A stretch of 64,000 bases of DNA from Campylobacter showae CSUNSWCD (GTDB taxonomy: Bacteria > Campylobacterota > Campylobacteria > Campylobacterales > Campylobacteraceae): NCBI RefSeq assembly GCF_000313615.1, contig NZ_AMZQ01000007.1, positions 62,001-126,000 of the forward strand. The letters are read 5' to 3'. The position numbers and the translations under genes are program-made. Shown here piece after piece: positions 1 through 64,000 of the stretch (positions are counted from its first letter, which is position 1; each line of letters starts with the position of its first letter). The notes beneath the pieces are model-generated. The model was not told the origin of the DNA. It saw only the letters and a program-made list of their open reading frames with translations, and ran no database searches.

Positions 1-558
1 GAACTTTTAAAAAGAGCGATTGGAAGCCATATATTTGAAAGTATACAGTCAAAAAATATTATTTTTGAAGGATATACGGATTATAAAATGTTTAAAATTG
101 CCTATAAAGATAAAGATTTTAAAGATTGTGGGCTAGTATATATAGGTGGTATAAAAGAAGTTAATACAATAACTACAATGATGATGTTAACTGGTAAAAA
201 ATTCCTCATAGTATCTGATAGTGATAAGGCTTCAAAAGACAAAAGAAAAGATTTTGAAAGAGATTTTCCTGATTTAAAAGAAAATTGGCTTGAGTATGAT
301 GAAATATCTGATAAATCCAATACAATAGAAACACTTGAAGATTTTTATAAAGTAGATTATGTATCAGATAAAATCAAACAGTACAATGAAAGCTATGAAT
401 ACGATAAAAAGAAATCTAGTATTTACAATATAGATAAAGCCGTAGATCAAAATAAAGAAAAAAAACAAGAGATAAAAAATACACTAGCAATTAATGCTAA
501 AAAAGAAAATATAAAAAAGAATATTTTGACTTTATTAAAAAGATCAAAAATAAACTAG
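1..558 (+). CDS. C-terminal part of an OLD/Toprim-type ATP-dependent nuclease (5' end outside window)
   Basis: The reading frame is open from base 1, so the gene starts upstream of the window; the first ATG at 88 is internal. The visible 185 codons carry a Toprim-like arrangement: a hydrophobic strand ending in FEGYTDY (the acidic Glu of Toprim, about codon 23), then YIGGIKEV, then FLIVSDSD (the DxD motif). This matches the C-terminal nuclease domain of OLD-family proteins, whose N-terminal ABC/AAA-like ATPase would lie upstream. Many such proteins act in phage defence or DNA repair. The gene is clearly richer in A+T than the next genes, which suggests horizontal acquisition. No UvrD-like helicase gene follows, so a Gabija pair is not supported on this side. 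The family call is fairly sure; the biological role is inference. Confidence 0.6.
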   Translation, partial: ELLKRAIGSHIFESIQSKNIIFEGYTDYKMFKIAYKDKDFKDCGLVYIGGIKEVNTITTMMMLTGKKFLIVSDSDKASKDKRKDFERDFPDLKENWLEYDEISDKSNTIETLEDFYKVDYVSDKIKQYNESYEYDKKKSSIYNIDKAVDQNKEKKQEIKNTLAINAKKENIKKNILTLLKRSKIN

Positions 559-571
559 ATAGTGAAAACTA

Positions 572-608
572 AGATAATAGCATAAGTTACTAATTCTATT
601 ATCTTTTA
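572..608 (+). terminator. Intrinsic terminator after the Toprim gene
   Basis: A perfect 9-bp stem (AGATAATAG at 572-580 and CTATTATCT at 596-604) is followed by TTTATA, just after the stop at 558. Confidence 0.6.
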
Positions 609-620
609 TAATTTTTGCAG

Positions 621-640
621 AAAAGACCGCTCTCGCGGCC
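621..640 (-). terminator. Intrinsic terminator of tpx
   Basis: Read on the minus strand, GGCCGC-GAGA-GCGGTC forms a short GC-rich hairpin followed by TTTTC, directly downstream of the tpx stop. Confidence 0.6.
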
Positions 641-652
641 TTTAAATTTGGC

Positions 653-1177
653 TTACATGCACCCGCAGCCGCAGCCTCCGCTTGATTTTATCGCGTCAAA
701 TACCGCATCGTAGTTCGGCTCGTCCGCGATCTCAGGGACGATTTGTTTGTGGATGATAACGCCGTCTTTGATAACGAAAACGGCTCTAGCTAAAAGCCCC
801 GCAAGCGGTCCTTCGCCGATGATTATGCCGTATTTTTCGCCAAACTCTCTAGCTCTAAAGTCGCTGCCGACTTTTAAATTTTTGATGCCCTCCGTAGAGC
901 AAAATCTCCCCATCGCAAACGGCAGATCCATCGAAATCACGCTTAGTTTGATCGCCTGTTTTGCCGCCATTTTTTCGTTAAATTTACGCGTCTCAGTCGC
1001 GCAAACGCCCGTATCTAGCGACGGGACAGTCACTAGTATCTCGATGCCGTTGTTGCCGCCAACCTTAAACTCACCTAGATCCTGCCCGACTAGCGTGACC
1101 TCAGGCGCATATGAGCCTACGAATACCTCTTCGCCTTTTAGCGCGACATCTGCGCCGTGAAATTTGACTTTTGTCAT
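653..1177 (-). CDS. tpx: Thiol peroxidase Tpx (atypical 2-Cys peroxiredoxin)
   Basis: This peroxidase reduces hydrogen and alkyl hydroperoxides using thioredoxin. The 174-residue product has the peroxidatic Cys59 in SLDTGVCATE and the resolving Cys93 in GRFCSTEG, the normal Tpx pair. The longer reading frame begins at 1222, but the start at 1177 (MTKVKF) is chosen because AAGGA lies just before it and the family N-terminus aligns there. The last ten residues are SSGGCGCGCM: three extra cysteines in a Gly-rich tail that the peroxidase fold does not need and that might bind metal or be redox active. The gene is monocistronic with its own terminator. Confidence 0.93.
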   Translation of the reverse strand: MTKVKFHGADVALKGEEVFVGSYAPEVTLVGQDLGEFKVGGNNGIEILVTVPSLDTGVCATETRKFNEKMAAKQAIKLSVISMDLPFAMGRFCSTEGIKNLKVGSDFRAREFGEKYGIIIGEGPLAGLLARAVFVIKDGVIIHKQIVPEIADEPNYDAVFDAIKSSGGCGCGCM

Positions 1178-1325
1178 GTTTTTCCTTTGTTTTAAATTTA
1201 ATCGTAACGCGGATATTACCATACTTTTAACAATGGCTGAAAAACAAAGGCGCGCCGATAAATTTAAGACGGTAGTTATCTACAAAGTGCTATACTATTT
1301 GACATCAATTATCAAGGAGTGACAA

Positions 1326-1487
1326 ATGAGCGACAAAGAAATCCTAGCTTCGCTCGAAGCAAAACGCACTAAATGCGTCGTCTACACCCGCGTAATGGGC
1401 TATCACCGCCCGGTAGAGAGCTTTAACCTCGGCAAAAAAGGCGAGCACAAAGAGCGCGTCAAATTTTGCGAGCCAAAATCCCACTAA
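1326..1487 (+). CDS. Stand-alone NrdD C-terminal (finger)-like small protein, 53 aa
   Basis: A 53-residue ORF starts at ATG 1326 with AAGGAG a few bases upstream and ends 17 bases before the NrdG-like gene. Its core, YTRVMGYHRPVESFNLGKKGEHKER, has the pattern found in the C-terminal part of class III (anaerobic) ribonucleotide reductase NrdD (the RV.GY.RP...N.GK..E...R signature). The catalytic body is absent and only Cys17 and Cys47 remain, so a normal four-Cys zinc site cannot form within one chain. A TATACT -10-like element sits at about 1289-1294. It probably works with the neighbouring activase or a distant NrdD; that is inference. Confidence 0.75.
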   Translation: MSDKEILASLEAKRTKCVVYTRVMGYHRPVESFNLGKKGEHKERVKFCEPKSH

Positions 1488-1504
1488 ACTCCTGCGAGTA
1501 AAAC

Positions 1505-2191
1505 GTGAAAGACGCTGATTTTCCGCTTTACTCGCTCACCCCCTTTACGACCCTAGACTACCCCGACAAAACCGCCTGTATAGCGTGGTTTGCGGGCTGT
1601 AACATGCGCTGCGCCTACTGCTACAACGTCCCTATCGTCACGGGCGCTGGACAGATCAGCTGCGCCGAGTTTATCAAATTTTTAGACAAGCGCAAAGGCA
1701 AGCTTAGCGGCGTGGTTTTTAGCGGCGGCGAATGCACGCTTAGCCCAGCGTTTTTACCGCTAGCTCGCGAAGTAAAGTCTCGCGGCTTTTCGCTCAAAGT
1801 AGATACCAACGGCTCAAATTTGACCGCGCTTGGACAGGCTATCTCGCTAAATTTGATCGACTATATCGCGCTTGATTTTAAAGCGCCGAAGGAGAAATTT
1901 CTAAAGGTTACCGGCTTAAATTTATATAAAAATTTCTTGCAAACGCTTGAGTTTTTACTACAAAACGGCTTTAAATTTGAGATTAGAACGACGGTGCACG
2001 CGGACTTGCTGGGCGAGGACGATATCTCGGCGATGAGCGAGATTTTGTACGAGCACGGATACAGAGGCGTTTATTATCTGCAAAATTTCCTCGACACTGG
2101 CGAAAATTTTGGAAATTTAGCGCAAGCAAAGGCTAAATTTGATCCAAATTTGATCCGTTCAAATTTGAAAATAGGGCTTAGAAATTTTTAA
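1505..2191 (+). CDS. Anaerobic ribonucleotide reductase activating protein (radical SAM, NrdG-type)
   Basis: The 228-residue protein starts with GTG and carries the radical SAM cluster motif CNMRCAYC (Cys at about 32, 36 and 39) in FAGCNMRCAYCYN, followed by the SGGE glycine-rich segment that contacts S-adenosylmethionine. The N-terminus TPFTTLDYPDK is typical of the NrdG/PflA-like activase group that generates the glycyl radical in class III ribonucleotide reductase. It lies 17 bases after the small NrdD-finger-like gene and is surely co-transcribed with it. The large NrdD subunit is not in this window. A role in activating another glycyl radical enzyme cannot be excluded. Confidence 0.8.
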   Translation: MKDADFPLYSLTPFTTLDYPDKTACIAWFAGCNMRCAYCYNVPIVTGAGQISCAEFIKFLDKRKGKLSGVVFSGGECTLSPAFLPLAREVKSRGFSLKVDTNGSNLTALGQAISLNLIDYIALDFKAPKEKFLKVTGLNLYKNFLQTLEFLLQNGFKFEIRTTVHADLLGEDDISAMSEILYEHGYRGVYYLQNFLDTGENFGNLAQAKAKFDPNLIRSNLKIGLRNF

Positions 2192-2229
2192 TATTTTTAG
2201 TCAAATTTGACTTGCAAAACGGTAAATTT

Positions 2230-2963
2230 TTATTTCCAGTTGTGATATTTGCTGATTTTAATAAACGTCACAATCTTTTTTAGCTCAGGCGCGTCGCTTA
2301 GAGCCTGCACTTTTACGCTATATTCGCCTTTTTCGAGCTCAGCGCGGAGCAAAACTTCATCGTGAGCAAAGCCTCCGTTTGGCGCGCTGTACCATGAAGC
2401 CGCGCCGTATTTTGACAGATCAAAGGTTTCGGTTAGGGTGCTTAAATTTTGCTTTAGCTCGTTTACCTCGCCGCCTTTTGCGTAGCTTATTTTGCGGTTA
2501 TGTAGAGATTTGAGCATAACTTTTGGCAAGATTTTTTCGCTCGTACAGGCCGCTTTTTCCTCTTCACTCGTGCCAATTGGCTCAGGGACGCCTTGCGTCG
2601 TATAACCGTAGTATCCAGCCAGCTTAGCAGCCGTAGACTTCTGGCAAAACCACTTCGTAAACGCCTCTTTACCGTATTCTGGGAAGGCCTCCTCGCTGCG
2701 TTTTTCTTCCTCTTTTTGCTTTTACGGATCTTGTGCGTAGATGAAACTTATCTCGTAGATATCGGCCTTTTTGACGGTAAAATTTATATCGGTCGCGCTA
2801 CCGGCATTCGACATATCGACCTCTTTGTAAATACCATCATCAAGCGTATCGCCTCCCAAAAATCAAATCCATAATAAAACACCGCATAAAAAGCGCCGCT
2901 AAAGAGCAGTAAAAATAGGAAAAATTTGATCTTTAAATTTGAGGTTTTATCTGTTTGGCGCAT
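2230..2963 (-). pseudogene. Broken gene for a membrane-anchored hypothetical protein (frameshift plus nonsense)
   Basis: On the minus strand a frame starts at ATG 2963 (MRQTDKTSNLKIKFF) with one transmembrane segment, residues about 12-33. Near the CCCAAAAA run at 2855-2863 the reading must shift by one base to continue in frame with conserved-looking sequence (DTLDDGIYKEV, then FTVKKADIYEISFIYAQDP). That second frame meets a TAA at 2722-2724 and then runs open to the stop at 2230, ending KYHNWK. The rejoined product would be about 240 residues: one N-terminal anchor plus a beta-rich periplasmic domain. Two independent lesions argue for a true pseudogene. The start overlaps the end of the upstream gene by 17 bases, as in an operon. 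I do not recognise the family with certainty. Confidence 0.65.
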
Positions 2964-3381
2964 AGGTTTTTACCTCGTAGAGTAAAAAATCATACACGCG
3001 CTGCTGCACTAGGCCTTCGTATTCGTCGGCGTCGATGAGTCTGCGTAGGTGCTCAAAGTCGATCTTTAGCGCATAGTTTTTGTTCGCTCTGATGGCCTGG
3101 TCGATCGCCAAAAGCAAGCTATCAAGCGTCATAGGATCTTTGCGCTTTATGCGGGAGACGTATTCTTTGGTGGTTTCTATAAGCACGAGTTTGCGGTTCT
3201 CGTCGCTGCCGTAAATTTCGCTCGAGATATCGTATAAATTCTCAAAATCATCCTCTTCGGGATTGAGTTTGGCCGAGATGATAGCCGCAAAGACCTTCGC
3301 GCGAAACTCTAGCGAGCGGTGATGATAGACCAAAAACTCCCTAAACAACGACAAAAATTTACATTTTATATCAAATCCCAT
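2947..3381 (-). CDS. Conserved hypothetical protein, 144 aa, helical
   Basis: A 144-residue, mostly alpha-helical, charged cytoplasmic protein without signal peptide or membrane segment (MGFDIKCKF...VKTYAPNR). I do not recognise the family; the composition and codon use match the resident genes. Its last 17 bases overlap the start of the decayed membrane protein gene, so both were probably one transcript. The SRP RNA gene starts about 50 bases upstream on the other strand. Confidence 0.7.
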   Translation of the reverse strand: MGFDIKCKFLSLFREFLVYHHRSLEFRAKVFAAIISAKLNPEEDDFENLYDISSEIYGSDENRKLVLIETTKEYVSRIKRKDPMTLDSLLLAIDQAIRANKNYALKIDFEHLRRLIDADEYEGLVQQRVYDFLLYEVKTYAPNR

Positions 3382-3410
3382 GTTGCCGCCTAAAATATAT
3401 TTAAGTAAAA

Positions 3411-3422
3411 TTTGAGTAAAAT
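3411..3422 (+). promoter_or_regulatory. Probable promoter of the SRP RNA
   Basis: TTTGAG followed by TAAAAT (3417-3422) resembles a Campylobacter extended -10 promoter and would start transcription near 3430, where the SRP RNA terminal stem begins. Confidence 0.4.
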
Positions 3423-3429
3423 CGCTCTT

Positions 3430-3535
3430 GCCCTTTCTTAGACCTGTGCAATGTCTCTTCTAGGCACCGCTTCAGGGTGGGAACACAGCAGAGCACTTAG
3501 GCTAGGCGTGTGCCGCAGTCATCTGAGAGAGGGTT
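3430..3535 (+). ncRNA. ffs: Small signal recognition particle RNA (4.5S-like)
   Basis: The conserved SRP domain IV is visible: CAGGGTGGGAACACAGCAG, in which GUG-GGAA-CAC forms the apical GGAA tetraloop and the CAGG/AGCAG sides form the Ffh-binding internal loop. It is followed by GGCGTGTGCCG, which matches the 3' arm of E. coli 4.5S RNA. The ends pair (CCCTTTCTTAGAC with GTCATCTGAGAGAGGG), and a T-run at 3534-3540 terminates it. The RNA binds Ffh and targets inner-membrane proteins. The ends are estimated to within a few bases. Confidence 0.88.
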
Positions 3536-3538
3536 TTT

Positions 3539-4768
3539 TTAAACCTGCAAAAGCGAAAAATGTTCCTTAAAATCATCGCAAACTTTTAAAAAATTCACTC
3601 CGTCCAAGCTCTGATTTTTCTGAAAAAATTTATCCATATTATTAAAGCCTTCGGTTAGTTCGTTTGACTTCACGCCGTAGCTGATCGAGATCCCCGCCTC
3701 GAAAAACGCCGCGAGCTTGTCGCAAAATTTAAGCGCTTTGCCGTCGATGGCGTTAAATTTATCCTCATTTACGTTCTCCATCGTGCCCTCGTGATGCAGA
3801 GGCTTTTTCTCGCAGATCCTATTTTCAAACTCGTTTTTGATAAATTTGCCGCCTTCCATGCGGATACCGAGGATATAGCTAAACTCGTCTCTAAAATTTT
3901 CAGGCACGAAAGGCAAAATTTTCTCGTCTATCAGGCGCATTTCGTATTCGCTGATTATCTCGTTTAGCCCTTCGATACCGTATTTTACGGGGCTAATGAT
4001 ATCGCGCGTTAGCGACTCGGGCAGATCGTGAAAGAGCGCGCAAAAGAAGTTGTTTTCTAGCCTTGATTTGCAGGCCTTTACCTCAAGCGAGTAAAAATAA
4101 CTCAAAATCGCCACGACTAACATATGGCCTAGAACCGCCGTTTCAGGGATGCGCGGCGTCTGCGCCCAGCGCTTTTGAAAGCGCAGTCTGCCGGCTAGAT
4201 CGACTAGCTTGGCTAGCTTTTGATTCATCACGATTTTGCGCACGCCTATTAGCTCGTAATAATCCTCCAGCTCCTCCTCCACGCGCGCTTTTAGCTCGTC
4301 TATGTCGCTTAAAAATTTGCTCGTTTGATAAACGATCGAAAACTCCCAGCGCGTCGCGAGATAACTAGCGGCCTTTAGGATCAGGCGCTCTTTGGCGTGA
4401 GCTTTGTCTTTGTGCGTGAGATAGCGGCGCATTCGCTCTAAAAATTTACCGCCCTCGACATCCTTTACGAGCCCTTCTAGGATCGTTAACACCCAGGCGT
4501 TTATCTGCTCGTTTTTGGTTTTTTGCATCTGATGAAACACATCGGGGCGTATATCCGTGACCACGACTCGCGCGAGAAACTCGAAAATACCGGCCTCGAT
4601 GATGTAGTTCATATCGGCGCCATGCTCGAGCTTTGCAATAAAATACGCGATGATAAATTTATGCGCCTGCTTGTCAAGCTCGACTAAATTCGTCATCTTG
4701 GGATAGTCGTTCCAGCGCGAGATGGACGCAGCTTTAAAGATATGTTCGATCAGCTGCGCGCTTATCAT
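3539..4768 (-). CDS. HD-domain phosphohydrolase, 409 aa
   Basis: The C-terminal half contains an HD-family metal site: GHMLVVAI (first His), then FHDLPESLTRDI (the HD pair) and, further on, DKLAAFFEA (late Asp). The FHDLPE form resembles the YfbR/YedJ-like nucleotidase branch of HD proteins. The N-terminal ~200 residues are helical and of unknown fold. No membrane segment or signalling domain is seen. It may hydrolyse a nucleotide or a phosphate ester; the substrate cannot be read from the sequence. The start overlaps the queF stop by 4 bases (4765-4768), so queF and this gene form an operon. Confidence 0.75.
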   Translation of the reverse strand: MISAQLIEHIFKAASISRWNDYPKMTNLVELDKQAHKFIIAYFIAKLEHGADMNYIIEAGIFEFLARVVVTDIRPDVFHQMQKTKNEQINAWVLTILEGLVKDVEGGKFLERMRRYLTHKDKAHAKERLILKAASYLATRWEFSIVYQTSKFLSDIDELKARVEEELEDYYELIGVRKIVMNQKLAKLVDLAGRLRFQKRWAQTPRIPETAVLGHMLVVAILSYFYSLEVKACKSRLENNFFCALFHDLPESLTRDIISPVKYGIEGLNEIISEYEMRLIDEKILPFVPENFRDEFSYILGIRMEGGKFIKNEFENRICEKKPLHHEGTMENVNEDKFNAIDGKALKFCDKLAAFFEAGISISYGVKSNELTEGFNNMDKFFQKNQSLDGVNFLKVCDDFKEHFSLLQV

Positions 4769-5472
4769 TTATCTTCCGATGATTTTTTCACGACGCGGGC
4801 GCGCTTTTCGCCGGCAAATTCAGGCTTTTTAAAACCTTCTTTGCTACTAGCCCTTCGCGGTTTATCGTCAAATTTATCTTTACTCGCGCGAGGTTTTCTA
4901 TCACCTGTTTTCGCACCTTTTTTATCGGCGCCAAAACTCTTACCGCGAGAGCCGTCTTTGCTAAATTTAGACTCGCGTCCGCCGTAACCGCTTCTATCGA
5001 AACTACGCTCGCTATCTCGCAAAAATTTCTCAAATTTCGGCGCTTCAAAGCTTTGCTCTTGCGTTTTTTTGATTATCTCGTCCGAGCAAATTTCAATCAC
5101 CGTATGGACATTGCCGCGCGGGTTAAAATCACCCGTGATCTTCATCCATTTTGGTGCTAGCTTTCGCTCTAAAACTTCGTAAATTTCGTTTATGCTATCT
5201 TCATGGCTGATGTTTCGCGTCATGAAGCTATTGATGTAAAGTTTGATCGCTTTTAGCTCGACGACGAATTTAGCCGGCACATACTCGAGATATATCGTCG
5301 CAAAATCAGGATACCCAGATCGCGGGCATAGGCAGCAAAACTCTGGCAGCGTGATCTTGATCTTATAGTCGCGCTCGTGCTTATTTTCCCATATTTCTAG
5401 GTCTTTTTCTACGTCAAATTCGCTTATTATTTTCTCGCCGTATTTTGGCTCTACGACCTCATTTTCTTGCAT
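4765..5472 (-). CDS. queF: NADPH-dependent preQ0 reductase QueF with a basic low-complexity tail
   Basis: QueF reduces 7-cyano-7-deazaguanine to preQ1 in queuosine synthesis. Residues 1 to about 131 form a type I single-domain QueF: EFCCLCPRSGYPDF contains the nucleophilic Cys49, followed by the conserved ELKAIKLYINSFMTRNISHED and GDFNPRGNVHT. From about residue 132 a 104-residue extension rich in Lys, Arg, Asp, Ser and Gly follows (for example RSGYGGRESKF), without predicted structure. Normal unimodular QueF ends near residue 130. The tail looks like the RNA-binding tails of DEAD-box helicases. The reading frame is continuous, so this is a real extension. Confidence 0.93.
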   Translation of the reverse strand: MQENEVVEPKYGEKIISEFDVEKDLEIWENKHERDYKIKITLPEFCCLCPRSGYPDFATIYLEYVPAKFVVELKAIKLYINSFMTRNISHEDSINEIYEVLERKLAPKWMKITGDFNPRGNVHTVIEICSDEIIKKTQEQSFEAPKFEKFLRDSERSFDRSGYGGRESKFSKDGSRGKSFGADKKGAKTGDRKPRASKDKFDDKPRRASSKEGFKKPEFAGEKRARVVKKSSEDK

Positions 5473-5481
5473 TTTTTTCCT

Positions 5482-6873
5482 TTAAATTTCTTTTGGCTTC
5501 TCTATCAAAAAGCCTTGTGCGAAGTCAGTCTGATAGCGCTCCGCGATGTTGTAAAACTCGTCATCCTCTACAAATCTCACGATGGATTTTACGCCTACTC
5601 TTTTTGCGGTCAAATTTAGATTTTCTAACAGGGTTTTAAATTTGTCGTTTTTGATATTTTTGTTAAATTCGATGTCGTAAATAACAAAATCTATCGGCAA
5701 ATATTTAAAATATTCAAAGCCCGCGTTGTTGCCGCCGAATTTATTAAGCGCAAAGCGGAAACCGAGGTTTTTATACTCCGTTAAAATTTCTCTAAATCTA
5801 TTTATCTCATCATATACTAGCTTCTCGCTAAACTCGAAAATAACGCGGTTTGGATCGATTTTGCCTAGCTGTACGAACTCTTTTATAAAATTCGTAAATT
5901 TTAAATTTCTAATCGAAACCGACGAAATTTCGATAACGATCGGATCTTCGTCTTTAAATTTAAGCTCGGATAGCTTTTTGATGACGTTTATGTCAAAAAG
6001 TACCTCGTAGCCGTTTTTGTTCGCGATATTTTGCACTTTTGCTTTTGAGACGAGACCTTGCTTATCGGTGTAAACTTTTACAATGATATTTTTCAAATTT
6101 TGCCCGAAACGAAGGCTTTTAACGAGCTGAGTTTGGAAGATAAATCTTTGCATATCGATGCAGTTGCAGACGTCTTTTTCAAGATCGTCGGTGATATCTA
6201 CTTTATCTTCGCTATCGCTTTCGTTTAGCTTTTGGATGAGATATGAGACCGAGTTTTTGAGGCTTGCTGAGTGATTTATATCGATAGCGTCAAATTTGAT
6301 CTTTAGCTCGATATTGTAAATTCCGTCGCTTAAAATGCTCTTTTCAAAAACGTTTAAAAGATGGATTAGCTCGGTACTTTTACTCTCGCAAAAGATTAGA
6401 AAATATTCGTTTGAATATCTACCTATAAGCGTATTTTTAGACACTTTTTCATTTAGAAATTTTTCCAGTCTCTCGACTAGTCGTTTGAGCAAAATATCGG
6501 TGCTAACAAAGCTATAACGTTCGTTTATATCGTTTAAATTTTCGATCTTTAGCATTAGCATATTGCCGCCGCTTTTGCCTTTAAATTTAGAAGCTTGCTT
6601 TGATAAAAGTCTTAAAATTTCGTCTCTATTATAGGCTTTTGTTACTTGATCAAGTACGCTCGTTTGAAAGCTTTGATAAATTTTGTAGGCCGTAAAATAA
6701 ACTTGACATAGAACTAAAATAGTGATCAAAATGATGTCATTGATGTCAAAATCTATATCATCTTTTTTAACGAAAATATACATCAAAATAATAACGCTGA
6801 AAATAAAAATAGAAGAGATCTCGAGCGCGGTTTTAAACCTATTTGATCGTTCTTTTAGTTCTGATTTTAGCAT
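5482..6873 (-). CDS. Membrane-anchored degenerate GGDEF-EAL protein
   Basis: Two transmembrane segments (about residues 20-35 and 45-63) precede a GGDEF-like domain (about 75-225) and an EAL-like domain (about 235-460). The active-site loop reads GRYSNEYF (151-158) instead of GGDEF. In the EAL half the signature is EISSV, the FEFSE strand is kept, and the metal-binding DDFG motif is NKFGGN. The key catalytic acids are therefore missing from both domains, so cyclic-di-GMP synthesis or hydrolysis is unlikely. It may bind the nucleotide or act by protein contact. It lies between queF and gyrB on the same strand with tight spacing. Confidence 0.75.
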   Translation of the reverse strand: MLKSELKERSNRFKTALEISSIFIFSVIILMYIFVKKDDIDFDINDIILITILVLCQVYFTAYKIYQSFQTSVLDQVTKAYNRDEILRLLSKQASKFKGKSGGNMLMLKIENLNDINERYSFVSTDILLKRLVERLEKFLNEKVSKNTLIGRYSNEYFLIFCESKSTELIHLLNVFEKSILSDGIYNIELKIKFDAIDINHSASLKNSVSYLIQKLNESDSEDKVDITDDLEKDVCNCIDMQRFIFQTQLVKSLRFGQNLKNIIVKVYTDKQGLVSKAKVQNIANKNGYEVLFDINVIKKLSELKFKDEDPIVIEISSVSIRNLKFTNFIKEFVQLGKIDPNRVIFEFSEKLVYDEINRFREILTEYKNLGFRFALNKFGGNNAGFEYFKYLPIDFVIYDIEFNKNIKNDKFKTLLENLNLTAKRVGVKSIVRFVEDDEFYNIAERYQTDFAQGFLIEKPKEI

Positions 6874-6874
6874 T

Positions 6875-9187
<2,313 letters not shown>

Positions 9188-9201
9188 TTACCTTTGTTTT
9201 T

Positions 9202-10269
9202 TTATAAATTTATCGGCATGATTACCGTTTTTAGCTCGTTTGAGCTCACCGTAAAGGCTAAATTTGAGTCGTTAAATCCAAATTCGAAATATTCCTCTTC
9301 GATGCTTTGTAAGAAATCGAGCAAGTATCTATTTTTCACGCCAACGTAGATTTCTTCTTCTAGTCCGGTTGCAAAATCTATTGTGGTTTTAGCCTCAGAG
9401 TTATCCTCTACGATGCTTTCAAAGCTTATGGTTTGTGGAGCAAATACGATCTTTGTGCTCTCAGAGATGATTGAGACGGTTTTGATACCTTCTACCATTT
9501 TATCTCTGCTTAGTCTTAGTCTTCGTTTTATCTCTTGCGGGATTACTCTGTTGTAGTCAGGAAATCTGCCGTTTATCAGCTTTGTAAAAAACTCGAAATT
9601 TGCGCTTTGAGCGATCAGAGTCGTATCGTCGTAGTAAATTTCAATCTTGTCAAAAAATAGCTTTTGTATTTCGCTAATAGCTTTTTTCGGGATTATTAGT
9701 GAAAATTCGCTCTGAGTCGGTGTTTCAAATCTAAATACGCTAAGCCTTTTCGTGTCGGTACCGACGATATTTATGTAGTTTTGTTTGATGTCTATAAGAG
9801 CGCCGTTTAGCTCAAATTTAGGGTTATTATTGTCGATGCTTGTAAAAATTTTCTTTAAACTTCGTCCAAGCATTACGGCGTCGACTTCAAATTTATTTTT
9901 ATTTTCTATCGTCGGGAAATTTGGAAAATCTTCAAATTTATACATCGGAAGTTTATATTTTGAGTTTTTTTGTTTTATGTAGAGGTAGTTATTTACTGTC
10001 TCTAGTGTGATTTCTTCGTCTTTTAAGCTTCTTATTATGTCAAGTAACTTCTTACCGTTTGCAGTAGCGTTTCCCTCGTCCATGATTTTGACGTTTGAGA
10101 GCTTATAGGCTAGACCGATCTCGTGGTCTGTTGCTTTTATATTTAGGATACCGTCTTTTGCTCCAATAAATATATGCGAAGTTATAGCGCTTAGATCCTT
10201 TTTCTCTAGGTAAGAATTGCTATTTGTTACGATGCTTTCTAAAGCGTTTTTATTAATCGCGACTTTCAT
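9202..10269 (-). CDS. dnaN: DNA polymerase III sliding clamp (beta subunit)
   Basis: The 355-residue product has the three-domain clamp pattern: MKVAINKNALESIV at the N-terminus, the GRFPDYNRVIP signature of the second domain, and a C-terminal VSSNELKTVIMPINL. It tethers the replicative polymerase to DNA. The start is preceded by an AAAGGAAAAAAA ribosome site. It lies between dnaA and gyrB, the classic bacterial origin order, separated from dnaA by a 138-base AT-rich spacer containing DnaA-box-like motifs. Confidence 0.97.
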   Translation of the reverse strand: MKVAINKNALESIVTNSNSYLEKKDLSAITSHIFIGAKDGILNIKATDHEIGLAYKLSNVKIMDEGNATANGKKLLDIIRSLKDEEITLETVNNYLYIKQKNSKYKLPMYKFEDFPNFPTIENKNKFEVDAVMLGRSLKKIFTSIDNNNPKFELNGALIDIKQNYINIVGTDTKRLSVFRFETPTQSEFSLIIPKKAISEIQKLFFDKIEIYYDDTTLIAQSANFEFFTKLINGRFPDYNRVIPQEIKRRLRLSRDKMVEGIKTVSIISESTKIVFAPQTISFESIVEDNSEAKTTIDFATGLEEEIYVGVKNRYLLDFLQSIEEEYFEFGFNDSNLAFTVSSNELKTVIMPINL

Positions 10270-10317
10270 TTTTTTCCTTTTGTTTTTAAATTTCTTTTAG
10301 TAGCATTAGTAGGGGGC

Positions 10318-10404
10318 GTGAAAAGTTTAAAACTGCTTTTATTTGCTTTAAATAGGGCATTTGCAGCGTTAAAAAAACTGCTTATTTTTTCACTTTTATT
10401 CACG
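10318..10404. other. DnaA-box cluster between dnaA and dnaN (candidate part of oriC)
   Basis: Three TTCAC-core motifs typical of epsilonproteobacterial DnaA boxes are present: TTTTTTCACT at 10385-10394, TTATTCACG at 10396-10404, and GTGAAAAGT (the inverted form) at 10318-10326. The intervening sequence is AT-rich, as in an unwinding element. The first two sit directly after the dnaA stop codon. In Helicobacter pylori DnaA boxes flank dnaA as a bipartite origin; an equivalent here is inference. Confidence 0.55.
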
Positions 10405-10407
10405 TTT

Positions 10408-11718
10408 TTACTCTTTGGTTAAAATTTTATTCTTTAGTTCTTCGACGCGAACTTTAAAATACTCATTCGTTTCGATTAGTTCGTTTATTTTTTTTATGCT
10501 GTGGCTTACGGCTGAGTGATCTTTCATGTTAAAAAATTGCGCAATCTGCGGCATCGAGTTTGGCGTCAAATTTTTAGCCAGATATATCACGATGCGTCTA
10601 GCCTCGACGATATTTTTCGAGCGGGATTTACTTTTCATATCGCTTGGTTTGACGTTTAGCTCTTTGCTCACGATTTCAACGATATTTTCTAGGTTTATAT
10701 TTTCGCGTTTTTCTTTTATCTGATCGCGCAGGATATTTTTTGCAAACTCTAGCGTGATTTCCTGCCTCATGAGCCTTGCGTAAGCGTTTAAATTTATTAT
10801 CGCGCTTTCGATTTCTCGGATGTTGTCGCCCATGTTTGTTGCGATGTAGTTTATGACGTCTTTGTCGAGGTAAATTTTATCAAATTCGCATTTTTTCTTG
10901 ATGATTGCGATTTTAGTATCGAGTTCCGGCGGCGTGATGTCTGCGATGATACCCCACTCAAAACGCGTTCTTAGTCTATCTTCAAAGCCTTTTAGCAGCT
11001 TTGGTTGGCGGTCCGAGGTCATCACGATCTGGCCGTTTTTGGCGTGAAGCTCGTTAAACGTATGGAAAAATTCCTCTTGGATTTTATCCGTTTTGCCTAA
11101 AAACTGCACGTCGTCGATGAGTAAAACGTCGCAGTTTCGGTACTTTTCGCGAAATCGCTCCATCGAGTGGTTGTTGAGGTTATAAGTAAAATCCGTGATA
11201 AACTGCTCGCTTGTTACGCAAATAACCATTTTGCCGCCGTTTAGGCAAAAATTTCCGACTGATTGCAAAAGGTGCGTTTTGCCAAGTCCGGTTGGGCCGT
11301 AGATAAAAAGCGGATTGTAAATTTTACCCAGCTGCTCGGAAACAGCTTTCGCGCTTAAAAATGCGAATTGATTCGAGTCGCCGACGACGAAATTTTCAAA
11401 AGTGTAGCTTGGATTTAGCAGGCTGCTTTGCGCTTTTATCTCTTTTACGTCCACTTTTTTAGCCGGTTTGCTTTGCGTTTTGGTCGCGGCTAGGACGTTG
11501 ATCACGGGTTTTTGTCCGGTTTTTACTTCAAAAAGATGAGCGATTTTGGAGGCGTATTTGGTCTGGATAAATTTAGCGATAATCTCGTTTGGCGCGTTAA
11601 ATACGACGTTCGTTGAGTTTGAGCTTTTTTCGTTAAATTTAAGCTGCTTGATGTAGCATTCAAATTCCGACGGTAAAATTTCTTTGGAAAGTAGCTCCAA
11701 AACCTCGTTTGCGACCAA
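10408..11718 (-). CDS. dnaA: Chromosomal replication initiator DnaA
   Basis: The 436-residue initiator has a divergent N-terminal domain, the AAA+ Walker A GPTGLGKTHLL and Walker B VLLIDDVQFL, sensor motifs (TSDRQPKLL) and the C-terminal DNA-binding helix-turn-helix with the DHSAVSHSIKKI signature. It opens the origin and loads the helicase. The start is TTG at 11718, preceded by AAAGG. DnaA-box-like motifs lie both upstream (11785-11811) and just downstream, allowing autoregulation. Confidence 0.97.
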   Translation of the reverse strand: MVANEVLELLSKEILPSEFECYIKQLKFNEKSSNSTNVVFNAPNEIIAKFIQTKYASKIAHLFEVKTGQKPVINVLAATKTQSKPAKKVDVKEIKAQSSLLNPSYTFENFVVGDSNQFAFLSAKAVSEQLGKIYNPLFIYGPTGLGKTHLLQSVGNFCLNGGKMVICVTSEQFITDFTYNLNNHSMERFREKYRNCDVLLIDDVQFLGKTDKIQEEFFHTFNELHAKNGQIVMTSDRQPKLLKGFEDRLRTRFEWGIIADITPPELDTKIAIIKKKCEFDKIYLDKDVINYIATNMGDNIREIESAIINLNAYARLMRQEITLEFAKNILRDQIKEKRENINLENIVEIVSKELNVKPSDMKSKSRSKNIVEARRIVIYLAKNLTPNSMPQIAQFFNMKDHSAVSHSIKKINELIETNEYFKVRVEELKNKILTKE

Positions 11719-11784
11719 ATTTTTGCCTTTAAGATTAATTCGCTAGATTTTATCTTAAATTTGTTAAAATGGCGTTGAAATTCG

Positions 11785-11811
11785 TTTTTCACACCGTGAA
11801 AAAAGCGTGAA
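11785..11811. other. DnaA-box cluster upstream of dnaA (candidate part of oriC / autoregulation)
   Basis: In the 113-base gap between the divergent dnaA and ruvC genes lie TTTTTCACA (11785-11793) and two inverted copies with cores GTGAA at 11796-11800 and 11807-11811. Three boxes in 27 bases is far above chance. They could act as an origin element, as dnaA operators, or both. Confidence 0.55.
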
Positions 11812-11831
11812 AAACTGTTGAAAAGGATGAG

Positions 11832-12305
11832 ATGAAAATTTTAGGAATCGATCCGGGATCGCGAAATTGCGGCTATGCAATCGTCGAAAAGACGCCCGTG
11901 AAAACCTTTTTGATCGAGGCGGGACTAATCAAAATAAAACCGAATTCTTTGCAGTATCAAATCACCGAACTTTGCGAGGGACTTGATCTGATTTTTAAAA
12001 ATCACAAATTTGACGAAGTGGCGATCGAGGACATATTTTTTGCTTATAATCCAAAAACGGTTTTAAAGCTCGCGCAGTTTCGAGGGGCGCTTAGTCTTAA
12101 AATTTTGCAGCTTCACGGAGATTTTGCCGAGTACACGCCGCTTCAGGTTAAAAAAACGGTCACCGGCAAAGCCAAGGCAGATAAAGAGCAGGTGGCCTTT
12201 ATGGTTAAGAAAATTCTGGGTATAACAAAGGAGATCAAACCGCTTGATATCACCGACGCTATCGCTATCGCGCTAACGCACGCAAATAATCTACGCTTAA
12301 AATAA
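11832..12305 (+). CDS. ruvC: Holliday junction resolvase RuvC
   Basis: The 157-residue nuclease resolves Holliday junctions with RuvAB. The four acidic positions are visible: Asp7 in [12 protein letters not shown], Glu in [13 protein letters not shown], and the C-terminal [14 protein letters not shown]. The start at ATG 11832 follows AAAAGGATGAG. It is transcribed away from dnaA across the candidate origin element. Confidence 0.96.
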
Positions 12306-12399
12306 GTTCAAATTTTTGATTGTTATTTATTAAAATTTGGCTTCAAATTTTGCCCTTTGTTAGCGCAAAATTTGATTGCTTGAAAATTTATCTCCGCGC

Positions 12400-13419
12400 T
12401 TAATCAACTACCGTAATCCCCGCATCCGCGCAGGCTTTTCTCGCCTTTTTGGATATGCCGATGCCGGTCGTCTCGATTTTTTTAAGATTAATGAATGGCG
12501 CAAGCTCGGCAGCATCGATGTTTTTGATGTCGAAAAGCTCGTCCTCGCCGTCCCAATCAGGCGCGATTTGCAGATAAATTTCGTTTCCGCCGTCAAGATA
12601 GAGCTCGCTCACCTGCTCCGCCAGATTTGCAGGAACCGGATAGTCCTTGAACCACTTTTTGGCTTGCGGCAGCGCGCCGAAGTCCGCATACGGATCGATG
12701 CCGCGCTCCTTGCAGTACTCAAACACGTCAAATTTAGGCTCCAGCAGTGCTTTTTCATACATCAGCTCGTTCATCACGGCGAGCTTGAAATTTAGGTTTT
12801 TAAACATGAGTTTTGGCTCGTTTGTGCGCACGATCTCATACTTGTCGCTTGGCTTAGCATGAGATTTTTTAGCATCGTGGTAAAAGCAAATCTCGCTGAT
12901 CGGCACGGGTGCGTTTCGCACGATACCCTCTATCTCGCCAGTTTCGCTTTTTGCCAGGCGCTCGGCAAAGCTAAATTTCTCGATCCGCTCTCTCACGGCG
13001 TCCGCTAACGTCAGCGAAATTTGATACTCGCCGATTCGCGCGTCAAGATAGATGTAGGCGTCTCGCAGCTGCTTTTCCTTGACCGCATCAAGCGGGGCTT
13101 TACCACCAAAGGTGATCTCGCCGTTAAAAAGCTCGCGCGGAAAGAGCCTTTTGCCTGTGTCTTTTTGGCGTTCGATGAGCAAATTTATCTCTTTTATCCT
13201 GCCGCTAGGTTCCGCAAAACACCAAATACCAAGCTCGTCGTAAAGGGCTAAGGCGTTTGGCTCATATCCGCCATTTTTTGCTGCTTTGTAATCAGGCGGC
13301 ACGATGCGCGGGACGAGGTTTAAAATTTTGTTTAGTTCATCGATCAGAGCGTCATTTGCAAGTAAAATTTTATTTATAAAAATGCCCTTTTTATTCACGT
13401 CGATTTTGATGTTTTGCAT
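12400..13419 (-). CDS. DUF6892-type hypothetical protein, 339 aa
   Basis: A soluble 339-residue protein without signal or membrane segments. The centre (about residues 205-240) carries NFKLAVMNELMYEKALLEP, a pattern I associate with the DUF6892 family. The N-terminal ~150 residues (KGIFINKIL...YKAAKNGGYEPNALALYDELGIWCF) look like the domain that often precedes it. The function is unknown; such proteins occur patchily in bacteria. Base composition resembles the resident genes. It is not clearly operonic with the AT-rich ATPase gene immediately upstream on the same strand. Confidence 0.7.
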   Translation of the reverse strand: MQNIKIDVNKKGIFINKILLANDALIDELNKILNLVPRIVPPDYKAAKNGGYEPNALALYDELGIWCFAEPSGRIKEINLLIERQKDTGKRLFPRELFNGEITFGGKAPLDAVKEKQLRDAYIYLDARIGEYQISLTLADAVRERIEKFSFAERLAKSETGEIEGIVRNAPVPISEICFYHDAKKSHAKPSDKYEIVRTNEPKLMFKNLNFKLAVMNELMYEKALLEPKFDVFEYCKERGIDPYADFGALPQAKKWFKDYPVPANLAEQVSELYLDGGNEIYLQIAPDWDGEDELFDIKNIDAAELAPFINLKKIETTGIGISKKARKACADAGITVVD

Positions 13420-13509
13420 TTTGCTTTCCCTATGTACTTTTAAAAGATAAATTTATGATTTCTTAAAATAATTTTTAGATAGTTATATTCTTTATCTAAA
13501 CTATACATA

Positions 13510-14973
13510 TTAGCTATCATATTCTACGAGGGTATCAAATATATTCAAAATATTATCTGGTTGTAGTGCCCATCTGTAAGATGGATGTATTTCCCAATCA
13601 AAGCCAAAATCTGTATGTGTATTTGCCAAAAACCTATTTTCTTCGAAATACTTTCTTATTATTTTTCCATCAGATTCTTTTTTTCTAGCGGTTAAAAAGT
13701 TAATTTTATACATAAATATGCAAAGATCTTTTTCTGTTGCTTCTTTTCCATTAGCAAAAATAAATTTAGGCATATTGTTAATTATATTTTTAACTTTTTT
13801 ATTTAAATTTGCATCTGTAAACTGATATGCTTCACCCGAATTCTTTTCATATTTTGTAGGTTTCATATTTAGAAGCAATCTTTCAATAGTAGGTAATTCA
13901 GATTTAAATTCATTAATGGTATCTTGAAGTCTACCTTGTGAATATAGTTCAAATATTTTGTTTAATTCCTCTGTCCCAATTTTATTGTGGTTATTTCTTT
14001 TCGCTTCTTTTGCAGATAGCCAACAAAGTTTAATAAGATCACGTGGTCGTTTTCTTATTAAAGACATAAGTAATTTGTATATTGGTATATTGGACCACTT
14101 TCCGTGTCCGTGAAATCTATCTTCAAATACATAGCTAAGTATATTATTGGAAATTTCAGTTTGTTCTAATTTTAATAACTCTCTTTCTTCAACATTACCA
14201 CCAAAATACGTAACAATTCTTTTAGCAAGTAATGCCAAGATACCATGATTATCCCAGGTAACCCACACTACATTACTCTCAACTTTATCAGTAGACTCAT
14301 CATTTGTTCTATATAAATAATAAACATCTGTACGAAGGCTTATTTTAAAATTTATAGATCTATTGGTATTGGAAATATCTCTAATAGCATTTAGCATAGC
14401 TGAAATTCTTTTTATATCATCCCTTTTACCTTCCCAACCACGATCTAAATCATCTATAAAAATAATTATTTTTTTATCACTTAAAAAATGTTGAGCAATT
14501 GCATTTTTTTCTTGACTAATATTAATTTTTAAATTTTTTAAACAATCCACCAAAGTGTCTATTATGCTAGATTTTAAATTTTTTATTGGTTTCCCAAAAG
14601 TACTAATTTTATCAATGGCTTTATTTATGATGATTTTTGTGAGCTCATCTTTCCATATTTTTACTAATTTATTATGACCATCATCTTTTGATTCGTTTAT
14701 ACCTTCAATATCATCTGGTGTTAGCATTATAGTTAGTATATTATCTTTTTCAAATTCTTGTCGCATCACTTGAAAAATAGCTGATTTTCCAATTCCTTTA
14801 TGTCCAACAGCTATACGAAGTGGTAAATTCGCTTTTATTTCTTCGTATATATCTGCCTTAAAGTAATATTCTATCAATCTTTCTGGCTTTTCATCCTCTG
14901 CAGCTTCACTTCCGAATAATGCCGCTATTTCTTCATCATTAAATTTTAATTCCTTTTTTTTCATATTGTACAT
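13510..14973 (-). CDS. Stand-alone P-loop ATPase, Sll1717-like; candidate defence gene
   Basis: The 487-residue protein has Walker A GHKGIGKS (residues 57-64) and Walker B IIIFIDDLD (169-177) followed by RG, in the arrangement of the P-loop ATPases called the Sll1717 family, related to KAP/STAND-like NTPases. A motif ISLRTDVYYLYR follows as a possible sensor. No nuclease, membrane or DNA-binding domain is evident in the C-terminal 280 residues. It has a good ribosome site (AAAGGAG, six bases before ATG). A+T content is far above both neighbours, and it sits alone between a DUF6892 gene and thyX, which marks it as acquired. Relatives often lie in defence islands; an anti-phage role here is inference. 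Confidence 0.65.
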   Translation of the reverse strand: MYNMKKKELKFNDEEIAALFGSEAAEDEKPERLIEYYFKADIYEEIKANLPLRIAVGHKGIGKSAIFQVMRQEFEKDNILTIMLTPDDIEGINESKDDGHNKLVKIWKDELTKIIINKAIDKISTFGKPIKNLKSSIIDTLVDCLKNLKINISQEKNAIAQHFLSDKKIIIFIDDLDRGWEGKRDDIKRISAMLNAIRDISNTNRSINFKISLRTDVYYLYRTNDESTDKVESNVVWVTWDNHGILALLAKRIVTYFGGNVEERELLKLEQTEISNNILSYVFEDRFHGHGKWSNIPIYKLLMSLIRKRPRDLIKLCWLSAKEAKRNNHNKIGTEELNKIFELYSQGRLQDTINEFKSELPTIERLLLNMKPTKYEKNSGEAYQFTDANLNKKVKNIINNMPKFIFANGKEATEKDLCIFMYKINFLTARKKESDGKIIRKYFEENRFLANTHTDFGFDWEIHPSYRWALQPDNILNIFDTLVEYDS

Positions 14974-14984
14974 TTTTTACTCCT

Positions 14985-15605
14985 TTATTTTATATCTATA
15001 CATTTTTCAAAGATAAATTTATGCTCCTGAGGCAGCGACTCGTAAAGCTTTAGCGAGAGGTTTCTGATCTCCCAAAGCGCTGATTTTGAGCTGCGTAGCG
15101 AGAGGAAATTTTGCAAACTGCGCGCGTTTACGCTCCACGTGAGCTCGGTTTTGTAGCACTCGGGTAAGCAGTACTTGACGATGTCGAGGCTTTTTGTGGT
15201 GTTTGCGAGGATCTCGCGCAGATTTTCCAGCGCTTTGATGCTTGCGTTATCGACCGTTTCGTCACCCGTTAATACAATAAATCTCGCCGCCCGCTCAAAG
15301 TCGCCAAGCTCAAATTTAGCCTCTTTTTTTAGCTCTTTTAGCGTGTAGCGCGTTGATTTGACGCTGAGGCTCGCCACGCGGTGACGGGCTAGTTCTTGTA
15401 GCAGGGCGCGCGAGATGCCTTGGATGTAGAAGTTGTAGGAAAGGTGCTCGAGCGTGCTGGCGTGTTTAAATTTATTGCCGACGCGCTCGATGAGCTCGAC
15501 ATCTTTTTCACCGCCATTGTCGCCTTTTTCAAAGCTTTGCCAACACGTACGGATCGCGTGCGAGCAGATATTTAGCGGAGTATAATTTAGAAGCGTTACT
15601 TGCAT
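14985..15605 (-). CDS. thyX: Flavin-dependent thymidylate synthase ThyX
   Basis: ThyX methylates dUMP to dTMP using methylenetetrahydrofolate, FAD and NADPH. The 206-residue protein has the diagnostic signature RHRVASLSVKS (residues 74-84), followed by TRYTL; the conserved STLEHLSYNF strand is at about 50-59. No thyA is seen in this window. Codon use and GC content are resident-like, unlike the ATPase gene that follows it after 11 bases. Confidence 0.96.
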   Translation of the reverse strand: MQVTLLNYTPLNICSHAIRTCWQSFEKGDNGGEKDVELIERVGNKFKHASTLEHLSYNFYIQGISRALLQELARHRVASLSVKSTRYTLKELKKEAKFELGDFERAARFIVLTGDETVDNASIKALENLREILANTTKSLDIVKYCLPECYKTELTWSVNARSLQNFLSLRSSKSALWEIRNLSLKLYESLPQEHKFIFEKCIDIK

Positions 15606-15740
15606 TTTTGACTCTTTTAGTTAAATTTAGCGGTAAATTTAGCTAAAAATTGATAAAAATTTGATTTTAAACTTGTATTCTAGTTTTTACCGACAGTACG
15701 GTAAAATTTACAAATTTAGTTCTAAATAATGTCAATACAA

Positions 15741-16004
15741 TTATTTATCTCTATAATGAGAGCCGCACTGAATGATTTTAATAATGTCGTTTTCTATTTT
15801 GTAGACTATCCTGTTTGCACCGTCTATGCGTCTACTATGATACTCACTTAGATTACCCGTTAGCCTTTCTGGTTTACCAATGCCTTCATAGCCGTTTCTA
15901 TCGATATCTTTTATGAGCTCTAAAATTCTTTTTAAGACTTTTTTATCATTTTGTTGCCAGTAAATAAATTCGTCCCAAGCATCGTCCGACCAAGCCTTAA
16001 TCAT
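15741..16004 (-). CDS. YoeB/Txe-type mRNA interferase toxin
   Basis: The 87-residue toxin has the Txe/YoeB pattern: MIKAWSDDAWDEFIYWQQNDKK at the N-terminus, GIGKPERLTGNLSEYHSRRID in the middle, and IVYKIENDIIKIIQCGSHYRDK at the C-terminus, with the catalytic Glu, Arg and C-terminal His-Tyr. YoeB toxins cleave mRNA on the ribosome. Its start overlaps the antitoxin stop by 8 bases, so translation is coupled. Confidence 0.88.
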   Translation of the reverse strand: MIKAWSDDAWDEFIYWQQNDKKVLKRILELIKDIDRNGYEGIGKPERLTGNLSEYHSRRIDGANRIVYKIENDIIKIIQCGSHYRDK

Positions 16005-16245
16005 TCAAAACCTCATGAATTTGACCGCCCGTAGTTTTCATTTGCTCCGCATTTTTTTCGAGCCTTTTTAAATTTTCTTGCGAAAAAAATGGGTCGGCCT
16101 TAAGCTCAAACGGTATACCTCGATGCATTATAATTTGTTTATAAAATGCATTCGTAGCCGAACTAAGAGTGAGACCGATATCAGCTAAAATTTGCTCGAC
16201 AGCTTTTTTATCGTTATCGTTTACGCGAATATTTACGCTTGCCAT
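15997..16245 (-). CDS. RelB/DinJ-type antitoxin
   Basis: The 82-residue product begins with a ribbon-helix-helix-like segment (MASVNIRVNDNDKKAVEQILADIG) and a LTLSSATNAFYKQII helix typical of RelB/DinJ antitoxins, followed by the PFELKADPFFS linker and a C-terminal toxin-wrapping tail. It is the first gene of the pair and should repress its own promoter. Pairing a DinJ-like antitoxin with a YoeB-like toxin, rather than YefM, is a less common but known combination. Confidence 0.88.
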   Translation of the reverse strand: MASVNIRVNDNDKKAVEQILADIGLTLSSATNAFYKQIIMHRGIPFELKADPFFSQENLKRLEKNAEQMKTTGGQIHEVLND

Positions 16246-16318
16246 TTTATATCCTTTTTGATTTGCATTGTATCATTTTGTATTTACTATGTAAAGGATT
16301 ATTGTATTTTTTAGATAG

Positions 16319-16347
16319 AATAAGACGCTAAAATTTAGCGTCTTATT
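16319..16347 (-). terminator. Terminator of the hook protein gene
   Basis: A perfect 14-bp inverted repeat (AATAAGACGCTAAA and its complement, one base apart) lies between the flgE stop at 16357 and the antitoxin promoter region, and ends in TTATTCT on the minus strand. It isolates the toxin-antitoxin operon from flagellar read-through. Confidence 0.65.
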
Positions 16348-16356
16348 TGGGTTATT

Positions 16357-18726
16357 TTATTTTAATTGAAGCAGCGTGTTTAGCATTTCGTCGCTAGTCG
16401 TGATCGTCTTTGAGTTAGCTTGGAAGCCACGCTGTACGACGATGAGCTGAGTTAGCGAGCGAGATAGATCGACGTTGCTCATCTCAAGGCTCGAGGCTGA
16501 GATCTTACCGCGTCCGGCAGTTTGAGCCGCGCCGATGATCGGATCGCCCGAGTTTGCCGTGCGCGAGAAGAGGTTTCCGCCTTCGCCGGCTAAGCCTTGA
16601 TTGTTTGCAAATTTAGCAACGCCCACTTGCGCTAGTCCTAGGCTTCGGCCGTTCGTAAATGATCCCACGAGCGTTCCGCTTTGATCTATCCTGATACCGT
16701 TTAGCTCGCCGCTAGCGTAGCCGTCTTGGCTGATGTCTGCGGTGCTTGAGTTGTTATCGGTGCTCGTTAGTCCGTCCGTGGTCTGCGTAGTGCCGAATTT
16801 TAGTTCGATGTGCTGGCCTATAGCTGAGCCGTTTTGTGCGCCGAAGGTAATGCTAGCCGGGCTATATGTCGCTAGCGAGCCGTCCGGGTTAAATCTCACG
16901 TAACCAGTGATCACGTTTGCAGGTTCGCCATCTTGATTTATTCGGTTCGGTTCGGCTACTTGGATAACCATCGTCCACTCGGTTCCGCCGTTTTCTGTGT
17001 AGCCGCGTTTTACGAAGTCCATTTTTATATTATGCTTCGTACCTAAGCTATCGTAAAGATCGGTGCTTGAGCTATGAGCCGCCATATTCAAACCATCGGT
17101 AACTCTTGCAGAGTCGCCAGAGCTTAATGATCCTGAAATAGGCGCCATAGATGCGGTAAATTTGACGTTTTCGGTTACGTTATTGGCGGCATTTGTTAAG
17201 CCCGTAACTGTCAGGTTCATATTATGGTCATCCATAAAAGTATCTGCTGTAGGAGTATCATCATTGTCATTTGATGCATCTCCTCTAGGGTTTCTTATCT
17301 GAAATTGCCCATGTTCATTAACGGTTACTTCGACACCGTCGTTTTTATTACCTGTTTTTTCTGACGGACCAGGGGTTCCAGTAGAAGCTAAAGAGTTTGT
17401 AAAAGTGGTTTCATTAGGGGTAGATCCAGTATTTCCTACAACTGTACCATTATAATTCGTCCACAATCTTGCGTCTTTTTGCATAGCTTCACGTAGATCC
17501 TCGGTAGTTGTTACTTGTCTAGCTACTGCATCATCGTATTTATGTACTGCACTTACGCGAGTTTTATTGTATGTATATTGATATGCCGTTATTATATTAG
17601 TATCAGCAAAAGTTTTATCCGGGTCGGTGCCAGTATGTGAAGTAATTGTATTTCCTGCATTTAAGACCATTTTTATATTTTTAGTATTTGCTGTGGTGCC
17701 TAAATTATTTCTATTCGTAAGTACTAGTTTATTTCCATTTGAAACACTAGCTTCTACTCCAGTTTTACTATATCGTTCGTTTATTACAGATGCTAGCTGA
17801 CTAATGTTTTTAATATCATTAGCTACTATAGTCTCTCCATTTAGGGTTATGTTAAGAATTTTTGCTGGACTGATGTCTCCAGTATTGCTTGCACCGACAT
17901 CTAAAAGTTGAGTTTTAGCATCGGCGTAGCTAGCCCATATGCCTTGACCTGTTCTTAAATTATACGCATCGCCGGCATTATTAAATAAAACGCCAAGATC
18001 GGCTCCGCGCTCCGTCATCCTCTGTTCACCGTTTCTATTTACGTAGAATCTATCCGAACCTATATTATTTTCATCATGTTGCTCGGTTGCTACGTCATTT
18101 ACGCCGTTATTATTTAAATCAACGAAACCGTGGTGTTGATCAAGTCGGTAGATAGGTATCTTTTTATTTCCTACGTCGTTACCGCTGTCTAAGTTTCCTT
18201 TTAGCGCGATGTTTGTCGTAGCGCGCGCAGGCACGGTTAGGCCGACTGGGATCTTTATATCGCCGATAGGTCTAGTAGGATCGATCTCTCCCGTTTCCTC
18301 GTCTCTCATCCAGCCTTGTACGATGTTGCCGCCGTTATCGACGAAGTTACCTTCGCTATCTCTTGAAAAGTCGCCGTTTCTGGTGTAGTAGGTGGTTTTG
18401 CCGCCGTCCGAGCTCACCATGAAAAATCCGTCGCCCTGAAGCGCGATATCGGTTTGTTTGTCGGTGGTTTGCAGCGAGCCTTGCTTAAAAATCCTCGTAG
18501 TGGAGTTTATCTGCGTGCCTAGGCCAACTTCCATGTTATTTACGCCGCCGTGTTGATTTTGCGGTGCGGTGGCGATACGCGAAGTTTGGTAGATAAGGTC
18601 GTCGAAATTTGCGCGGTTGTATTTGTAGCCGACGGTGTTTACGTTAGCGATGTTGTTACCCTCAACATCCATAGCGATCTGGTGAGCTTGCAGTCCCGTA
18701 ACGCCCGACCAAAGTGATCTCATCAT
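16357..18726 (-). CDS. flgE: Flagellar hook protein FlgE (long form, 789 aa)
   Basis: The N-terminus (MMRSLWSGVTGLQAHQIAMD, then VEGNNIANVNTVGYK) and the C-terminal NVDLSRSLTQLIVVQRGFQANSKTITTSDEML are the conserved D0 rod/hook segments. Central domains are greatly expanded relative to the ~400-residue enterobacterial hook, as in Campylobacter hook proteins of about 800 residues. Residues about 275-510 (bases 17200-17900) are Asn/Thr-rich and more A+T-rich than the ends, consistent with an exposed, fast-evolving hook surface. A sigma-54 promoter lies 40 bases upstream and a strong terminator follows. A second, shorter FlgE-type protein is encoded at 45528-47159. Confidence 0.93.
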   Translation of the reverse strand: MMRSLWSGVTGLQAHQIAMDVEGNNIANVNTVGYKYNRANFDDLIYQTSRIATAPQNQHGGVNNMEVGLGTQINSTTRIFKQGSLQTTDKQTDIALQGDGFFMVSSDGGKTTYYTRNGDFSRDSEGNFVDNGGNIVQGWMRDEETGEIDPTRPIGDIKIPVGLTVPARATTNIALKGNLDSGNDVGNKKIPIYRLDQHHGFVDLNNNGVNDVATEQHDENNIGSDRFYVNRNGEQRMTERGADLGVLFNNAGDAYNLRTGQGIWASYADAKTQLLDVGASNTGDISPAKILNITLNGETIVANDIKNISQLASVINERYSKTGVEASVSNGNKLVLTNRNNLGTTANTKNIKMVLNAGNTITSHTGTDPDKTFADTNIITAYQYTYNKTRVSAVHKYDDAVARQVTTTEDLREAMQKDARLWTNYNGTVVGNTGSTPNETTFTNSLASTGTPGPSEKTGNKNDGVEVTVNEHGQFQIRNPRGDASNDNDDTPTADTFMDDHNMNLTVTGLTNAANNVTENVKFTASMAPISGSLSSGDSARVTDGLNMAAHSSSTDLYDSLGTKHNIKMDFVKRGYTENGGTEWTMVIQVAEPNRINQDGEPANVITGYVRFNPDGSLATYSPASITFGAQNGSAIGQHIELKFGTTQTTDGLTSTDNNSSTADISQDGYASGELNGIRIDQSGTLVGSFTNGRSLGLAQVGVAKFANNQGLAGEGGNLFSRTANSGDPIIGAAQTAGRGKISASSLEMSNVDLSRSLTQLIVVQRGFQANSKTITTSDEMLNTLLQLK

Positions 18727-18765
18727 AGCTTTATCCTTTTTGAAAAGTGAATTTTAAGATGACTT

Positions 18766-18783
18766 AAGCAAAAGACGTTCCAA
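18766..18783 (-). promoter_or_regulatory. Sigma-54 promoter of the hook gene
   Basis: On the minus strand the sequence is TTGGAACGTCTTTTGCTT, which fits the Campylobacter sigma-54 consensus (GG and GC elements) at every defined position, 40 bases before flgE. Confidence 0.88.
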
Positions 18784-19011
18784 ATTTAAATTTGATTTTA
18801 GTTTAGTCTTCGCGAAGGTAGTAGCGAAAAAGAGTATATGAGTTAAATTTGTAAATTTACTTCAAATTTAAGCAGAAAAAGTTAAGGCGAAGTATCGCGA
18901 GATGGATTTAAGGGTTGCGACGTAAAAATTTAGCGAAGATAAGACATGTAGTCTATCGAGCTAAATTTTTACTAGCTCCGTTAAAGACGCTCGCGAGACA
19001 AGCCGCCAAAT
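18784..19011. repeat. Intergenic region with a long inverted repeat
   Basis: Between the antiporter stop and the hook promoter there is no gene. It holds a 13-bp perfect inverted repeat (GTAAAAATTTAGC at 18922-18934 and its complement at 18960-18972). Nested inside are GATA/TATC and GAC/GTC arms around an ATGTA loop, giving one long hairpin. It could be a terminator for the antiporter or a small mobile-repeat remnant. Confidence 0.5.
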
Positions 19012-20352
19012 TTAGAGAATCATCGCGCCTATTACACCGCCGATTAGTAGCGGTATATTAAAGAAGATGAAAGTCGGCACGCACGTATCGTAAATATGAT
19101 TGTGCTGGCCGTCGGCATTTAGACCGCTCGTAGGCCCTAGCGTGCTGTCGCTAGCTGGACTGCCCGCATCGCCCAGAGCCGCCGCGATACCAACTAGCAA
19201 GATGATAGCCGCCGGAGAAAATCCCAGCGAAAGCGAAAACGGCACGTAGATCGCCGCGATGATCGGTATCGTGCCAAAGCTCGTGCCGATACCCATAGTA
19301 ACGAGCAAGCCGATAGCCAGCATCAGTATTGCGCCGCCTATTTTGCCGCCGGCGACTGCACTAGCAAAGCTCACTAACTGCTCGATACCGCCGCTCTCGC
19401 GCAAAACCGAGCCAAAGCCCGCGGCAACGAGCATGATAAATGCGATAAAGCCCATCATCGCTAGACCGCTGTCCATGATTTTGTCGATTTTTCGGTACTC
19501 GATACCGCCAAAAACCACCATAACGAGCAGGCCGATAAGCGCGCCAAGAGGCATACTCTCGGTATAAATTTGCACTCCAAACGCCGCAACCGCACCGCCT
19601 AGAACCGCCCACTCTTTTTTCGTCATTTTTAGGCTTGCGGCCAACTGCGCCTCTTGCTCTTCGCTCGTTTCAAATTTGGTGTGCGCGTAGTCGCGTTTTT
19701 TGCGGTAAAAGACGAAAACGGCTAAAAGCAAGCCCACTAGCATAGAAAGGCCACCGATCCACATTACGCTTGAGATCTCGCTCATCTGCACCTCTACGCC
19801 GTTGTTTGCGAGCTCTTTTTTGATGATACCGTGAAAAATAAGTCCAAAACCAACGCTAAGGCTCACGTACGGCGCCTCTAGTCCGAAAGTTAGCGCGCAC
19901 GCGACGGCTCGGCGGTCGATGCCTAGGCGGTTCATCAGCGGCAAAAGCGGCGGGATAAGAATCGGGATAAAAGCGATGTGAACCGGGATCAAATTTTGCG
20001 AAAAGCACGCAATCGCGGCGATTATCAGAGCAAAATAGGTGCTAGTTTTTGCTAGAGCCTTGCTAACGGCGTTTATGAGGATCGCGGTTAGGTTTGTGTT
20101 GGCTATCGCGGCTGCGAGAGCGCCGAGCAGGATATAGCTGAGCGAGGTTTCTAGGTTGCCTTTCATACCCGTTATCAGCGTCGATGTGGTAGCCGTTAGC
20201 GCGTCGAAAAACGCCCCTACGCCGGCAAATCCGCCGTGATAGATGAGACCCGCGACTAGGGCGGAGACGAGGATGGAAAGCAGGATATTAAACCTTAACA
20301 AACAAAGCACAGTCATCACGAGGATACTGATTACGACGGGGTTGGTTAGCAT
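19012..20352 (-). CDS. Na+/H+ antiporter family (NhaC-like) membrane protein
   Basis: A 446-residue integral membrane protein with about eleven hydrophobic segments. The conserved-looking segments include CFSQNLIPVHIAFIPILIPPLLPL, LTFGLEAPYVSLSVGFGLIFHG and GDAGSPASDSTLGPTSGLNADGQHNHIYDTCVPTF, typical of the NhaC/YuiF-type antiporter family. It probably exchanges sodium for protons at the inner membrane; some relatives move amino or organic acids, so the substrate is uncertain. It is transcribed alone. Confidence 0.75.
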   Translation of the reverse strand: MLTNPVVISILVMTVLCLLRFNILLSILVSALVAGLIYHGGFAGVGAFFDALTATTSTLITGMKGNLETSLSYILLGALAAAIANTNLTAILINAVSKALAKTSTYFALIIAAIACFSQNLIPVHIAFIPILIPPLLPLMNRLGIDRRAVACALTFGLEAPYVSLSVGFGLIFHGIIKKELANNGVEVQMSEISSVMWIGGLSMLVGLLLAVFVFYRKKRDYAHTKFETSEEQEAQLAASLKMTKKEWAVLGGAVAAFGVQIYTESMPLGALIGLLVMVVFGGIEYRKIDKIMDSGLAMMGFIAFIMLVAAGFGSVLRESGGIEQLVSFASAVAGGKIGGAILMLAIGLLVTMGIGTSFGTIPIIAAIYVPFSLSLGFSPAAIILLVGIAAALGDAGSPASDSTLGPTSGLNADGQHNHIYDTCVPTFIFFNIPLLIGGVIGAMIL

Positions 20353-20436
20353 TATTTTCCTTTTTGTAAATCAAATTCTTAAATCAAATTTCACCGCCGA
20401 TCAAATTTGACGACTAGCGGCGAACGGGCGTCAAAT

Positions 20437-20832
20437 TTATCTAACGCGGATGCCTACTTGCGGGCGAGGCGAATAGTAATAATCGTCGCGTCTGTCGCGG
20501 TATCCGTCATCGTATCCGTCGTCATAGCCTCTCTCGTAGCTTCGGTCGTCCGATTTGCTCGAGCCGCCTTTTTTTATGTTATTGTTTTTTATGTATTGAT
20601 CGACTAGTTTATCGCGATAGTCTCTGCCTCGGTCGGTTTGTTTGTAGCCGCCGTACGGAGGGTCCATATATATCACTACGTCGTCGTCGTATCTATCTCG
20701 GTGGCGGCGTTTTTTGTATTTGTAGCTGTTGTCCGGGATGACTATTAAAGATTCGTTTGAATAACGGTCGTAAGCGTTTGCCAAATTTAAACAAAACGCT
20801 GTAAAAAGAGCGATTAAAACAAGTTTTTTCAT
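20437..20832 (-). CDS. Exported Tyr/Asp/Arg-rich low-complexity protein, 131 aa
   Basis: A signal peptide (MKKLVLIALFTAFCLNLANA, cleavage after ANA) precedes a charged protein rich in Tyr, Asp, Arg and Gly, ending with repeats such as GYDDGYDDGYRDRRDDYYY. No catalytic motif is visible. The alternating acidic and basic residues with aromatic spacing suggest a flexible periplasmic or surface protein. It is divergent from the CsgG-like lipoprotein gene next to it with only 112 bases between starts, so shared regulation is possible. I do not recognise a family. Confidence 0.65.
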   Translation of the reverse strand: MKKLVLIALFTAFCLNLANAYDRYSNESLIVIPDNSYKYKKRRHRDRYDDDVVIYMDPPYGGYKQTDRGRDYRDKLVDQYIKNNNIKKGGSSKSDDRSYERGYDDGYDDGYRDRRDDYYYSPRPQVGIRVR

Positions 20833-20944
20833 GTCAAATCCTTTCTGGTTATTTCTAAATCATTTTATAACATCAAATTTAAAATAAAGTAAATTTTTAG
20901 CGCAAATATATTACAATTTTGTAAATTTCCCCAAGGAGTTTTCA

Positions 20945-21763
20945 ATGAAAAAATCGTTTTTTAACGCATCGAAGATTGCGGCTTTGGCTCTGCCTTTTCT
21001 TTTGACGGGTTGCATGTCGTCGATGAGTATGGGCTCACCTGAGGCTAAAACGACGGCCACTGGCTCAGCTGCGGGCTCAAACGTGCAAAATGCAAACCCC
21101 GGACTAACCAGATGTACCGAGTCTATGGGTACGGTTACGATTTATGAGGATAGAAACAGCGACTGGTACTCCGTCGTAACCGGGCAGTACAAGCTAACAT
21201 CTACTATCCCGGTTCTTAGGCTCCTAGCTCAGCAGTCAAACTGCTTCGTCGTCGTCGAGCGCAGCAAAGCGTTTAACCAAATGCTAGAAGAGCGCGCGTT
21301 GATGGAGTCGGGCGAGCTTAGAAAGAACTCGAATTTCAAAAAAGGTCAGATGGTTGCCGCGGACTACACTTTAACTCCTACGATAACATTTAGCGAGAGC
21401 AACACTAGCGGTCTAGGCGGTGTCGTAGGCGCATTTTTCGGCTCAGTCGCAGGTGCTGTAGCCGGCGGGTTTAGCACAAGCGACGTAAGTACTGTTCTAA
21501 CGCTAATCGAAAACCGATCGGGCGTACAGTTAGCGGCAGCCGAGGGAAGCGCTAGAAATACGGACTTTGCAGGACTTGGGGGCTTATTTGGTAGTAAGGT
21601 AGGCGGAGGACTTGGGGCCTACGCTAATACGCCTGAAGGTAAGGTTATAGTAGCAGCCTTCACCGACTCGATGAATAACCTAATAGAAGCCGTCAGAAAC
21701 TACAAAATGCAAACCGTAAAAGGCGGTTTGGGCGCGGGCGGCGCGATGAAAGTAGCGGATTAA
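20945..21763 (+). CDS. CsgG/HfaB-family outer-membrane lipoprotein
   Basis: The 272-residue protein has a lipoprotein signal with lipobox LLTGC (Cys23). The body shows the CsgG-like pattern: RLLAQQSNCFVVVERSKAFNQMLEERAL, then AADYTLTPTITFSES, a Gly/Ala-rich stretch (GGVVGAFFGSVAGAVAGGF) and DVSTVLTLIENRSG. CsgG forms an outer-membrane secretion pore for curli; HfaB anchors a holdfast. No curli subunit genes are visible nearby, so the cargo is unknown. It is followed by a clear terminator. Confidence 0.8.
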   Translation: MKKSFFNASKIAALALPFLLTGCMSSMSMGSPEAKTTATGSAAGSNVQNANPGLTRCTESMGTVTIYEDRNSDWYSVVTGQYKLTSTIPVLRLLAQQSNCFVVVERSKAFNQMLEERALMESGELRKNSNFKKGQMVAADYTLTPTITFSESNTSGLGGVVGAFFGSVAGAVAGGFSTSDVSTVLTLIENRSGVQLAAAEGSARNTDFAGLGGLFGSKVGGGLGAYANTPEGKVIVAAFTDSMNNLIEAVRNYKMQTVKGGLGAGGAMKVAD

Positions 21764-21777
21764 TTTTATCTTCGTTA

Positions 21778-21809
21778 GGCTAGAGTGACCAGAATCGCTC
21801 TAGCCTTTT
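21778..21809 (+). terminator. Intrinsic terminator of the CsgG-like gene
   Basis: GGCTAGAG at 21778-21785 pairs with CTCTAGCC at 21798-21805, followed by TTTTAT. Confidence 0.75.
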
Positions 21810-22031
21810 ATAAGCACAAAGCAATCTCTGCATTGCGCTTAAATTTGAGCTTTCGGGCTCAAATTTGCATATTTTTCTACGTCAAATTTCGATTTCCTAT
21901 TTAAAAAGACCTGCGTTAAATTTACTTCAAATTCTAGTTCGAAAAATTATAGCGGTGAGTAAAATTTACTCAAATTTGACTTAGTTAGAAAGCAAAAGTC
22001 CAAATTTAGGCTCGGTAATAAATATTAAATT

Positions 22032-23069
22032 TTACTTCGCGTGTAGCTCTTTTGCGTATTTTGACTTTTCGAGATTTTCGATTAGCTTTTGCGTGCGCAT
22101 ATCTCTGGCCTCGGGCACTAGATGAAACCACGTATCGTGCAGAAATTTACGCGGAAAATAGCTATCTTTATAATCGCCGATCATCTCAAAGCCGTTATCT
22201 TCGATGAGTTTTTTTACGTCTTTTAGAAATTTTTGATTATCCGCGGCGTGCGGGTAGTTTAGATCGTAGCAGTCGTCGCCTGCGACAGCCGGGTAGGTAA
22301 AGATAAATTTGATCCCTTTTTCGCGCTCAAGTTTTTTCATAAAATTTAAATTTTCTTTGAAAATATCGCTTATACCGATTTTGCCGCCTGAAAAATCAGT
22401 AAAAAATATGTATTTTTGGCACGGCATCTGTGTGTCTTTGGCTTCTTCTACTTTGCCGGTGTATTTATAATCGCCGCGTTCGCCGTTTCTAAAATCCGGC
22501 GAAAAATCGTGCACGGCTTGAGGCTTGCGGTTGATAAAGTTATCGAAATTTATCTCAAACGCCGCTATTTCTTTATAGTCTCTTATTGCCGCGTTTATAA
22601 ATGCTTGAAACGGGATTTGCGATATAGTTTTTAGCTTTTCAAAAAACGGTAAATAGTCGTAAAAATGGTGAATCTCAAAAAAAAGTCCGTAGTAATAAGT
22701 ATCGGGCGGAACATCGTTGATGTAGTACCTGTACTCCAAAGGCAGGATAAAAATATCTCCTTTATGCGCTAGTTTGGCCGCTCGGTAGAGTCTGTGGCGT
22801 AGCGGATAACCGCCGTGATCGGCTAAATTTATAACCAGCTTGCCAAAGTGCTTTTCAAGCATCTGGGAGTTGATACCGTGATAGGAGTTTGAGCCGCTTT
22901 CGACGATGATACGGTTTTGTTCGGTCGTGTTTGAGATGAGGTAGTTTTTATACGCGTAGTGATGAGCCGACGAAACCCTGATGAGAAACATCGCAAACGC
23001 CATATAAAACGCGATCATAACCAGAGTCAAAATAGGAAGCGTCAAAAGAAAAATTTTATATTTTTTCAA
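22032..23069 (-). CDS. SGNH/AlgJ-DltD-like partner of the MBOAT acyltransferase
   Basis: A 345-residue protein with one N-terminal membrane anchor (about residues 7-30) and an extracytoplasmic domain. RIIVESGSNSYHG near residue 54 resembles the nucleophile block of SGNH hydrolases (GSNS), and HDTWFHLVPEARD near the C-terminus could supply the Asp/His. The gene is eight bases downstream of the MBOAT gene, the usual arrangement for two-part O-acetyl transfer systems (AlgI/AlgJ, DltB/DltD, PatA/PatB). It probably passes acyl groups to a surface polymer or peptidoglycan; the target is not evident. Confidence 0.65.
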   Translation of the reverse strand: MKKYKIFLLTLPILTLVMIAFYMAFAMFLIRVSSAHHYAYKNYLISNTTEQNRIIVESGSNSYHGINSQMLEKHFGKLVINLADHGGYPLRHRLYRAAKLAHKGDIFILPLEYRYYINDVPPDTYYYGLFFEIHHFYDYLPFFEKLKTISQIPFQAFINAAIRDYKEIAAFEINFDNFINRKPQAVHDFSPDFRNGERGDYKYTGKVEEAKDTQMPCQKYIFFTDFSGGKIGISDIFKENLNFMKKLEREKGIKFIFTYPAVAGDDCYDLNYPHAADNQKFLKDVKKLIEDNGFEMIGDYKDSYFPRKFLHDTWFHLVPEARDMRTQKLIENLEKSKYAKELHAK

Positions 23070-23077
23070 ATTTAATC

Positions 23078-24529
23078 CTAAAAGTTAAAGTACAAAAACG
23101 GCGACTCCTGCGCGCCGGAGTTAATCGCAAAAACCAAAGCAAGCAAAAATGCCGTAAAGAGTGCGGTAAGAAAGCCAAATTTTGCTCTAGCGGCCATTTC
23201 GTTCGAGTTTCGCCCAAAAATCGTAACCAAAAGCGTAATACCCATAATAGCGCAAAACGTACCCATGGCTATTTGCGGTGTTTCCATAAAATTTATTTGA
23301 TTGTATCCCAGAGAGTTGCTTATGTACTCTAAGTAGTTAAAATTTATCTTAACCGAGCTAAAATCAAACATGCCTTTTAGCACTTTCATCGCGCTATCTA
23401 GGTCTCTGGCGCGGAAAAATATCCAAGTGATATTTATAAAATTAAACGTTATAAACCAAGCTAAAAATTTATTCATCGGGCGAAAATGCGCGCCGTAAAA
23501 TCTACAAATCATCATCGCAAACCCGTGTAGCGCGCCCCAGATGATAAACATCCAACCCGCTCCGTGCCAAAGTCCGCCTAGCAAAAATACCGCAAAAACG
23601 TTGGCGTAAGTGCGGTATTCGCCTCTGCGGTTGCCGCCTAGTGGGATATAGATGTAGTCGCGTAAAAATCTCGAAAGCGTCATATGCCATCTGTGCCAAA
23701 AGTCTTGGATATTTAGCGCTTTGTAGGGAGAGTTGAAATTTAACGGTAGGATAATGTTAAACATATATGAAATGCCGATCGCCATATCGGTGTAACCGCT
23801 AAAATCGAAATATAGCTGTAAAGTGTAGCTAAGGCTCGTGATCCATGCCTCGCTCATGCTAAGAGTCGTATACACGTCAAAACCATGAAGGGCAAATCTA
23901 GCGAAAAAATCTGCCACTACGACTTTTTTAAAAAGCCCGATCGAAAATAAAAAAAGTCCGATGCTTAAATTTTTATAGTTTATGCACTTTAAACGTAAAT
24001 TTGCAAACTGCGGCATCATCTCGGCGTGGTGGATGATAGGACCGGCTAAAAGATGCGGAAAATACGTCACGAAAAGAGCGTAGCGAAGGAAGCTGGGCTC
24101 TTTTACTTTTTCGTGATAACAGTCTACTAGAAACGCTATTTGCGTAAATGTAAAAAAGCTGATGCCAAGAGGTAAAATAACGTGGTGAAGCGGTACGTCG
24201 GCGCCGAAAATTCCGTTAAAATTTTCTATCAGAAAGTCGGTGTATTTGTAGTAGGCCAGTAGGGCTAAATTTGCCGCGACGCCTGCCCACAAAATAAGCT
24301 TTTTGCGAGATGGGTGAGCGCAGAGCAGATGACCGACGTAGAAGTTAAACGTAATCGAACCTAAAATAAGCGGGATATAAATAAAATTCCAATATCCATA
24401 AAAAAATAGCGAAGCGACCGTGAGCCAAAAGATACTGAGTTGAACGAATTTGAGCTTATTTAAAACAAAATAAACTCCAAAAGTAATCGGTAAGAAAAAA
24501 ACTATAAACGCAAATGAGTTAAAAAGCAT
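23078..24529 (-). CDS. MBOAT-family membrane O-acyltransferase
   Basis: A 483-residue polytopic membrane protein with about ten segments. The MBOAT signature is clear: SLSYTLQLYFDFSGYTDMAIG, FWHRWHMTLSRFLRDYIYIPLGGNRRG and the catalytic-His region LGGLWHGAGWMFIIWGALHG. These enzymes move acyl groups across the inner membrane in alginate, teichoic acid or peptidoglycan O-acylation. With the SGNH-like gene that follows it forms a two-gene operon. Confidence 0.9.
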   Translation of the reverse strand: MLFNSFAFIVFFLPITFGVYFVLNKLKFVQLSIFWLTVASLFFYGYWNFIYIPLILGSITFNFYVGHLLCAHPSRKKLILWAGVAANLALLAYYKYTDFLIENFNGIFGADVPLHHVILPLGISFFTFTQIAFLVDCYHEKVKEPSFLRYALFVTYFPHLLAGPIIHHAEMMPQFANLRLKCINYKNLSIGLFLFSIGLFKKVVVADFFARFALHGFDVYTTLSMSEAWITSLSYTLQLYFDFSGYTDMAIGISYMFNIILPLNFNSPYKALNIQDFWHRWHMTLSRFLRDYIYIPLGGNRRGEYRTYANVFAVFLLGGLWHGAGWMFIIWGALHGFAMMICRFYGAHFRPMNKFLAWFITFNFINITWIFFRARDLDSAMKVLKGMFDFSSVKINFNYLEYISNSLGYNQINFMETPQIAMGTFCAIMGITLLVTIFGRNSNEMAARAKFGFLTALFTAFLLALVFAINSGAQESPFLYFNF

Positions 24530-24637
24530 TTTTACCCTTATTTTAAAAGAGTTTAAATATACTCAAATTTGATTTAAATTAAGCTTTTTAAAGCTAAATT
24601 CGATAAAATCGCCTAAATTCCATTAAAAGGATCAAAT

Positions 24638-26311
24638 TTGAGAAGCGATATAATCAAAAAAGGCTACACAAGAGCCCCACACCGCTCACTTTTACGTGCG
24701 ACTGGGTTAAAAGACGAGGACTTTACCAAGCCATTTATCGGCGTTGCTAACAGCTTTATAGAGATTATCCCTGGGCACTTTTTCTTAAACAAATACGCTC
24801 AAATTTTAAAAGATGAAATTCGCAAAAATGGCTGTGTGCCGTTTGAATTTAACTGCATAGGCGTGGATGATGGCATCGCGATGGGGCACTCTGGGATGCT
24901 ATATAGCTTGCCAAGCCGCGAGATCATCGCAAACTCTATAGAGACCGTAATGAACGCGCACGCACTTGACGCGCTTGTTTGTATGCCAAACTGTGACAAG
25001 ATCGTCCCTGGCATGGTTATGGGCGCTTTAAGGGTCAATGTCCCGACCATTTTTGTAAGCGGTGGTCCGATGAAAAAAGGCCACACAAAGGACGGCAGGC
25101 CGATAGATCTTGCGACTGCGTTTGAGGCGGTTGGCAAATTTGAGACCAAAGAGATAGACGAAGCCGAGCTAAGAGATATCGAGTGCAATGCATGTCCGAG
25201 TGGGGGCAGCTGTAGCGGTATGTTTACGGCAAACTCTATGAACACACTTTGTGAGGCGATGGGTATAGCGCTTTCTGGCAACGGTACTATCCTAGCACTT
25301 ACCCCAGAGCGCGAGGAGCTCATCAGGCAGGCTGCTCGCAGGATCTGTCAGATCGCCCTTGATGAGAAATTTAAGATAAGAAACATACTAAATGGAAAGG
25401 CGATCCGCAACGCACTTGTCGTTGATATGGCGATGGGTGGCAGCAGCAACACCGTCCTTCACATGCTAGCTATCTCAAGAGAGGCTGGGGTAAATTTAGA
25501 CATAAAAGAGCTAAATAAGATCAGTCAAAACATCGCCCATATCGCTAAGATCAGCCCGAGCTTGCCAAACGTACACATGGAGGATATCGGCAGGGCTGGT
25601 GGCATGAATGCGGTGATAAAAGAAATTTCACGCAGAGATAACGGCATGCTAAGCTTAGACAACCTAACAGTTAGCGGCGAAACTTTGGGCGAGCGCGTAC
25701 AGGCTAGTGACATCAAAGACGAAAGCGTCATCCACAAGGTGGAAAATGCCTATTCGCAGGTTGGCGGACTTGCCATTTTGTTTGGAAATTTAGCCGAGCA
25801 AGGCTGTGTCATCAAGACGGCTGGCATCGTTGGCGAGCGTAAATTTAGCGGTAAAGCGGTCTGCTTTAACTCACAAGATGAAGCCATAGCTGGCATCTCA
25901 AGCGGTAAAGTCGATAAAGGCGACGTAGTCGTCATCCGCTACGAAGGCCCACGCGGAGGCCCTGGCATGCAAGAGATGCTAAGCCCTACTTCACTCATCA
26001 TGGGGCGTGGCCTTGGCGCAGACGTAGCGCTCATCACAGATGGTCGCTTTAGTGGGGCGACAAGAGGTCTAAGTATCGGCCACGTAAGCCCAGAAGCTGC
26101 TGAAGGCGGCATGATAGGCCTGCTACAAGATGGCGACATCATCGATATAGACGTCGATAAATACGAGATAAACGTTCGCCTAAGCGATGAGGAGATCGCC
26201 GAGCGCAGGGCTAAATTTAAACCAGTAGATAAGGCACTAACCTCTCGCTGGCTAAGGCAGTATCAAAAGCTAGTCACAAACGCAAGCAATGGAGCGATAT
26301 TAGAGGTGTAA
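24638..26311 (+). CDS. ilvD: Dihydroxy-acid dehydratase
   Basis: This iron-sulfur enzyme makes the 2-oxo acids for valine, isoleucine and pantothenate synthesis. The 557-residue protein has the Fe-S cysteines ([36 protein letters not shown]) and the [20 protein letters not shown] signature. The start is TTG at 24638, preceded by AAAAGGATCAAA. The family start [17 protein letters not shown] follows immediately. A hairpin terminator follows, separating it from the R-M cassette. Confidence 0.96.
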
Positions 26312-26315
26312 ATAA

Positions 26316-26340
26316 CTAAAGAGCTTTTGCTCTTTAGATT
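26316..26340 (+). terminator. Terminator after ilvD
   Basis: CTAAAGAGC-TTTT-GCTCTTTAG is a perfect 9-bp hairpin at 26316-26337, four bases after the ilvD stop. Confidence 0.6.
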
Positions 26341-26357
26341 AAATTTAAAGGATATTT

Positions 26358-27321
26358 TTGAAACATAAATTTACTTATATAGACCTTTTTGCAGGAGTTG
26401 GTGGCTTCTCTTTTGCACTTAAGTCAATGGGGGGGGGTAGCAAGCTGTTTATATGCTAGTGAAATAGATAAATTTGCATCCATCACATATACACTAAATC
26501 ACAACCTTACTCCGTTTGGTGATATAACAAAACAAGAGACAAAAGATAAAATCCCAAAAAATTTTGATATTTTGTGCGGTGGTTTCCCTTGTCAAGCTTT
26601 TTCGATCGCTGGTTATCAAAAAGGTTTTGATGATGCCCGAGGAACGCTGTTTTTTGAAATTTTATCAATCGCAAAAAAACATAAGCCTAAAGTCTTATTT
26701 TTAGAAAATGTCAAAAATTTAAAAAATCACGACAACGGCAACACTTTTAAAGTAATAAAAAATTCTCTTGAAAGCATAGGCTACTATGTTTATAGCGATG
26801 TTTTAAATTCTGCTACACACGCAAATATCCCACAAAATAGAGAGAGAATTTTTATAGTTGCATTTAATAAAAACAAAGTTAAAAACTATGAAAAATTTAC
26901 ATTTCCAAAGCCTATAAAACTAACAAAAAAGATAAAAGAGATCATTTTAAAAGAAAAACAGGATGATTATTTTTACTACACACCAGAGAAAAACAAATTT
27001 TATGCCGAGTTAAATGACGCTATAAAAAATCAAGACACATTGTATCAATGGCGTAGGCACTACGTTAGAGAAAACAAGTCAAATTTGTGTCCAACTTTAA
27101 CCGCAAATATGGGAACAGGTGGGCATAACGTCCCTTTACTAAGAGATAAATTTGGCATAAGAAAACTTACTCCGATCGAGTGTTTTAAATTTCAAGGATT
27201 TCAAAACATTATTTTGCCAGATATTGCTATATCAAAACTTTATATACAAGCTGGAAATAGCGTAACAATACCTCTTATAAAAAGAATAGCAGAACAAATT
27301 ATAAAGGTCTTAGATGATTAA
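26358..27321 (+). CDS. Phase-variable DNA (cytosine-5) methyltransferase, OFF in this sequence
   Basis: Translation from TTG 26358 (after AAAGGA) gives KHKFTYIDLFAGVGGF, the m5C motif I, and then enters nine G residues at 26429-26437. In the present length the frame ends at TAG soon after (KLFIC stop). Deleting one G (8 G) joins it to the long frame carrying SEIDKFASITY, motif IV GGFPCQAFSIAG with the catalytic Cys, ENVKNLKNH, QNRERIFIVAF and the C-terminal motif X GNSVTIPLIKRIAEQI. The full protein would be about 320 residues, normal for a HhaI-like enzyme. The 3' end overlaps the nuclease gene by 8 bases. The long frame seems to start at 26389, but the residues before the G-tract there are the wrong frame. 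The gene is low-GC, so probably acquired. Confidence 0.9.
26429..26437 (+). repeat. Homopolymeric G9 tract (phase-variation switch)
   Basis: Nine consecutive G residues inside the methyltransferase ORF. Slipped-strand changes set the frame: 8 or 11 G would give full-length protein, 9 gives early termination. Confidence 0.9.
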
Positions 27322-28432
27322 TTTTGCCGACAAAGATATAAAAGACAATGGAGAGTATTTAAATTTGTTATCCATTATGGCTTCACTATCTAGACTTTTT
27401 AGTGAAAGCGAAACTCCTTTTATATATTACAGATTTGCCGAAAATGTATTTTGTAAATGTTTTAATGCTCATAATTTGAGCAGAAGTGATACAGCATTTG
27501 ATGCCAAAATAGACACTCTTGGCATTGGACTAAAAACTTTTACATTCACTTCTAATTCTTCTTTAGAAAAAGTTGCAGAGTTTAATGCTTTATCAAGAGA
27601 GTTTGATGATCTAAATCCTGACGAGTTAGCATTTAAACTATCAAATTTTAGAAATGACCGCATAAATTTAGCCAAACGAACATATGAAATAGACGATGCC
27701 TTGTATCATATCGTGGCTAGAACGAATGGTAAGCTTGTATTTTTTGAAACCGACTACGATGAAATAGATATTTCAAATTTACAAGATATCAAAAGTACAA
27801 AAAGTGGCATAAAATTTAGTGACGGTATAAACGAGTATAGCTTTAACAGATCAAAAAGCACACTTTTAAGAAATTTTAGCATTCCAGATAATGCATACAA
27901 AAAAGACATAGAGATTATTGATGATGTCTATTCTTTACTCTCAAAGCTAGGTCAGATAAACTTAACACCTTCTAAAAGAGCAGGGATTGACTACATTGTA
28001 TTGCCTCTTTATTCTATAAAAAATGGTAGAAAAATTATTTTTGAAAGAAGTAGTTTAAATCAATGGAATGCTGGTGGTAGAGCAAGAGACATCAATGAAA
28101 TGTATATAAATTATCCAGCTAAAGCAAGAGAAATAAACGAAAACTTTTTTCCACCAAGGGATCAAGAATTTATCCTTCAAACACCTACTGGAGAAAATTT
28201 ACGTGCAAAAATTTGTCAAGATAATAATAAAGCCTTAATGACAAATCCAAATAAGGCTATCAGCGACTGGCTTTTGAGAAAAGTTTTAAAGCTTGACGAG
28301 GGAGAACTAGCAACTTATGAAAGACTGGAAATTTTAGGATTTGATAGTGTTATTGTTTATAAACAAGATAACCTTTATAGCATAGATATAATGCCACTTG
28401 GTTCATATGAGAAATTTATAAATTTGTTTTAA
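27314..28432 (+). CDS. Putative type II restriction endonuclease with B3-like C-terminal domain
   Basis: The 372-residue protein is encoded directly after the m5C methyltransferase with an 8-base overlap, the usual sign of an R-M pair. Residues 58-76 (SDTAFDAKIDTLGIGLKTF) contain D63-A-K65 and K74, which could be a PD-(D/E)XK-type metal site. The C-terminal ~130 residues (GGRARDINEMYI; FFPPRDQEFILQTPTGENLRAK; ALMTNPNKAISDWLLR; FDSVIVYK) resemble the B3-like DNA-binding domain of NgoFVII/BfiI-type nucleases. No phospholipase D motif is seen. The frame is intact and A+T-rich. The recognition site is unknown. Confidence 0.7.
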   Translation: MINFADKDIKDNGEYLNLLSIMASLSRLFSESETPFIYYRFAENVFCKCFNAHNLSRSDTAFDAKIDTLGIGLKTFTFTSNSSLEKVAEFNALSREFDDLNPDELAFKLSNFRNDRINLAKRTYEIDDALYHIVARTNGKLVFFETDYDEIDISNLQDIKSTKSGIKFSDGINEYSFNRSKSTLLRNFSIPDNAYKKDIEIIDDVYSLLSKLGQINLTPSKRAGIDYIVLPLYSIKNGRKIIFERSSLNQWNAGGRARDINEMYINYPAKAREINENFFPPRDQEFILQTPTGENLRAKICQDNNKALMTNPNKAISDWLLRKVLKLDEGELATYERLEILGFDSVIVYKQDNLYSIDIMPLGSYEKFINLF

Positions 28433-28433
28433 A

Positions 28434-28460
28434 ACCAGCTAGAAACTAGCTGGTAAATTT
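28434..28460 (+). terminator. Terminator of the R-M cassette
   Basis: ACCAGCTAG-AAA-CTAGCTGGT at 28434-28454 is a perfect 9-bp hairpin immediately after the nuclease stop. Confidence 0.7.
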
Positions 28461-28690
28461 ACTTTGCTCCGTGCCAAAGAAGGCGGTTTTTGCCTAGCTT
28501 TGTGTCGATACTCTCTTTTATAATGGAGCAGATATACTCTTTTGAAAGCCCTATGGCTTCCTCTAGGCTCTTGCCCTTTGCTAGGTAGCAAGCAAGTGCC
28601 GTTGAGAAAGTGCAACCAGTCCCACTCATCACAAGCGGACTAGCAAGCGGGGTTTTGCTAAATTCTAGCGCGATTTTTATCGTTAAAAGC
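28459..28690 (-). pseudogene. thiD: C-terminal stump of ThiD (HMP/HMP-phosphate kinase)
   Basis: The minus-strand frame ends with a recognisable ThiD C-terminus: SGTGCTFSTALACYLAKGKSLEEA, containing the anion-hole and catalytic-Cys GTGC motif, followed by KEYICSIIKESI. A full ThiD is about 265 residues; only about 70 are present, and no upstream frame continues it. The first few codons (MRLLTIKIALEF) may belong to ThiD or to junction sequence. The stump abuts the R-M cassette, suggesting the gene was cut when the cassette was inserted or exchanged. Confidence 0.75.
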
Positions 28691-28709
28691 CTCAAATTTA
28701 CTTTGGCTA

Positions 28710-28796
28710 GGCGCGTCTAATCCAATGCGCCGCAATATCGGAATAGTGAGATTTGCTGCGGACTGTCCGCAGGCTGTGACCCAGCACACCTTTTTT
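28710..28796 (+). ncRNA. Possible structured RNA: three hairpins and a U-tract
   Basis: In the 230-base gap between the thiD stump and the dehydrogenase gene lie three consecutive hairpins: GGCGC/GCGCC (28710-28731), CTGCGGA-CTG-TCCGCAG (28756-28772) and GCTG-TGACC-CAGC (28773-28785). T6 follows at 28791-28796. No clear promoter or known RNA family was recognised. It could also be a terminator remnant. Confidence 0.3.
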
Positions 28797-28922
28797 GTTA
28801 CCTCCGCTTATCTTTTTACGCGCCGAGCGATAGTGAAGTAAAAAATCAAACTATAAATTCACGATATAATCGCAAATTTACGAAATTTCGCAAAAGATGT
28901 CAGTTGGTAAATTTGATCAAAT

Positions 28923-30068
28923 TTACTTCGCCAGCTCAAAAATCTCTTTGATATTTTCCTTCGTGTAGAGCTTATCTTTGCGCCAGTTTGCCGCGTAGTC
29001 ATAGGCTAAATTTACCACCTCCTCTAGCGTTTCGCCCTCTATGCCGACGGCTTTTAGGCTAACTGGAGCTCCGATTTTGCTAAGCCACGCTTTAAATGCT
29101 GCGATGCCTTCGTCGGCTGAGCTTGCGCCAAAAATTTCCCGCGCAAAACGCTCGAAAGCACTCAAATTTCGGCTCTTATACCACTTCATCCACGCAGGCA
29201 TTATGACTGCTAGACCCGCTCCGTGCGCGCAGTTTACGACCGCGCTCATGGCGTGCTCGAGCATGTGGTTTGGGTAGGAGTAGCCGTGCGTACCGACGTA
29301 GGTTAGGCCGTTTAGCGCCATCGTCGCCGCCCAGGCAAACTCGGCTCTAGCGTCGTAGTTGTCGGGACCAGCTAGTAAAATTTCAGTCGTTTTCATCACG
29401 GTTTTGATGTTGGCTTCGATGTAGAGGTTGATGATATCAGGCTGCACTTTAGCCGTGAAGTATCCCTCGATGCTGTGCGCGATGATATCGGCGGCGGAGT
29501 AGACTAGGTACTCACGGCTAACGCTTGCTTGTAGCTTAAGATTTACGACAGAGACTAGCGGATAGAGGACATCGCCGTGGATGGCGAATTTTTGTTTTGT
29601 AGCTTCGTTTGTCACGACCGCACCCGAGTTCATCTCGCTGCCCGTCGCCGCAAGAGTTATGATGTCAAAGATTTTTAGCGCGCGACTCGGGTCTTTGCCC
29701 GTGAAAAAGTCCCACACGTCGCCCTCGTACAGCACGCCCGCGGCGATGGCTTTGGCGCTATCTAGACAGGAGCCTCCGCCTACGCTTAGCACGCTATCGG
29801 CGTTAAATTTCCTAGCTAGCTCGATGCCTTCGTAAACTTTGCTTAGCACGGGGTTGCTAACCACGCCGCCAAGCTCTATAAACTCGATGCCGTTTTCTTT
29901 TAGGCTAGCTGCTACTGTGTCAAAGAGTCCGTCTTTTTTGATGCGTTCGCTGCCGTAGATCAGTAGGGTTCTTTTAGCGTCAAATTTACGCATATAAAGC
30001 CCGATATTTTGCTCTTTGTCTCTGCCGAATTCTATTCTTGTGGGGTTGTGAAAAGTGAAGTCAAACAT
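28923..30068 (-). CDS. Iron-containing (BDH-like) alcohol dehydrogenase
   Basis: A 381-residue NAD(P)-dependent alcohol dehydrogenase of the Fe-ADH family. Visible are VLSVGGGSCLDSAKAIAAG (nucleotide binding), TLAATGSEMNSGAVVTN, and the metal ligands in SAADIIAHSIEGYF, GYSYPNHMLEHAMS and CAHGAGLAVIMPAW. It resembles butanol/YqhD-type enzymes that reduce aldehydes. It stands alone with a GGAGAACGAG ribosome site. The physiological substrate is not evident. Confidence 0.9.
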   Translation of the reverse strand: MFDFTFHNPTRIEFGRDKEQNIGLYMRKFDAKRTLLIYGSERIKKDGLFDTVAASLKENGIEFIELGGVVSNPVLSKVYEGIELARKFNADSVLSVGGGSCLDSAKAIAAGVLYEGDVWDFFTGKDPSRALKIFDIITLAATGSEMNSGAVVTNEATKQKFAIHGDVLYPLVSVVNLKLQASVSREYLVYSAADIIAHSIEGYFTAKVQPDIINLYIEANIKTVMKTTEILLAGPDNYDARAEFAWAATMALNGLTYVGTHGYSYPNHMLEHAMSAVVNCAHGAGLAVIMPAWMKWYKSRNLSAFERFAREIFGASSADEGIAAFKAWLSKIGAPVSLKAVGIEGETLEEVVNLAYDYAANWRKDKLYTKENIKEIFELAK

Positions 30069-30147
30069 CTCGTTCTCCTTAAAATTTTAGCCTCATTATA
30101 GCGACAAAAGCTAAAATTTAAGTAGAACGAGATTTGCGGATTAGCGC

Positions 30148-30276
30148 TTATTCGCGCAAATTTCCAAAGTATTTGTCGTCGTTTTTCTCGACGTGTTTGA
30201 TGTTAAAATGGACGAATTTATATCCGCCAAAAAGCGCCAAAACCCAAAGAAAAAGAAAAACTATCGCTTCTATCAT
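30148..30276 (-). CDS. Small membrane protein (42 aa) at the end of the cyd operon, CydX-like position
   Basis: A 42-codon ORF (MIEAIVFLFLWVLALFGGYK...YFGNLRE) starts nine bases after cydB, with TAAGGATAAAA as ribosome site. One transmembrane helix (residues about 2-19) is followed by a charged cytoplasmic tail. Its size, topology and place match CydX/CydH-type accessory subunits of cytochrome bd oxidase, although the sequence does not resemble the MWYFAW start of enterobacterial CydX. The role is inferred from context. Confidence 0.65.
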   Translation of the reverse strand: MIEAIVFLFLWVLALFGGYKFVHFNIKHVEKNDDKYFGNLRE

Positions 30277-30284
30277 TTTTATCC

Positions 30285-31412
30285 TTAATATGCGTGATGA
30301 TCGTGCTTGATCTCGCCTGCGGTGATCTTTTTGCTATCCATCGCGCGCCAAACGACGAAAATATAGCCCAAAACAAACGGCACTAGCAGGCTCACGTAGG
30401 CCATGACGTTTAGCGTGTAGTGGCTAGAGCTTGCGTTTTTGATCGTGAGCGAGCTTTGCAAATTTGAAAACGACGGGTAAAATGCCGTGTCCGCAAGCCC
30501 GGCTATCAAAAATAGTCCAGTAACCGTTAGCACTACGCCCGCGCCGTAAGGTACTACGCCGTAGATGCTGGTCGTAAACGCACCCTTAAATATACCAAAA
30601 AGCACGAGTACGACGCCTATAACTATCATAGCTGCAACAAGCGGCATCTGGAGTAAATTTAGAGCGTATTTAAAGCCAACTAAGCTCACTACGCCGCTCT
30701 CGTCGTATGCAAAACCGGCTTTGGTAAATACCCAAGCGATGAATATCAAGAAGAACGGTAAAAAGAAAATCGTATTTTTTAGCGCCGCTTTTCTGGCGTT
30801 GGCTCTGATCTCGGCATCGCCTATATTGTTGATGAGGTAGAGCGCTCCGCCCACGCGAGCTAGGAAAAACATCGCGATACCTAGAGGATAGAGCATGATA
30901 TTGCCCAGCGCTTCAAGTCCGCGAAACGGCGTTTGCCACTGTACGAAGTTGTGCTCGTTTAGTAAAAAATCGCTTCCCGAAAAAAACGTGCTAACGGCCA
31001 TGCCGATTAAAATAACGCCGAGAGAGCCGTTTATGAAAAGGAAAATTTCATATGTTTTTTGACCTAGGAAGTTGTCCGGTTTTTTGCGGTACTCGTAGCT
31101 CACGGCTTGGAGAATAAAGCAAAACAAAATCGCCAGCCACACCCAGTACGCACCGCCGAAGCTTGTCGCGTAAAACAGTGGGAATGCCGCAAAGCACGCG
31201 CCGCCAAACATTACGAGCGTGGTAAACGTAAGCTCCCATTTGCGTCCGATAGAATTTATCACCATGTCCTTTTGCAGTTCGTTTTTGCAAAGCCCAAAAA
31301 GTAGTGTCTGCCCGCCCTGAACGAACATCATAAACACTAGCAAACCGCCTAGCAAGCTAACTACGCACCACCAGTAAATTTGTAAAAATTCTAAACTAAG
31401 CATGGTTTTCAA
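30285..31412 (-). CDS. cydB: Cytochrome bd-type quinol oxidase subunit II
   Basis: A 375-residue polytopic membrane protein with the CydB pattern: LEFLQIYWWCVVSLLGGLLVFMMFVQGGQTLLFGL at the N-terminus and LNVMAYVSLLVPFVLGYIFVVWRAMD near the C-terminus. It forms the quinol oxidase with CydA and supports respiration at low oxygen. It overlaps cydA by 17 bases, indicating coupled translation. Confidence 0.94.
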   Translation of the reverse strand: MKTMLSLEFLQIYWWCVVSLLGGLLVFMMFVQGGQTLLFGLCKNELQKDMVINSIGRKWELTFTTLVMFGGACFAAFPLFYATSFGGAYWVWLAILFCFILQAVSYEYRKKPDNFLGQKTYEIFLFINGSLGVILIGMAVSTFFSGSDFLLNEHNFVQWQTPFRGLEALGNIMLYPLGIAMFFLARVGGALYLINNIGDAEIRANARKAALKNTIFFLPFFLIFIAWVFTKAGFAYDESGVVSLVGFKYALNLLQMPLVAAMIVIGVVLVLFGIFKGAFTTSIYGVVPYGAGVVLTVTGLFLIAGLADTAFYPSFSNLQSSLTIKNASSSHYTLNVMAYVSLLVPFVLGYIFVVWRAMDSKKITAGEIKHDHHAY

Positions 31413-32925
31413 ATCCTATTTTTATTTGTTTTAGCATGATTTTTATCTCGGCTATGAGTAGGGCCGTGAAAAGCACTGCAAATAGTATAAACGAAATTTT
31501 GACGTTTGTGCTTGATAAATTCGTCGCCCCCACGCCCACGGTCATGAGATCTTGCACGACCCAAGGCTGACGACCGACTTCGGCTACTATCCAGCCTGCC
31601 TCGATAGCTACGTAGCCAAGCGGTATCGTAAATACACAAATCCAGAGCAACTTTTTGAAATTTTCGATATTGTTCGCCATGCAAAGATAAAGCACGACGA
31701 AAAATAGCGCTAAAAAGTAGGTGCCAAGCGCAACCATCACGTGGAAGCTATAAAACGTTAAGCCAACAGGCGGCACGGCGCTTTCCGGGGATTTTAGGTA
31801 TCCGTAGCCTAGAAATTTCATATTTTGAGCCAGAGTTTGCTCGGCTTGTTCCATCGCGGCTTTATCGCCCGATTTTTTAGCGGCGTTGTAGCTAGCTAGC
31901 GCGCTAACGGCTAGCGAGCCTTTGGACATTTTGCTTGCGACGCTCTCTATGCCGTGAGTTTCATTGCCATACACTAGATCGTCTATGCCGGGCGTAAAGT
32001 TATTAAACCCTCTTGTGGCCATAACTCCGAGCGCGTAAGGAAATTTTATCTCGAGCAAGAACGGATCTTTGTCGTCGCCAGGTTTTTTAGAGGGATCTAG
32101 CACGCCCATAGCGACTAGACCGGCGTTTGTTTCGCCTTTATAAAGGCCTTCCATCGCGGCTAGTTTCATAGGCTGGGTGCGCGCGACCTGATATGCACTC
32201 TCGTCGCCGCTAAACATCAAAAACAGCGACGTAACGAGGCCGAAGCTTGCCGCTACGATGATGGATTTTTTAGCCATGATTAGGTGGCGTCCTTTCAGGA
32301 TAAACCACGCTGAAATTCCTATCACGAAAAGCGCGCTAGCGACGTAGCCGCTAGTAACGGTGTGTAAAAATTTGATAATGCCAACGGGGCTAAGAGCAAC
32401 CTCGAAGAAATTTTCCATTTCCATTCTTGCGGTTGCTGGGTTAAATTTCATGCCTATTGGATACTGCATCCAGCCGTTTGCGATGAGGATCCAAAGCGCG
32501 CTCAAATTTGAACCGATAGCCACGAGCCAGGTCGAGATGAGGTGAAATTTCTTGCTAACCTTATCCCAGCCAAAAAACATAACGGCAAAGAACGTTGCCT
32601 CCATAAAGAACGCGAGTATACCCTCGATAGCCAGCGGCGCGCCGAATATATCACCGACAAACCAACTGTAGTTCGCCCAGTTGGTGCCGAACTCAAATTC
32701 CATTATGATACCTGTAGCCACGCCGATAGCGAAGTTTATACCGAAGAGTTTTAGCCAAAATTTGGTGATTTTTAGCCACTGCTCGTTGCCGGTTTTGACG
32801 TAAATACTCTCCATAATGGCGATAATAAAGCTAAGTCCCAGCGTAAGCGGAACAAACAAAAAGTGGTAAATCGCGGTGAGCGCAAACTGCGCCCTAGACC
32901 AATCGACCGAAGCGATTTCAGACAT
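31396..32925 (-). CDS. cydA: Cytochrome bd-type quinol oxidase subunit I
   Basis: The 509-residue haem-bearing subunit. WSRAQFALTAIYHFLFVPLTLG carries the haem b595 ligand His, LHTVTSGYVASALFVIGISAW the b558 His, and a long periplasmic Q-loop follows (about residues 235-380). GRQPWVVQDLMTVG is the conserved C-terminal motif. In Campylobacter the bd-type oxidase can be cyanide-insensitive (CioA); that property cannot be read here. It follows the DUF4492 gene after one base. Confidence 0.96.
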   Translation of the reverse strand: MSEIASVDWSRAQFALTAIYHFLFVPLTLGLSFIIAIMESIYVKTGNEQWLKITKFWLKLFGINFAIGVATGIIMEFEFGTNWANYSWFVGDIFGAPLAIEGILAFFMEATFFAVMFFGWDKVSKKFHLISTWLVAIGSNLSALWILIANGWMQYPIGMKFNPATARMEMENFFEVALSPVGIIKFLHTVTSGYVASALFVIGISAWFILKGRHLIMAKKSIIVAASFGLVTSLFLMFSGDESAYQVARTQPMKLAAMEGLYKGETNAGLVAMGVLDPSKKPGDDKDPFLLEIKFPYALGVMATRGFNNFTPGIDDLVYGNETHGIESVASKMSKGSLAVSALASYNAAKKSGDKAAMEQAEQTLAQNMKFLGYGYLKSPESAVPPVGLTFYSFHVMVALGTYFLALFFVVLYLCMANNIENFKKLLWICVFTIPLGYVAIEAGWIVAEVGRQPWVVQDLMTVGVGATNLSSTNVKISFILFAVLFTALLIAEIKIMLKQIKIGFENHA

Positions 32926-32926
32926 T

Positions 32927-33142
32927 TTATTCCTTTGTCAAATTTGAGATGACGAAGTCGGCTTTAGCCTCGTCGCTCTTAAATTTTGAATTTAAACTTT
33001 CATCAAAGATAAATACTTTTAAAACCCCGAACATTATAAGTAGCTTGATGGCTATCACGAGCCACAGGCTCTTTCCAAGCTTCATATTTCTAAAGCCGTC
33101 TATATACAAAGACGAGATGTTTTTAATATATTTTTTAATCAT
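32927..33142 (-). CDS. DUF4492 small membrane protein, first gene of the cyd operon
   Basis: The 71-residue protein has the DUF4492 signature YIDGFRNMKLGKSLWLVIAIKLLIMFGVLKVFIF: one membrane helix preceded by an amphipathic basic segment. It sits one base upstream of cydA, an arrangement known in this phylum, and presumably assists assembly or stability of the oxidase. It is not homologous to CydX by eye. Confidence 0.85.
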   Translation of the reverse strand: MIKKYIKNISSLYIDGFRNMKLGKSLWLVIAIKLLIMFGVLKVFIFDESLNSKFKSDEAKADFVISNLTKE

Positions 33143-33242
33143 AACTTAACATATTACAGAAATTTAACTTAAAATATTATTTTAAAGTTTTGATTTTATA
33201 AAATTATTTATGTCCTCAAGCGTTTATAAATTTTAAATAAGG

Positions 33243-33248
33243 TATAAT
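33243..33248 (+). promoter_or_regulatory. pyrG promoter -10
   Basis: TATAAT preceded by AAATAAGG, 27 bases before the pyrG start; transcription would begin near 33255. Confidence 0.6.
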
Positions 33249-33256
33249 CTCGCTAA

Positions 33257-35763
<2,507 letters not shown>

Positions 35764-35766
35764 GTG

Positions 35767-36540
35767 CTACTCTACCCCAAACGCTGACTTTGCGACTACG
35801 GCCGGTACGCCGGCATCGTCGTAAAAAATATCCACGTTTACTTTATAAAGCTCTTGTATTAGCTCTTTAGTTATAGTTTTTTTAGCTTCGCCTTTGGCTT
35901 TTATCTTGCCGTCGCTTAGCAGCAACACCTCGTCGCTAAACTGCGACGCCAGCGATAGATCGTGCAGTATCATTACGGTGGTTATGTCGTGCTCGCGCGT
36001 AAATTTCCTAACGCAGTCCAAAAGTACGCATTGATGGTGCATATCAAGAGCTGAAACAGGCTCGTCCAAAAGTAAAATTTTAGGCTTTTTGATAAGCACG
36101 GAGGCAAACATCACCATCTGGCGCTGACCGCCTGAGAGCTGCATCACGTCGCGACCTGCTAGGTGTAAAATCCCTAGTTTTTTCATTATCTCTATGGCCG
36201 AGTTTATTTGCTCGTCTTTTAGATAAAGCCCGAGACTATCCATAAGCCCTAGCAAAACGACCTCAAGAGCCGTTAAACTCGCGTCTACGTAGCTATCTTG
36301 GGGCATGTAGCCGATTTTCTTTTTCCACGAGAAATGGTTTTTGAAATTTAACCTCTCGTCGCCGAATTTAATCTCGCCCTCATAGCCCATCTCGCCGAAA
36401 ATCGCGCTTATGAGCGTAGTTTTGCCTGCGCCGTTAGGCCCTAGTACGGAGTAAACCTTGCCTTCTTCAAAGCTAGCGTTTACGGCATCTGCCGTGCAAA
36501 GCGAGCCGCGGTATATCGTTAAATTCTTAAGCTCTAGCAT
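35767..36540 (-). CDS. Iron/haem-type ABC transporter ATP-binding protein
   Basis: The 257-residue ATPase has Walker A GPNGAGKTTLI, signature LSGGQRQMVMFA, Walker B ILLLDEPVSALD and the H-loop LHDLSLA. The FecE/BtuD-type pattern and the position behind a FecCD permease and a binding protein mark it as the third part of the importer. It overlaps the permease stop by 7 bases. Confidence 0.93.
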   Translation of the reverse strand: MLELKNLTIYRGSLCTADAVNASFEEGKVYSVLGPNGAGKTTLISAIFGEMGYEGEIKFGDERLNFKNHFSWKKKIGYMPQDSYVDASLTALEVVLLGLMDSLGLYLKDEQINSAIEIMKKLGILHLAGRDVMQLSGGQRQMVMFASVLIKKPKILLLDEPVSALDMHHQCVLLDCVRKFTREHDITTVMILHDLSLASQFSDEVLLLSDGKIKAKGEAKKTITKELIQELYKVNVDIFYDDAGVPAVVAKSAFGVE

Positions 36541-37589
36541 ACGTTTTTCCTTGAAAGGATGATCCAGAAGAAAAACGGCACGCCCACAAACGCCGTGATA
36601 ATGCCGACCGGAAAGAGTCCGCCCGGATTTATAACCTTAGAAAGTACCGAAGCTATCGATAAAAACGCCGCACCGACGAAGATAGTAGTAGGCAGGAAAA
36701 ATCTCTGATCCTCGCCGACTAAATTTCTAGCGATATGCGGAGCGACCAGGCCGATAAAGCCTATAACGCCGACGAAGCTAATAACCGTAGCCGTCATAAC
36801 CGAAACTATAAGCAAAATTTTAATCCTAAGGGCGGATAAATTTACGCCCATGCTTTTGGCTCGCTCTTCGCCCAGTTTCAAAGCCGTTAGCGCCCAAGTA
36901 TTTAGCATCAGTAGCGAAATGCATACGACCGTTACGACCGTAGCGACGGCTAGCGTACTCCATTTAGCCTTTTGGAGGCTACCGAACAGCCAAAACAAAA
37001 TCGCCTGCGAAATCTCGGGCGCGGACAAAAACTGCACCAAAGAGAGCATAGACTGAAACAAAAACAAAAGTGCGATACCGACCAAAACCAAAGTAGCCGA
37101 CCCAAATCGCCTCATCATCGAAAACAAAAACAGTATAGACGCCGCTAACATCGTCATGATAAACGCACCGATAGGCACGGCGTAAATTTGAGGTAGTCCA
37201 AACGAACCAAACGCCATCACCAGCGATGCGCCAAATCCCGCCGCCGCGGCAAGTCCCAGCGTATAGGGGCTTGCCATAGGGTTGTTTAAAAGCGTCTGTA
37301 TTTCTGCGCCGCCCGCTCCCAAAGCCGCGCCTACGACTAAAGCCATAAGCGCTACGGGAAGCCTGATATCGTAAACGATGTGGTATAAAAATTTATCCTG
37401 CTCGCCGCCTAAAATCGGCTGTAAAAGTGTATCTACGACTTCTCTTGGCGAGAGCATCGCAGGCCCGGTACCGATATCAAACACCATCGATACAAGACCC
37501 ACGGCTATAAAGCTCAAGATGATGATTAAGCGTTTAAATTCGCGCTTTCTATGAGCCTTTACGACCTCTTCGGAACTTATTTTATTCAT
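36534..37589 (-). CDS. FecCD-family ABC transporter permease
   Basis: A 351-residue inner-membrane permease with about ten segments, including ALGAGGAEIQTLLNNPMASPYTLGLAAAAGFGA and GFIGLVAPHIARNLVGEDQRFFLP, which are signatures of the FecCD/BtuC family for siderophore, haem and cobalamin import. Start and stop overlap its neighbours, so translation is coupled. Confidence 0.93.
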   Translation of the reverse strand: MNKISSEEVVKAHRKREFKRLIIILSFIAVGLVSMVFDIGTGPAMLSPREVVDTLLQPILGGEQDKFLYHIVYDIRLPVALMALVVGAALGAGGAEIQTLLNNPMASPYTLGLAAAAGFGASLVMAFGSFGLPQIYAVPIGAFIMTMLAASILFLFSMMRRFGSATLVLVGIALLFLFQSMLSLVQFLSAPEISQAILFWLFGSLQKAKWSTLAVATVVTVVCISLLMLNTWALTALKLGEERAKSMGVNLSALRIKILLIVSVMTATVISFVGVIGFIGLVAPHIARNLVGEDQRFFLPTTIFVGAAFLSIASVLSKVINPGGLFPVGIITAFVGVPFFFWIILSRKNVC

Positions 37590-38698
37590 TTTTCGTCCGC
37601 TTGGATGGCTATAGTACCGACGGGAACGACAGGTAAGTACTTTTTATGAAAATCAACGTAGGTCTTTATCGGATCTACGTCTTTAAAAAGCTGCGGATAC
37701 AAAGCTTTTGCGATATATTGCACCATCGCCATATCCGCAAGCGTTCTTGACGCACCCATATATAGGCCGTATAGGCGGTTATTTTTGATAGCCGGAAGCT
37801 CCGACCAACCGACGCGTTTTTTAAATCCGTCCAGTCTTTTTAACGCTTCGGCTTTATCTATGTTTATGCCCATCACCATCGCAGTCGGTTCTTTTTTTAG
37901 TTCGGTTTCGCGGCCTGTTATCATTATAACGTCGGGTTTTGCGGCTATGACTTGCTCGGCGTTGATGGGCGCCCACTGCTCGACTAGATCGGCTGCGATA
38001 TTATCTCCGCCGGCTAAATCTATCAGCGAACCCCACATATCTTTACCGTAAGTTATCCCTGTGTCGTCAGGACCGCCGCGGCCGAATTCTATATAAATTT
38101 TAGGTTTAGGCAAATTTGCTTTTGCGATGCGGTCGCCCACTTCTTTTACGGTGTCTTCGTATAGTTTAGAGATCTCGTCCGCTCTTTTTTCCTCGCCTAA
38201 AATTTCGCCTAAAATTTTAGTGCTTTTTACGTGAAGCTCAACCTTCTCACGGTTATAATCAAGCACGACTATCGGGATATTTAGATCGGTTAGGGGCTTT
38301 AAATCAGGCTCTAACACGTTATACTGCCAAGATGCGAGTATTAGCAAATCGGGTTTTAGAGAGATAACTTTTTCTACCGAGAACGTACCAACCTCTACCT
38401 CGCCGAAGTCCGCAAGCTTATTTAGCTGCGGTAGGGCTTTGCTATATAGATCCCAGCTAGCAGGCGTCCAGTCTGTCCAAACCTCTTTTGAAAAGCCTAC
38501 GACTTTATCTAAAGCCTTAGTGCCGCCGACGGCTAAAAAGTCGGTGTAGTAAAAACCCAAAGCTATGCGTTTAACGGGCAAATTTACCTTTACTTCGCGA
38601 CCCAAGACGTCTTTTATGACCTTAGTTTCGGCCGCCGCTTGGGTTGCTGAAAATACCGCAAAAAGTACTAATAGCGCTTTTAAAAAAGTTTTTTTCAT
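37586..38698 (-). CDS. Periplasmic iron/haem-binding protein of ABC importer
   Basis: The 370-residue product has a signal peptide (MKKTFLKALLVLFAVFSATQAAA) and the type III periplasmic binding fold: VIKDVLGREVKVNLPVKRIALG, LKPDLLILASWQYNVLE, and the C-terminal lobe with NNRLYGLYMGASRTLADMA. It is the first gene of the three-gene importer, preceded by a Fur-box-like sequence. Siderophore, haem or another iron chelate are all possible; genome neighbours here do not decide. Confidence 0.88.
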   Translation of the reverse strand: MKKTFLKALLVLFAVFSATQAAAETKVIKDVLGREVKVNLPVKRIALGFYYTDFLAVGGTKALDKVVGFSKEVWTDWTPASWDLYSKALPQLNKLADFGEVEVGTFSVEKVISLKPDLLILASWQYNVLEPDLKPLTDLNIPIVVLDYNREKVELHVKSTKILGEILGEEKRADEISKLYEDTVKEVGDRIAKANLPKPKIYIEFGRGGPDDTGITYGKDMWGSLIDLAGGDNIAADLVEQWAPINAEQVIAAKPDVIMITGRETELKKEPTAMVMGINIDKAEALKRLDGFKKRVGWSELPAIKNNRLYGLYMGASRTLADMAMVQYIAKALYPQLFKDVDPIKTYVDFHKKYLPVVPVGTIAIQADEK

Positions 38699-38764
38699 AT
38701 CGTTCCTTTTTGTTGAAATGAGAGCTTAATAATACAAAAATGCATCTTAACCTAGGTTTAAATA

Positions 38765-38783
38765 TAATAATTAAAATCATTTC
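38765..38783. promoter_or_regulatory. Probable Fur box of the iron importer operon
   Basis: ATAATTAAAATCATTTC at 38767-38783 matches about 13 of 17 positions of the GATAATGATAATCATTATC Fur consensus. It lies about 70 bases upstream of the binding-protein start, in an AT-rich promoter region. Iron repression of the operon is therefore likely. Confidence 0.6.
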
Positions 38784-38873
38784 AAATATAATTTCGACTC
38801 GTTTAAAATTATAAGAAATTAAATTTCAAAAAGCTATAATTTGCGCATTAGAAAATAAAAAAGAAGGAAAAAG

Positions 38874-39026
38874 ATGAAATTTGAACCAAAATTTAGCCTT
38901 TTTTGCGGCGTTGCGGGAGTAAATTTGACTCCAGAGGCGAGCGAAAATTTAGGCAAAAACGGTGGCAAGGCGGCGAAATTTGACGGCGAGGCTTACGCAA
39001 AAGCCCGTCAAAACGATGTTGAATAA
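38874..39026 (+). CDS. Possible small protein (50 aa) overlapping the recJ start
   Basis: An ORF with a strong ribosome site (AAGAAGGAAAAAG) encodes 50 residues (MKFEPKFSLFCGVAGVNLTP...ARQNDVE). Its stop lies 11 bases inside recJ (ATGTTGAATAA contains both the recJ start and this stop), so it may feed translation to recJ. The protein has no recognised domain. It might be a leader peptide. Confidence 0.45.
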   Translation: MKFEPKFSLFCGVAGVNLTPEASENLGKNGGKAAKFDGEAYAKARQNDVE

Positions 39027-40587
39027 GGAAAAAATAAAGGAATTACTGAATCAAAGATTTGAAAAGGATATCCACAAAAAACTTTCAGAAATTCCTACGC
39101 CTGATGCGTTAAAGGATGTATTTAAGGGTGCCGAGCGCATAAAACGCGCGATCGAGCGAAACGAAAAGATCGTCATCGTCGGCGACTACGACGTGGACGG
39201 CGTGATCGCCAGCGTCATAATGGCCGAATTTTTCGATGATTTGGGCGTTAGCGAGTATTTCGTGCGTATCCCAAACCGCTTTAGCGACGGATATGGGCTA
39301 AATCCGCAAATCGTCGAGGAGATTGCGGATGCCAGCCTCATCGTGACCGTAGACAACGGTATCTCGGCAAACGACGCGGCTCAAATTTGCAAACAAAAAG
39401 GCATCGATCTCATCATCACCGATCACCACATGCCCCCAGACGTCCTGCCCGAGGCCTACGCGATCATAAATCCAAAGCAAAAGGATTGTCCTTTCCCAAA
39501 CGTCGAAATTTGCGGCGCTCAGGTTGCGTGGTATCTAGTGGGCGCGCTAAAAGACGTGTGCCGTATCAACTACGATATGGGTAAATTTCTCGACCTCCTT
39601 GCTATCGCGATAATCGCCGACATGATGGAGCTTCGCGACCTAAACCGCATCCTGGTAAAGCTTGGCGTAAACCGCCTAAACAGCTCGCGCAGGCCTGCAT
39701 TTACCGCGATAAAGCAGCTTTACGGCAAGGATAAATTTGAGTGCGACGACATCAGCTTTCTCATCGCGCCGCTCATAAACTCCTCGGGCCGTATGGACGA
39801 TGCGAGCGTATCTTTTGAGTTTTTGCGCGCCAAAAATTTAGACCGCGCCTGCGAATGCCTCGACACCATCGTGAGCTTTAACAACTCGCGCAAGGAGGAG
39901 GAGCGCACGCTTTTTGAGTGCTCGTTAAAGGATGTGCGCGAGGACGAACACATCATCGTGACCTGGGGCAGGGGCTGGCACGAGGGCGTCATCGGTATCG
40001 TCGCATCGCGTCTGGCAAAGCAGTTTAAAAAGCCCGCCATCGTCTTTAGCATCGACGAAAACCGCGCCAAAGGTAGCGCTAGAAGCGTTGGCAAGCTAGA
40101 CATCCTCTCGCTCATCGCTAGCCACGAAAATTTACTCGTGGGCTACGGCGGGCACAAGGGAGCGGCCGGCATCGTGATAGATCCGGCAAATTTAGAAGCG
40201 TTTAAAAACGCGATAAATAGCTCGTGTATGCTGATGGATTTGCACGAATTTAGTGCGTTTGACGAGCCTCTGGGCGAGATAGAGGCGGGCGAGGTGGACT
40301 TTGAACTGCTTGAAATTTTGGAGCATTTCGAGCCCTACGGACAGAAAAATCCTCGCCCGCTCTTTGAGATCAAATCCGCCGTCGTCAAAAACAAAAAACT
40401 AATCGGCAGGGAGCAAAATCACCTAAAGCTCATCCTGCAAAAAGACGGCAAGTGCCTCGAGGCGCTGTTTTTTAACTTCACTCGCGAGCCGCATGCGGGC
40501 GAGAGTATCGATCTTGTTTTTTCGGTGTCGAAAAACTCGTTTCGCGGACTGGTTACGCCGCAACTACTGGTAAAAGAGATATCGTAA
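39016..40587 (+). CDS. recJ: Single-stranded-DNA-specific exonuclease RecJ
   Basis: The 523-residue nuclease has the DHH phosphoesterase motifs: IVIVGDYDVDGVIASV (motif I), SLIVTVDNGIS, IIITDHHMPP (the DHH motif), and DHHA1-type GRGWHEGVIGIVASRLAK and GGHKGAAGIV. It degrades ssDNA 5' to 3' in repair. The frame is open from 38962, but ATG 39016 (MLNKEKIKELLNQRF) is chosen for its overlap with the small upstream ORF and family length. Confidence 0.93.
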   Translation: MLNKEKIKELLNQRFEKDIHKKLSEIPTPDALKDVFKGAERIKRAIERNEKIVIVGDYDVDGVIASVIMAEFFDDLGVSEYFVRIPNRFSDGYGLNPQIVEEIADASLIVTVDNGISANDAAQICKQKGIDLIITDHHMPPDVLPEAYAIINPKQKDCPFPNVEICGAQVAWYLVGALKDVCRINYDMGKFLDLLAIAIIADMMELRDLNRILVKLGVNRLNSSRRPAFTAIKQLYGKDKFECDDISFLIAPLINSSGRMDDASVSFEFLRAKNLDRACECLDTIVSFNNSRKEEERTLFECSLKDVREDEHIIVTWGRGWHEGVIGIVASRLAKQFKKPAIVFSIDENRAKGSARSVGKLDILSLIASHENLLVGYGGHKGAAGIVIDPANLEAFKNAINSSCMLMDLHEFSAFDEPLGEIEAGEVDFELLEILEHFEPYGQKNPRPLFEIKSAVVKNKKLIGREQNHLKLILQKDGKCLEALFFNFTREPHAGESIDLVFSVSKNSFRGLVTPQLLVKEIS

Positions 40588-40646
40588 ATTCGGCTCGCTA
40601 TGGCAGGATTTTGGATTAAATTTAGGGATTTTTCGGCGGTAATTTT

Positions 40647-40952
40647 ATGGTTAAATCTAAACAAATAAAAAATAAATCTAGCAAAAAGAAAACTATTTTT
40701 AGTCAGTTAAGAATCTATGATATTTTATTTTATACGTTTATCGCTATCGTCATTGTTATCTTCTATATCATTAGCACGTTTACTCATAACAAGAAAAAGA
40801 TAGTCTGCGAAGAACAGCCGCCCGAAGTCATTCTGGGGGCGCTCATAGAAGGTACGCCAGACTCGATAAGAGAGGCAATGAAAAAGGTAAACTGTAGAGA
40901 AGTATACGGGCATTCTCGCCATAAAAGATTTTTCTCAAGAAGAATGCGCTAA
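40647..40952 (+). CDS. Possible single-pass membrane protein, 101 aa
   Basis: The ORF encodes a Lys-rich N-terminus, one transmembrane helix (residues about 26-46, IYDILFYTFIAIVIVIFYIISTF) and a basic C-terminal tail. No family was recognised. It lies between recJ and the broken TonB receptor. The ribosome site is weak (GGTAATTTT). Confidence 0.4.
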   Translation: MVKSKQIKNKSSKKKTIFSQLRIYDILFYTFIAIVIVIFYIISTFTHNKKKIVCEEQPPEVILGALIEGTPDSIREAMKKVNCREVYGHSRHKRFFSRRMR

Positions 40953-41111
40953 ATAAATTTAAGTGGATTTTTATCCGCGACTTCGCCCTACTATTTATCG
41001 GTTTTAAAAGATTTTGATATAAATTTTCCTGCGTAGTTTTAGCACTACATCCAAATTTGGTTTTGTTACTTTTTAAAACATAATAGTAACTATCCCGTTT
41101 GCGCGAGCTTA

Positions 41112-42301
41112 AGCTAAAGAGGGTCAAATTTATTTCATCTCAAAATCAGACTACGCCGCAGTGCGTGAATATTTTGCGTCAAAGCCGGACACGGGACGCG
41201 GCAAGGGATACAGCATCAGCCACCCGATACGCGATATGTACGGCTTTAAGCTAGAAGGCGAGCTAAATTTCGACAATCTAACAAGCTATCTTGGCGCTGG
41301 GTACTCTGAGGATGTATTTAAGTGGAGAGGCCGCCGGAGCCGGCGTATCTAAAGCTGAAATGGACGCAGCCGTATCAAAGCCGCACGCAAAAGAGCGCAA
41401 GGTAACGTATAAAACGATATATACTCAAAACGAATACGTCCTAGAAAACGACTATGGGCTTTTTGGCGGACTTAGGCTGGACGCGGGCGAGAGAAAACTG
41501 TTAAAAACGCATAAGAGCAGGAAAGAAAATTTAATCTCCGGTTTTTTCAGATATGAAAAATATCTACAAAATTTAACTCTCTACGCAGGTCTAGGGCATG
41601 CACAAAGACTGCCTGATCACTGGGAAACAAATAAGGACGCGAACTTAGAACTACGTAAAGAAAGAAATACTCAGCTGGATTTTGGCGCCGTGCTAAAAGA
41701 TAAAAACTACGAACTAAACGCAAATTTCTTCGTCTCAAAGATGGATGATTATATCATGCTAAAATATAATCCTATGGGCATGTCCTCAGACGCCTTTAAT
41801 ACCGACGCCCTGCTATACGGCGGCGAGATCGAGGGCACTACGCTACTAGCCGATATGTTTAGGCTGGGGGCGGGAGTATCCTACGTCTACGGTAAAGTAA
41901 CTAAAAATGCAGGAGGCCTAAAAGACGGCGACGCGCTGCCTAAGGTTTCGCCTCTAGCGTTTAAACTAAGCGCGGGGCTAGAAAAGCCCGACTGGTTCGT
42001 TAAAGCTGACTTCTACGCTAACGCGTCGCAAAACCGCGCGCAAAAAGGCTACGGCGACGTGGGCGGCATGGACCTGGGCAAGAGCGATAGCTTTTGGACG
42101 CTGGGGCTAAGCGCAGGCTATAAATACAAAAATTATCAATTTTTGCTAGCGGCGGAAAACCTAAACGACGCCAAATATGCCTATCATAACTCAAAAGGCG
42201 GCTATGGCGGCGGTATCGCAGGCTACGAGACTATCCCGAACGGCACGAGGCTTTATGAGCCGGGCAGAAGCTTTTGGGCGAAATTTAAGGTGCATTTTTA
42301 G
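41112..42301 (+). pseudogene. Remnant of a TonB-dependent outer-membrane receptor
   Basis: Only the beta-barrel half is left. A first frame (about 41112-41352; IYFISKSDYAAVREYF, then YGFKLEGELNFDNLTSYLGAGYSED) stops after WRGRRSRRI; a second frame, from about 41325, continues with LYAGLGHAQRLPDHWETN, LQFLLAAENLNDAKYAY and a C-terminal barrel strand SFWAKFKVHF with terminal Phe. The segment LGHAQRLPDHWE resembles TonB-dependent copper receptors of the OprC type. The plug domain, TonB box and signal peptide are missing, and the frames do not join without a shift or deletion. About 390 of an expected ~650-700 residues remain. Confidence 0.75.
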
Positions 42302-42314
42302 GGCGTAACTCAGT

Positions 42315-42370
42315 TAAATTCGGCGCGGTTCGGATTTGGATTATTTTCTCTCGAGACTGCGCCGAATTTA
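42315..42370. repeat. 12-bp perfect inverted repeat after the TonB receptor remnant
   Basis: TAAATTCGGCGC (42315-42326) and GCGCCGAATTTA (42359-42370) are perfect complements separated by 32 bases. There is no T-run directly after the second arm. It may be a terminator-like hairpin or the trace of a rearrangement. The rest of 42302-42578 holds no gene. Confidence 0.5.
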
Positions 42371-42578
42371 TGCTAATATTAAATTTGCCGCGTTGGGATT
42401 TCGGCGATACTTTGTTTGTTTTTGCGGGTTTTTAAAATTAAAGTCAAATTTAACCAAAGCGAGCATTAAATTTGGCAAATTTGGAAATTTTTATAGTGAG
42501 GTAAAGAAATAAATTTAAAAATGGCGGAGTATATAAGTAGAAAATTTTGATAGAAATTTCGGGGAAATCCCCCGAAAT

Positions 42579-42797
42579 TTAAGCTCTTTTATCTTCCAAG
42601 CGATTTAAAACGGGTTTTAAAAACTCGTCAAATTCGTCTTGCGTTAGCACTCTTTTGCCTAGTTTTTCCTTGCACTCTTTGCCAAGCTCGCAAAGCACCT
42701 CGCGGTTTGCGATGCTTTGAGCCTTGCCGTGTCTTGCTAGCACCGTGTTTAGCTCGTGTTCCTCTGAGAAATTAACCAACTCGCGATCTGTTGCCAT
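42579..42797 (-). CDS. Small conserved hypothetical protein, 72 aa
   Basis: A charged, helical 72-residue cytoplasmic protein (MATDRELVNFSEEHEL...LNRLEDKRA) with two cysteines, a good ribosome site (AAAGGAGCTAAA) and resident-like composition. No known domain was recognised. It stands alone between the receptor remnant and pcm. Confidence 0.65.
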   Translation of the reverse strand: MATDRELVNFSEEHELNTVLARHGKAQSIANREVLCELGKECKEKLGKRVLTQDEFDEFLKPVLNRLEDKRA

Positions 42798-42969
42798 TTT
42801 AGCTCCTTTGCTGAGAATTTGTATGGTGATTATACAGTTTTAGGTTTAACGTATGGCTAAATTTGCAGGGTAGGCGAGTTAATTCGGTACTAAAAAGCGA
42901 CGTTAAATTTGAGTAGTTAAATTTAACGCGCTGCTTTTTAAGCTGTAGCGTCAAATTTGACGACCTGCG

Positions 42970-43602
42970 CTACTCTATCCCGCCTAAAAGCGGCACAAAT
43001 AAGCACTCGTCAAGCGCTTTTTGCGTTATCTCGCCGCGAGCGCCCTTTGTAAATTTGACGATAAACTGTTTGCCGTCTTTTTTGATAGGAGCTACTAAAA
43101 TACCGCCGTTTTTTAGCTGGTTAAAAAGCGGCGGCGGTACCTGCTGCGCCGCCGCCGAGAGCAAGATTCTGTCGTATGGCGCGTAGCTTTTCCAGCCGAC
43201 GTTTCCATCGTCAAATCGCACGTGGACGTTGTGAATTTTAAGCGCCTCAAAGCGTTTTTTGGCTTCGCTTGCGAGCTTTTCTATGCGTTCGACGCTAAAA
43301 ACCCTGTGCGCCAAATGCGATAAAATCGCTGCCTGATAGCCGCTACCGCAGCCGATTTCTAGGGCGTTGTCGATATCTTCAGCCTCAAGCGCCAGCGTCA
43401 TTTTGGCGACCGTTAGCGGCGAGCTGATCCATTGATTGCCGCCGATTGGCTGGGCGTCTAGGCTGTACGCGTGGCGCGTGACGGGCGCAAAGATCTCGCG
43501 CGGCGTGTCGCAAAGAGCCTTGTAAAGCGAGGGCGTCAGAGTGAGTATATCGCCGATCTCATCGGCCATGTTTGTGCATTTTGATTTTTCAAGAGCGGTC
43601 AT
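42970..43602 (-). CDS. pcm: Protein-L-isoaspartate O-methyltransferase
   Basis: This repair enzyme methylates isoaspartyl residues in aged proteins. The 210-residue protein has the S-adenosylmethionine site ALEIGCGSGYQAAILSHLA, the family QPIGGNQWISSPLTVAKMT and the VPPPLFNQLKNGGILVAPI motif. It overlaps the nitrilase-family gene by 4 bases, in an operon with it and nrdB. Confidence 0.94.
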   Translation of the reverse strand: MTALEKSKCTNMADEIGDILTLTPSLYKALCDTPREIFAPVTRHAYSLDAQPIGGNQWISSPLTVAKMTLALEAEDIDNALEIGCGSGYQAAILSHLAHRVFSVERIEKLASEAKKRFEALKIHNVHVRFDDGNVGWKSYAPYDRILLSAAAQQVPPPLFNQLKNGGILVAPIKKDGKQFIVKFTKGARGEITQKALDECLFVPLLGGIE

Positions 43603-44369
43603 AAAATCCCCAAATTTCGTTTGGCTTCAAGGATCAAATTTGCGTCAAATTTAGTCTCTTTCGCAAATTCGCCGCTTGGCAAAAACACGCCCGAAAACTC
43701 TAAATCAAGCGAACTTGCGGCTACGACGTAGCAGCTGTTAGCAAGCGCTAAGGCCTTGCAAAGCGTAAGATATGCGTCCTCTCGCGCCTTGCCCCACATG
43801 GCGGGCACTAGGATGACGTCGCATCCCTTTAGTTGCTGCCAAAGATGGGCAAATCTAAGCTCAAAGCAAATGAGAACGCCGATTTTTAGACCCTTAAAAT
43901 CAAACGACTTTATCGCAGACTCGTCGCCTGCAGCGAAAATTTCATGCTCTAAATTCGGGCGAAAAAGCTTTGATTTGTTTTGCGCGTAAAAGACGTTTTG
44001 GCTGTTTAGCAGGATAAATTCGTTGTAAATTTCATTTTTTTGCGCCTGCGTGATTGAAATTTGCGCTAGACCTTTGGCGCGGTTTAGGCTCGTTAGATGC
44101 GTGAGTCCGAGAAATTTATCAGGGCTCAGCGCTTCTTGTAGCGCTTCAAAAAGTATAGCGTCAAAGCTGCCGATTGAGCCGCCCAGCATAGCGCGGTTTG
44201 CGCCGCTAAAAAATCCGTCGAAATCATACCCGCTCACGCATAGCTCGCTGGCTAAGATGATGGAATTTCTGGGTGCTGCGGCGATTTTTTCTAGCAGTTC
44301 GTCTTGTCTTTGCTGGCAGGTCGGCGCACTTAGGACGATAGGGCATAAATTTGGACTAAAAGTCGTCAA
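43599..44369 (-). CDS. Carbon-nitrogen hydrolase (nitrilase superfamily)
   Basis: The catalytic triad positions are visible: Glu in ILASELCVSGYDF, Lys in YAQNKSKLFRPNLEHEIFAAG, and Cys in IGVLICFELRFAHLWQQL. At 256 residues it is the size of omega-amidase/NitB-like amidases. It could hydrolyse a small amide, such as a nonspecific deamidation product; the substrate is unknown. It overlaps nrdB by 14 bases and pcm by 4. Confidence 0.85.
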   Translation of the reverse strand: MTTFSPNLCPIVLSAPTCQQRQDELLEKIAAAPRNSIILASELCVSGYDFDGFFSGANRAMLGGSIGSFDAILFEALQEALSPDKFLGLTHLTSLNRAKGLAQISITQAQKNEIYNEFILLNSQNVFYAQNKSKLFRPNLEHEIFAAGDESAIKSFDFKGLKIGVLICFELRFAHLWQQLKGCDVILVPAMWGKAREDAYLTLCKALALANSCYVVAASSLDLEFSGVFLPSGEFAKETKFDANLILEAKRNLGIL

Positions 44370-45378
44370 AGCTGATGCTTCCCTTGCTGTAGTTTGTCAC
44401 CTTTGCTTCAAAGAAATTTGACTTTTGGTCGTTAAATTTCGCAAAGTCATCGACCCATTTGATCGGGTGAGCGACGTTATACTTGCGTTTTAGGCCGATC
44501 GCAACTAGACGCTGGTCGATAAGATAGTGGATATACTGCTCGATGATATCGTCTGTAAAGCCCATTATTTGGTTTTGGGTGATGTATTTGCCCCATTTTA
44601 TCTCTAAATTTCCAGCTTTTTCAAACATATCATAAATTTTCGCCTCAGTCTCAGGCGTGAAAAGGTCAGGCCTTTCCTTGCGGACTGAATTTATCATGTT
44701 TTGAAACAAAAGCAGGTGCGTGATCTCGTCACGTTGGATAAAGCGGATCATCTGCGCCGAGCCTAGCATCTTGCCAGCACGTGCTAGAGCGTAGATCGCT
44801 GTAAAACCGCTGTAAAAGTAGATGCCCTCTAAAATTTGGTTTGCCACCATCGCAAGAAGCAGCTTCTCGTCAGTCACCTCGCCTGCAAGCTCCTCGTAGA
44901 CGCTTGAGATGTAGTCATTTTTCTCGCGCAATACGTCGTCGTGCTTCTCCATCTCGTAAATGAGGTCGGTGTTGTCACAGATCGCCTCGACCATTACAGC
45001 GTAAGACTTGCTGTGGTTGGCCTCTTCGTAGGCTTGGCGGCTTAGCACGGCGTTGATCTCTGGTGCGGTGATGTAAGGGTTGATGTTATCTGCTAGGTTG
45101 TTTGTCTGAAAGCTATCCATCGAGATGAGCTGGCTCCAGACGAGGTCGTACATGCGTTTTTCAGCCTCTGTGAGGTTGTAGGCGTAGTCGCGCACGTCGT
45201 CGGTGGTGTCGACCTCTTTTGGAAACCAGGTGTTTGCCTCCATGAGGTCCCAAAGCTTTAACGCCCACTCGTATTTTGCCTTGGTGAAATTTAAAATGCC
45301 GTGTGGGTTGCCGTTAAAGACTCTTCTGTCGGTCAAATTTTCATTTGAACTTGGGTTGTAGATTCTTTTTCGGTTCAT
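44356..45378 (-). CDS. nrdB: Class I ribonucleotide reductase small subunit
   Basis: NrdB holds the diiron-tyrosyl radical for aerobic dNTP synthesis. In the 340-residue protein, metal ligands are visible in RQAYEEANHSKSYAVM, ILEGIYFYSGF and RDEITHLLLFQNM, and the C-terminal tail GSISFDDF is the peptide that docks onto NrdA. The large subunit is not in this window. It is the first gene of nrdB-nitrilase-pcm. Confidence 0.95.
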   Translation of the reverse strand: MNRKRIYNPSSNENLTDRRVFNGNPHGILNFTKAKYEWALKLWDLMEANTWFPKEVDTTDDVRDYAYNLTEAEKRMYDLVWSQLISMDSFQTNNLADNINPYITAPEINAVLSRQAYEEANHSKSYAVMVEAICDNTDLIYEMEKHDDVLREKNDYISSVYEELAGEVTDEKLLLAMVANQILEGIYFYSGFTAIYALARAGKMLGSAQMIRFIQRDEITHLLLFQNMINSVRKERPDLFTPETEAKIYDMFEKAGNLEIKWGKYITQNQIMGFTDDIIEQYIHYLIDQRLVAIGLKRKYNVAHPIKWVDDFAKFNDQKSNFFEAKVTNYSKGSISFDDF

Positions 45379-45494
45379 AATTTTTTTCTTTATTAGGTAA
45401 ATTCTCGGGGCTGATTTTAGCTAAAAAATTATTTAGATATCTTGAAGTAGACTATTTTATCGCGTTAAATTTGGCTTTACGGATGCAGCTAAAA

Positions 45495-45523
45495 TTAAAA
45501 AACCCGCGTCAAATTCGCGGGTT
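45495..45523 (-). terminator. Terminator of the fliK-flgD-flgE operon
   Basis: On the minus strand AACCCGCG-AATTTGA-CGCGGGTT is followed by TTTT, five bases after the flgE stop. Confidence 0.85.
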
Positions 45524-45527
45524 AAAT

Positions 45528-47159
45528 TTAGCGTTTTAGCTCGATTGCGCGTTGGAGCATTTCGTTGCTAGTCGTTATGCTCTTGGCGTTAGCGTCGTAG
45601 GCCTTTTGCGTGACGATGACCTCAGTTAGAGCCTGCGCTAGATCGACGTTTGACTGTTCTAGCGTACTGCTAGCCAGTTTGGCGCCGTAGATACTTTTGC
45701 CGCCTGCGTCTTTGTAGAAAAAGGCCGCACCGGAATTCGCGCTTTGCGAATAGATATTATCGCCCATTTTTGCAAGACCTTGCTCGTTTTGGAAGTGATA
45801 GAGAGCGACTTTGCCGATGGAGCGGACTTGGCCGTTTGTAAACTGCGCCAAGATATTTCCCGAATCGTTAGTGTAATAATCCTTTAAAATACCCTCGCGT
45901 ACGCCGTCTTGCGCGATCGAGACACTTTTTGCTTGAGACGTGCTAGTGACGCCTGAGTAAATTTGACCCGCAGCCACAGGAGTGCCGAAGTCTAGCTTGA
46001 TTTGCGAGCCGTTATTATCTAGAGCGCTTAAAGTAGAGCTAACAAGCCTACCTTCGTAATCAAAATTTAGCTCGCCGTTAGTATTTGAGACCACTGCGCC
46101 GCTTGCGTCTTTTACGATCGCCGCCGCATCCCAAACTGTACCGTTAGCGCCCTGAGGTATGCGTTTTGTTAGCGTTAGCTCAAGTTTATTTTTTGTGCCG
46201 TCTGCATTTAAAAGCTCGGTTACGAATTTTTCTTGATTTGCCGCTTCTTTAGTCGTGTTTATTTTTGCAGTCAAATTTGGGGCGGTCGTTAGGTCAAAAT
46301 CCCTTTCAAATTTTTGACTTATGCTCCAGTTGCCGTTTTCGTCGATCGGAGCGCTAAATTCAGCCGTTTTGCCGTTCGCGTCGGTTGCCGTTACGGTTAC
46401 TAGATCGCCTTTTCTAGGGCGGGTTATCGTATCGTCAGCCGTGACTCGTCCGCGTAAATTTATAGTTCTAGAGGGGTTATTTATGCTGCTATTATATGTA
46501 GCGTTATCGACTGGCAAAGTAACCGGCTCAGTTTTGAAAGACGAGTCGAGATTGCCTTTAAAAGTTACCTTCGACGTCGGTTTAGTCGGCAGATATAAAA
46601 ACTCCGGTAGGCGAATCTTGCCCTGAGAGCCGATGTCGCCGACGTCAAGGTCGGTCGTATCGGCGCCTAGCGTGTAGGCCTGCGTGACGGCGGCTCGTCC
46701 GTTTACTCTACCGAAAGCCTCTATCGCGCCCTGACTTGGAGTTACCTGCGTTAGCGCATTTTGCGTTCCTAGTACGTAGTTGCCTTGATTTGTTACGAGA
46801 TATCTTTCTTTATCGACGCCAAAGCTACCGGCGCGCGTATAGTAGGTACCGGAGCCGTTCGTTACGCCGAAAAATCCCTTGCCGCCGATCGCCATATCCA
46901 GGACGTTATCCGTTTTCATAAACGGGCCTTGCTTGTAAAAGCTAAGCGCCGTCGTCATGCCGGTGGCGCCGAGGCCGACTTGGTCTTGGGTAGGGTTGTT
47001 GCCCGCAGCAAAGGAGGTTTGATAAAAAATGCTCTTAAATTCCGGTATCGAAGCGGTAAAGCCGACGTTATTTATGTTGGCGATGTTGTTCGCCCATACG
47101 TCCATGCTAAACCCCTGGGTTCTGACGCCGCTAACGCCGTTATATAGGCTTCTTACCAT
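45528..47159 (-). CDS. flgE: Flagellar hook-basal body protein FlgE (short form, 543 aa)
   Basis: The D0 segments MVRSLYNGVSGVRTQGFSMD, WANNIANINNVGF and the C-terminal NVDLAQALTEVIVTQKAYDANAKSITTSNEML are those of the FlgE/FlgF/FlgG rod-hook family. Length and operon position (after fliK and flgD) match the ~545-residue FlgE of C. jejuni (Cj0043), distinct from the ~840-residue hook protein. The long FlgE at 16357-18726 is the other one. Confidence 0.9.
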   Translation of the reverse strand: MVRSLYNGVSGVRTQGFSMDVWANNIANINNVGFTASIPEFKSIFYQTSFAAGNNPTQDQVGLGATGMTTALSFYKQGPFMKTDNVLDMAIGGKGFFGVTNGSGTYYTRAGSFGVDKERYLVTNQGNYVLGTQNALTQVTPSQGAIEAFGRVNGRAAVTQAYTLGADTTDLDVGDIGSQGKIRLPEFLYLPTKPTSKVTFKGNLDSSFKTEPVTLPVDNATYNSSINNPSRTINLRGRVTADDTITRPRKGDLVTVTATDANGKTAEFSAPIDENGNWSISQKFERDFDLTTAPNLTAKINTTKEAANQEKFVTELLNADGTKNKLELTLTKRIPQGANGTVWDAAAIVKDASGAVVSNTNGELNFDYEGRLVSSTLSALDNNGSQIKLDFGTPVAAGQIYSGVTSTSQAKSVSIAQDGVREGILKDYYTNDSGNILAQFTNGQVRSIGKVALYHFQNEQGLAKMGDNIYSQSANSGAAFFYKDAGGKSIYGAKLASSTLEQSNVDLAQALTEVIVTQKAYDANAKSITTSNEMLQRAIELKR

Positions 47160-47163
47160 GGAT

Positions 47164-47868
47164 TTATCCTTTTGACGGCTCGGTAAATTCTTTTACTTTG
47201 TCGATGCTGACGTATTGTCCGCCGACCTTTACTTGCGCGACGCCGTCGATAAATTTGACGCCCTCTACTAGGTAGTTGCCTACGCCGCCGGTTTTGGCGC
47301 CGCCAGCGTGATCGACATAGTTTATCTCTACCGAGTAGGTGCCTGCTTTTGCGTCGTTGCCCGCGCTATCCTTGCCGTCCCACTCGAATGTATTGGCTCC
47401 GGCGCTAGCTTGGCCGAATTCTAGCTTTCTTACGAGTTTGCCGGTGCCGTCTTTGATATTTATTGTGCCGCCTTTTGCCGCGCTTTCTAAAAATCCCGCA
47501 AATTTGACGCCCGAGCCCTCTTCTTTTACGATACCGCTATCGCCGATTTTAGCCATCTTGCCTAGCACCCCGACGGCGTACATATTGGTGCTATTTTTTA
47601 GCTGATCAGCTAGCTTTTGCATCATTTTGTTCGTATTTTCTTGCATTTCAAGCGAGGCTAGCTGGCTAGTTTGAGTTAGCATTTTTTCCGTATCCATCGG
47701 ACTTGTCGGGTCTTGATACTGAAGTTCGGTCAAAAGAAGTTTCATAAAAGCGTCCTTGTCTAGCTGGGCGTTTGGATTGGTGCCTGCGGCCTTTTGTAAG
47801 GCGTCCGCCGATTTTTTGGCGGCTTGGTTGTTTACCGTAAAGTTATTGGTTTCTAGTCCGTTTGACAT
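47164..47868 (-). CDS. flgD: Flagellar hook assembly (cap) protein FlgD
   Basis: The 234-residue cap protein has the N-terminal FlgD motif LDKDAFMKLLLTELQYQDPTSPMDTEKMLTQ, followed by a tudor/FnIII-like region with FEWDGKDSAGNDAKAGTYSVEI. It caps the growing hook during assembly. It lies four bases upstream of flgE. Confidence 0.94.
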   Translation of the reverse strand: MSNGLETNNFTVNNQAAKKSADALQKAAGTNPNAQLDKDAFMKLLLTELQYQDPTSPMDTEKMLTQTSQLASLEMQENTNKMMQKLADQLKNSTNMYAVGVLGKMAKIGDSGIVKEEGSGVKFAGFLESAAKGGTINIKDGTGKLVRKLEFGQASAGANTFEWDGKDSAGNDAKAGTYSVEINYVDHAGGAKTGGVGNYLVEGVKFIDGVAQVKVGGQYVSIDKVKEFTEPSKG

Positions 47869-47915
47869 CTTTTATCCTTTAAATTTTTATATCTCAAGCA
47901 AATTTGATTCCAAAT

Positions 47916-49364
47916 TTACACATATCGTGGAACGACGAGCTCTAAACGAGGCGCGGACGGTTCGCTTTGCTCTGCGTCGTCGGAGCTAAATTTGGAGCCT
48001 TTGTAGCTCTTTTGCCCTTGCTCTTTTTTAGGCTGATTTTGATCGCTAAAGTTCATCTCAAGCTCGGTAAAACCCATGTTTACGAGGCTGTTTTTAAACT
48101 CGGCCTGATTTTGTAAAAATAGGTTCATCGTCTGCGTATTTGAGTTGAAATTTATATGCAGATTGTTGCCGCGATTTACCATCGTGATCTCGACCTCGCC
48201 CAAATTTAGCGGATTTAGCGTGATGTTAAAGCGCATGAAAGGCGATTTATATGCTGCGACTTGCTCTTTTAAATTTGAGCTAAAGTTATCAAACGTCTCG
48301 CGCACGGCCTGGAAATTTCTACTTTGCGCCTTGGCGTTTGAGATGACGTCTTTTACCATCGCGTTTAGTTCGCTGTTTTCGCCGTTATCGCTTTGGGTCT
48401 TGGTTAAAATTTGCTCTTCGGCGTTTTCGCGCTCGGGAAATAGCAAATTTTGTAAATTTATCTTTTTAGAGTCTTGGCCGAGCACTGATTTTTCGCTTTT
48501 TGCGGCGGTTAAATTTAGCTCGCTTTCGGCTTTAAGGTTTGGTTTCTCGTCTTTTAAATTTGTCTCTTTTTCGCCATCGTTTTTTACCGCTTCTTTTATG
48601 ATTTTGGAGTTTTGAGCCAAATTTTGTGCGTCTTGCGCTTTTGCATTGGCGTCTTTGGGCTGGGCTTTGTTTTGCTCTTCTTGTACGGCGGCGAGTAGTT
48701 TATTTAGCGTATCTTTGGGTTCTGGCTCGCTTGCGCTTATCGTCTCTTCGACCTTGTTTTTTAGCTCGCTAAATGCGAAATTTTTCTTAGGAGTTACTGG
48801 TTCAAAGAAATCTTTTTTCGCCAAATTTGGAAATTTCTCACCCAGTTCGTCAGCCTGAGCTTGTGTTACTTCGATATTTTCTAGACCTAAATTTAGCTTA
48901 TTTGCGATCTCTATTAGCTCGTTTAGATTTTTGGCTCCCCTTAGCTCGTTTAGCGTCGTTTCGCTTGAGAGTGCTTTGGCTAGGCGGTTTTCGAAATTTG
49001 GAAATTTGCTGATTTTTTCGCCGCCGCTAAGCATCTCTAAAATTTGCAAAAGCTGCATAAAAGTCGCGTTTTCAAATAAATTTTCTGCCGCTTCCTCGCC
49101 TAAAATTTCTTTTACGTCTGTGCTTTGTATGGGCGCTTTGGTTTGCTGATTTTGAGCCGTTTGAGTGGATAAATTTACGGCTTTTGCCATCTCTTTTAGG
49201 TCTTTTGCGCTTAAATTTTCGCCCTTTTTCGCGGCCGCGTCTAGCACCATAGAGAGAAATGCGCCGTCCTCTTTACCGCCTTTTTGCGAGCTTTTGCTCT
49301 GCTTTTTCACGCCGCCTTTGATGCTCGCGTCAAAGGACAAAATATCGTTTTGAGTTGTCTGCAT
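47916..49364 (-). CDS. fliK: Flagellar hook-length control protein FliK
   Basis: The 482-residue protein is low-complexity, charged and Asn/Lys/Glu-rich for its first ~370 residues, as is usual for the FliK ruler. It ends in the conserved C-terminal domain, LNPLNLGEVEITMVNRGNNLHINFN and FLQNQAEFKNSLVNMGF, which interacts with the export switch. It is the first gene of the operon, with a sigma-54 promoter just upstream. Confidence 0.88.
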   Translation of the reverse strand: MQTTQNDILSFDASIKGGVKKQSKSSQKGGKEDGAFLSMVLDAAAKKGENLSAKDLKEMAKAVNLSTQTAQNQQTKAPIQSTDVKEILGEEAAENLFENATFMQLLQILEMLSGGEKISKFPNFENRLAKALSSETTLNELRGAKNLNELIEIANKLNLGLENIEVTQAQADELGEKFPNLAKKDFFEPVTPKKNFAFSELKNKVEETISASEPEPKDTLNKLLAAVQEEQNKAQPKDANAKAQDAQNLAQNSKIIKEAVKNDGEKETNLKDEKPNLKAESELNLTAAKSEKSVLGQDSKKINLQNLLFPERENAEEQILTKTQSDNGENSELNAMVKDVISNAKAQSRNFQAVRETFDNFSSNLKEQVAAYKSPFMRFNITLNPLNLGEVEITMVNRGNNLHINFNSNTQTMNLFLQNQAEFKNSLVNMGFTELEMNFSDQNQPKKEQGQKSYKGSKFSSDDAEQSEPSAPRLELVVPRYV

Positions 49365-49395
49365 AAAAACCCTTTAAATTTAACTTTCATGAACC

Positions 49396-49413
49396 TTGCA
49401 AGAAACGTTCCAA
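49396..49413 (-). promoter_or_regulatory. Sigma-54 promoter of the fliK-flgD-flgE operon
   Basis: On the minus strand TTGGAACGTTTCTTGCAA contains the GG and GC elements of the Campylobacter sigma-54 promoter with correct spacing, about 32 bases before fliK. Confidence 0.88.
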
Positions 49414-49482
49414 AGTAGCTTTATTATTTTTATAAGGAAAATTTGGCTAAAATCAGCCCCATTTTAATAACGGAGAAAAATT

Positions 49483-51291
49483 TTGGAAAAGATACGAAAC
49501 ATCGCCGTCATCGCTCACGTCGATCACGGCAAAACCACGATGGTTGACGAGCTCTTGAAACAATCGGGTACTTTTAACGAGCACCAAGCCGTCGGTGAAC
49601 GCGTGATGGACAGCAACGACATCGAGCGCGAGCGCGGCATCACGATTCTCTCGAAAAACACTGCGATCCGCTACAAGGACACCAAAATCAACATCATCGA
49701 CACCCCGGGCCACGCCGATTTTGGCGGCGAGGTGGAGCGCGTGCTAAAGATGGTCGACGGCGTTTTGCTGCTCGTAGACGCACAAGAAGGCGTAATGCCG
49801 CAGACTAAATTCGTCGTGAAAAAAGCGCTCTCGCTCGGCCTTCGCCCAATCGTCGTCGTAAATAAAATCGACAAACCCGCAGCCGATCCTGATCGCGTGA
49901 TAAACGAGATTTTCGACCTTTTCGTGGCGCTTGAGGCAAACGACGAACAGCTGGAGTTCCCAGTCGTTTATGCAGCGGCTAGAAACGGCTACGCGAAGCT
50001 AAATTTGACCGACGAAAACGTAAATATGCAGCCGCTTTTCGAGACGATTTTATCTCACGTTCCGGCTCCTAGCGGCGATATAAACAACCCTTTGCAGCTT
50101 CAGGTTTTCACGCTTGATTACGACAACTATGTCGGTAAAATCGGCATCGCTCGTATCTTTAACGGCAAAATTTCTAAAAACCAAAACGTGATGCTCGCTA
50201 AAGCCGACGGCACGAAAACTACGGGCAGAATTTCAAAACTCATCGGCTTTTTGGGTCTTGAGCGCCGCGACATCGACGAGGCGCAGGTGGGCGATATCGT
50301 GGCGATAGCGGGCTTTGAGGCGCTGGACGTCGGCGATAGCGTCGTAGATCCAAACTCTCCGATACCGCTTGATCCCCTAAAAATCGAGGAACCTACGCTT
50401 AGCGTCGTGTTTAGCGTAAACGACAGTCCGCTAGCGGGTACCGAGGGTAAACACGTAACATCAAACAAACTCGACGAACGTCTAGCTAGCGAGATGAAAA
50501 CCAATATCGCGATGCGCTACGAAAACATCGGCGAGGGTAAATTTAAGGTTAGCGGCCGCGGCGAGCTACAGATCACGATTTTGGCCGAAAATATGCGCCG
50601 AGAGGGCTTTGAGTTTTGCCTCGGACGTCCCGAGGTTATCGTAAAAGAGATCGAAGGCGTACGCTGCGAACCGTTTGAGCTGCTAGTGTGCGACGTGCCG
50701 GACGAGTTTAGCGGCACCGTGATCGAAAAGCTCGGACGCAGAAAGGCCGAGATGGTCTCGATGCACCCGACCGGCGACGGACAGACCAGGATCGAGTTTG
50801 AGATCCCTGCGCGCGGTCTTATCGGTTTTAGAAGCCAGTTTTTGACCGATACGAAGGGCGAGGGCATCATGAACCACAGCTTCCTTGAGTTTCGACCGCT
50901 CATCGGTAGCGTCGAGCACCGCAGTAACGGCGCTCTAGTCTCGATGGAAAACGGCGTGACGCTAGCGTATAGCCTCTGGAACTTGCAAGATCGCGGCGTC
51001 CTTTTCGTCGATCCGCAAACCAAGACCTACGTGGGCATGATCATCGGCGAGCACAGCCGTCCAAACGATCTGGACGTAAACCCGATCAAGGGCAAAAATC
51101 TCACCAACGTGCGCGCTAGCGGCTCTGACGATGCTATCAAGCTCGTGCCGCCTAGAAAGCTCAGCCTAGAGCGCGCTTTGGAGTGGATCGAGGAGGATGA
51201 GCTGGTCGAAGTCACGCCGTCAAACATACGCGTGCGTAAACGCTATCTAGATCCTACTATACGCCGCAGAATGGCAAAAACCAAAGAATAA
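49483..51291 (+). CDS. typA: Ribosome-associated GTPase TypA/BipA
   Basis: The 602-residue translational GTPase has the G1 [15 protein letters not shown], switch [10 protein letters not shown]3 [16 protein letters not shown] and G4 NKIDKP motifs, followed by EF-G-like domains and the C-terminal BipA domain ([18 protein letters not shown]). It aids ribosome biogenesis and stress adaptation. The start is TTG at 49483 after CGGAG. Confidence 0.96.
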
Positions 51292-51298
51292 ATTTTAT

Positions 51299-51340
51299 AA
51301 ATTTAGCCTGTAAATTTGCACTTTTGCGGGCTAAATTTTG
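51299..51340 (+). terminator. Terminator after typA
   Basis: AAATTTAGCC (51299-51308) and GGCTAAATTT (51329-51338) form a 10-bp inverted repeat followed by TG and more T's, after the typA stop. Confidence 0.55.
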
Positions 51341-51524
51341 CTCTTTAAGTGTTCTCGCAATATTTTTCACTCGCTTTAAATCCGCTCAAATTTGATGTCA
51401 AATTTTAGTTTTAAATATAAGTAAAAAGTAAATTATATTACATTTTAATATAAATAGAAATAATAAATATATAAGAAATATAGTGATACAATTTCACATC
51501 AAATATTATTTTTAAGGAGCGATT

Positions 51525-51785
51525 GTGAAGAAAATTTTACTTTTGGCGGCGATTTGCGGCGCTGTTTTTGCGCAGCAAACCTACGAACTAAATGTACCAA
51601 ATATGAACTGCGGCGGTTGCGCCAAGAAAATCGAAGATGCCGCAAAGGGCGTCAAGGGTGTCACCGCAGTGAGCTATGATCTAAAAAGCAAAGACGTAAA
51701 CATCACCGCAGATAACGGCGTGAACGTGATGGATGTCGTGAACGCGATCCAAGCCAAAAAATACAAAGTCGGTATCAAAGAATGA
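51525..51785 (+). CDS. Periplasmic heavy-metal-associated domain protein (first copy)
   Basis: The 86-residue product starts with GTG after AAGGAG, has a short signal peptide (MKKILLLAAICGAVFA) and one HMA domain with NMNCGGCAKKIEDAA, the metal-binding CxxC of CopZ-like proteins. Being exported, it differs from cytoplasmic CopZ chaperones. It overlaps the next gene by ATGA. Confidence 0.85.
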   Translation: MKKILLLAAICGAVFAQQTYELNVPNMNCGGCAKKIEDAAKGVKGVTAVSYDLKSKDVNITADNGVNVMDVVNAIQAKKYKVGIKE

Positions 51786-52048
51786 AAAAGCTAGCTCTAG
51801 CGCTGGCGCTTTGCGCGGCGGCGTTTGCGGACAAGACTTTAGTTTACGAGATCCCAAACATGGCCTGCGTGAGCTGCTACGAGGTCATCACGCAGACGCT
51901 AAATACGCTTAACGGCGTGAAGAAATTTGAGGTAAATTTGGAAGCTAAAACGGCCGACATCGTCGTCCAGGACGACTTTGCCGAAAATACGGTCGTAGAG
52001 GCGCTCAAAAAACAGGGCTATCAGGCGATTTTAAAATCTGCTAAATAG
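51782..52048 (+). CDS. Periplasmic heavy-metal-associated domain protein (second copy)
   Basis: An 88-residue paralogue with signal peptide (MKKLALALALCAAAFA) and an HMA domain carrying NMACVSCYEVI. It is translation-coupled to the first copy through ATGA. The pair shares fold and length but differs around the CxxC (GGC versus VSC), which suggests that they bind metal differently or hand it between them. Confidence 0.85.
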   Translation: MKKLALALALCAAAFADKTLVYEIPNMACVSCYEVITQTLNTLNGVKKFEVNLEAKTADIVVQDDFAENTVVEALKKQGYQAILKSAK

Positions 52049-52505
52049 TGTTTATCGGTCGTATCTGAGTTTAAATTTACGATGATTTTGGCTTCGGATA
52101 CGGCTTTTTGAAAACGTTGCTTCACTCTAAGTGGAGTAAATTTTAGCAATAGCCTTAAAATTTTGCAAAAGAGTTTTAAGGCTCTAAAACTCTAGCCTCA
52201 AATTTTATCTCTTTTCTGAAATATTTAAAATATACGTAAATGCAAAATAGCGGGACAGAAATGTACCAAAAAAGCGACGACTAAGACATAAAAAACTGCA
52301 AACCCTATCAATCACATACTTATCACTAAAGCAAGCAGCAAGTCGTCCATCTTTAGCGCCTCCGTTGTATAAATTTAGTAAATTTTAGATGTAATTATAA
52401 AAAATCTCGTATTAAAAATCGGTTTTACGTAAAATTGCGGCGAAATTTCAAATTTTACCCGTCAAATTTGCTAAAATACCCGCAAAAATCACGCAAGGAG
52501 AGCAA
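52049..52505. other. Long intergenic region with nested hairpins
   Basis: This 457-base gap has no intact gene. It holds three complementary arms: AGCCTTAAAA (52151-52160) can pair with TTTTAAGGCT (52174-52183), and GAGTTTTA (52171-52178) can instead pair with TAAAACTC (52185-52192). A minus-strand small ORF with an in-frame stop is noted separately. Confidence 0.5.
52225..52350 (-). pseudogene. Possible decayed small membrane protein
   Basis: An ATG at 52350 (after GGAGGCGCTAAAG, a strong ribosome site) opens MDDLLLALVISM, then TGA at 52312-52314, then the same frame continues with LIGFAVFYVLVVAFLVHF and ends at 52225. With a sense codon in place of TGA it would be a 41-residue single-span membrane protein. 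The good ribosome site and hydrophobic continuity are the only evidence. Confidence 0.3.
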
Positions 52506-53678
52506 ATGAAATACGATTTTGATACGCCTGTAGAGCGAGGCGGGACGTATTCGTCAAAGTGGAAAACGAGTGGCGACGAGCTACCGATGTGGGTGGCGGA
52601 TATGGATTTTAAGGTCGCGCCGGAGATTTTAGAGGCATTGCAAAAACGGCTGGATAACGGAGTTTTTGGATATTCGTACGTGCCGCAGGAGTGGAGCGAG
52701 GCCATCTGCTCGTGGTGGAGCAGGCGTCACGACGTCAAATTTGACCCAAGCTGGCTGATTTTTTGCACGGGCGTGATCCCGATCATCAGCTCTGCCGTGC
52801 GCAAATTTACGAGCGTGGGCGATAAAATCGTGATCCAAAGCCCCGTCTATCACGTCTTTTACCGCAGTATCGAAAACAACGGCAGGATCGCGCTTACAAA
52901 CGAGCTAGCATACGACGGGCGCGGCTACGATATCGACTTTGCAGACCTCGAAGAAAAACTCGCCGACCCGCTAACGACGATGTTTATCCTTTGTAACCCG
53001 CACAATCCAGTCGGCAAAATTTGGAGCAAGGAAAAGCTAGCCAAAATCGGCGAACTATGCGCTAAACACGGCGTTTTGGTGATCTCCGACGAGATTCATT
53101 GCGACATCACGAGCCCCGGCAAAAGCTACATACCCTTTATCCGCGCGAGCGAGACTTGCAAAAACATCTCGATCACCTGCGTTTCGCCGACTAAAGCCTT
53201 TAACATCGCCGGCTTGCAAAGCTCCGCCGCTGTGGTGCCAAACCCAAAACTGCGCGCTAAAATGGCAAAAGCCATCAACGACGACGAGGTCGGCGAGGGC
53301 AACGCATTTTCTTGTATCGCGGCGATCGCGGCGTTTGAGCGAGGCGAAGCGTGGCTCGAGCAGATGCGTGAATACCTAGAGCAAAACCGCAAAATCGTAA
53401 GCGAGTTTTTGCAAAACGAACTGCCGCAGATTAGGCTTGCAGAGCAGGACGCCACGTATCTGCTATGGCTTGACTGCCGCGAAATTTGCGACGACGCGAG
53501 CGATTTTCATAAATTTTTACGCCAAAAAGCGGGTCTTTGGCTAAACGACGGCAACGCGTATAGAGGCGAGGAAAAATGCTTCTTGCGCCTCAATATCGCC
53601 ACGCAAAGATCGCGCGTGCTAGAGGGGCTAAAACGCCTAAAATCAGGCGCTCTGGCCTACGCGAAAAGTAGGGAATAA
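52506..53678 (+). CDS. patB: PatB/MalY-type PLP-dependent aminotransferase or C-S lyase
   Basis: The 390-residue protein has the class I/II aminotransferase fold: LPMWVADMDFKVAPEI at the N-terminus, NPHNPVGKIW, SDEIHCDI, and the PLP-binding lysine in SPTKAFNIAGLQSS. The MalY/PatB branch cleaves cystathionine or cysteine to sulfide or thiol plus pyruvate. The ribosome site is AAGGAGAGCAA. Confidence 0.9.
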   Translation: MKYDFDTPVERGGTYSSKWKTSGDELPMWVADMDFKVAPEILEALQKRLDNGVFGYSYVPQEWSEAICSWWSRRHDVKFDPSWLIFCTGVIPIISSAVRKFTSVGDKIVIQSPVYHVFYRSIENNGRIALTNELAYDGRGYDIDFADLEEKLADPLTTMFILCNPHNPVGKIWSKEKLAKIGELCAKHGVLVISDEIHCDITSPGKSYIPFIRASETCKNISITCVSPTKAFNIAGLQSSAAVVPNPKLRAKMAKAINDDEVGEGNAFSCIAAIAAFERGEAWLEQMREYLEQNRKIVSEFLQNELPQIRLAEQDATYLLWLDCREICDDASDFHKFLRQKAGLWLNDGNAYRGEEKCFLRLNIATQRSRVLEGLKRLKSGALAYAKSRE

Positions 53679-53712
53679 TATATTTACGAAAAATTGGGAT
53701 AAAATTTAGACC

Positions 53713-53725
53713 TTTTTGGTATGAT
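53713..53725 (+). promoter_or_regulatory. Promoter of the candidate small RNA
   Basis: TTTTTGG followed directly by TATGAT (53720-53725) matches the Campylobacter sigma-70 promoter form (T-rich -16 block with TG, then TATAAT, no -35). Transcription would start near 53732. Confidence 0.65.
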
Positions 53726-53731
53726 TTGCGC

Positions 53732-53793
53732 GTCCGACAAGAAAACCTCCTTTTTGTAACGGCGCCTCGGCTCCCCCTGCCGGGGCGTTTTTG
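53732..53793 (+). ncRNA. Candidate small RNA with exposed CCUCC loop and strong terminator
   Basis: Downstream of a good promoter lies a compact unit of about 62 bases with no ORF. A first hairpin (ACAAGAAAA pairing with TTTTTGT, 53737-53757, one bulged G) presents the loop CCTCC. A second stem, CGCCTCGGC (53763-53771) with GCCGGGGCG (53779-53787, one G-U pair) around the C-rich loop TCCCCCT, is followed by TTTTT. This is the layout of a trans-acting small RNA. CCUCC could pair with Shine-Dalgarno AGGAGG. It is also possible that the second hairpin merely terminates patB. Function is inference. Confidence 0.55.
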
Positions 53794-53817
53794 TCTTATT
53801 CATTAAGCTTTTTTAGT

Positions 53818-53823
53818 TATAAT
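53818..53823 (+). promoter_or_regulatory. Probable moaC promoter -10
   Basis: TATAAT preceded by TTTTTTAGT, the usual T-rich upstream block, 70 bases before the moaC start. Confidence 0.55.
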
Positions 53824-53892
53824 CCTTCTCATAAATTTACCACGCCTAGCTCAAATTTAAGCAAATTTAGCGTTTCAGGCGAAAGGACGAAA

Positions 53893-54366
53893 ATGCTAAC
53901 TCACATAGACGAAAACAACCGCCCAAAAATGGTCGACGTAAGCGACAAGGGCGTAACTACGCGCATAGCCGTAGCAAGCGGCATCATAAAAATGTCGCGC
54001 GAAGCCTTTGACGCGATCAAAAACAACACCGGCAAAAAGGGCCCGGTTTTGCAAACCGCCGTCGTAGGCGCGATAATGGGCGCGAAAAAGACGAGCGAAC
54101 TCATCCCGATGTGCCATCCGCTGCTAATCAGCGGCATAAACTGCGACATCGAGGAGCTAACCCAAATCTGCGCCTACAAGCTAACCGTTAGCGTTAAGAT
54201 AGACGGCAAAACAGGCGTCGAGATGGAGGCGCTAACAGGCGTTAGCGTCGGGCTACTAACGATCTACGATATGATAAAAGCGATAGATAAAACCATGCAG
54301 ATAACAGATATCGCGCTAGAAAGCAAGAGTGGAGGCAAAAGTGGCGACTACGTGCGATCTAAATAA
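53893..54366 (+). CDS. moaC: Cyclic pyranopterin monophosphate synthase MoaC
   Basis: MoaC acts with MoaA in the first step of molybdenum cofactor synthesis. The 157-residue protein has the family N-terminus [21 protein letters not shown], then [20 protein letters not shown] and [27 protein letters not shown]. The frame is open from 53791, but ATG 53893 after CGAAAGGACGAAA fits the family start. It overlaps the DUF493 gene. Confidence 0.94.
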
Positions 54367-54604
54367 AGAACCAGAAATCATCTATCCAAATTTCTGGGAA
54401 TACAAAATCATCGTGCTTGATAGTGAAAACGCGCAAGCTATCGTGCAGGGCGTCGTAGGCGAGAGGCAACACAAGATAACGCCGTCAAAATCGAGCAAAG
54501 AGGGCAAATACAAAGGCTACAATCTAAGCGTTTTGGTTAATTCTAACCAGGAGCGATTAGAAATTTTTTCCGCGCTAAGACGCGTTTGCAAATACGTACT
54601 ATAA
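54341..54604 (+). CDS. DUF493 (YbeD-like) protein
   Basis: A ~87-residue protein starting at GTG 54341 (VATTCDLN) or the earlier GTG at 54329. [25 protein letters not shown] and [28 protein letters not shown] are typical of DUF493, a small alpha/beta fold. It overlaps moaC and precedes the coiled-coil protein by 8 bases, as in C. jejuni. Confidence 0.8.
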
Positions 54605-54612
54605 GGACTTTC

Positions 54613-55893
54613 ATGCAAAATTTAGTCTTCATTCAAACCATAAAAGAGAACAAAAACGACCCGCAAATTTCCGTTTTGATCAGGGAATTTGCGCTAAGCG
54701 AGTTTAGAAAAAGCGTCAAAGGCGCAAAAAACGGCGACGAAAACGCGGCTCTAGCTGAAGAGTTTGAGCAAATTTGCGAGGCGCTAAAGGGCGAGGATCT
54801 GCTAAACCGCCAAAACGTCGCCAACCTCATCCAAAGCGCGGGCGACGCGCTCAGCGAGGCAAAAGAGCAGTATATCCACCGCCTGATCTACGAAAAAGAG
54901 CAGATCGAGCGGCAAATTTACGCGCAAAAAGACGAGATCAAAAATGACGTTCGCGCGCTGCTTGAAAATATGGAAAATTTCATAAAAAGCAGCGACCTGG
55001 CGGATAAAGATGAAATTTTAACCGCGATAGACGAAAAAATGCTCTGTGAGCTACAAATGCTGGGAATCCTAAAAGAAACCACCGAGGCGGCGTTTCTAAC
55101 TGCGATCGAAAAGGGCGACGACGTAAAAGACACGGTCGAGCAAATCGCCAAAAACGTCGTGCTTAGCGCGATAAACGAGGGCGAAGCGAGCAAGGAGCGC
55201 ATCCTGGAGATCGCAAGGACGGTCTGCGAGGCGGCGAGCGAGATAGCCGACGTCGATCAGGCCTTTGCCAAAGAGCTAATAAGCGGCGCGATCGGCGGCG
55301 TAAAAGAGGCGCTTGGCAAGAGGACGGAGAAGTTTATCGAGGAGATCAAATTTGCCCCGGACGGCCAGACGCTGCTTGGCGAGGCTAGAGAATTTGTAAG
55401 GCTCGAGGAGAGATTTGTAGCGATGCTGCGCGATATGGCGCGCTCAGATGAGCCGTCTGCCGCCGTGATAAACGAAATCCTAGACGAGTCCATAGATAGC
55501 TACTTCGCCAAATTTAAGCGCCTGCAAAACGACGTTTCGCGCCAAATCGAGCTTCAGCTAGAGGAGCTAAAATTTAACGAAAATATCGATAAATTCGCTA
55601 GCCTTGCGGGAGCTAAATTTGAGGAGCTAAAGCGCGAGGTCGGTCAAGCCGGCGATAAGCTTAAAGAAAATTTTAACGCCAAAGAACGCATCGAAGCGCT
55701 AAAAAAAGAGATAAACGACTTTGAAAAGCGAACCGAGGAGAAGCTAACCGAGATAAGTGCTAGCGAGATCGGCGAAAACCTCAAAGCAAAATCAAAAGAA
55801 CTAGGCGAAAAGCTCTACAAAGCCGCCGAAAATCTCATAAAAACCGCTAAAGAAAAGATCGGCAAAAAAGAGGATGAGAAAAAGGACGAGTAA
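54613..55893 (+). CDS. Long coiled-coil conserved hypothetical protein, 426 aa
   Basis: The start at ATG 54613 (MQNLVFIQTIKEN, after TAAGGACTTTC) is preferred over the frame's first codon. Nearly the whole length is predicted helical and highly charged (Glu/Lys/Ala-rich), with heptad-like coiled coils at about residues 55-125 and 300-426 and a Lys-rich end (KKEDEKKDE). No membrane segment or enzyme motif is present. The order moaC, DUF493, coiled-coil is conserved in C. jejuni (Cj0252-Cj0254, recalled). The role is unknown; a scaffold or membrane-associated structural protein is possible. Confidence 0.75.
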   Translation: MQNLVFIQTIKENKNDPQISVLIREFALSEFRKSVKGAKNGDENAALAEEFEQICEALKGEDLLNRQNVANLIQSAGDALSEAKEQYIHRLIYEKEQIERQIYAQKDEIKNDVRALLENMENFIKSSDLADKDEILTAIDEKMLCELQMLGILKETTEAAFLTAIEKGDDVKDTVEQIAKNVVLSAINEGEASKERILEIARTVCEAASEIADVDQAFAKELISGAIGGVKEALGKRTEKFIEEIKFAPDGQTLLGEAREFVRLEERFVAMLRDMARSDEPSAAVINEILDESIDSYFAKFKRLQNDVSRQIELQLEELKFNENIDKFASLAGAKFEELKREVGQAGDKLKENFNAKERIEALKKEINDFEKRTEEKLTEISASEIGENLKAKSKELGEKLYKAAENLIKTAKEKIGKKEDEKKDE

Positions 55894-56040
55894 GCTAAGC
55901 TTGGGCGCGTATGCTTAAATTTGCGCCCGGATTTTACTTACCTGCTACAAACGGCGGCAAATTTGACGCGGTAAATTTGCGCTCAAATTTGACTCCGTCA
56001 AAACGCCGCGAAAGTCAAATTTAACCCCAAAGGATCAAAA

Positions 56041-56982
56041 GTGAGTATCACCTTTTTTGTTAAAAATAAAAAGAAGTTTCTAGTCGGCCTTGCGCCCGTG
56101 ATGAGCGTGGAGGAGGCGCTGCGGTTGGTGCCAAATTTATCACAGTTTAACGCCGATGAAGACGACGAGGAGTTTGACGCAGATAGCTTTTATGGCGCGA
56201 AGCTTGACGAGTTTGACTGCCTCGTTGCCGGCACGGACGGGCTTAGCGGGCGCGGCTTTGAGATCGGATACGAAGACGGCGCCTACAACGTCCGCATCGG
56301 CACGCCAAGCACCCGCACGGACTGGAAAATCGCGCTAGAATATCTAAAAAACCTAGCCATAAAAATGGACGGCGAAATCGTGAGCGAGGACGGCGAGAAA
56401 TTTAGCGCGCAAAATATCGAAAGCTTTAACTATGAGCACGACATACGCGCGGGGCTAGAGGTGATAGAGCAAAATTTGCAAAAAGAGGCGCAAATCAGCA
56501 CTATTTACGGCATAAGAAACGAAGTGTCGTTTGATAAAAAGATCATGGCTCGCATACTAGGTGCGAAGGATCCAGCGGACGAATTTGGCAAATTTGTAAC
56601 CGGTATCCAAAATTTGAATGCGTATTTTGCAAATCAGATGTTTTATCGCAGGAACGATAGCGGCGAGATCAGCGGAGATTACGTCCTGTCGCAAGACGTC
56701 GTTACCGTGCTGCCGTATGAACCTAGCGTGGAGTATAAAAATTTGCAAATGCTAGGCGATGAGAAAGTCGCGCGGTGGAAGATCGCGATATTTGGCGGAG
56801 AGGGCGACGATGAGGAAAAATACGAAATCCTAGCGACGCTGAAATATGAAAGTTTCATCCAAAATTTGCCAAAAGATAAATACAAATTTATCGATGCGAA
56901 AAATATCGTCGTAAGCGCGTTTAGCAAGGCAGAATTTGACGAGCTAATCGCAAAATGCGGCGAAGATGGGCTAGCGGACTAA
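56041..56982 (+). CDS. DUF4299-like protein, 313 aa
   Basis: Starts with GTG 56041 after AAAGGATCAAAA. The N-terminus MSITFFVKNKKKFL followed by an acidic region (ADEDDEEFDADSFYG) and GRGFEIGYEDGAYNVRIGTPST resembles DUF4299, soluble proteins of unknown function. Acidic composition and lack of a signal peptide suggest a cytoplasmic protein. It is followed by a convergent gene. Confidence 0.7.
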   Translation: MSITFFVKNKKKFLVGLAPVMSVEEALRLVPNLSQFNADEDDEEFDADSFYGAKLDEFDCLVAGTDGLSGRGFEIGYEDGAYNVRIGTPSTRTDWKIALEYLKNLAIKMDGEIVSEDGEKFSAQNIESFNYEHDIRAGLEVIEQNLQKEAQISTIYGIRNEVSFDKKIMARILGAKDPADEFGKFVTGIQNLNAYFANQMFYRRNDSGEISGDYVLSQDVVTVLPYEPSVEYKNLQMLGDEKVARWKIAIFGGEGDDEEKYEILATLKYESFIQNLPKDKYKFIDAKNIVVSAFSKAEFDELIAKCGEDGLAD

Positions 56983-57212
56983 GCGGCTTTTTGCTGGCAG
57001 ATATCCGACTCCTCGCTTTTAAAAGAGGTACAGTGCAGGGCAAATTTAAGCCGGCCGCTCGATTTAAATTTGCCGATTTCATTTAAAAACGCTCGATACA
57101 TCGACTGTTAAAGCAAAAGATAAAACATGGCAGTTTTGGGCTAGGCTAATTTATTTTATTCGCAAGCAAGTCCGGTAAAATCAGCTACGGGTTTTGATTT
57201 TATACAGTCGTT

Positions 57213-58016
57213 TCAAATTTGCTCCCCATATTTTGCTTCGCCGACCTTGTCCGTTTTCACCCAAGCCGCGATATAGATGAAAAACGAAGCCACGAGCAAA
57301 AAGAAACCAAATACCGCCAAAACACCGCTCGCCCACAGTAGCTCGCCCGCAAAAAACGTGCAAACGTAGATGCGAAAAAGCCCGTTTCTAGTTAGCCTCG
57401 CAAGCTCGAAAAAGACCCTCCCCCACACGAACGCGACGTAGCCTAGTAGCAGTAGCGCGATGACGGCGACTAGCTTAGCTAGCGGATGAGCCGCGTCCGC
57501 CATATAGGACGCCAGCGTCGCCGTGACGTGAGCGACGAACATCACGATCATCGCCTTGCCGTAGTTTATGTGCAGATCCTCGCTGTGAGCGAGCTTGGCG
57601 ACTCCGCCTAGCGCCGCGTAGGTTAGCAGTGCGGCTGCTATGACGGCGAGATTGTCCGCGATCTGCAGCGCCAGTCCCGAGTAACTAGCGATAAAGTACG
57701 CGTAGATCTTGATCACGGCCGGTACGATGCCCGATGCGATACCCAGCATCCTAGCCCGCTCAAACGCCGCGCTCTCTTTTAACGCAGCCTTCGTCTCCTC
57801 GCTTCTGACGTTTTTCGTCGAGCGCTTTTCGCCCTCGTCTGCGATCACAAATACATCTCTCGCAAACGCCCCATCAGGCCGAAACGCCGCTCGCTCGCCG
57901 CCGCTAGGTCGCCCCGAGCGCACGTCCTCGAAGCTAAATTTATAGTATTTGCCGTCATCGCCGATTATCGTCGTTTCGTTGATCGCTACGCCCTTCACCA
58001 ACTCTCCTTTTTGCAT
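57213..58016 (-). CDS. Membrane protein with OB-like N-terminal domain, 267 aa
   Basis: Residues 1-62 (KGVAINETTIIGDDGKYYKFSFEDV, then ARDVFVIADEGE) look like a small OB/cold-shock-like beta domain found fused to short membrane proteins. A linker (65-90) and six or seven transmembrane segments (about 90-260) follow. It is the last gene of a set with lemA and the DUF3137 gene on the same strand. Function is unknown. Confidence 0.7.
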   Translation of the reverse strand: MQKGELVKGVAINETTIIGDDGKYYKFSFEDVRSGRPSGGERAAFRPDGAFARDVFVIADEGEKRSTKNVRSEETKAALKESAAFERARMLGIASGIVPAVIKIYAYFIASYSGLALQIADNLAVIAAALLTYAALGGVAKLAHSEDLHINYGKAMIVMFVAHVTATLASYMADAAHPLAKLVAVIALLLLGYVAFVWGRVFFELARLTRNGLFRIYVCTFFAGELLWASGVLAVFGFFLLVASFFIYIAAWVKTDKVGEAKYGEQI

Positions 58017-58102
58017 TTTTGCCGCCCTGTTTTAGATTAGCCCGCTTGTTTGCGTTTTTAGGGTGCGGGTTATGCCGCCTGTCAAATTTGACGCCAAAGT
58101 CC

Positions 58103-58969
58103 CTAGTCCAGCCAAATTTTACGGTTTAGCCGCAGCTCCTCGACGATACGAAGGAAGCCTCCGATCTCGTCTTTGTAAAATCTATTTGCCCCTTTGCCCA
58201 CGAGCGGACGGCGCAGATCGGGCTCGAAGTTATCGCGTCCCGTGCGGATCGCCATGCAGATTTTATCGCCGACTAGCACGATATTTATAGGGCGGTGAAA
58301 TCTCGTTTTTAGCAGTTTTAGATTTTCCATCAGACTAGGCGTGAGCGCATATCTAGCCTCGATCTGATCAGTCGTATAGACGCGAAATAGCCGCTCAAAC
58401 TCAGCGTCGTCCATCCTCGCACGCTTGCCGCCGTAGTCCTTAAAATCATCCATCCCGCTGCAAATTTGAGTGACGCCCTTTAGCCGTTTAGGAAAATCGG
58501 CGACGAACAAAATCCCCGCAAAAAGCACTCTATGCGTCTTGTTTCCGTGTAGATCCTCTTTGATGCTTATCGCCTCTACGTCGCTAAATTTGACCCGCAC
58601 TCCCTCTATCTGCCCGAAAATCAGGTCGTTGCCCGAGTATTTGTCGATGTCAAAATCATAAATCATATAAAGATAATCGCTCTCTACGCACTCGCCCGGA
58701 TAATACGCCAGACCGCAGCTCTCCACGATGCTCCTCACGACTTTTCGCTTAAATTTAAAGGTAAAGCTACCCGTGAAAATACTCTCGAAAAAATAGTACA
58801 TCGCAGCCCCGCAGACCACAAACGCGACCGCGCTAAGGACGGCGTTTTGCGCGGCTAAATAAAGTAGCCAAGCTAGCGCGGCGGCGACAAAGACGCAGGT
58901 GAGCTTTAGCCTAAAAAGCGAACGCAAAACCTTTTGCCGCTCAAGCTCTAGCAAGGCCAGATCGTCCAT
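58103..58969 (-). CDS. DUF3137 membrane protein
   Basis: A 288-residue protein with two transmembrane segments near residues 20-65 and a cytoplasmic domain matching DUF3137: KRKVVRSIVESCGLAYYP, VRVKFSDVEAIS, LFAGILFVADFPKRLKG and NLKLLKTRFHRPINIVLVGDKICMAIRTGRDNFEPDL. DUF3137 genes commonly accompany lemA. The role is unknown. Confidence 0.85.
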   Translation of the reverse strand: MDDLALLELERQKVLRSLFRLKLTCVFVAAALAWLLYLAAQNAVLSAVAFVVCGAAMYYFFESIFTGSFTFKFKRKVVRSIVESCGLAYYPGECVESDYLYMIYDFDIDKYSGNDLIFGQIEGVRVKFSDVEAISIKEDLHGNKTHRVLFAGILFVADFPKRLKGVTQICSGMDDFKDYGGKRARMDDAEFERLFRVYTTDQIEARYALTPSLMENLKLLKTRFHRPINIVLVGDKICMAIRTGRDNFEPDLRRPLVGKGANRFYKDEIGGFLRIVEELRLNRKIWLD

Positions 58970-58979
58970 TTTTGCTCCT

Positions 58980-59234
58980 GTTTTTAATCTAACGCCTTTT
59001 GCAAATTTGGCTATTTTGCGGGCTTTAGCCTTTAAATTTGCGTTTTAAACCGCTTAAATTTAAGCTCTTTTCTGTGGGCGGCGACGCTCAAATTTGGATC
59101 AAATTTGGCTCAAATTTACCGCCCGCGCCGCTTTTGTGCTCAAATTTAACGAGCCGACGAAGCCCGCTCGTGTTTTCAAGGACGCAGTTAAAGCGCTCAA
59201 ATTTAACGTCAAATTTGACGAAACGAGCGCAAAT
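58980..59234. repeat. AAATTT-dense spacer between DUF3137 and lemA
   Basis: About ten copies of the hexamer AAATTT (often CAAATTTG or TAAATTT) occur in about 255 bases. No gene, terminator or promoter is obvious. It is an extreme case of a hexamer found throughout the window. Confidence 0.5.
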
Positions 59235-59789
59235 TTAGCGGTTAAAAAGCTCGTGCACGTCGTGCGGGTCGTCTTGACCTTTCGGCACCTCGAAAAATGC
59301 CGCCTTGTGAAACCTCGCCCAGCTAGCGACGATGTTTGACGGAAACATCTCCACGGCGTTGTTATAATCAGTCACTGCGGCGTTGTAGGCGCGGCGCGCG
59401 GCGGAGATCTGCTCCTCAACATCGTTTAGCGTCTTTTGCAGGTGCATGACGTTTTCGTTGGCTTTGAGCTCGGGGTAGTTCTCGACGACGACGTTGAGCT
59501 TTGAGATGAGGTTTGACAGCTCGCCGTTTAGCGCAAATCTCTGCTCGTCGCCCGCGGCCTTTTGAATACCGCTTCTAAGCGCGGAGATGTTTTCTAGCAG
59601 CTCGCGCTCGTGCGTGATGTACTGCTTGACGGTGGCGACGAGGTTTGGGATGAGGTCAAAGCGCTTTTTTAGCTGCGTATCGACGCCGGATCTGATGTTT
59701 GAGACTTGGTTGCGCTTGCCCACCAGCGAGTTGTAGACTGAGATGACTATGAGCGCGAGGACGGCAATGATGCCTAAAACGATGTACAT
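59235..59789 (-). CDS. lemA: LemA family protein
   Basis: The start is taken at ATG 59789 (MYIVLGIIAVLALIVISVYN, after AAAGGAGCAAAA), not the longer frame from 59822. The 184-residue product has one N-terminal helix and the LemA body: YNSLVGKRNQVSNIRSGVDTQLKKRFDLIPNLVATVKQY, NVVVENYPELKANENVMHLQ and RAYNAAVTDYNNAVEMFPSNIVA. It is the first gene of lemA-DUF3137-membrane protein. LemA proteins are widespread with unknown function. Confidence 0.92.
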   Translation of the reverse strand: MYIVLGIIAVLALIVISVYNSLVGKRNQVSNIRSGVDTQLKKRFDLIPNLVATVKQYITHERELLENISALRSGIQKAAGDEQRFALNGELSNLISKLNVVVENYPELKANENVMHLQKTLNDVEEQISAARRAYNAAVTDYNNAVEMFPSNIVASWARFHKAAFFEVPKGQDDPHDVHELFNR

Positions 59790-59822
59790 TTTTGCTCCTT
59801 TTTTGGGTGCAATTATAGCCAA

Positions 59823-60184
59823 ACGGGGCTAAAATTCGTAAATTTAGGCTTGATTTTGGGCTTTTGGACGGCTGTTTGGGGCTGCTCTTGTGCGGGGTTT
59901 TTGATTGTTTGCGCGGTTTGTTTGCACTAGCTCGGCTTGACGGCGGATGCTTTTGTTGTCACTGCTTGCGAGATCAAATCGGCCCTCAAATTTATGCGCT
60001 CCGCAAAGCTGCCAATTTAACCATAGCCAAATTTAACGGTAAATTTTAAAAGAGAAAGCAAATTTCATTGCGTTGTTATTACGGTCTTTGCGGCATTGCG
60101 TTCGATTTAACGGCCGGCTTTATTGCGGACGAGGATAAGATGTAAATTTGATAAAAATAGAGTTGCGACAAATGGTTTTGGATT
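59823..60184. other. Intergenic region, nothing identified
   Basis: AAATTT-rich spacer of about 360 bases. Reading frames here are short and lack ribosome sites; no RNA or repeat stands out. Confidence 0.5.
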
Positions 60185-60784
60185 TTACGTCAACGCGCTT
60201 AACTGTTTGCTTGCAAGCAGTTTTTCTAGTTTGCGATTTTTAAAGAATTTGACGACGTCAAACGCGATCTTGGCAGCCAGAAGCGCCAAAAAAACGTGTC
60301 TAAAAGCATAAAATTTGCCTAGATATTTATGCTTTTTCATGAGCTTTAGCGCGAGTGTTTTTATCGCTTCTATCGGTTTTTTGATTGCTTCGCCGATCAT
60401 TTTGTCCTTTATCTCGTGGACAACGAGAGCGGTAACGGTTTTTAGGTATTTTTTCGTTTTGGGGGCGGGTAAATTTTGCGTCGCAGTTTTGCCGTAAACG
60501 CCGTCAACCCAATCCTCAAAATTTTGCCGCGCGTTTTTGCTTTTTAGGAGTTTTTCGCCGGCTTTGCTTATCTCGTAAATCCCTCGCGAGGTCTTTAAAA
60601 CGATCCTTTTTTCTTGCGGTAAAGCTTGAATTTTGGGGCTATTTGCTATGACGCTTAAAAGCGCGTCCGCTTTACTCTGGCTTGCACCAGTTTCGCGCGA
60701 TAAAAACTCCGCTATCTCCTTACGACTTGCCTTTTTTCTCTCGTTTAAAAACTGCGCCAACAAAAATAATCCTTGATAATCCAT
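60185..60784 (-). CDS. Hypothetical protein with winged-helix-like N-terminus, 199 aa
   Basis: The start at ATG 60784 (MDYQGLFLLAQFLNERKKASRKEIAEF) is chosen because a helical family-like start follows. An in-frame ATG at 60799 (MRVFAMDY) is also possible, and the frame runs open to 60892. Residues 1-75 have helix-turn-helix/winged-helix spacing (ASRKEIAEFLSRETG..., SRGIYEISKAGEKLL). The rest is Lys-rich with one weakly hydrophobic segment near the C-terminus (HVFLALLAAKIAFDVVKFF). Its promoter region contains TCTCA-N14-TGAGA, a possible autoregulatory operator. No family was recognised. Confidence 0.6.
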   Translation of the reverse strand: MDYQGLFLLAQFLNERKKASRKEIAEFLSRETGASQSKADALLSVIANSPKIQALPQEKRIVLKTSRGIYEISKAGEKLLKSKNARQNFEDWVDGVYGKTATQNLPAPKTKKYLKTVTALVVHEIKDKMIGEAIKKPIEAIKTLALKLMKKHKYLGKFYAFRHVFLALLAAKIAFDVVKFFKNRKLEKLLASKQLSALT

Positions 60785-60892
60785 CGCAAAAACTCTCATT
60801 ATTATATTAAATTGAGAATTATACTTAAAATATCTCAAAATAAAATAAAAGCCAGTATCATTTTGATTTTGGCGCGTTGAGCTATAAACCAA

Positions 60893-61309
60893 AATTTGAG
60901 CTTTTTACGACATTTTTGGCATAAAACAAAGGACTTGAATTTCAAATTTGGGATTAATCTACATAAAAGCGACGGTATTTACGGTAAATTTTACCAAATC
61001 GCGCAGAGTAGTCCAGCTAACGCTGGTCGGTAAAATTACAAAAGATAGCAAATTTACCGACTAATCATACGCACAAAAAGTGCGAAATTTAGTTGCCCGT
61101 CAGTCTAAATTTGAAGCTTGGGCTTTAGCAAATCAAGCAAATTTAAGCCCAAAGTAGCCAGAAATTGGTGCCAAATTTATCTCGCGAGCAAATCCAAATT
61201 TGAGATGGCAAAGGATATATCGCTAAATTTTAGCCATCAAAATTTACTGCGAAAGCAATCTCAAATTCGGCGTCAAATTTATTTTGCTGGCGAGCTTTTT
61301 AAGGTAAAT
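60893..61309. other. Intergenic region rich in short hairpins
   Basis: This gap of about 420 bases has no credible ORF. It contains several short inverted repeats: CCAGC-TAAC-GCTGG near 61012-61025, CGCAC-AAAAA-GTGCG at 61070-61084, and GGGCTT...TAAGCCC near 61125-61152. Many AAATTT hexamers are also present. A terminator for the PP-loop gene is expected at its right end. Confidence 0.45.
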
Positions 61310-62296
61310 TTAACTAACAAAAAACTCCTGCGCAGCCTGCTTGCTCTCAAAAGGTTTCACGCAAATCTCGCGCTCGCCGATCCTAGCTCGCACCGCCGTA
61401 TCTTTGTCTGCTCTTGTATAGGCAAGCGCCAGCCGCACGGCTAACTCGAGGTCGGCTTCGTTAAATTTAGCATCCACGAAGCTCACCGCGCCCACGATAT
61501 CGCCGTCAAATTTGATCTGCGTAAATTTTGGATTATTTAGAGCTAGCAGTTTGGCGTTGTCGTTTTCGTCGCGGCCGATGACCATTTTGGTGCCGTTTGT
61601 TAGGCGCAGATGTCGTCCGAGGCGCAGTAGCTGCATATCAGCGCTCGTCATATCCGGGTCAAATTTGATGAAATCTTTGATTTTATTCGCAAAGCTCTCG
61701 ATCGTGAGCAGGCACCCGCCGCCGGGCGTCTCGTACTCGCTAAAGCCAAACTCTTTCGCAAGCGCGAGCTGTCTCTTGCGGTCGCGTCCGCTGATGGCGA
61801 GCAGCTTGCTGCGATCGACCCAACCCTCGCGCTCGGGCTTCGTGGGCTTCATCAGCTGCGCAGACATCGGACGCAGGATGAGGTCCTCCTCGTCGCCTGC
61901 GGCGTTTTTGACCTGCGCCATCGCGTCGCGCCTCTGGCTCATCGGACGCTGACCGATCACTTCGCCCGTCGCGATAAAGTCCGCACCCTCCGAGCGCATC
62001 ATCGCAAGCGCCGTTTTAAACATATACCCGTGGCAGTCGATGCATGGGTTAAAGTGCTTGCCGTAGCCGTATTTTGGCGTGAAAAGCACGTCGCGTAGGT
62101 ATTCGTTTCTGATATCGACCATCTTAAAATCGGCTCCGGCTTCGTTTGCGCGGCGGCGTAAAATTTCCGCCTTTTTCTCGTCGCCGCTAAAGCCGATGTC
62201 GATGTGGATCGCAGTGACATCGATGCCTTGAGCTGTTAGCAGCTTGATGGCGATCATGCTGTCCAGCCCGCCGCTAAATAAAACTAACGCTTTCAT
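61310..62296 (-). CDS. PP-loop ATP pyrophosphatase (MnmA/ThiI-like thiolase), 328 aa
   Basis: The N-terminus MKALVLFSGGLDSMIA is the PP-loop (SGGxDS) of ATP-pyrophosphatases. PCIDCHGYM resembles the active-site Cys block of MnmA/ThiI-like sulfurtransferases, and GEVIGQRPMSQRRDAM and the GGGCLLT segment follow. The C-terminal ~100 residues resemble an RNA-binding-like extension. A role in tRNA or cofactor thiolation is likely; the target is uncertain. It overlaps dnaG by 4 bases. Confidence 0.8.
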   Translation of the reverse strand: MKALVLFSGGLDSMIAIKLLTAQGIDVTAIHIDIGFSGDEKKAEILRRRANEAGADFKMVDIRNEYLRDVLFTPKYGYGKHFNPCIDCHGYMFKTALAMMRSEGADFIATGEVIGQRPMSQRRDAMAQVKNAAGDEEDLILRPMSAQLMKPTKPEREGWVDRSKLLAISGRDRKRQLALAKEFGFSEYETPGGGCLLTIESFANKIKDFIKFDPDMTSADMQLLRLGRHLRLTNGTKMVIGRDENDNAKLLALNNPKFTQIKFDGDIVGAVSFVDAKFNEADLELAVRLALAYTRADKDTAVRARIGEREICVKPFESKQAAQEFFVS

Positions 62297-63951
62297 TTTT
62301 TAAGTTCCTCGATAATTTTTTTTATTTTTGATAGTATTTGTTTTTTTTCCTCTAAAGGAATTTGTTTTGCCGAATATTCTTTGTGCAAATTCTCGTAAAA
62401 TCTCACTTTTAAAATAACTATATTTTTTAAAATTTCATCCTCGTCTTTAAAGGCATCGTAGTTTTCAAACATCAGCTCGCGCACGGCGGGATCGTCCGCG
62501 CTGGCCCCCTGCGCGACCGCTTCGTAAATATCTCTGTGACGGACGAAATACTCCGTTTTTAAATTTTCTAAAACAATTTTTTTAAAATTTGGATTTTCGA
62601 TCATCGTTTTTAAAAACCGAATTTCAAGTATATCTTTACGCCCGCGCTGATTTTTGCCCAAATTTTGCATTTCGTAGGCCTGCATGCGCTCTTTGGCGGC
62701 TTGCGTATTTGCGCCTCTAGTTAGCCAAAACGACCCCTCGGCTATCTTTAAAATTTTAGCCACGAGCGGGATGTAGGAGTTTGCGACGATGGGCTTTAGG
62801 CTCGCGGTAAAGGCCTGGATCGCTTCTAGCGCTTTTTGCTTTTGCACGGGGCGCGAGAGGTCAAAGCCGCTAGCTAAATGCCTGATGTAAAATTCGCCAA
62901 TCTCCATGCCGCTTTCAAAAATTTGCCGCAGATACTCTATCTTGCCGGCTACCACCATATCGGCCGGATCTGCGCCACCTTCTATGATGACGACGCTACC
63001 GTCGATTTCGTTTTGCGCGAGCAGTAGGGCGGACTTCGTCGCGGCGTTTATACCCGCCTCATCGCCGTCAAAGCACAAGATAACGCTAATCTCGCCGCGT
63101 TTTAAAAGCGGCAGGTGCTTGGTCGTGAGCGCAGTTCCAAGCACGGCTACGACGTTGTTAAAGCCCGCCTTGTGCAGCATGATGACGTCCATGTAGCCTT
63201 CGGTGATGATGATCTGATTTTTGGTGAAAATTTCTCGCTTTGCTAGGTGGTAGCCGTAAAAAAGAGTCGATTTGTCAAAAACCGCGGACTGGGGCGAATT
63301 TACGTATTTAGCGGGGTTGCCGCTGATCGTGCGTCCGCCAAATCCCACCAGCCGCCCCGCATGCGTGTAGATAGGAAAGGTGATTCGGTTTATGAAACTC
63401 GCGTAAATGCCGTTTTCGTTTTGCTTTACGATGCCGACTTCTAGGGCTTCTTTGGGTTCGATTTGCTCGTTTTGCAGTAGCCTTATCGTCTGCGCGCTCT
63501 CGGGTGCGAAACCCAGCTCAAATTTATCTATCAGCTCGTCTGTTACACCGCGCGAGTACAGATAACTGGCGGCCGCGGGAGTTTTGTAAAGCAGCGAGCG
63601 GTAAAAGGCATTCGCGTTTTCTAGGATGTGCTTGTTTTCCTTCGCCGGTTCGCCGCCTCGCACGTAGTTTAGTGTGAAATTTTGCAAACTAGCGATCTTT
63701 TCGACGGCTTCGGGGTAGCTTAGCTTTTCGTAGTCCATCACGAATTTGATCGCGTCGCCGCCGGCTTTGCACGAAAAGCAGTGAAATATCCCGCGCGACG
63801 GGCTCACGCTCATGCTCGGGTTTTTATCGTCGTGAAACGGGCAGACGCACACGAAGTTCGCGCCACTTTTTTTCAGCGGCAGATAGTGCCCGACGACATC
63901 GACGATATCGGTTTGCGCTTTTAGTCTTTCTATTGATTTTGGATCGATCAT
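62293..63951 (-). CDS. dnaG: DNA primase DnaG
   Basis: DnaG makes RNA primers for lagging-strand synthesis. The 552-residue protein has the N-terminal zinc ribbon (CVCPFHDDKNPSMSV and FHCFSCKAGGDAI), the RNA polymerase core with the Toprim motifs (IITEGYMDVIMLHKAGF; CFDGDEAGINA), and a C-terminal helicase-binding region. The length is typical of the phylum. It overlaps the PP-loop gene by 4 bases. Confidence 0.95.
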   Translation of the reverse strand: MIDPKSIERLKAQTDIVDVVGHYLPLKKSGANFVCVCPFHDDKNPSMSVSPSRGIFHCFSCKAGGDAIKFVMDYEKLSYPEAVEKIASLQNFTLNYVRGGEPAKENKHILENANAFYRSLLYKTPAAASYLYSRGVTDELIDKFELGFAPESAQTIRLLQNEQIEPKEALEVGIVKQNENGIYASFINRITFPIYTHAGRLVGFGGRTISGNPAKYVNSPQSAVFDKSTLFYGYHLAKREIFTKNQIIITEGYMDVIMLHKAGFNNVVAVLGTALTTKHLPLLKRGEISVILCFDGDEAGINAATKSALLLAQNEIDGSVVIIEGGADPADMVVAGKIEYLRQIFESGMEIGEFYIRHLASGFDLSRPVQKQKALEAIQAFTASLKPIVANSYIPLVAKILKIAEGSFWLTRGANTQAAKERMQAYEMQNLGKNQRGRKDILEIRFLKTMIENPNFKKIVLENLKTEYFVRHRDIYEAVAQGASADDPAVRELMFENYDAFKDEDEILKNIVILKVRFYENLHKEYSAKQIPLEEKKQILSKIKKIIEELKK

Positions 63952-64000
63952 AAGCGAGATTATACAATCGTTTTGCTATAATCGGCGTTAAATTTGACTT

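Follow-up and report, generated by a model that had tools for sequence, protein, structure and literature searches.

A nine-G tract in a stand-alone m5C methyltransferase gene next to an intact nuclease gene in Campylobacter showae: a candidate phase-variable Type II restriction-modification unit

The window, that is, the whole 64 kb stretch of the Campylobacter showae CSUNSWCD genome (G000) that was analysed, carries a restriction-modification (R-M) unit in which an m5C methyltransferase gene is broken by a run of nine G and is followed by a complete nuclease gene. We hold with considerable confidence that the tract is a maintained switch lying in its OFF setting, and not a product of decay. 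Furthermore, we hypothesize, giving the proposal about an even chance, that both genes constitute a phase-variable Type II R-M unit whose OFF frame also lowers the downstream nuclease, mainly via polarity on the mRNA. The unit comprises the following features:

26316-26337, + strand: terminator-like hairpin that follows ilvD and borders the R-M unit upstream (hairpin scan; same sequence in a second species, G014)
26358-26459, + strand: 5' piece of the m5C methyltransferase gene, with TTG start and motif I (FAGVGG), 33 codons and then TAG (direct reading)
26429-26437, + strand: nine-G homopolymer, the putative phase-variation tract, located in the motif I to motif II loop
26438-27321, + strand: 3' piece of the methyltransferase gene, with motifs IV-X and the target recognition domain, frame open to TAA
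27303-27307, + strand: AAAGG, ribosome-site-like sequence for the nuclease, inside the 3' end of the methyltransferase gene
27314-28432, + strand: Type II restriction endonuclease-type gene, 372 aa, with a B3-like C-terminal domain of the NgoFVII type
28434-28454, + strand: terminator-like hairpin closing the R-M unit (hairpin scan; same sequence in G014)

The methyltransferase frame starting at TTG 26358, a codon preceded by AAAGGA (ribosome-site-like by direct reading), is LKHKFTYIDLFAGVGGFSFALKSMGG, followed by the nine G at 26429-26437; it contains the AdoMet motif FAGVGG and closes at TAG 26457-26459, 33 codons after the start. Past the tract, the rest of the enzyme lies in a frame that differs from the motif-I frame by one base and ends at TAA 27319-27321, and from 26438 on this frame has a single, terminal stop, against 28 and 25 in the other two. 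The 3' piece matches PF00145 at profile positions 22 to 324 (E 1.2e-76) and TIGR00675 at positions 20 to 329. Direct reading, frame stops and profiles thus confirm the claim of the sequence-only reading that an m5C methyltransferase is split by a 9-G tract, with motif I set out of frame relative to motifs IV-X. No other G or C run of at least six bases is found in the window, and a 9-G run is expected by chance only 0.02 times in dinucleotide shuffles (present in 2 of 100). The gene therefore carries the homopolymer hallmark of a simple-sequence-repeat phase-variable gene, a long tract in coding sequence beyond chance.

The same tract with its 3' flank was found in two of the 48 genus genomes searched, G000 and a second species of the genus (G014); these are the only tract carriers, both have 9 G and are OFF, and no open-frame length occurs among them. 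Relatives of the nuclease are present in three of the 48 genomes, G000, G014 and G037. In G014 the methyltransferase-nuclease pair occupies the same place, between ilvD and thiD, and the nuclease is 93% identical, while in G037 the nuclease is 43% identical, its gene comes before the methyltransferase gene, and the latter is intact and has no tract. Likewise, among the 26 m5C methyltransferase matches returned from the genus at E 1e-40 or better, only the G000 and G014 copies have a G or C run of at least seven bases in the gene. Between G000 and G014 the unit is equal in length and shows no further frame break. A Nei-Gojobori count on this one pair of genomes gave dN/dS values of 0.061 for the 3' part of the methyltransferase gene (29 synonymous differences, 8 nonsynonymous), 0.07 for the 3' end of ilvD, and 0.128 for the nuclease (47 synonymous and 28 nonsynonymous), twice the methyltransferase value. 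None of the four differences in the 5' piece alters the protein read in the motif-I frame, whereas each would change an amino acid in the other frame; given that a fraction of 0.227 of random changes would be silent, such an outcome has a probability of 0.0027. Since coding constraint is seen on both sides of the tract in this genome pair, with silent changes in the 5' piece, the joined methyltransferase is, or recently was, used. Judging from these substitutions, both methyltransferase and nuclease are under purifying selection between the two species, and decay of the methyltransferase seems unlikely.

Beyond the genus, the nuclease family was matched in 20 of 398 sampled genomes of the order. 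Nineteen loci were examined, namely 16 of these 20 matches, G037 and two Brachyspira-labelled contigs; G000 itself and the weak partial matches G086, G168 and G310 were left out of the fetched loci. Besides G014, 14 of the other 18 loci have a close methyltransferase of complete length, and in all 14 of these relatives the loop from motif I to motif II was found in one frame, with no G or C run of at least seven bases. The four loci outside the loop test are L090 (contig end), L098 and L099 (no close methyltransferase) and L101, which is decayed and has a 7-G run outside the methyltransferase-nuclease pair. Several of the 14 relatives have incomplete nuclease genes (L097, at a contig end, L100 and L102). 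The comparison of the locus in related genomes, which had been suggested earlier, hence shows nine G in G014 as well and an unbroken, tract-less gene in the 14 other relatives tested. G334, one of the genomes without the tract, has GGGGG at the homologous position, a possible seed for it.

The methyltransferase lies upstream of the nuclease in 14 of the 15 loci with a close neighbour, G037 being the reversed one. With starts placed where judged likeliest, 9 of 13 relatives have a nuclease gene that begins 1-11 nt inside the end of the methyltransferase gene, and the other four (L004, L005, L093 and L096) show no overlap; L097 could not be assigned. Because the overlap is common in relatives without a tract, it is a family-wide trait and not a device of the switch, and a role as a special coupling device was rejected; accordingly, the earlier suggestion that the overlap ties nuclease translation to that of the methyltransferase did not hold. 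An RNA hairpin hiding the nuclease start was also unsupported, as the predicted RNA structure at this start is nothing unusual (z 0.02 over 100 nt and -1.12 over 60 nt).

The nuclease gene (27314-28432) encodes 372 aa with no internal stop and its start overlaps the methyltransferase stop by 8 nt, so that the sequence-only reading was right in describing it as intact and overlapping. A near end-to-end match to the PADLOC profile REase_II PDLC03479 (E 6.6e-138) identifies the nuclease by family, and a stand-alone methyltransferase thus adjoins a stand-alone nuclease as in Type II (IIP-like) R-M systems. The B3-like C-terminal DNA-binding domain PF20731 is present in all 12 family members scanned, and in Foldseek the nuclease model aligned with the B3 domain of R.NgoAVII (E 1.9e-06). 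With the complete model, the first hit was the full R.NgoAVII chain (E 8.4e-08, rmsd 20, TM 0.29), a match that seems to rest on the B3 part. Public names of six plasmid relatives read 'PLD domain-containing' in five cases and 'NgoFVII family' in the sixth; nevertheless, assignment to the PLD enzymes was rejected, as the PLD profile PF09565 was matched in none of the 48 genus genomes and is absent from the Pfam matches of the 12 family members, and no HXK stands at an invariant position of the 12-member alignment. When modelled alone (pLDDT 89.8), the N-domain had no match in the PDB at E 0.001 or better; its best nuclease rows, the Holliday junction resolvase Hjc (E 0.09) and HinP1I (E 0.23), are both weak, and a PD-(D/E)XK fold is only a suggestion from this model. 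Viral structure models gave three matches at E below 0.001, two of which have a readable entry, in both cases an uncharacterized protein, and in viral contigs a single-protein query gave no match and an alignment query gave seven loci, six of them used in the structure alignments. The family therefore pairs a B3-like C-domain with an N-domain that has neither a PLD profile match nor a significant match to a solved structure, a combination perhaps undescribed among restriction enzymes.

As to the target, methyltransferases of plasmid origin are 55.5-56.3% identical to that of the window over the 3' part, and in three of the four records the neighbouring nuclease is annotated as Bsp6I family, the neighbour in the fourth (a B. 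subtilis plasmid) being a hypothetical protein. The recognition domain shares 51 to 53 of 82 positions with the three Bsp6I-paired enzymes and 47 of 82 with the plasmid enzyme of the fourth record. Bsp6I cuts GCNGC, and the probable target of the window methyltransferase, as predicted from this resemblance, is GCNGC or a subset of it. The window contains 425 GCNGC sites against 391 expected, a ratio in which site avoidance was not informative as a clue to specificity, and by proportion about 14,000 sites are estimated genome-wide. With 425 such sites in the window, a free nuclease should be lethal. In Mycoplasma agalactiae, an enzyme labelled Bsp6IM is reported to methylate GCNGC, with the modification detected as m4C where m5C was predicted (PMC9465063).

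An intact nuclease next to a silent protector should kill the cell, yet two assembled genomes show this arrangement. The earlier expectation that an OFF methyltransferase with an ON nuclease would lead to self-cutting stands as far as m5C enzymes go, since the other two in the genome have unrelated recognition domains. One way out that had been offered, a nuclease restricted to modified sites, is unlikely: intact methyltransferase and nuclease genes adjoin in relatives, and cutting of methylated DNA was rejected on this basis. In contrast, a frame-coupled switch of both activities still appears likely, although through polarity and not through the overlap itself. We propose that the methyltransferase became a contingency gene through a slippery G tract, being OFF at nine G, and that the nuclease is probably on the same transcript, as both genes lie between the two hairpins and a scan of 26200-28700 found no convincing promoter between these (10 promoter-like sites against 9.7 by chance; terminator-like hairpins in the region number 4 against 1.5). 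In the OFF frame, translation would cover only 33 codons, leaving some 850 nt of the mRNA untranslated; Rho-dependent polarity, together with fewer ribosomes reaching the overlapping start, would then result in less nuclease, allowing the unmethylated cell to survive. A slip back to the open frame would restore both methyltransferase and nuclease, and the population would be a mix of restricting and non-restricting cells.

Rho is encoded in the genome. A Rut-like, C-rich and G-poor patch after the OFF stop was discarded as an adaptation, because the tract-less G334 has a stronger one. Work on the PvuII operon reports that shifting the frame of the overlapping gene upstream cut expression of a nuclease-lacZ fusion about fivefold; transcriptional polarity was invoked, and the overlap and hairpins were found to have no role when tested, but an in-frame insertion reduced the mRNA to a similar extent as the frameshift, and the case for polarity there is not clean (PMC2997769). 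In Helicobacter pylori J99-R3, a Type I methyltransferase gene and a specificity gene are described as silent though intact, perhaps owing to a frameshift in the upstream gene (PMC3936762). Against polarity, the nuclease start is served by an AAAGG ribosome site of its own and is not hidden by RNA structure, a promoter-like + strand match at 26524-26552, inside the methyltransferase gene, could feed the nuclease, and a fivefold reduction of nuclease might still leave enough to kill an unmethylated cell. The broader claim, that both enzymes of a Type II system are switched by one tract located in the separate methyltransferase gene, the OFF frame silencing a lethal independent nuclease via polarity, is tentative, and we place it somewhat below an even chance. 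If true, phase variation would be safe even with cutter and protector as different proteins, and with each slip from OFF to ON an unmethylated cell would go through the establishment of an R-M system anew.

Survival in the OFF setting may also be explained by leakiness. Slippage of RNA polymerase or of the ribosome on the nine G would yield a minority of joined methyltransferase, which would protect because the nuclease of the same transcript is scarce, and the dose would be tuned instead of switched. That both assembled genomes have 9 G beside an intact nuclease gene, and that the two frames are only one base apart at the tract, would suit this explanation; nonetheless, the slippage is hypothetical, and restarts would not help, as the scan found no ribosome site at any of the five start codons that the 3' frame has beyond the tract. 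In the assembled sequence this frame is also open 5' of the tract, back to TTG 26389, from which a gene finder may call a 310-aa methyltransferase, but such a start would give a protein without motif I; on the whole, leakiness is unlikely, if worth keeping in view. We regard as rather improbable that the nuclease is weak, conditional or inactive, through low expression, a missing partner or lost activity, and the state of the methyltransferase consequently not vital. An ATPase partner is required by some of the enzymes that carry such a B3-like domain (CglI and NgoAVII, of which BceSIV is a homologue; PMC4267653), no gene for such a partner lies between the two hairpins, and the dN/dS of the nuclease is the higher of the pair. 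On the other hand, the gene has no stop, the window protein is included in the family-invariant columns of the 12-member alignment (by construction), and the partner-dependent enzymes have a PLD nuclease domain, whose profile is unmatched in the window nuclease.

The two other explanations touch the reality of the OFF state and its consequences. Homopolymers are error-prone and G000 is a draft of 23 contigs, so the true tract might be in frame, or else the gene might be a dying pseudogene; yet nine G are found in two assemblies, and the equal unit length, the lack of any other frame break and the strong constraint make both variants very improbable. It is equally hard to believe, and marginally more so, that another methyltransferase protects the same sites and makes that of the window dispensable. 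The genome does have two further m5C methyltransferases, one of them among genes read as prophage-like, and a prophage enzyme that acts on several targets has been described (PMC3459991). Their recognition domains, however, are identical to that of the window at only 16 of 80 and 17 of 76 positions, where a Bsp6I-paired enzyme reaches 53 of 82, and one of the two methyltransferases adjoins an EcoRII-C type nuclease gene.

Judged by its neighbourhood in related genomes, the unit has the look of a cassette that occupies a variable site. The ilvD-thiD region was inspected in seven other genus genomes, among the closest by ilvD: in G017, G022 and G026 only 36-49 bp separate the ilvD and thiD alignments, with no insert, G019 and G006 have other inserts downstream of ilvD, and in G016 and G028 no thiD match was found within 8 kb downstream of ilvD. 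The insert of G019 (L125 3791-6622) is a GmrSD_N / AAA / weakly PLD-like set in the ilvD-thiD gap, and that of G006 (L127 2234-3067) is an unknown gene with a 44-bp duplicate of the ilvD end next to it; the gap looks like a variable defence site. The thiD adjoining the R-M unit looks truncated, with only 28433-28664 (232 bases) aligning to the full, 244-aa thiD of G014.

Across the whole G000 genome there are 12 G or C runs of at least eight bases, three of them in R-M genes, the window methyltransferase included. A nine-base C run (G on the gene strand) at G000:C12:753-761 lies in an hsdS-type gene (378 aa; L118 201-1337, minus strand) that is open across the run and adjoins an hsdM gene, being a candidate second phase-variable R-M gene. 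Nine G at G000:C13:36431-36439 lie in a gene for a 1059-aa fusion of N6-methylase and specificity parts (L121 782-3961), again open across the run, and this tract shares the flanks AAT-G9-TAGC with that of the window. Two 13-G runs, at G000:C1:137716-137728 and G000:C14:2465-2477, are outside any ORF of at least 60 aa; the latter stands 37 bp before a small ORF and is a possible promoter-type switch. At G000:C8:187307-188167 (L054), an HTH-m5C methyltransferase was read beside an EcoRII-C type nuclease and apparent fragments of a recombinase gene; 16 of the 48 genus genomes have equally strong matches, which are probably orthologues.

Several known systems share part of this organization. The Bsp6I-type R-M systems (GCNGC) of Gram-positive plasmids resemble the unit in the methyltransferase (~56% identity over the 3' part, and 51-53 of 82 in the recognition domain), but their nuclease is annotated as Bsp6I family and precedes the methyltransferase, unlike here. 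NgoFVII, NgoAVII, CglI and BceSIV have a C-terminal B3-like DNA-binding domain, as the window nuclease does, and CglI and NgoAVII are likewise reported to have an m5C methyltransferase partner (PMC4267653); however, their N-domain is a PLD domain (HXK), whereas the window family has no PLD profile match and the unit no ATPase partner. The C and R genes of the PvuII operon also present an overlapping upstream gene in which a frameshift lowers the downstream nuclease, although in that case the frameshift was introduced by engineering, in a gene that encodes a regulator (PMC2997769).

Among phase-variable systems, a CpG m5C methyltransferase of M. agalactiae likewise carries a poly(G) tract, which is described as varying within 6-11 G and truncating the product, but the methyltransferase table of that paper marks no nuclease for it (PMC9465063). 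The Campylobacter phasome study reports nine phase-variable homology groups with R-M functions, of which the Type IIG cj0031 is the most prevalent, and its main text has no word starting with 'cytosine' (PMC6321876); the window group may be among these nine. Among the titles and abstract openings listed by literature searches, supplements and most subscription journals excepted, no tract-switched separate methyltransferase with an independent nuclease was found. The Type IIG system Cj0031 of Campylobacter jejuni is likewise driven ON and OFF by a tract, and its ON cells are reported to restrict phage (PMC4889913, PMC6321876); cutting and methylating reside there in one polypeptide and the OFF setting removes both, whereas in the window unit the nuclease is separate and intact. 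In the cj0031 (PMC4889913) and H. pylori (PMC3936762) systems, as described, the parts are fused or are subunits. In the phase-variable R-M systems compared, as far as their reports describe them, cutting and protection are joined within a single protein or complex (Type IIG, IIB, I and III), or no nuclease is marked. A tract in a separate methyltransferase next to an intact, independent nuclease is the dangerous case, and survival in its OFF setting poses a sharp and testable question on addiction, polarity and population-level phage defence.
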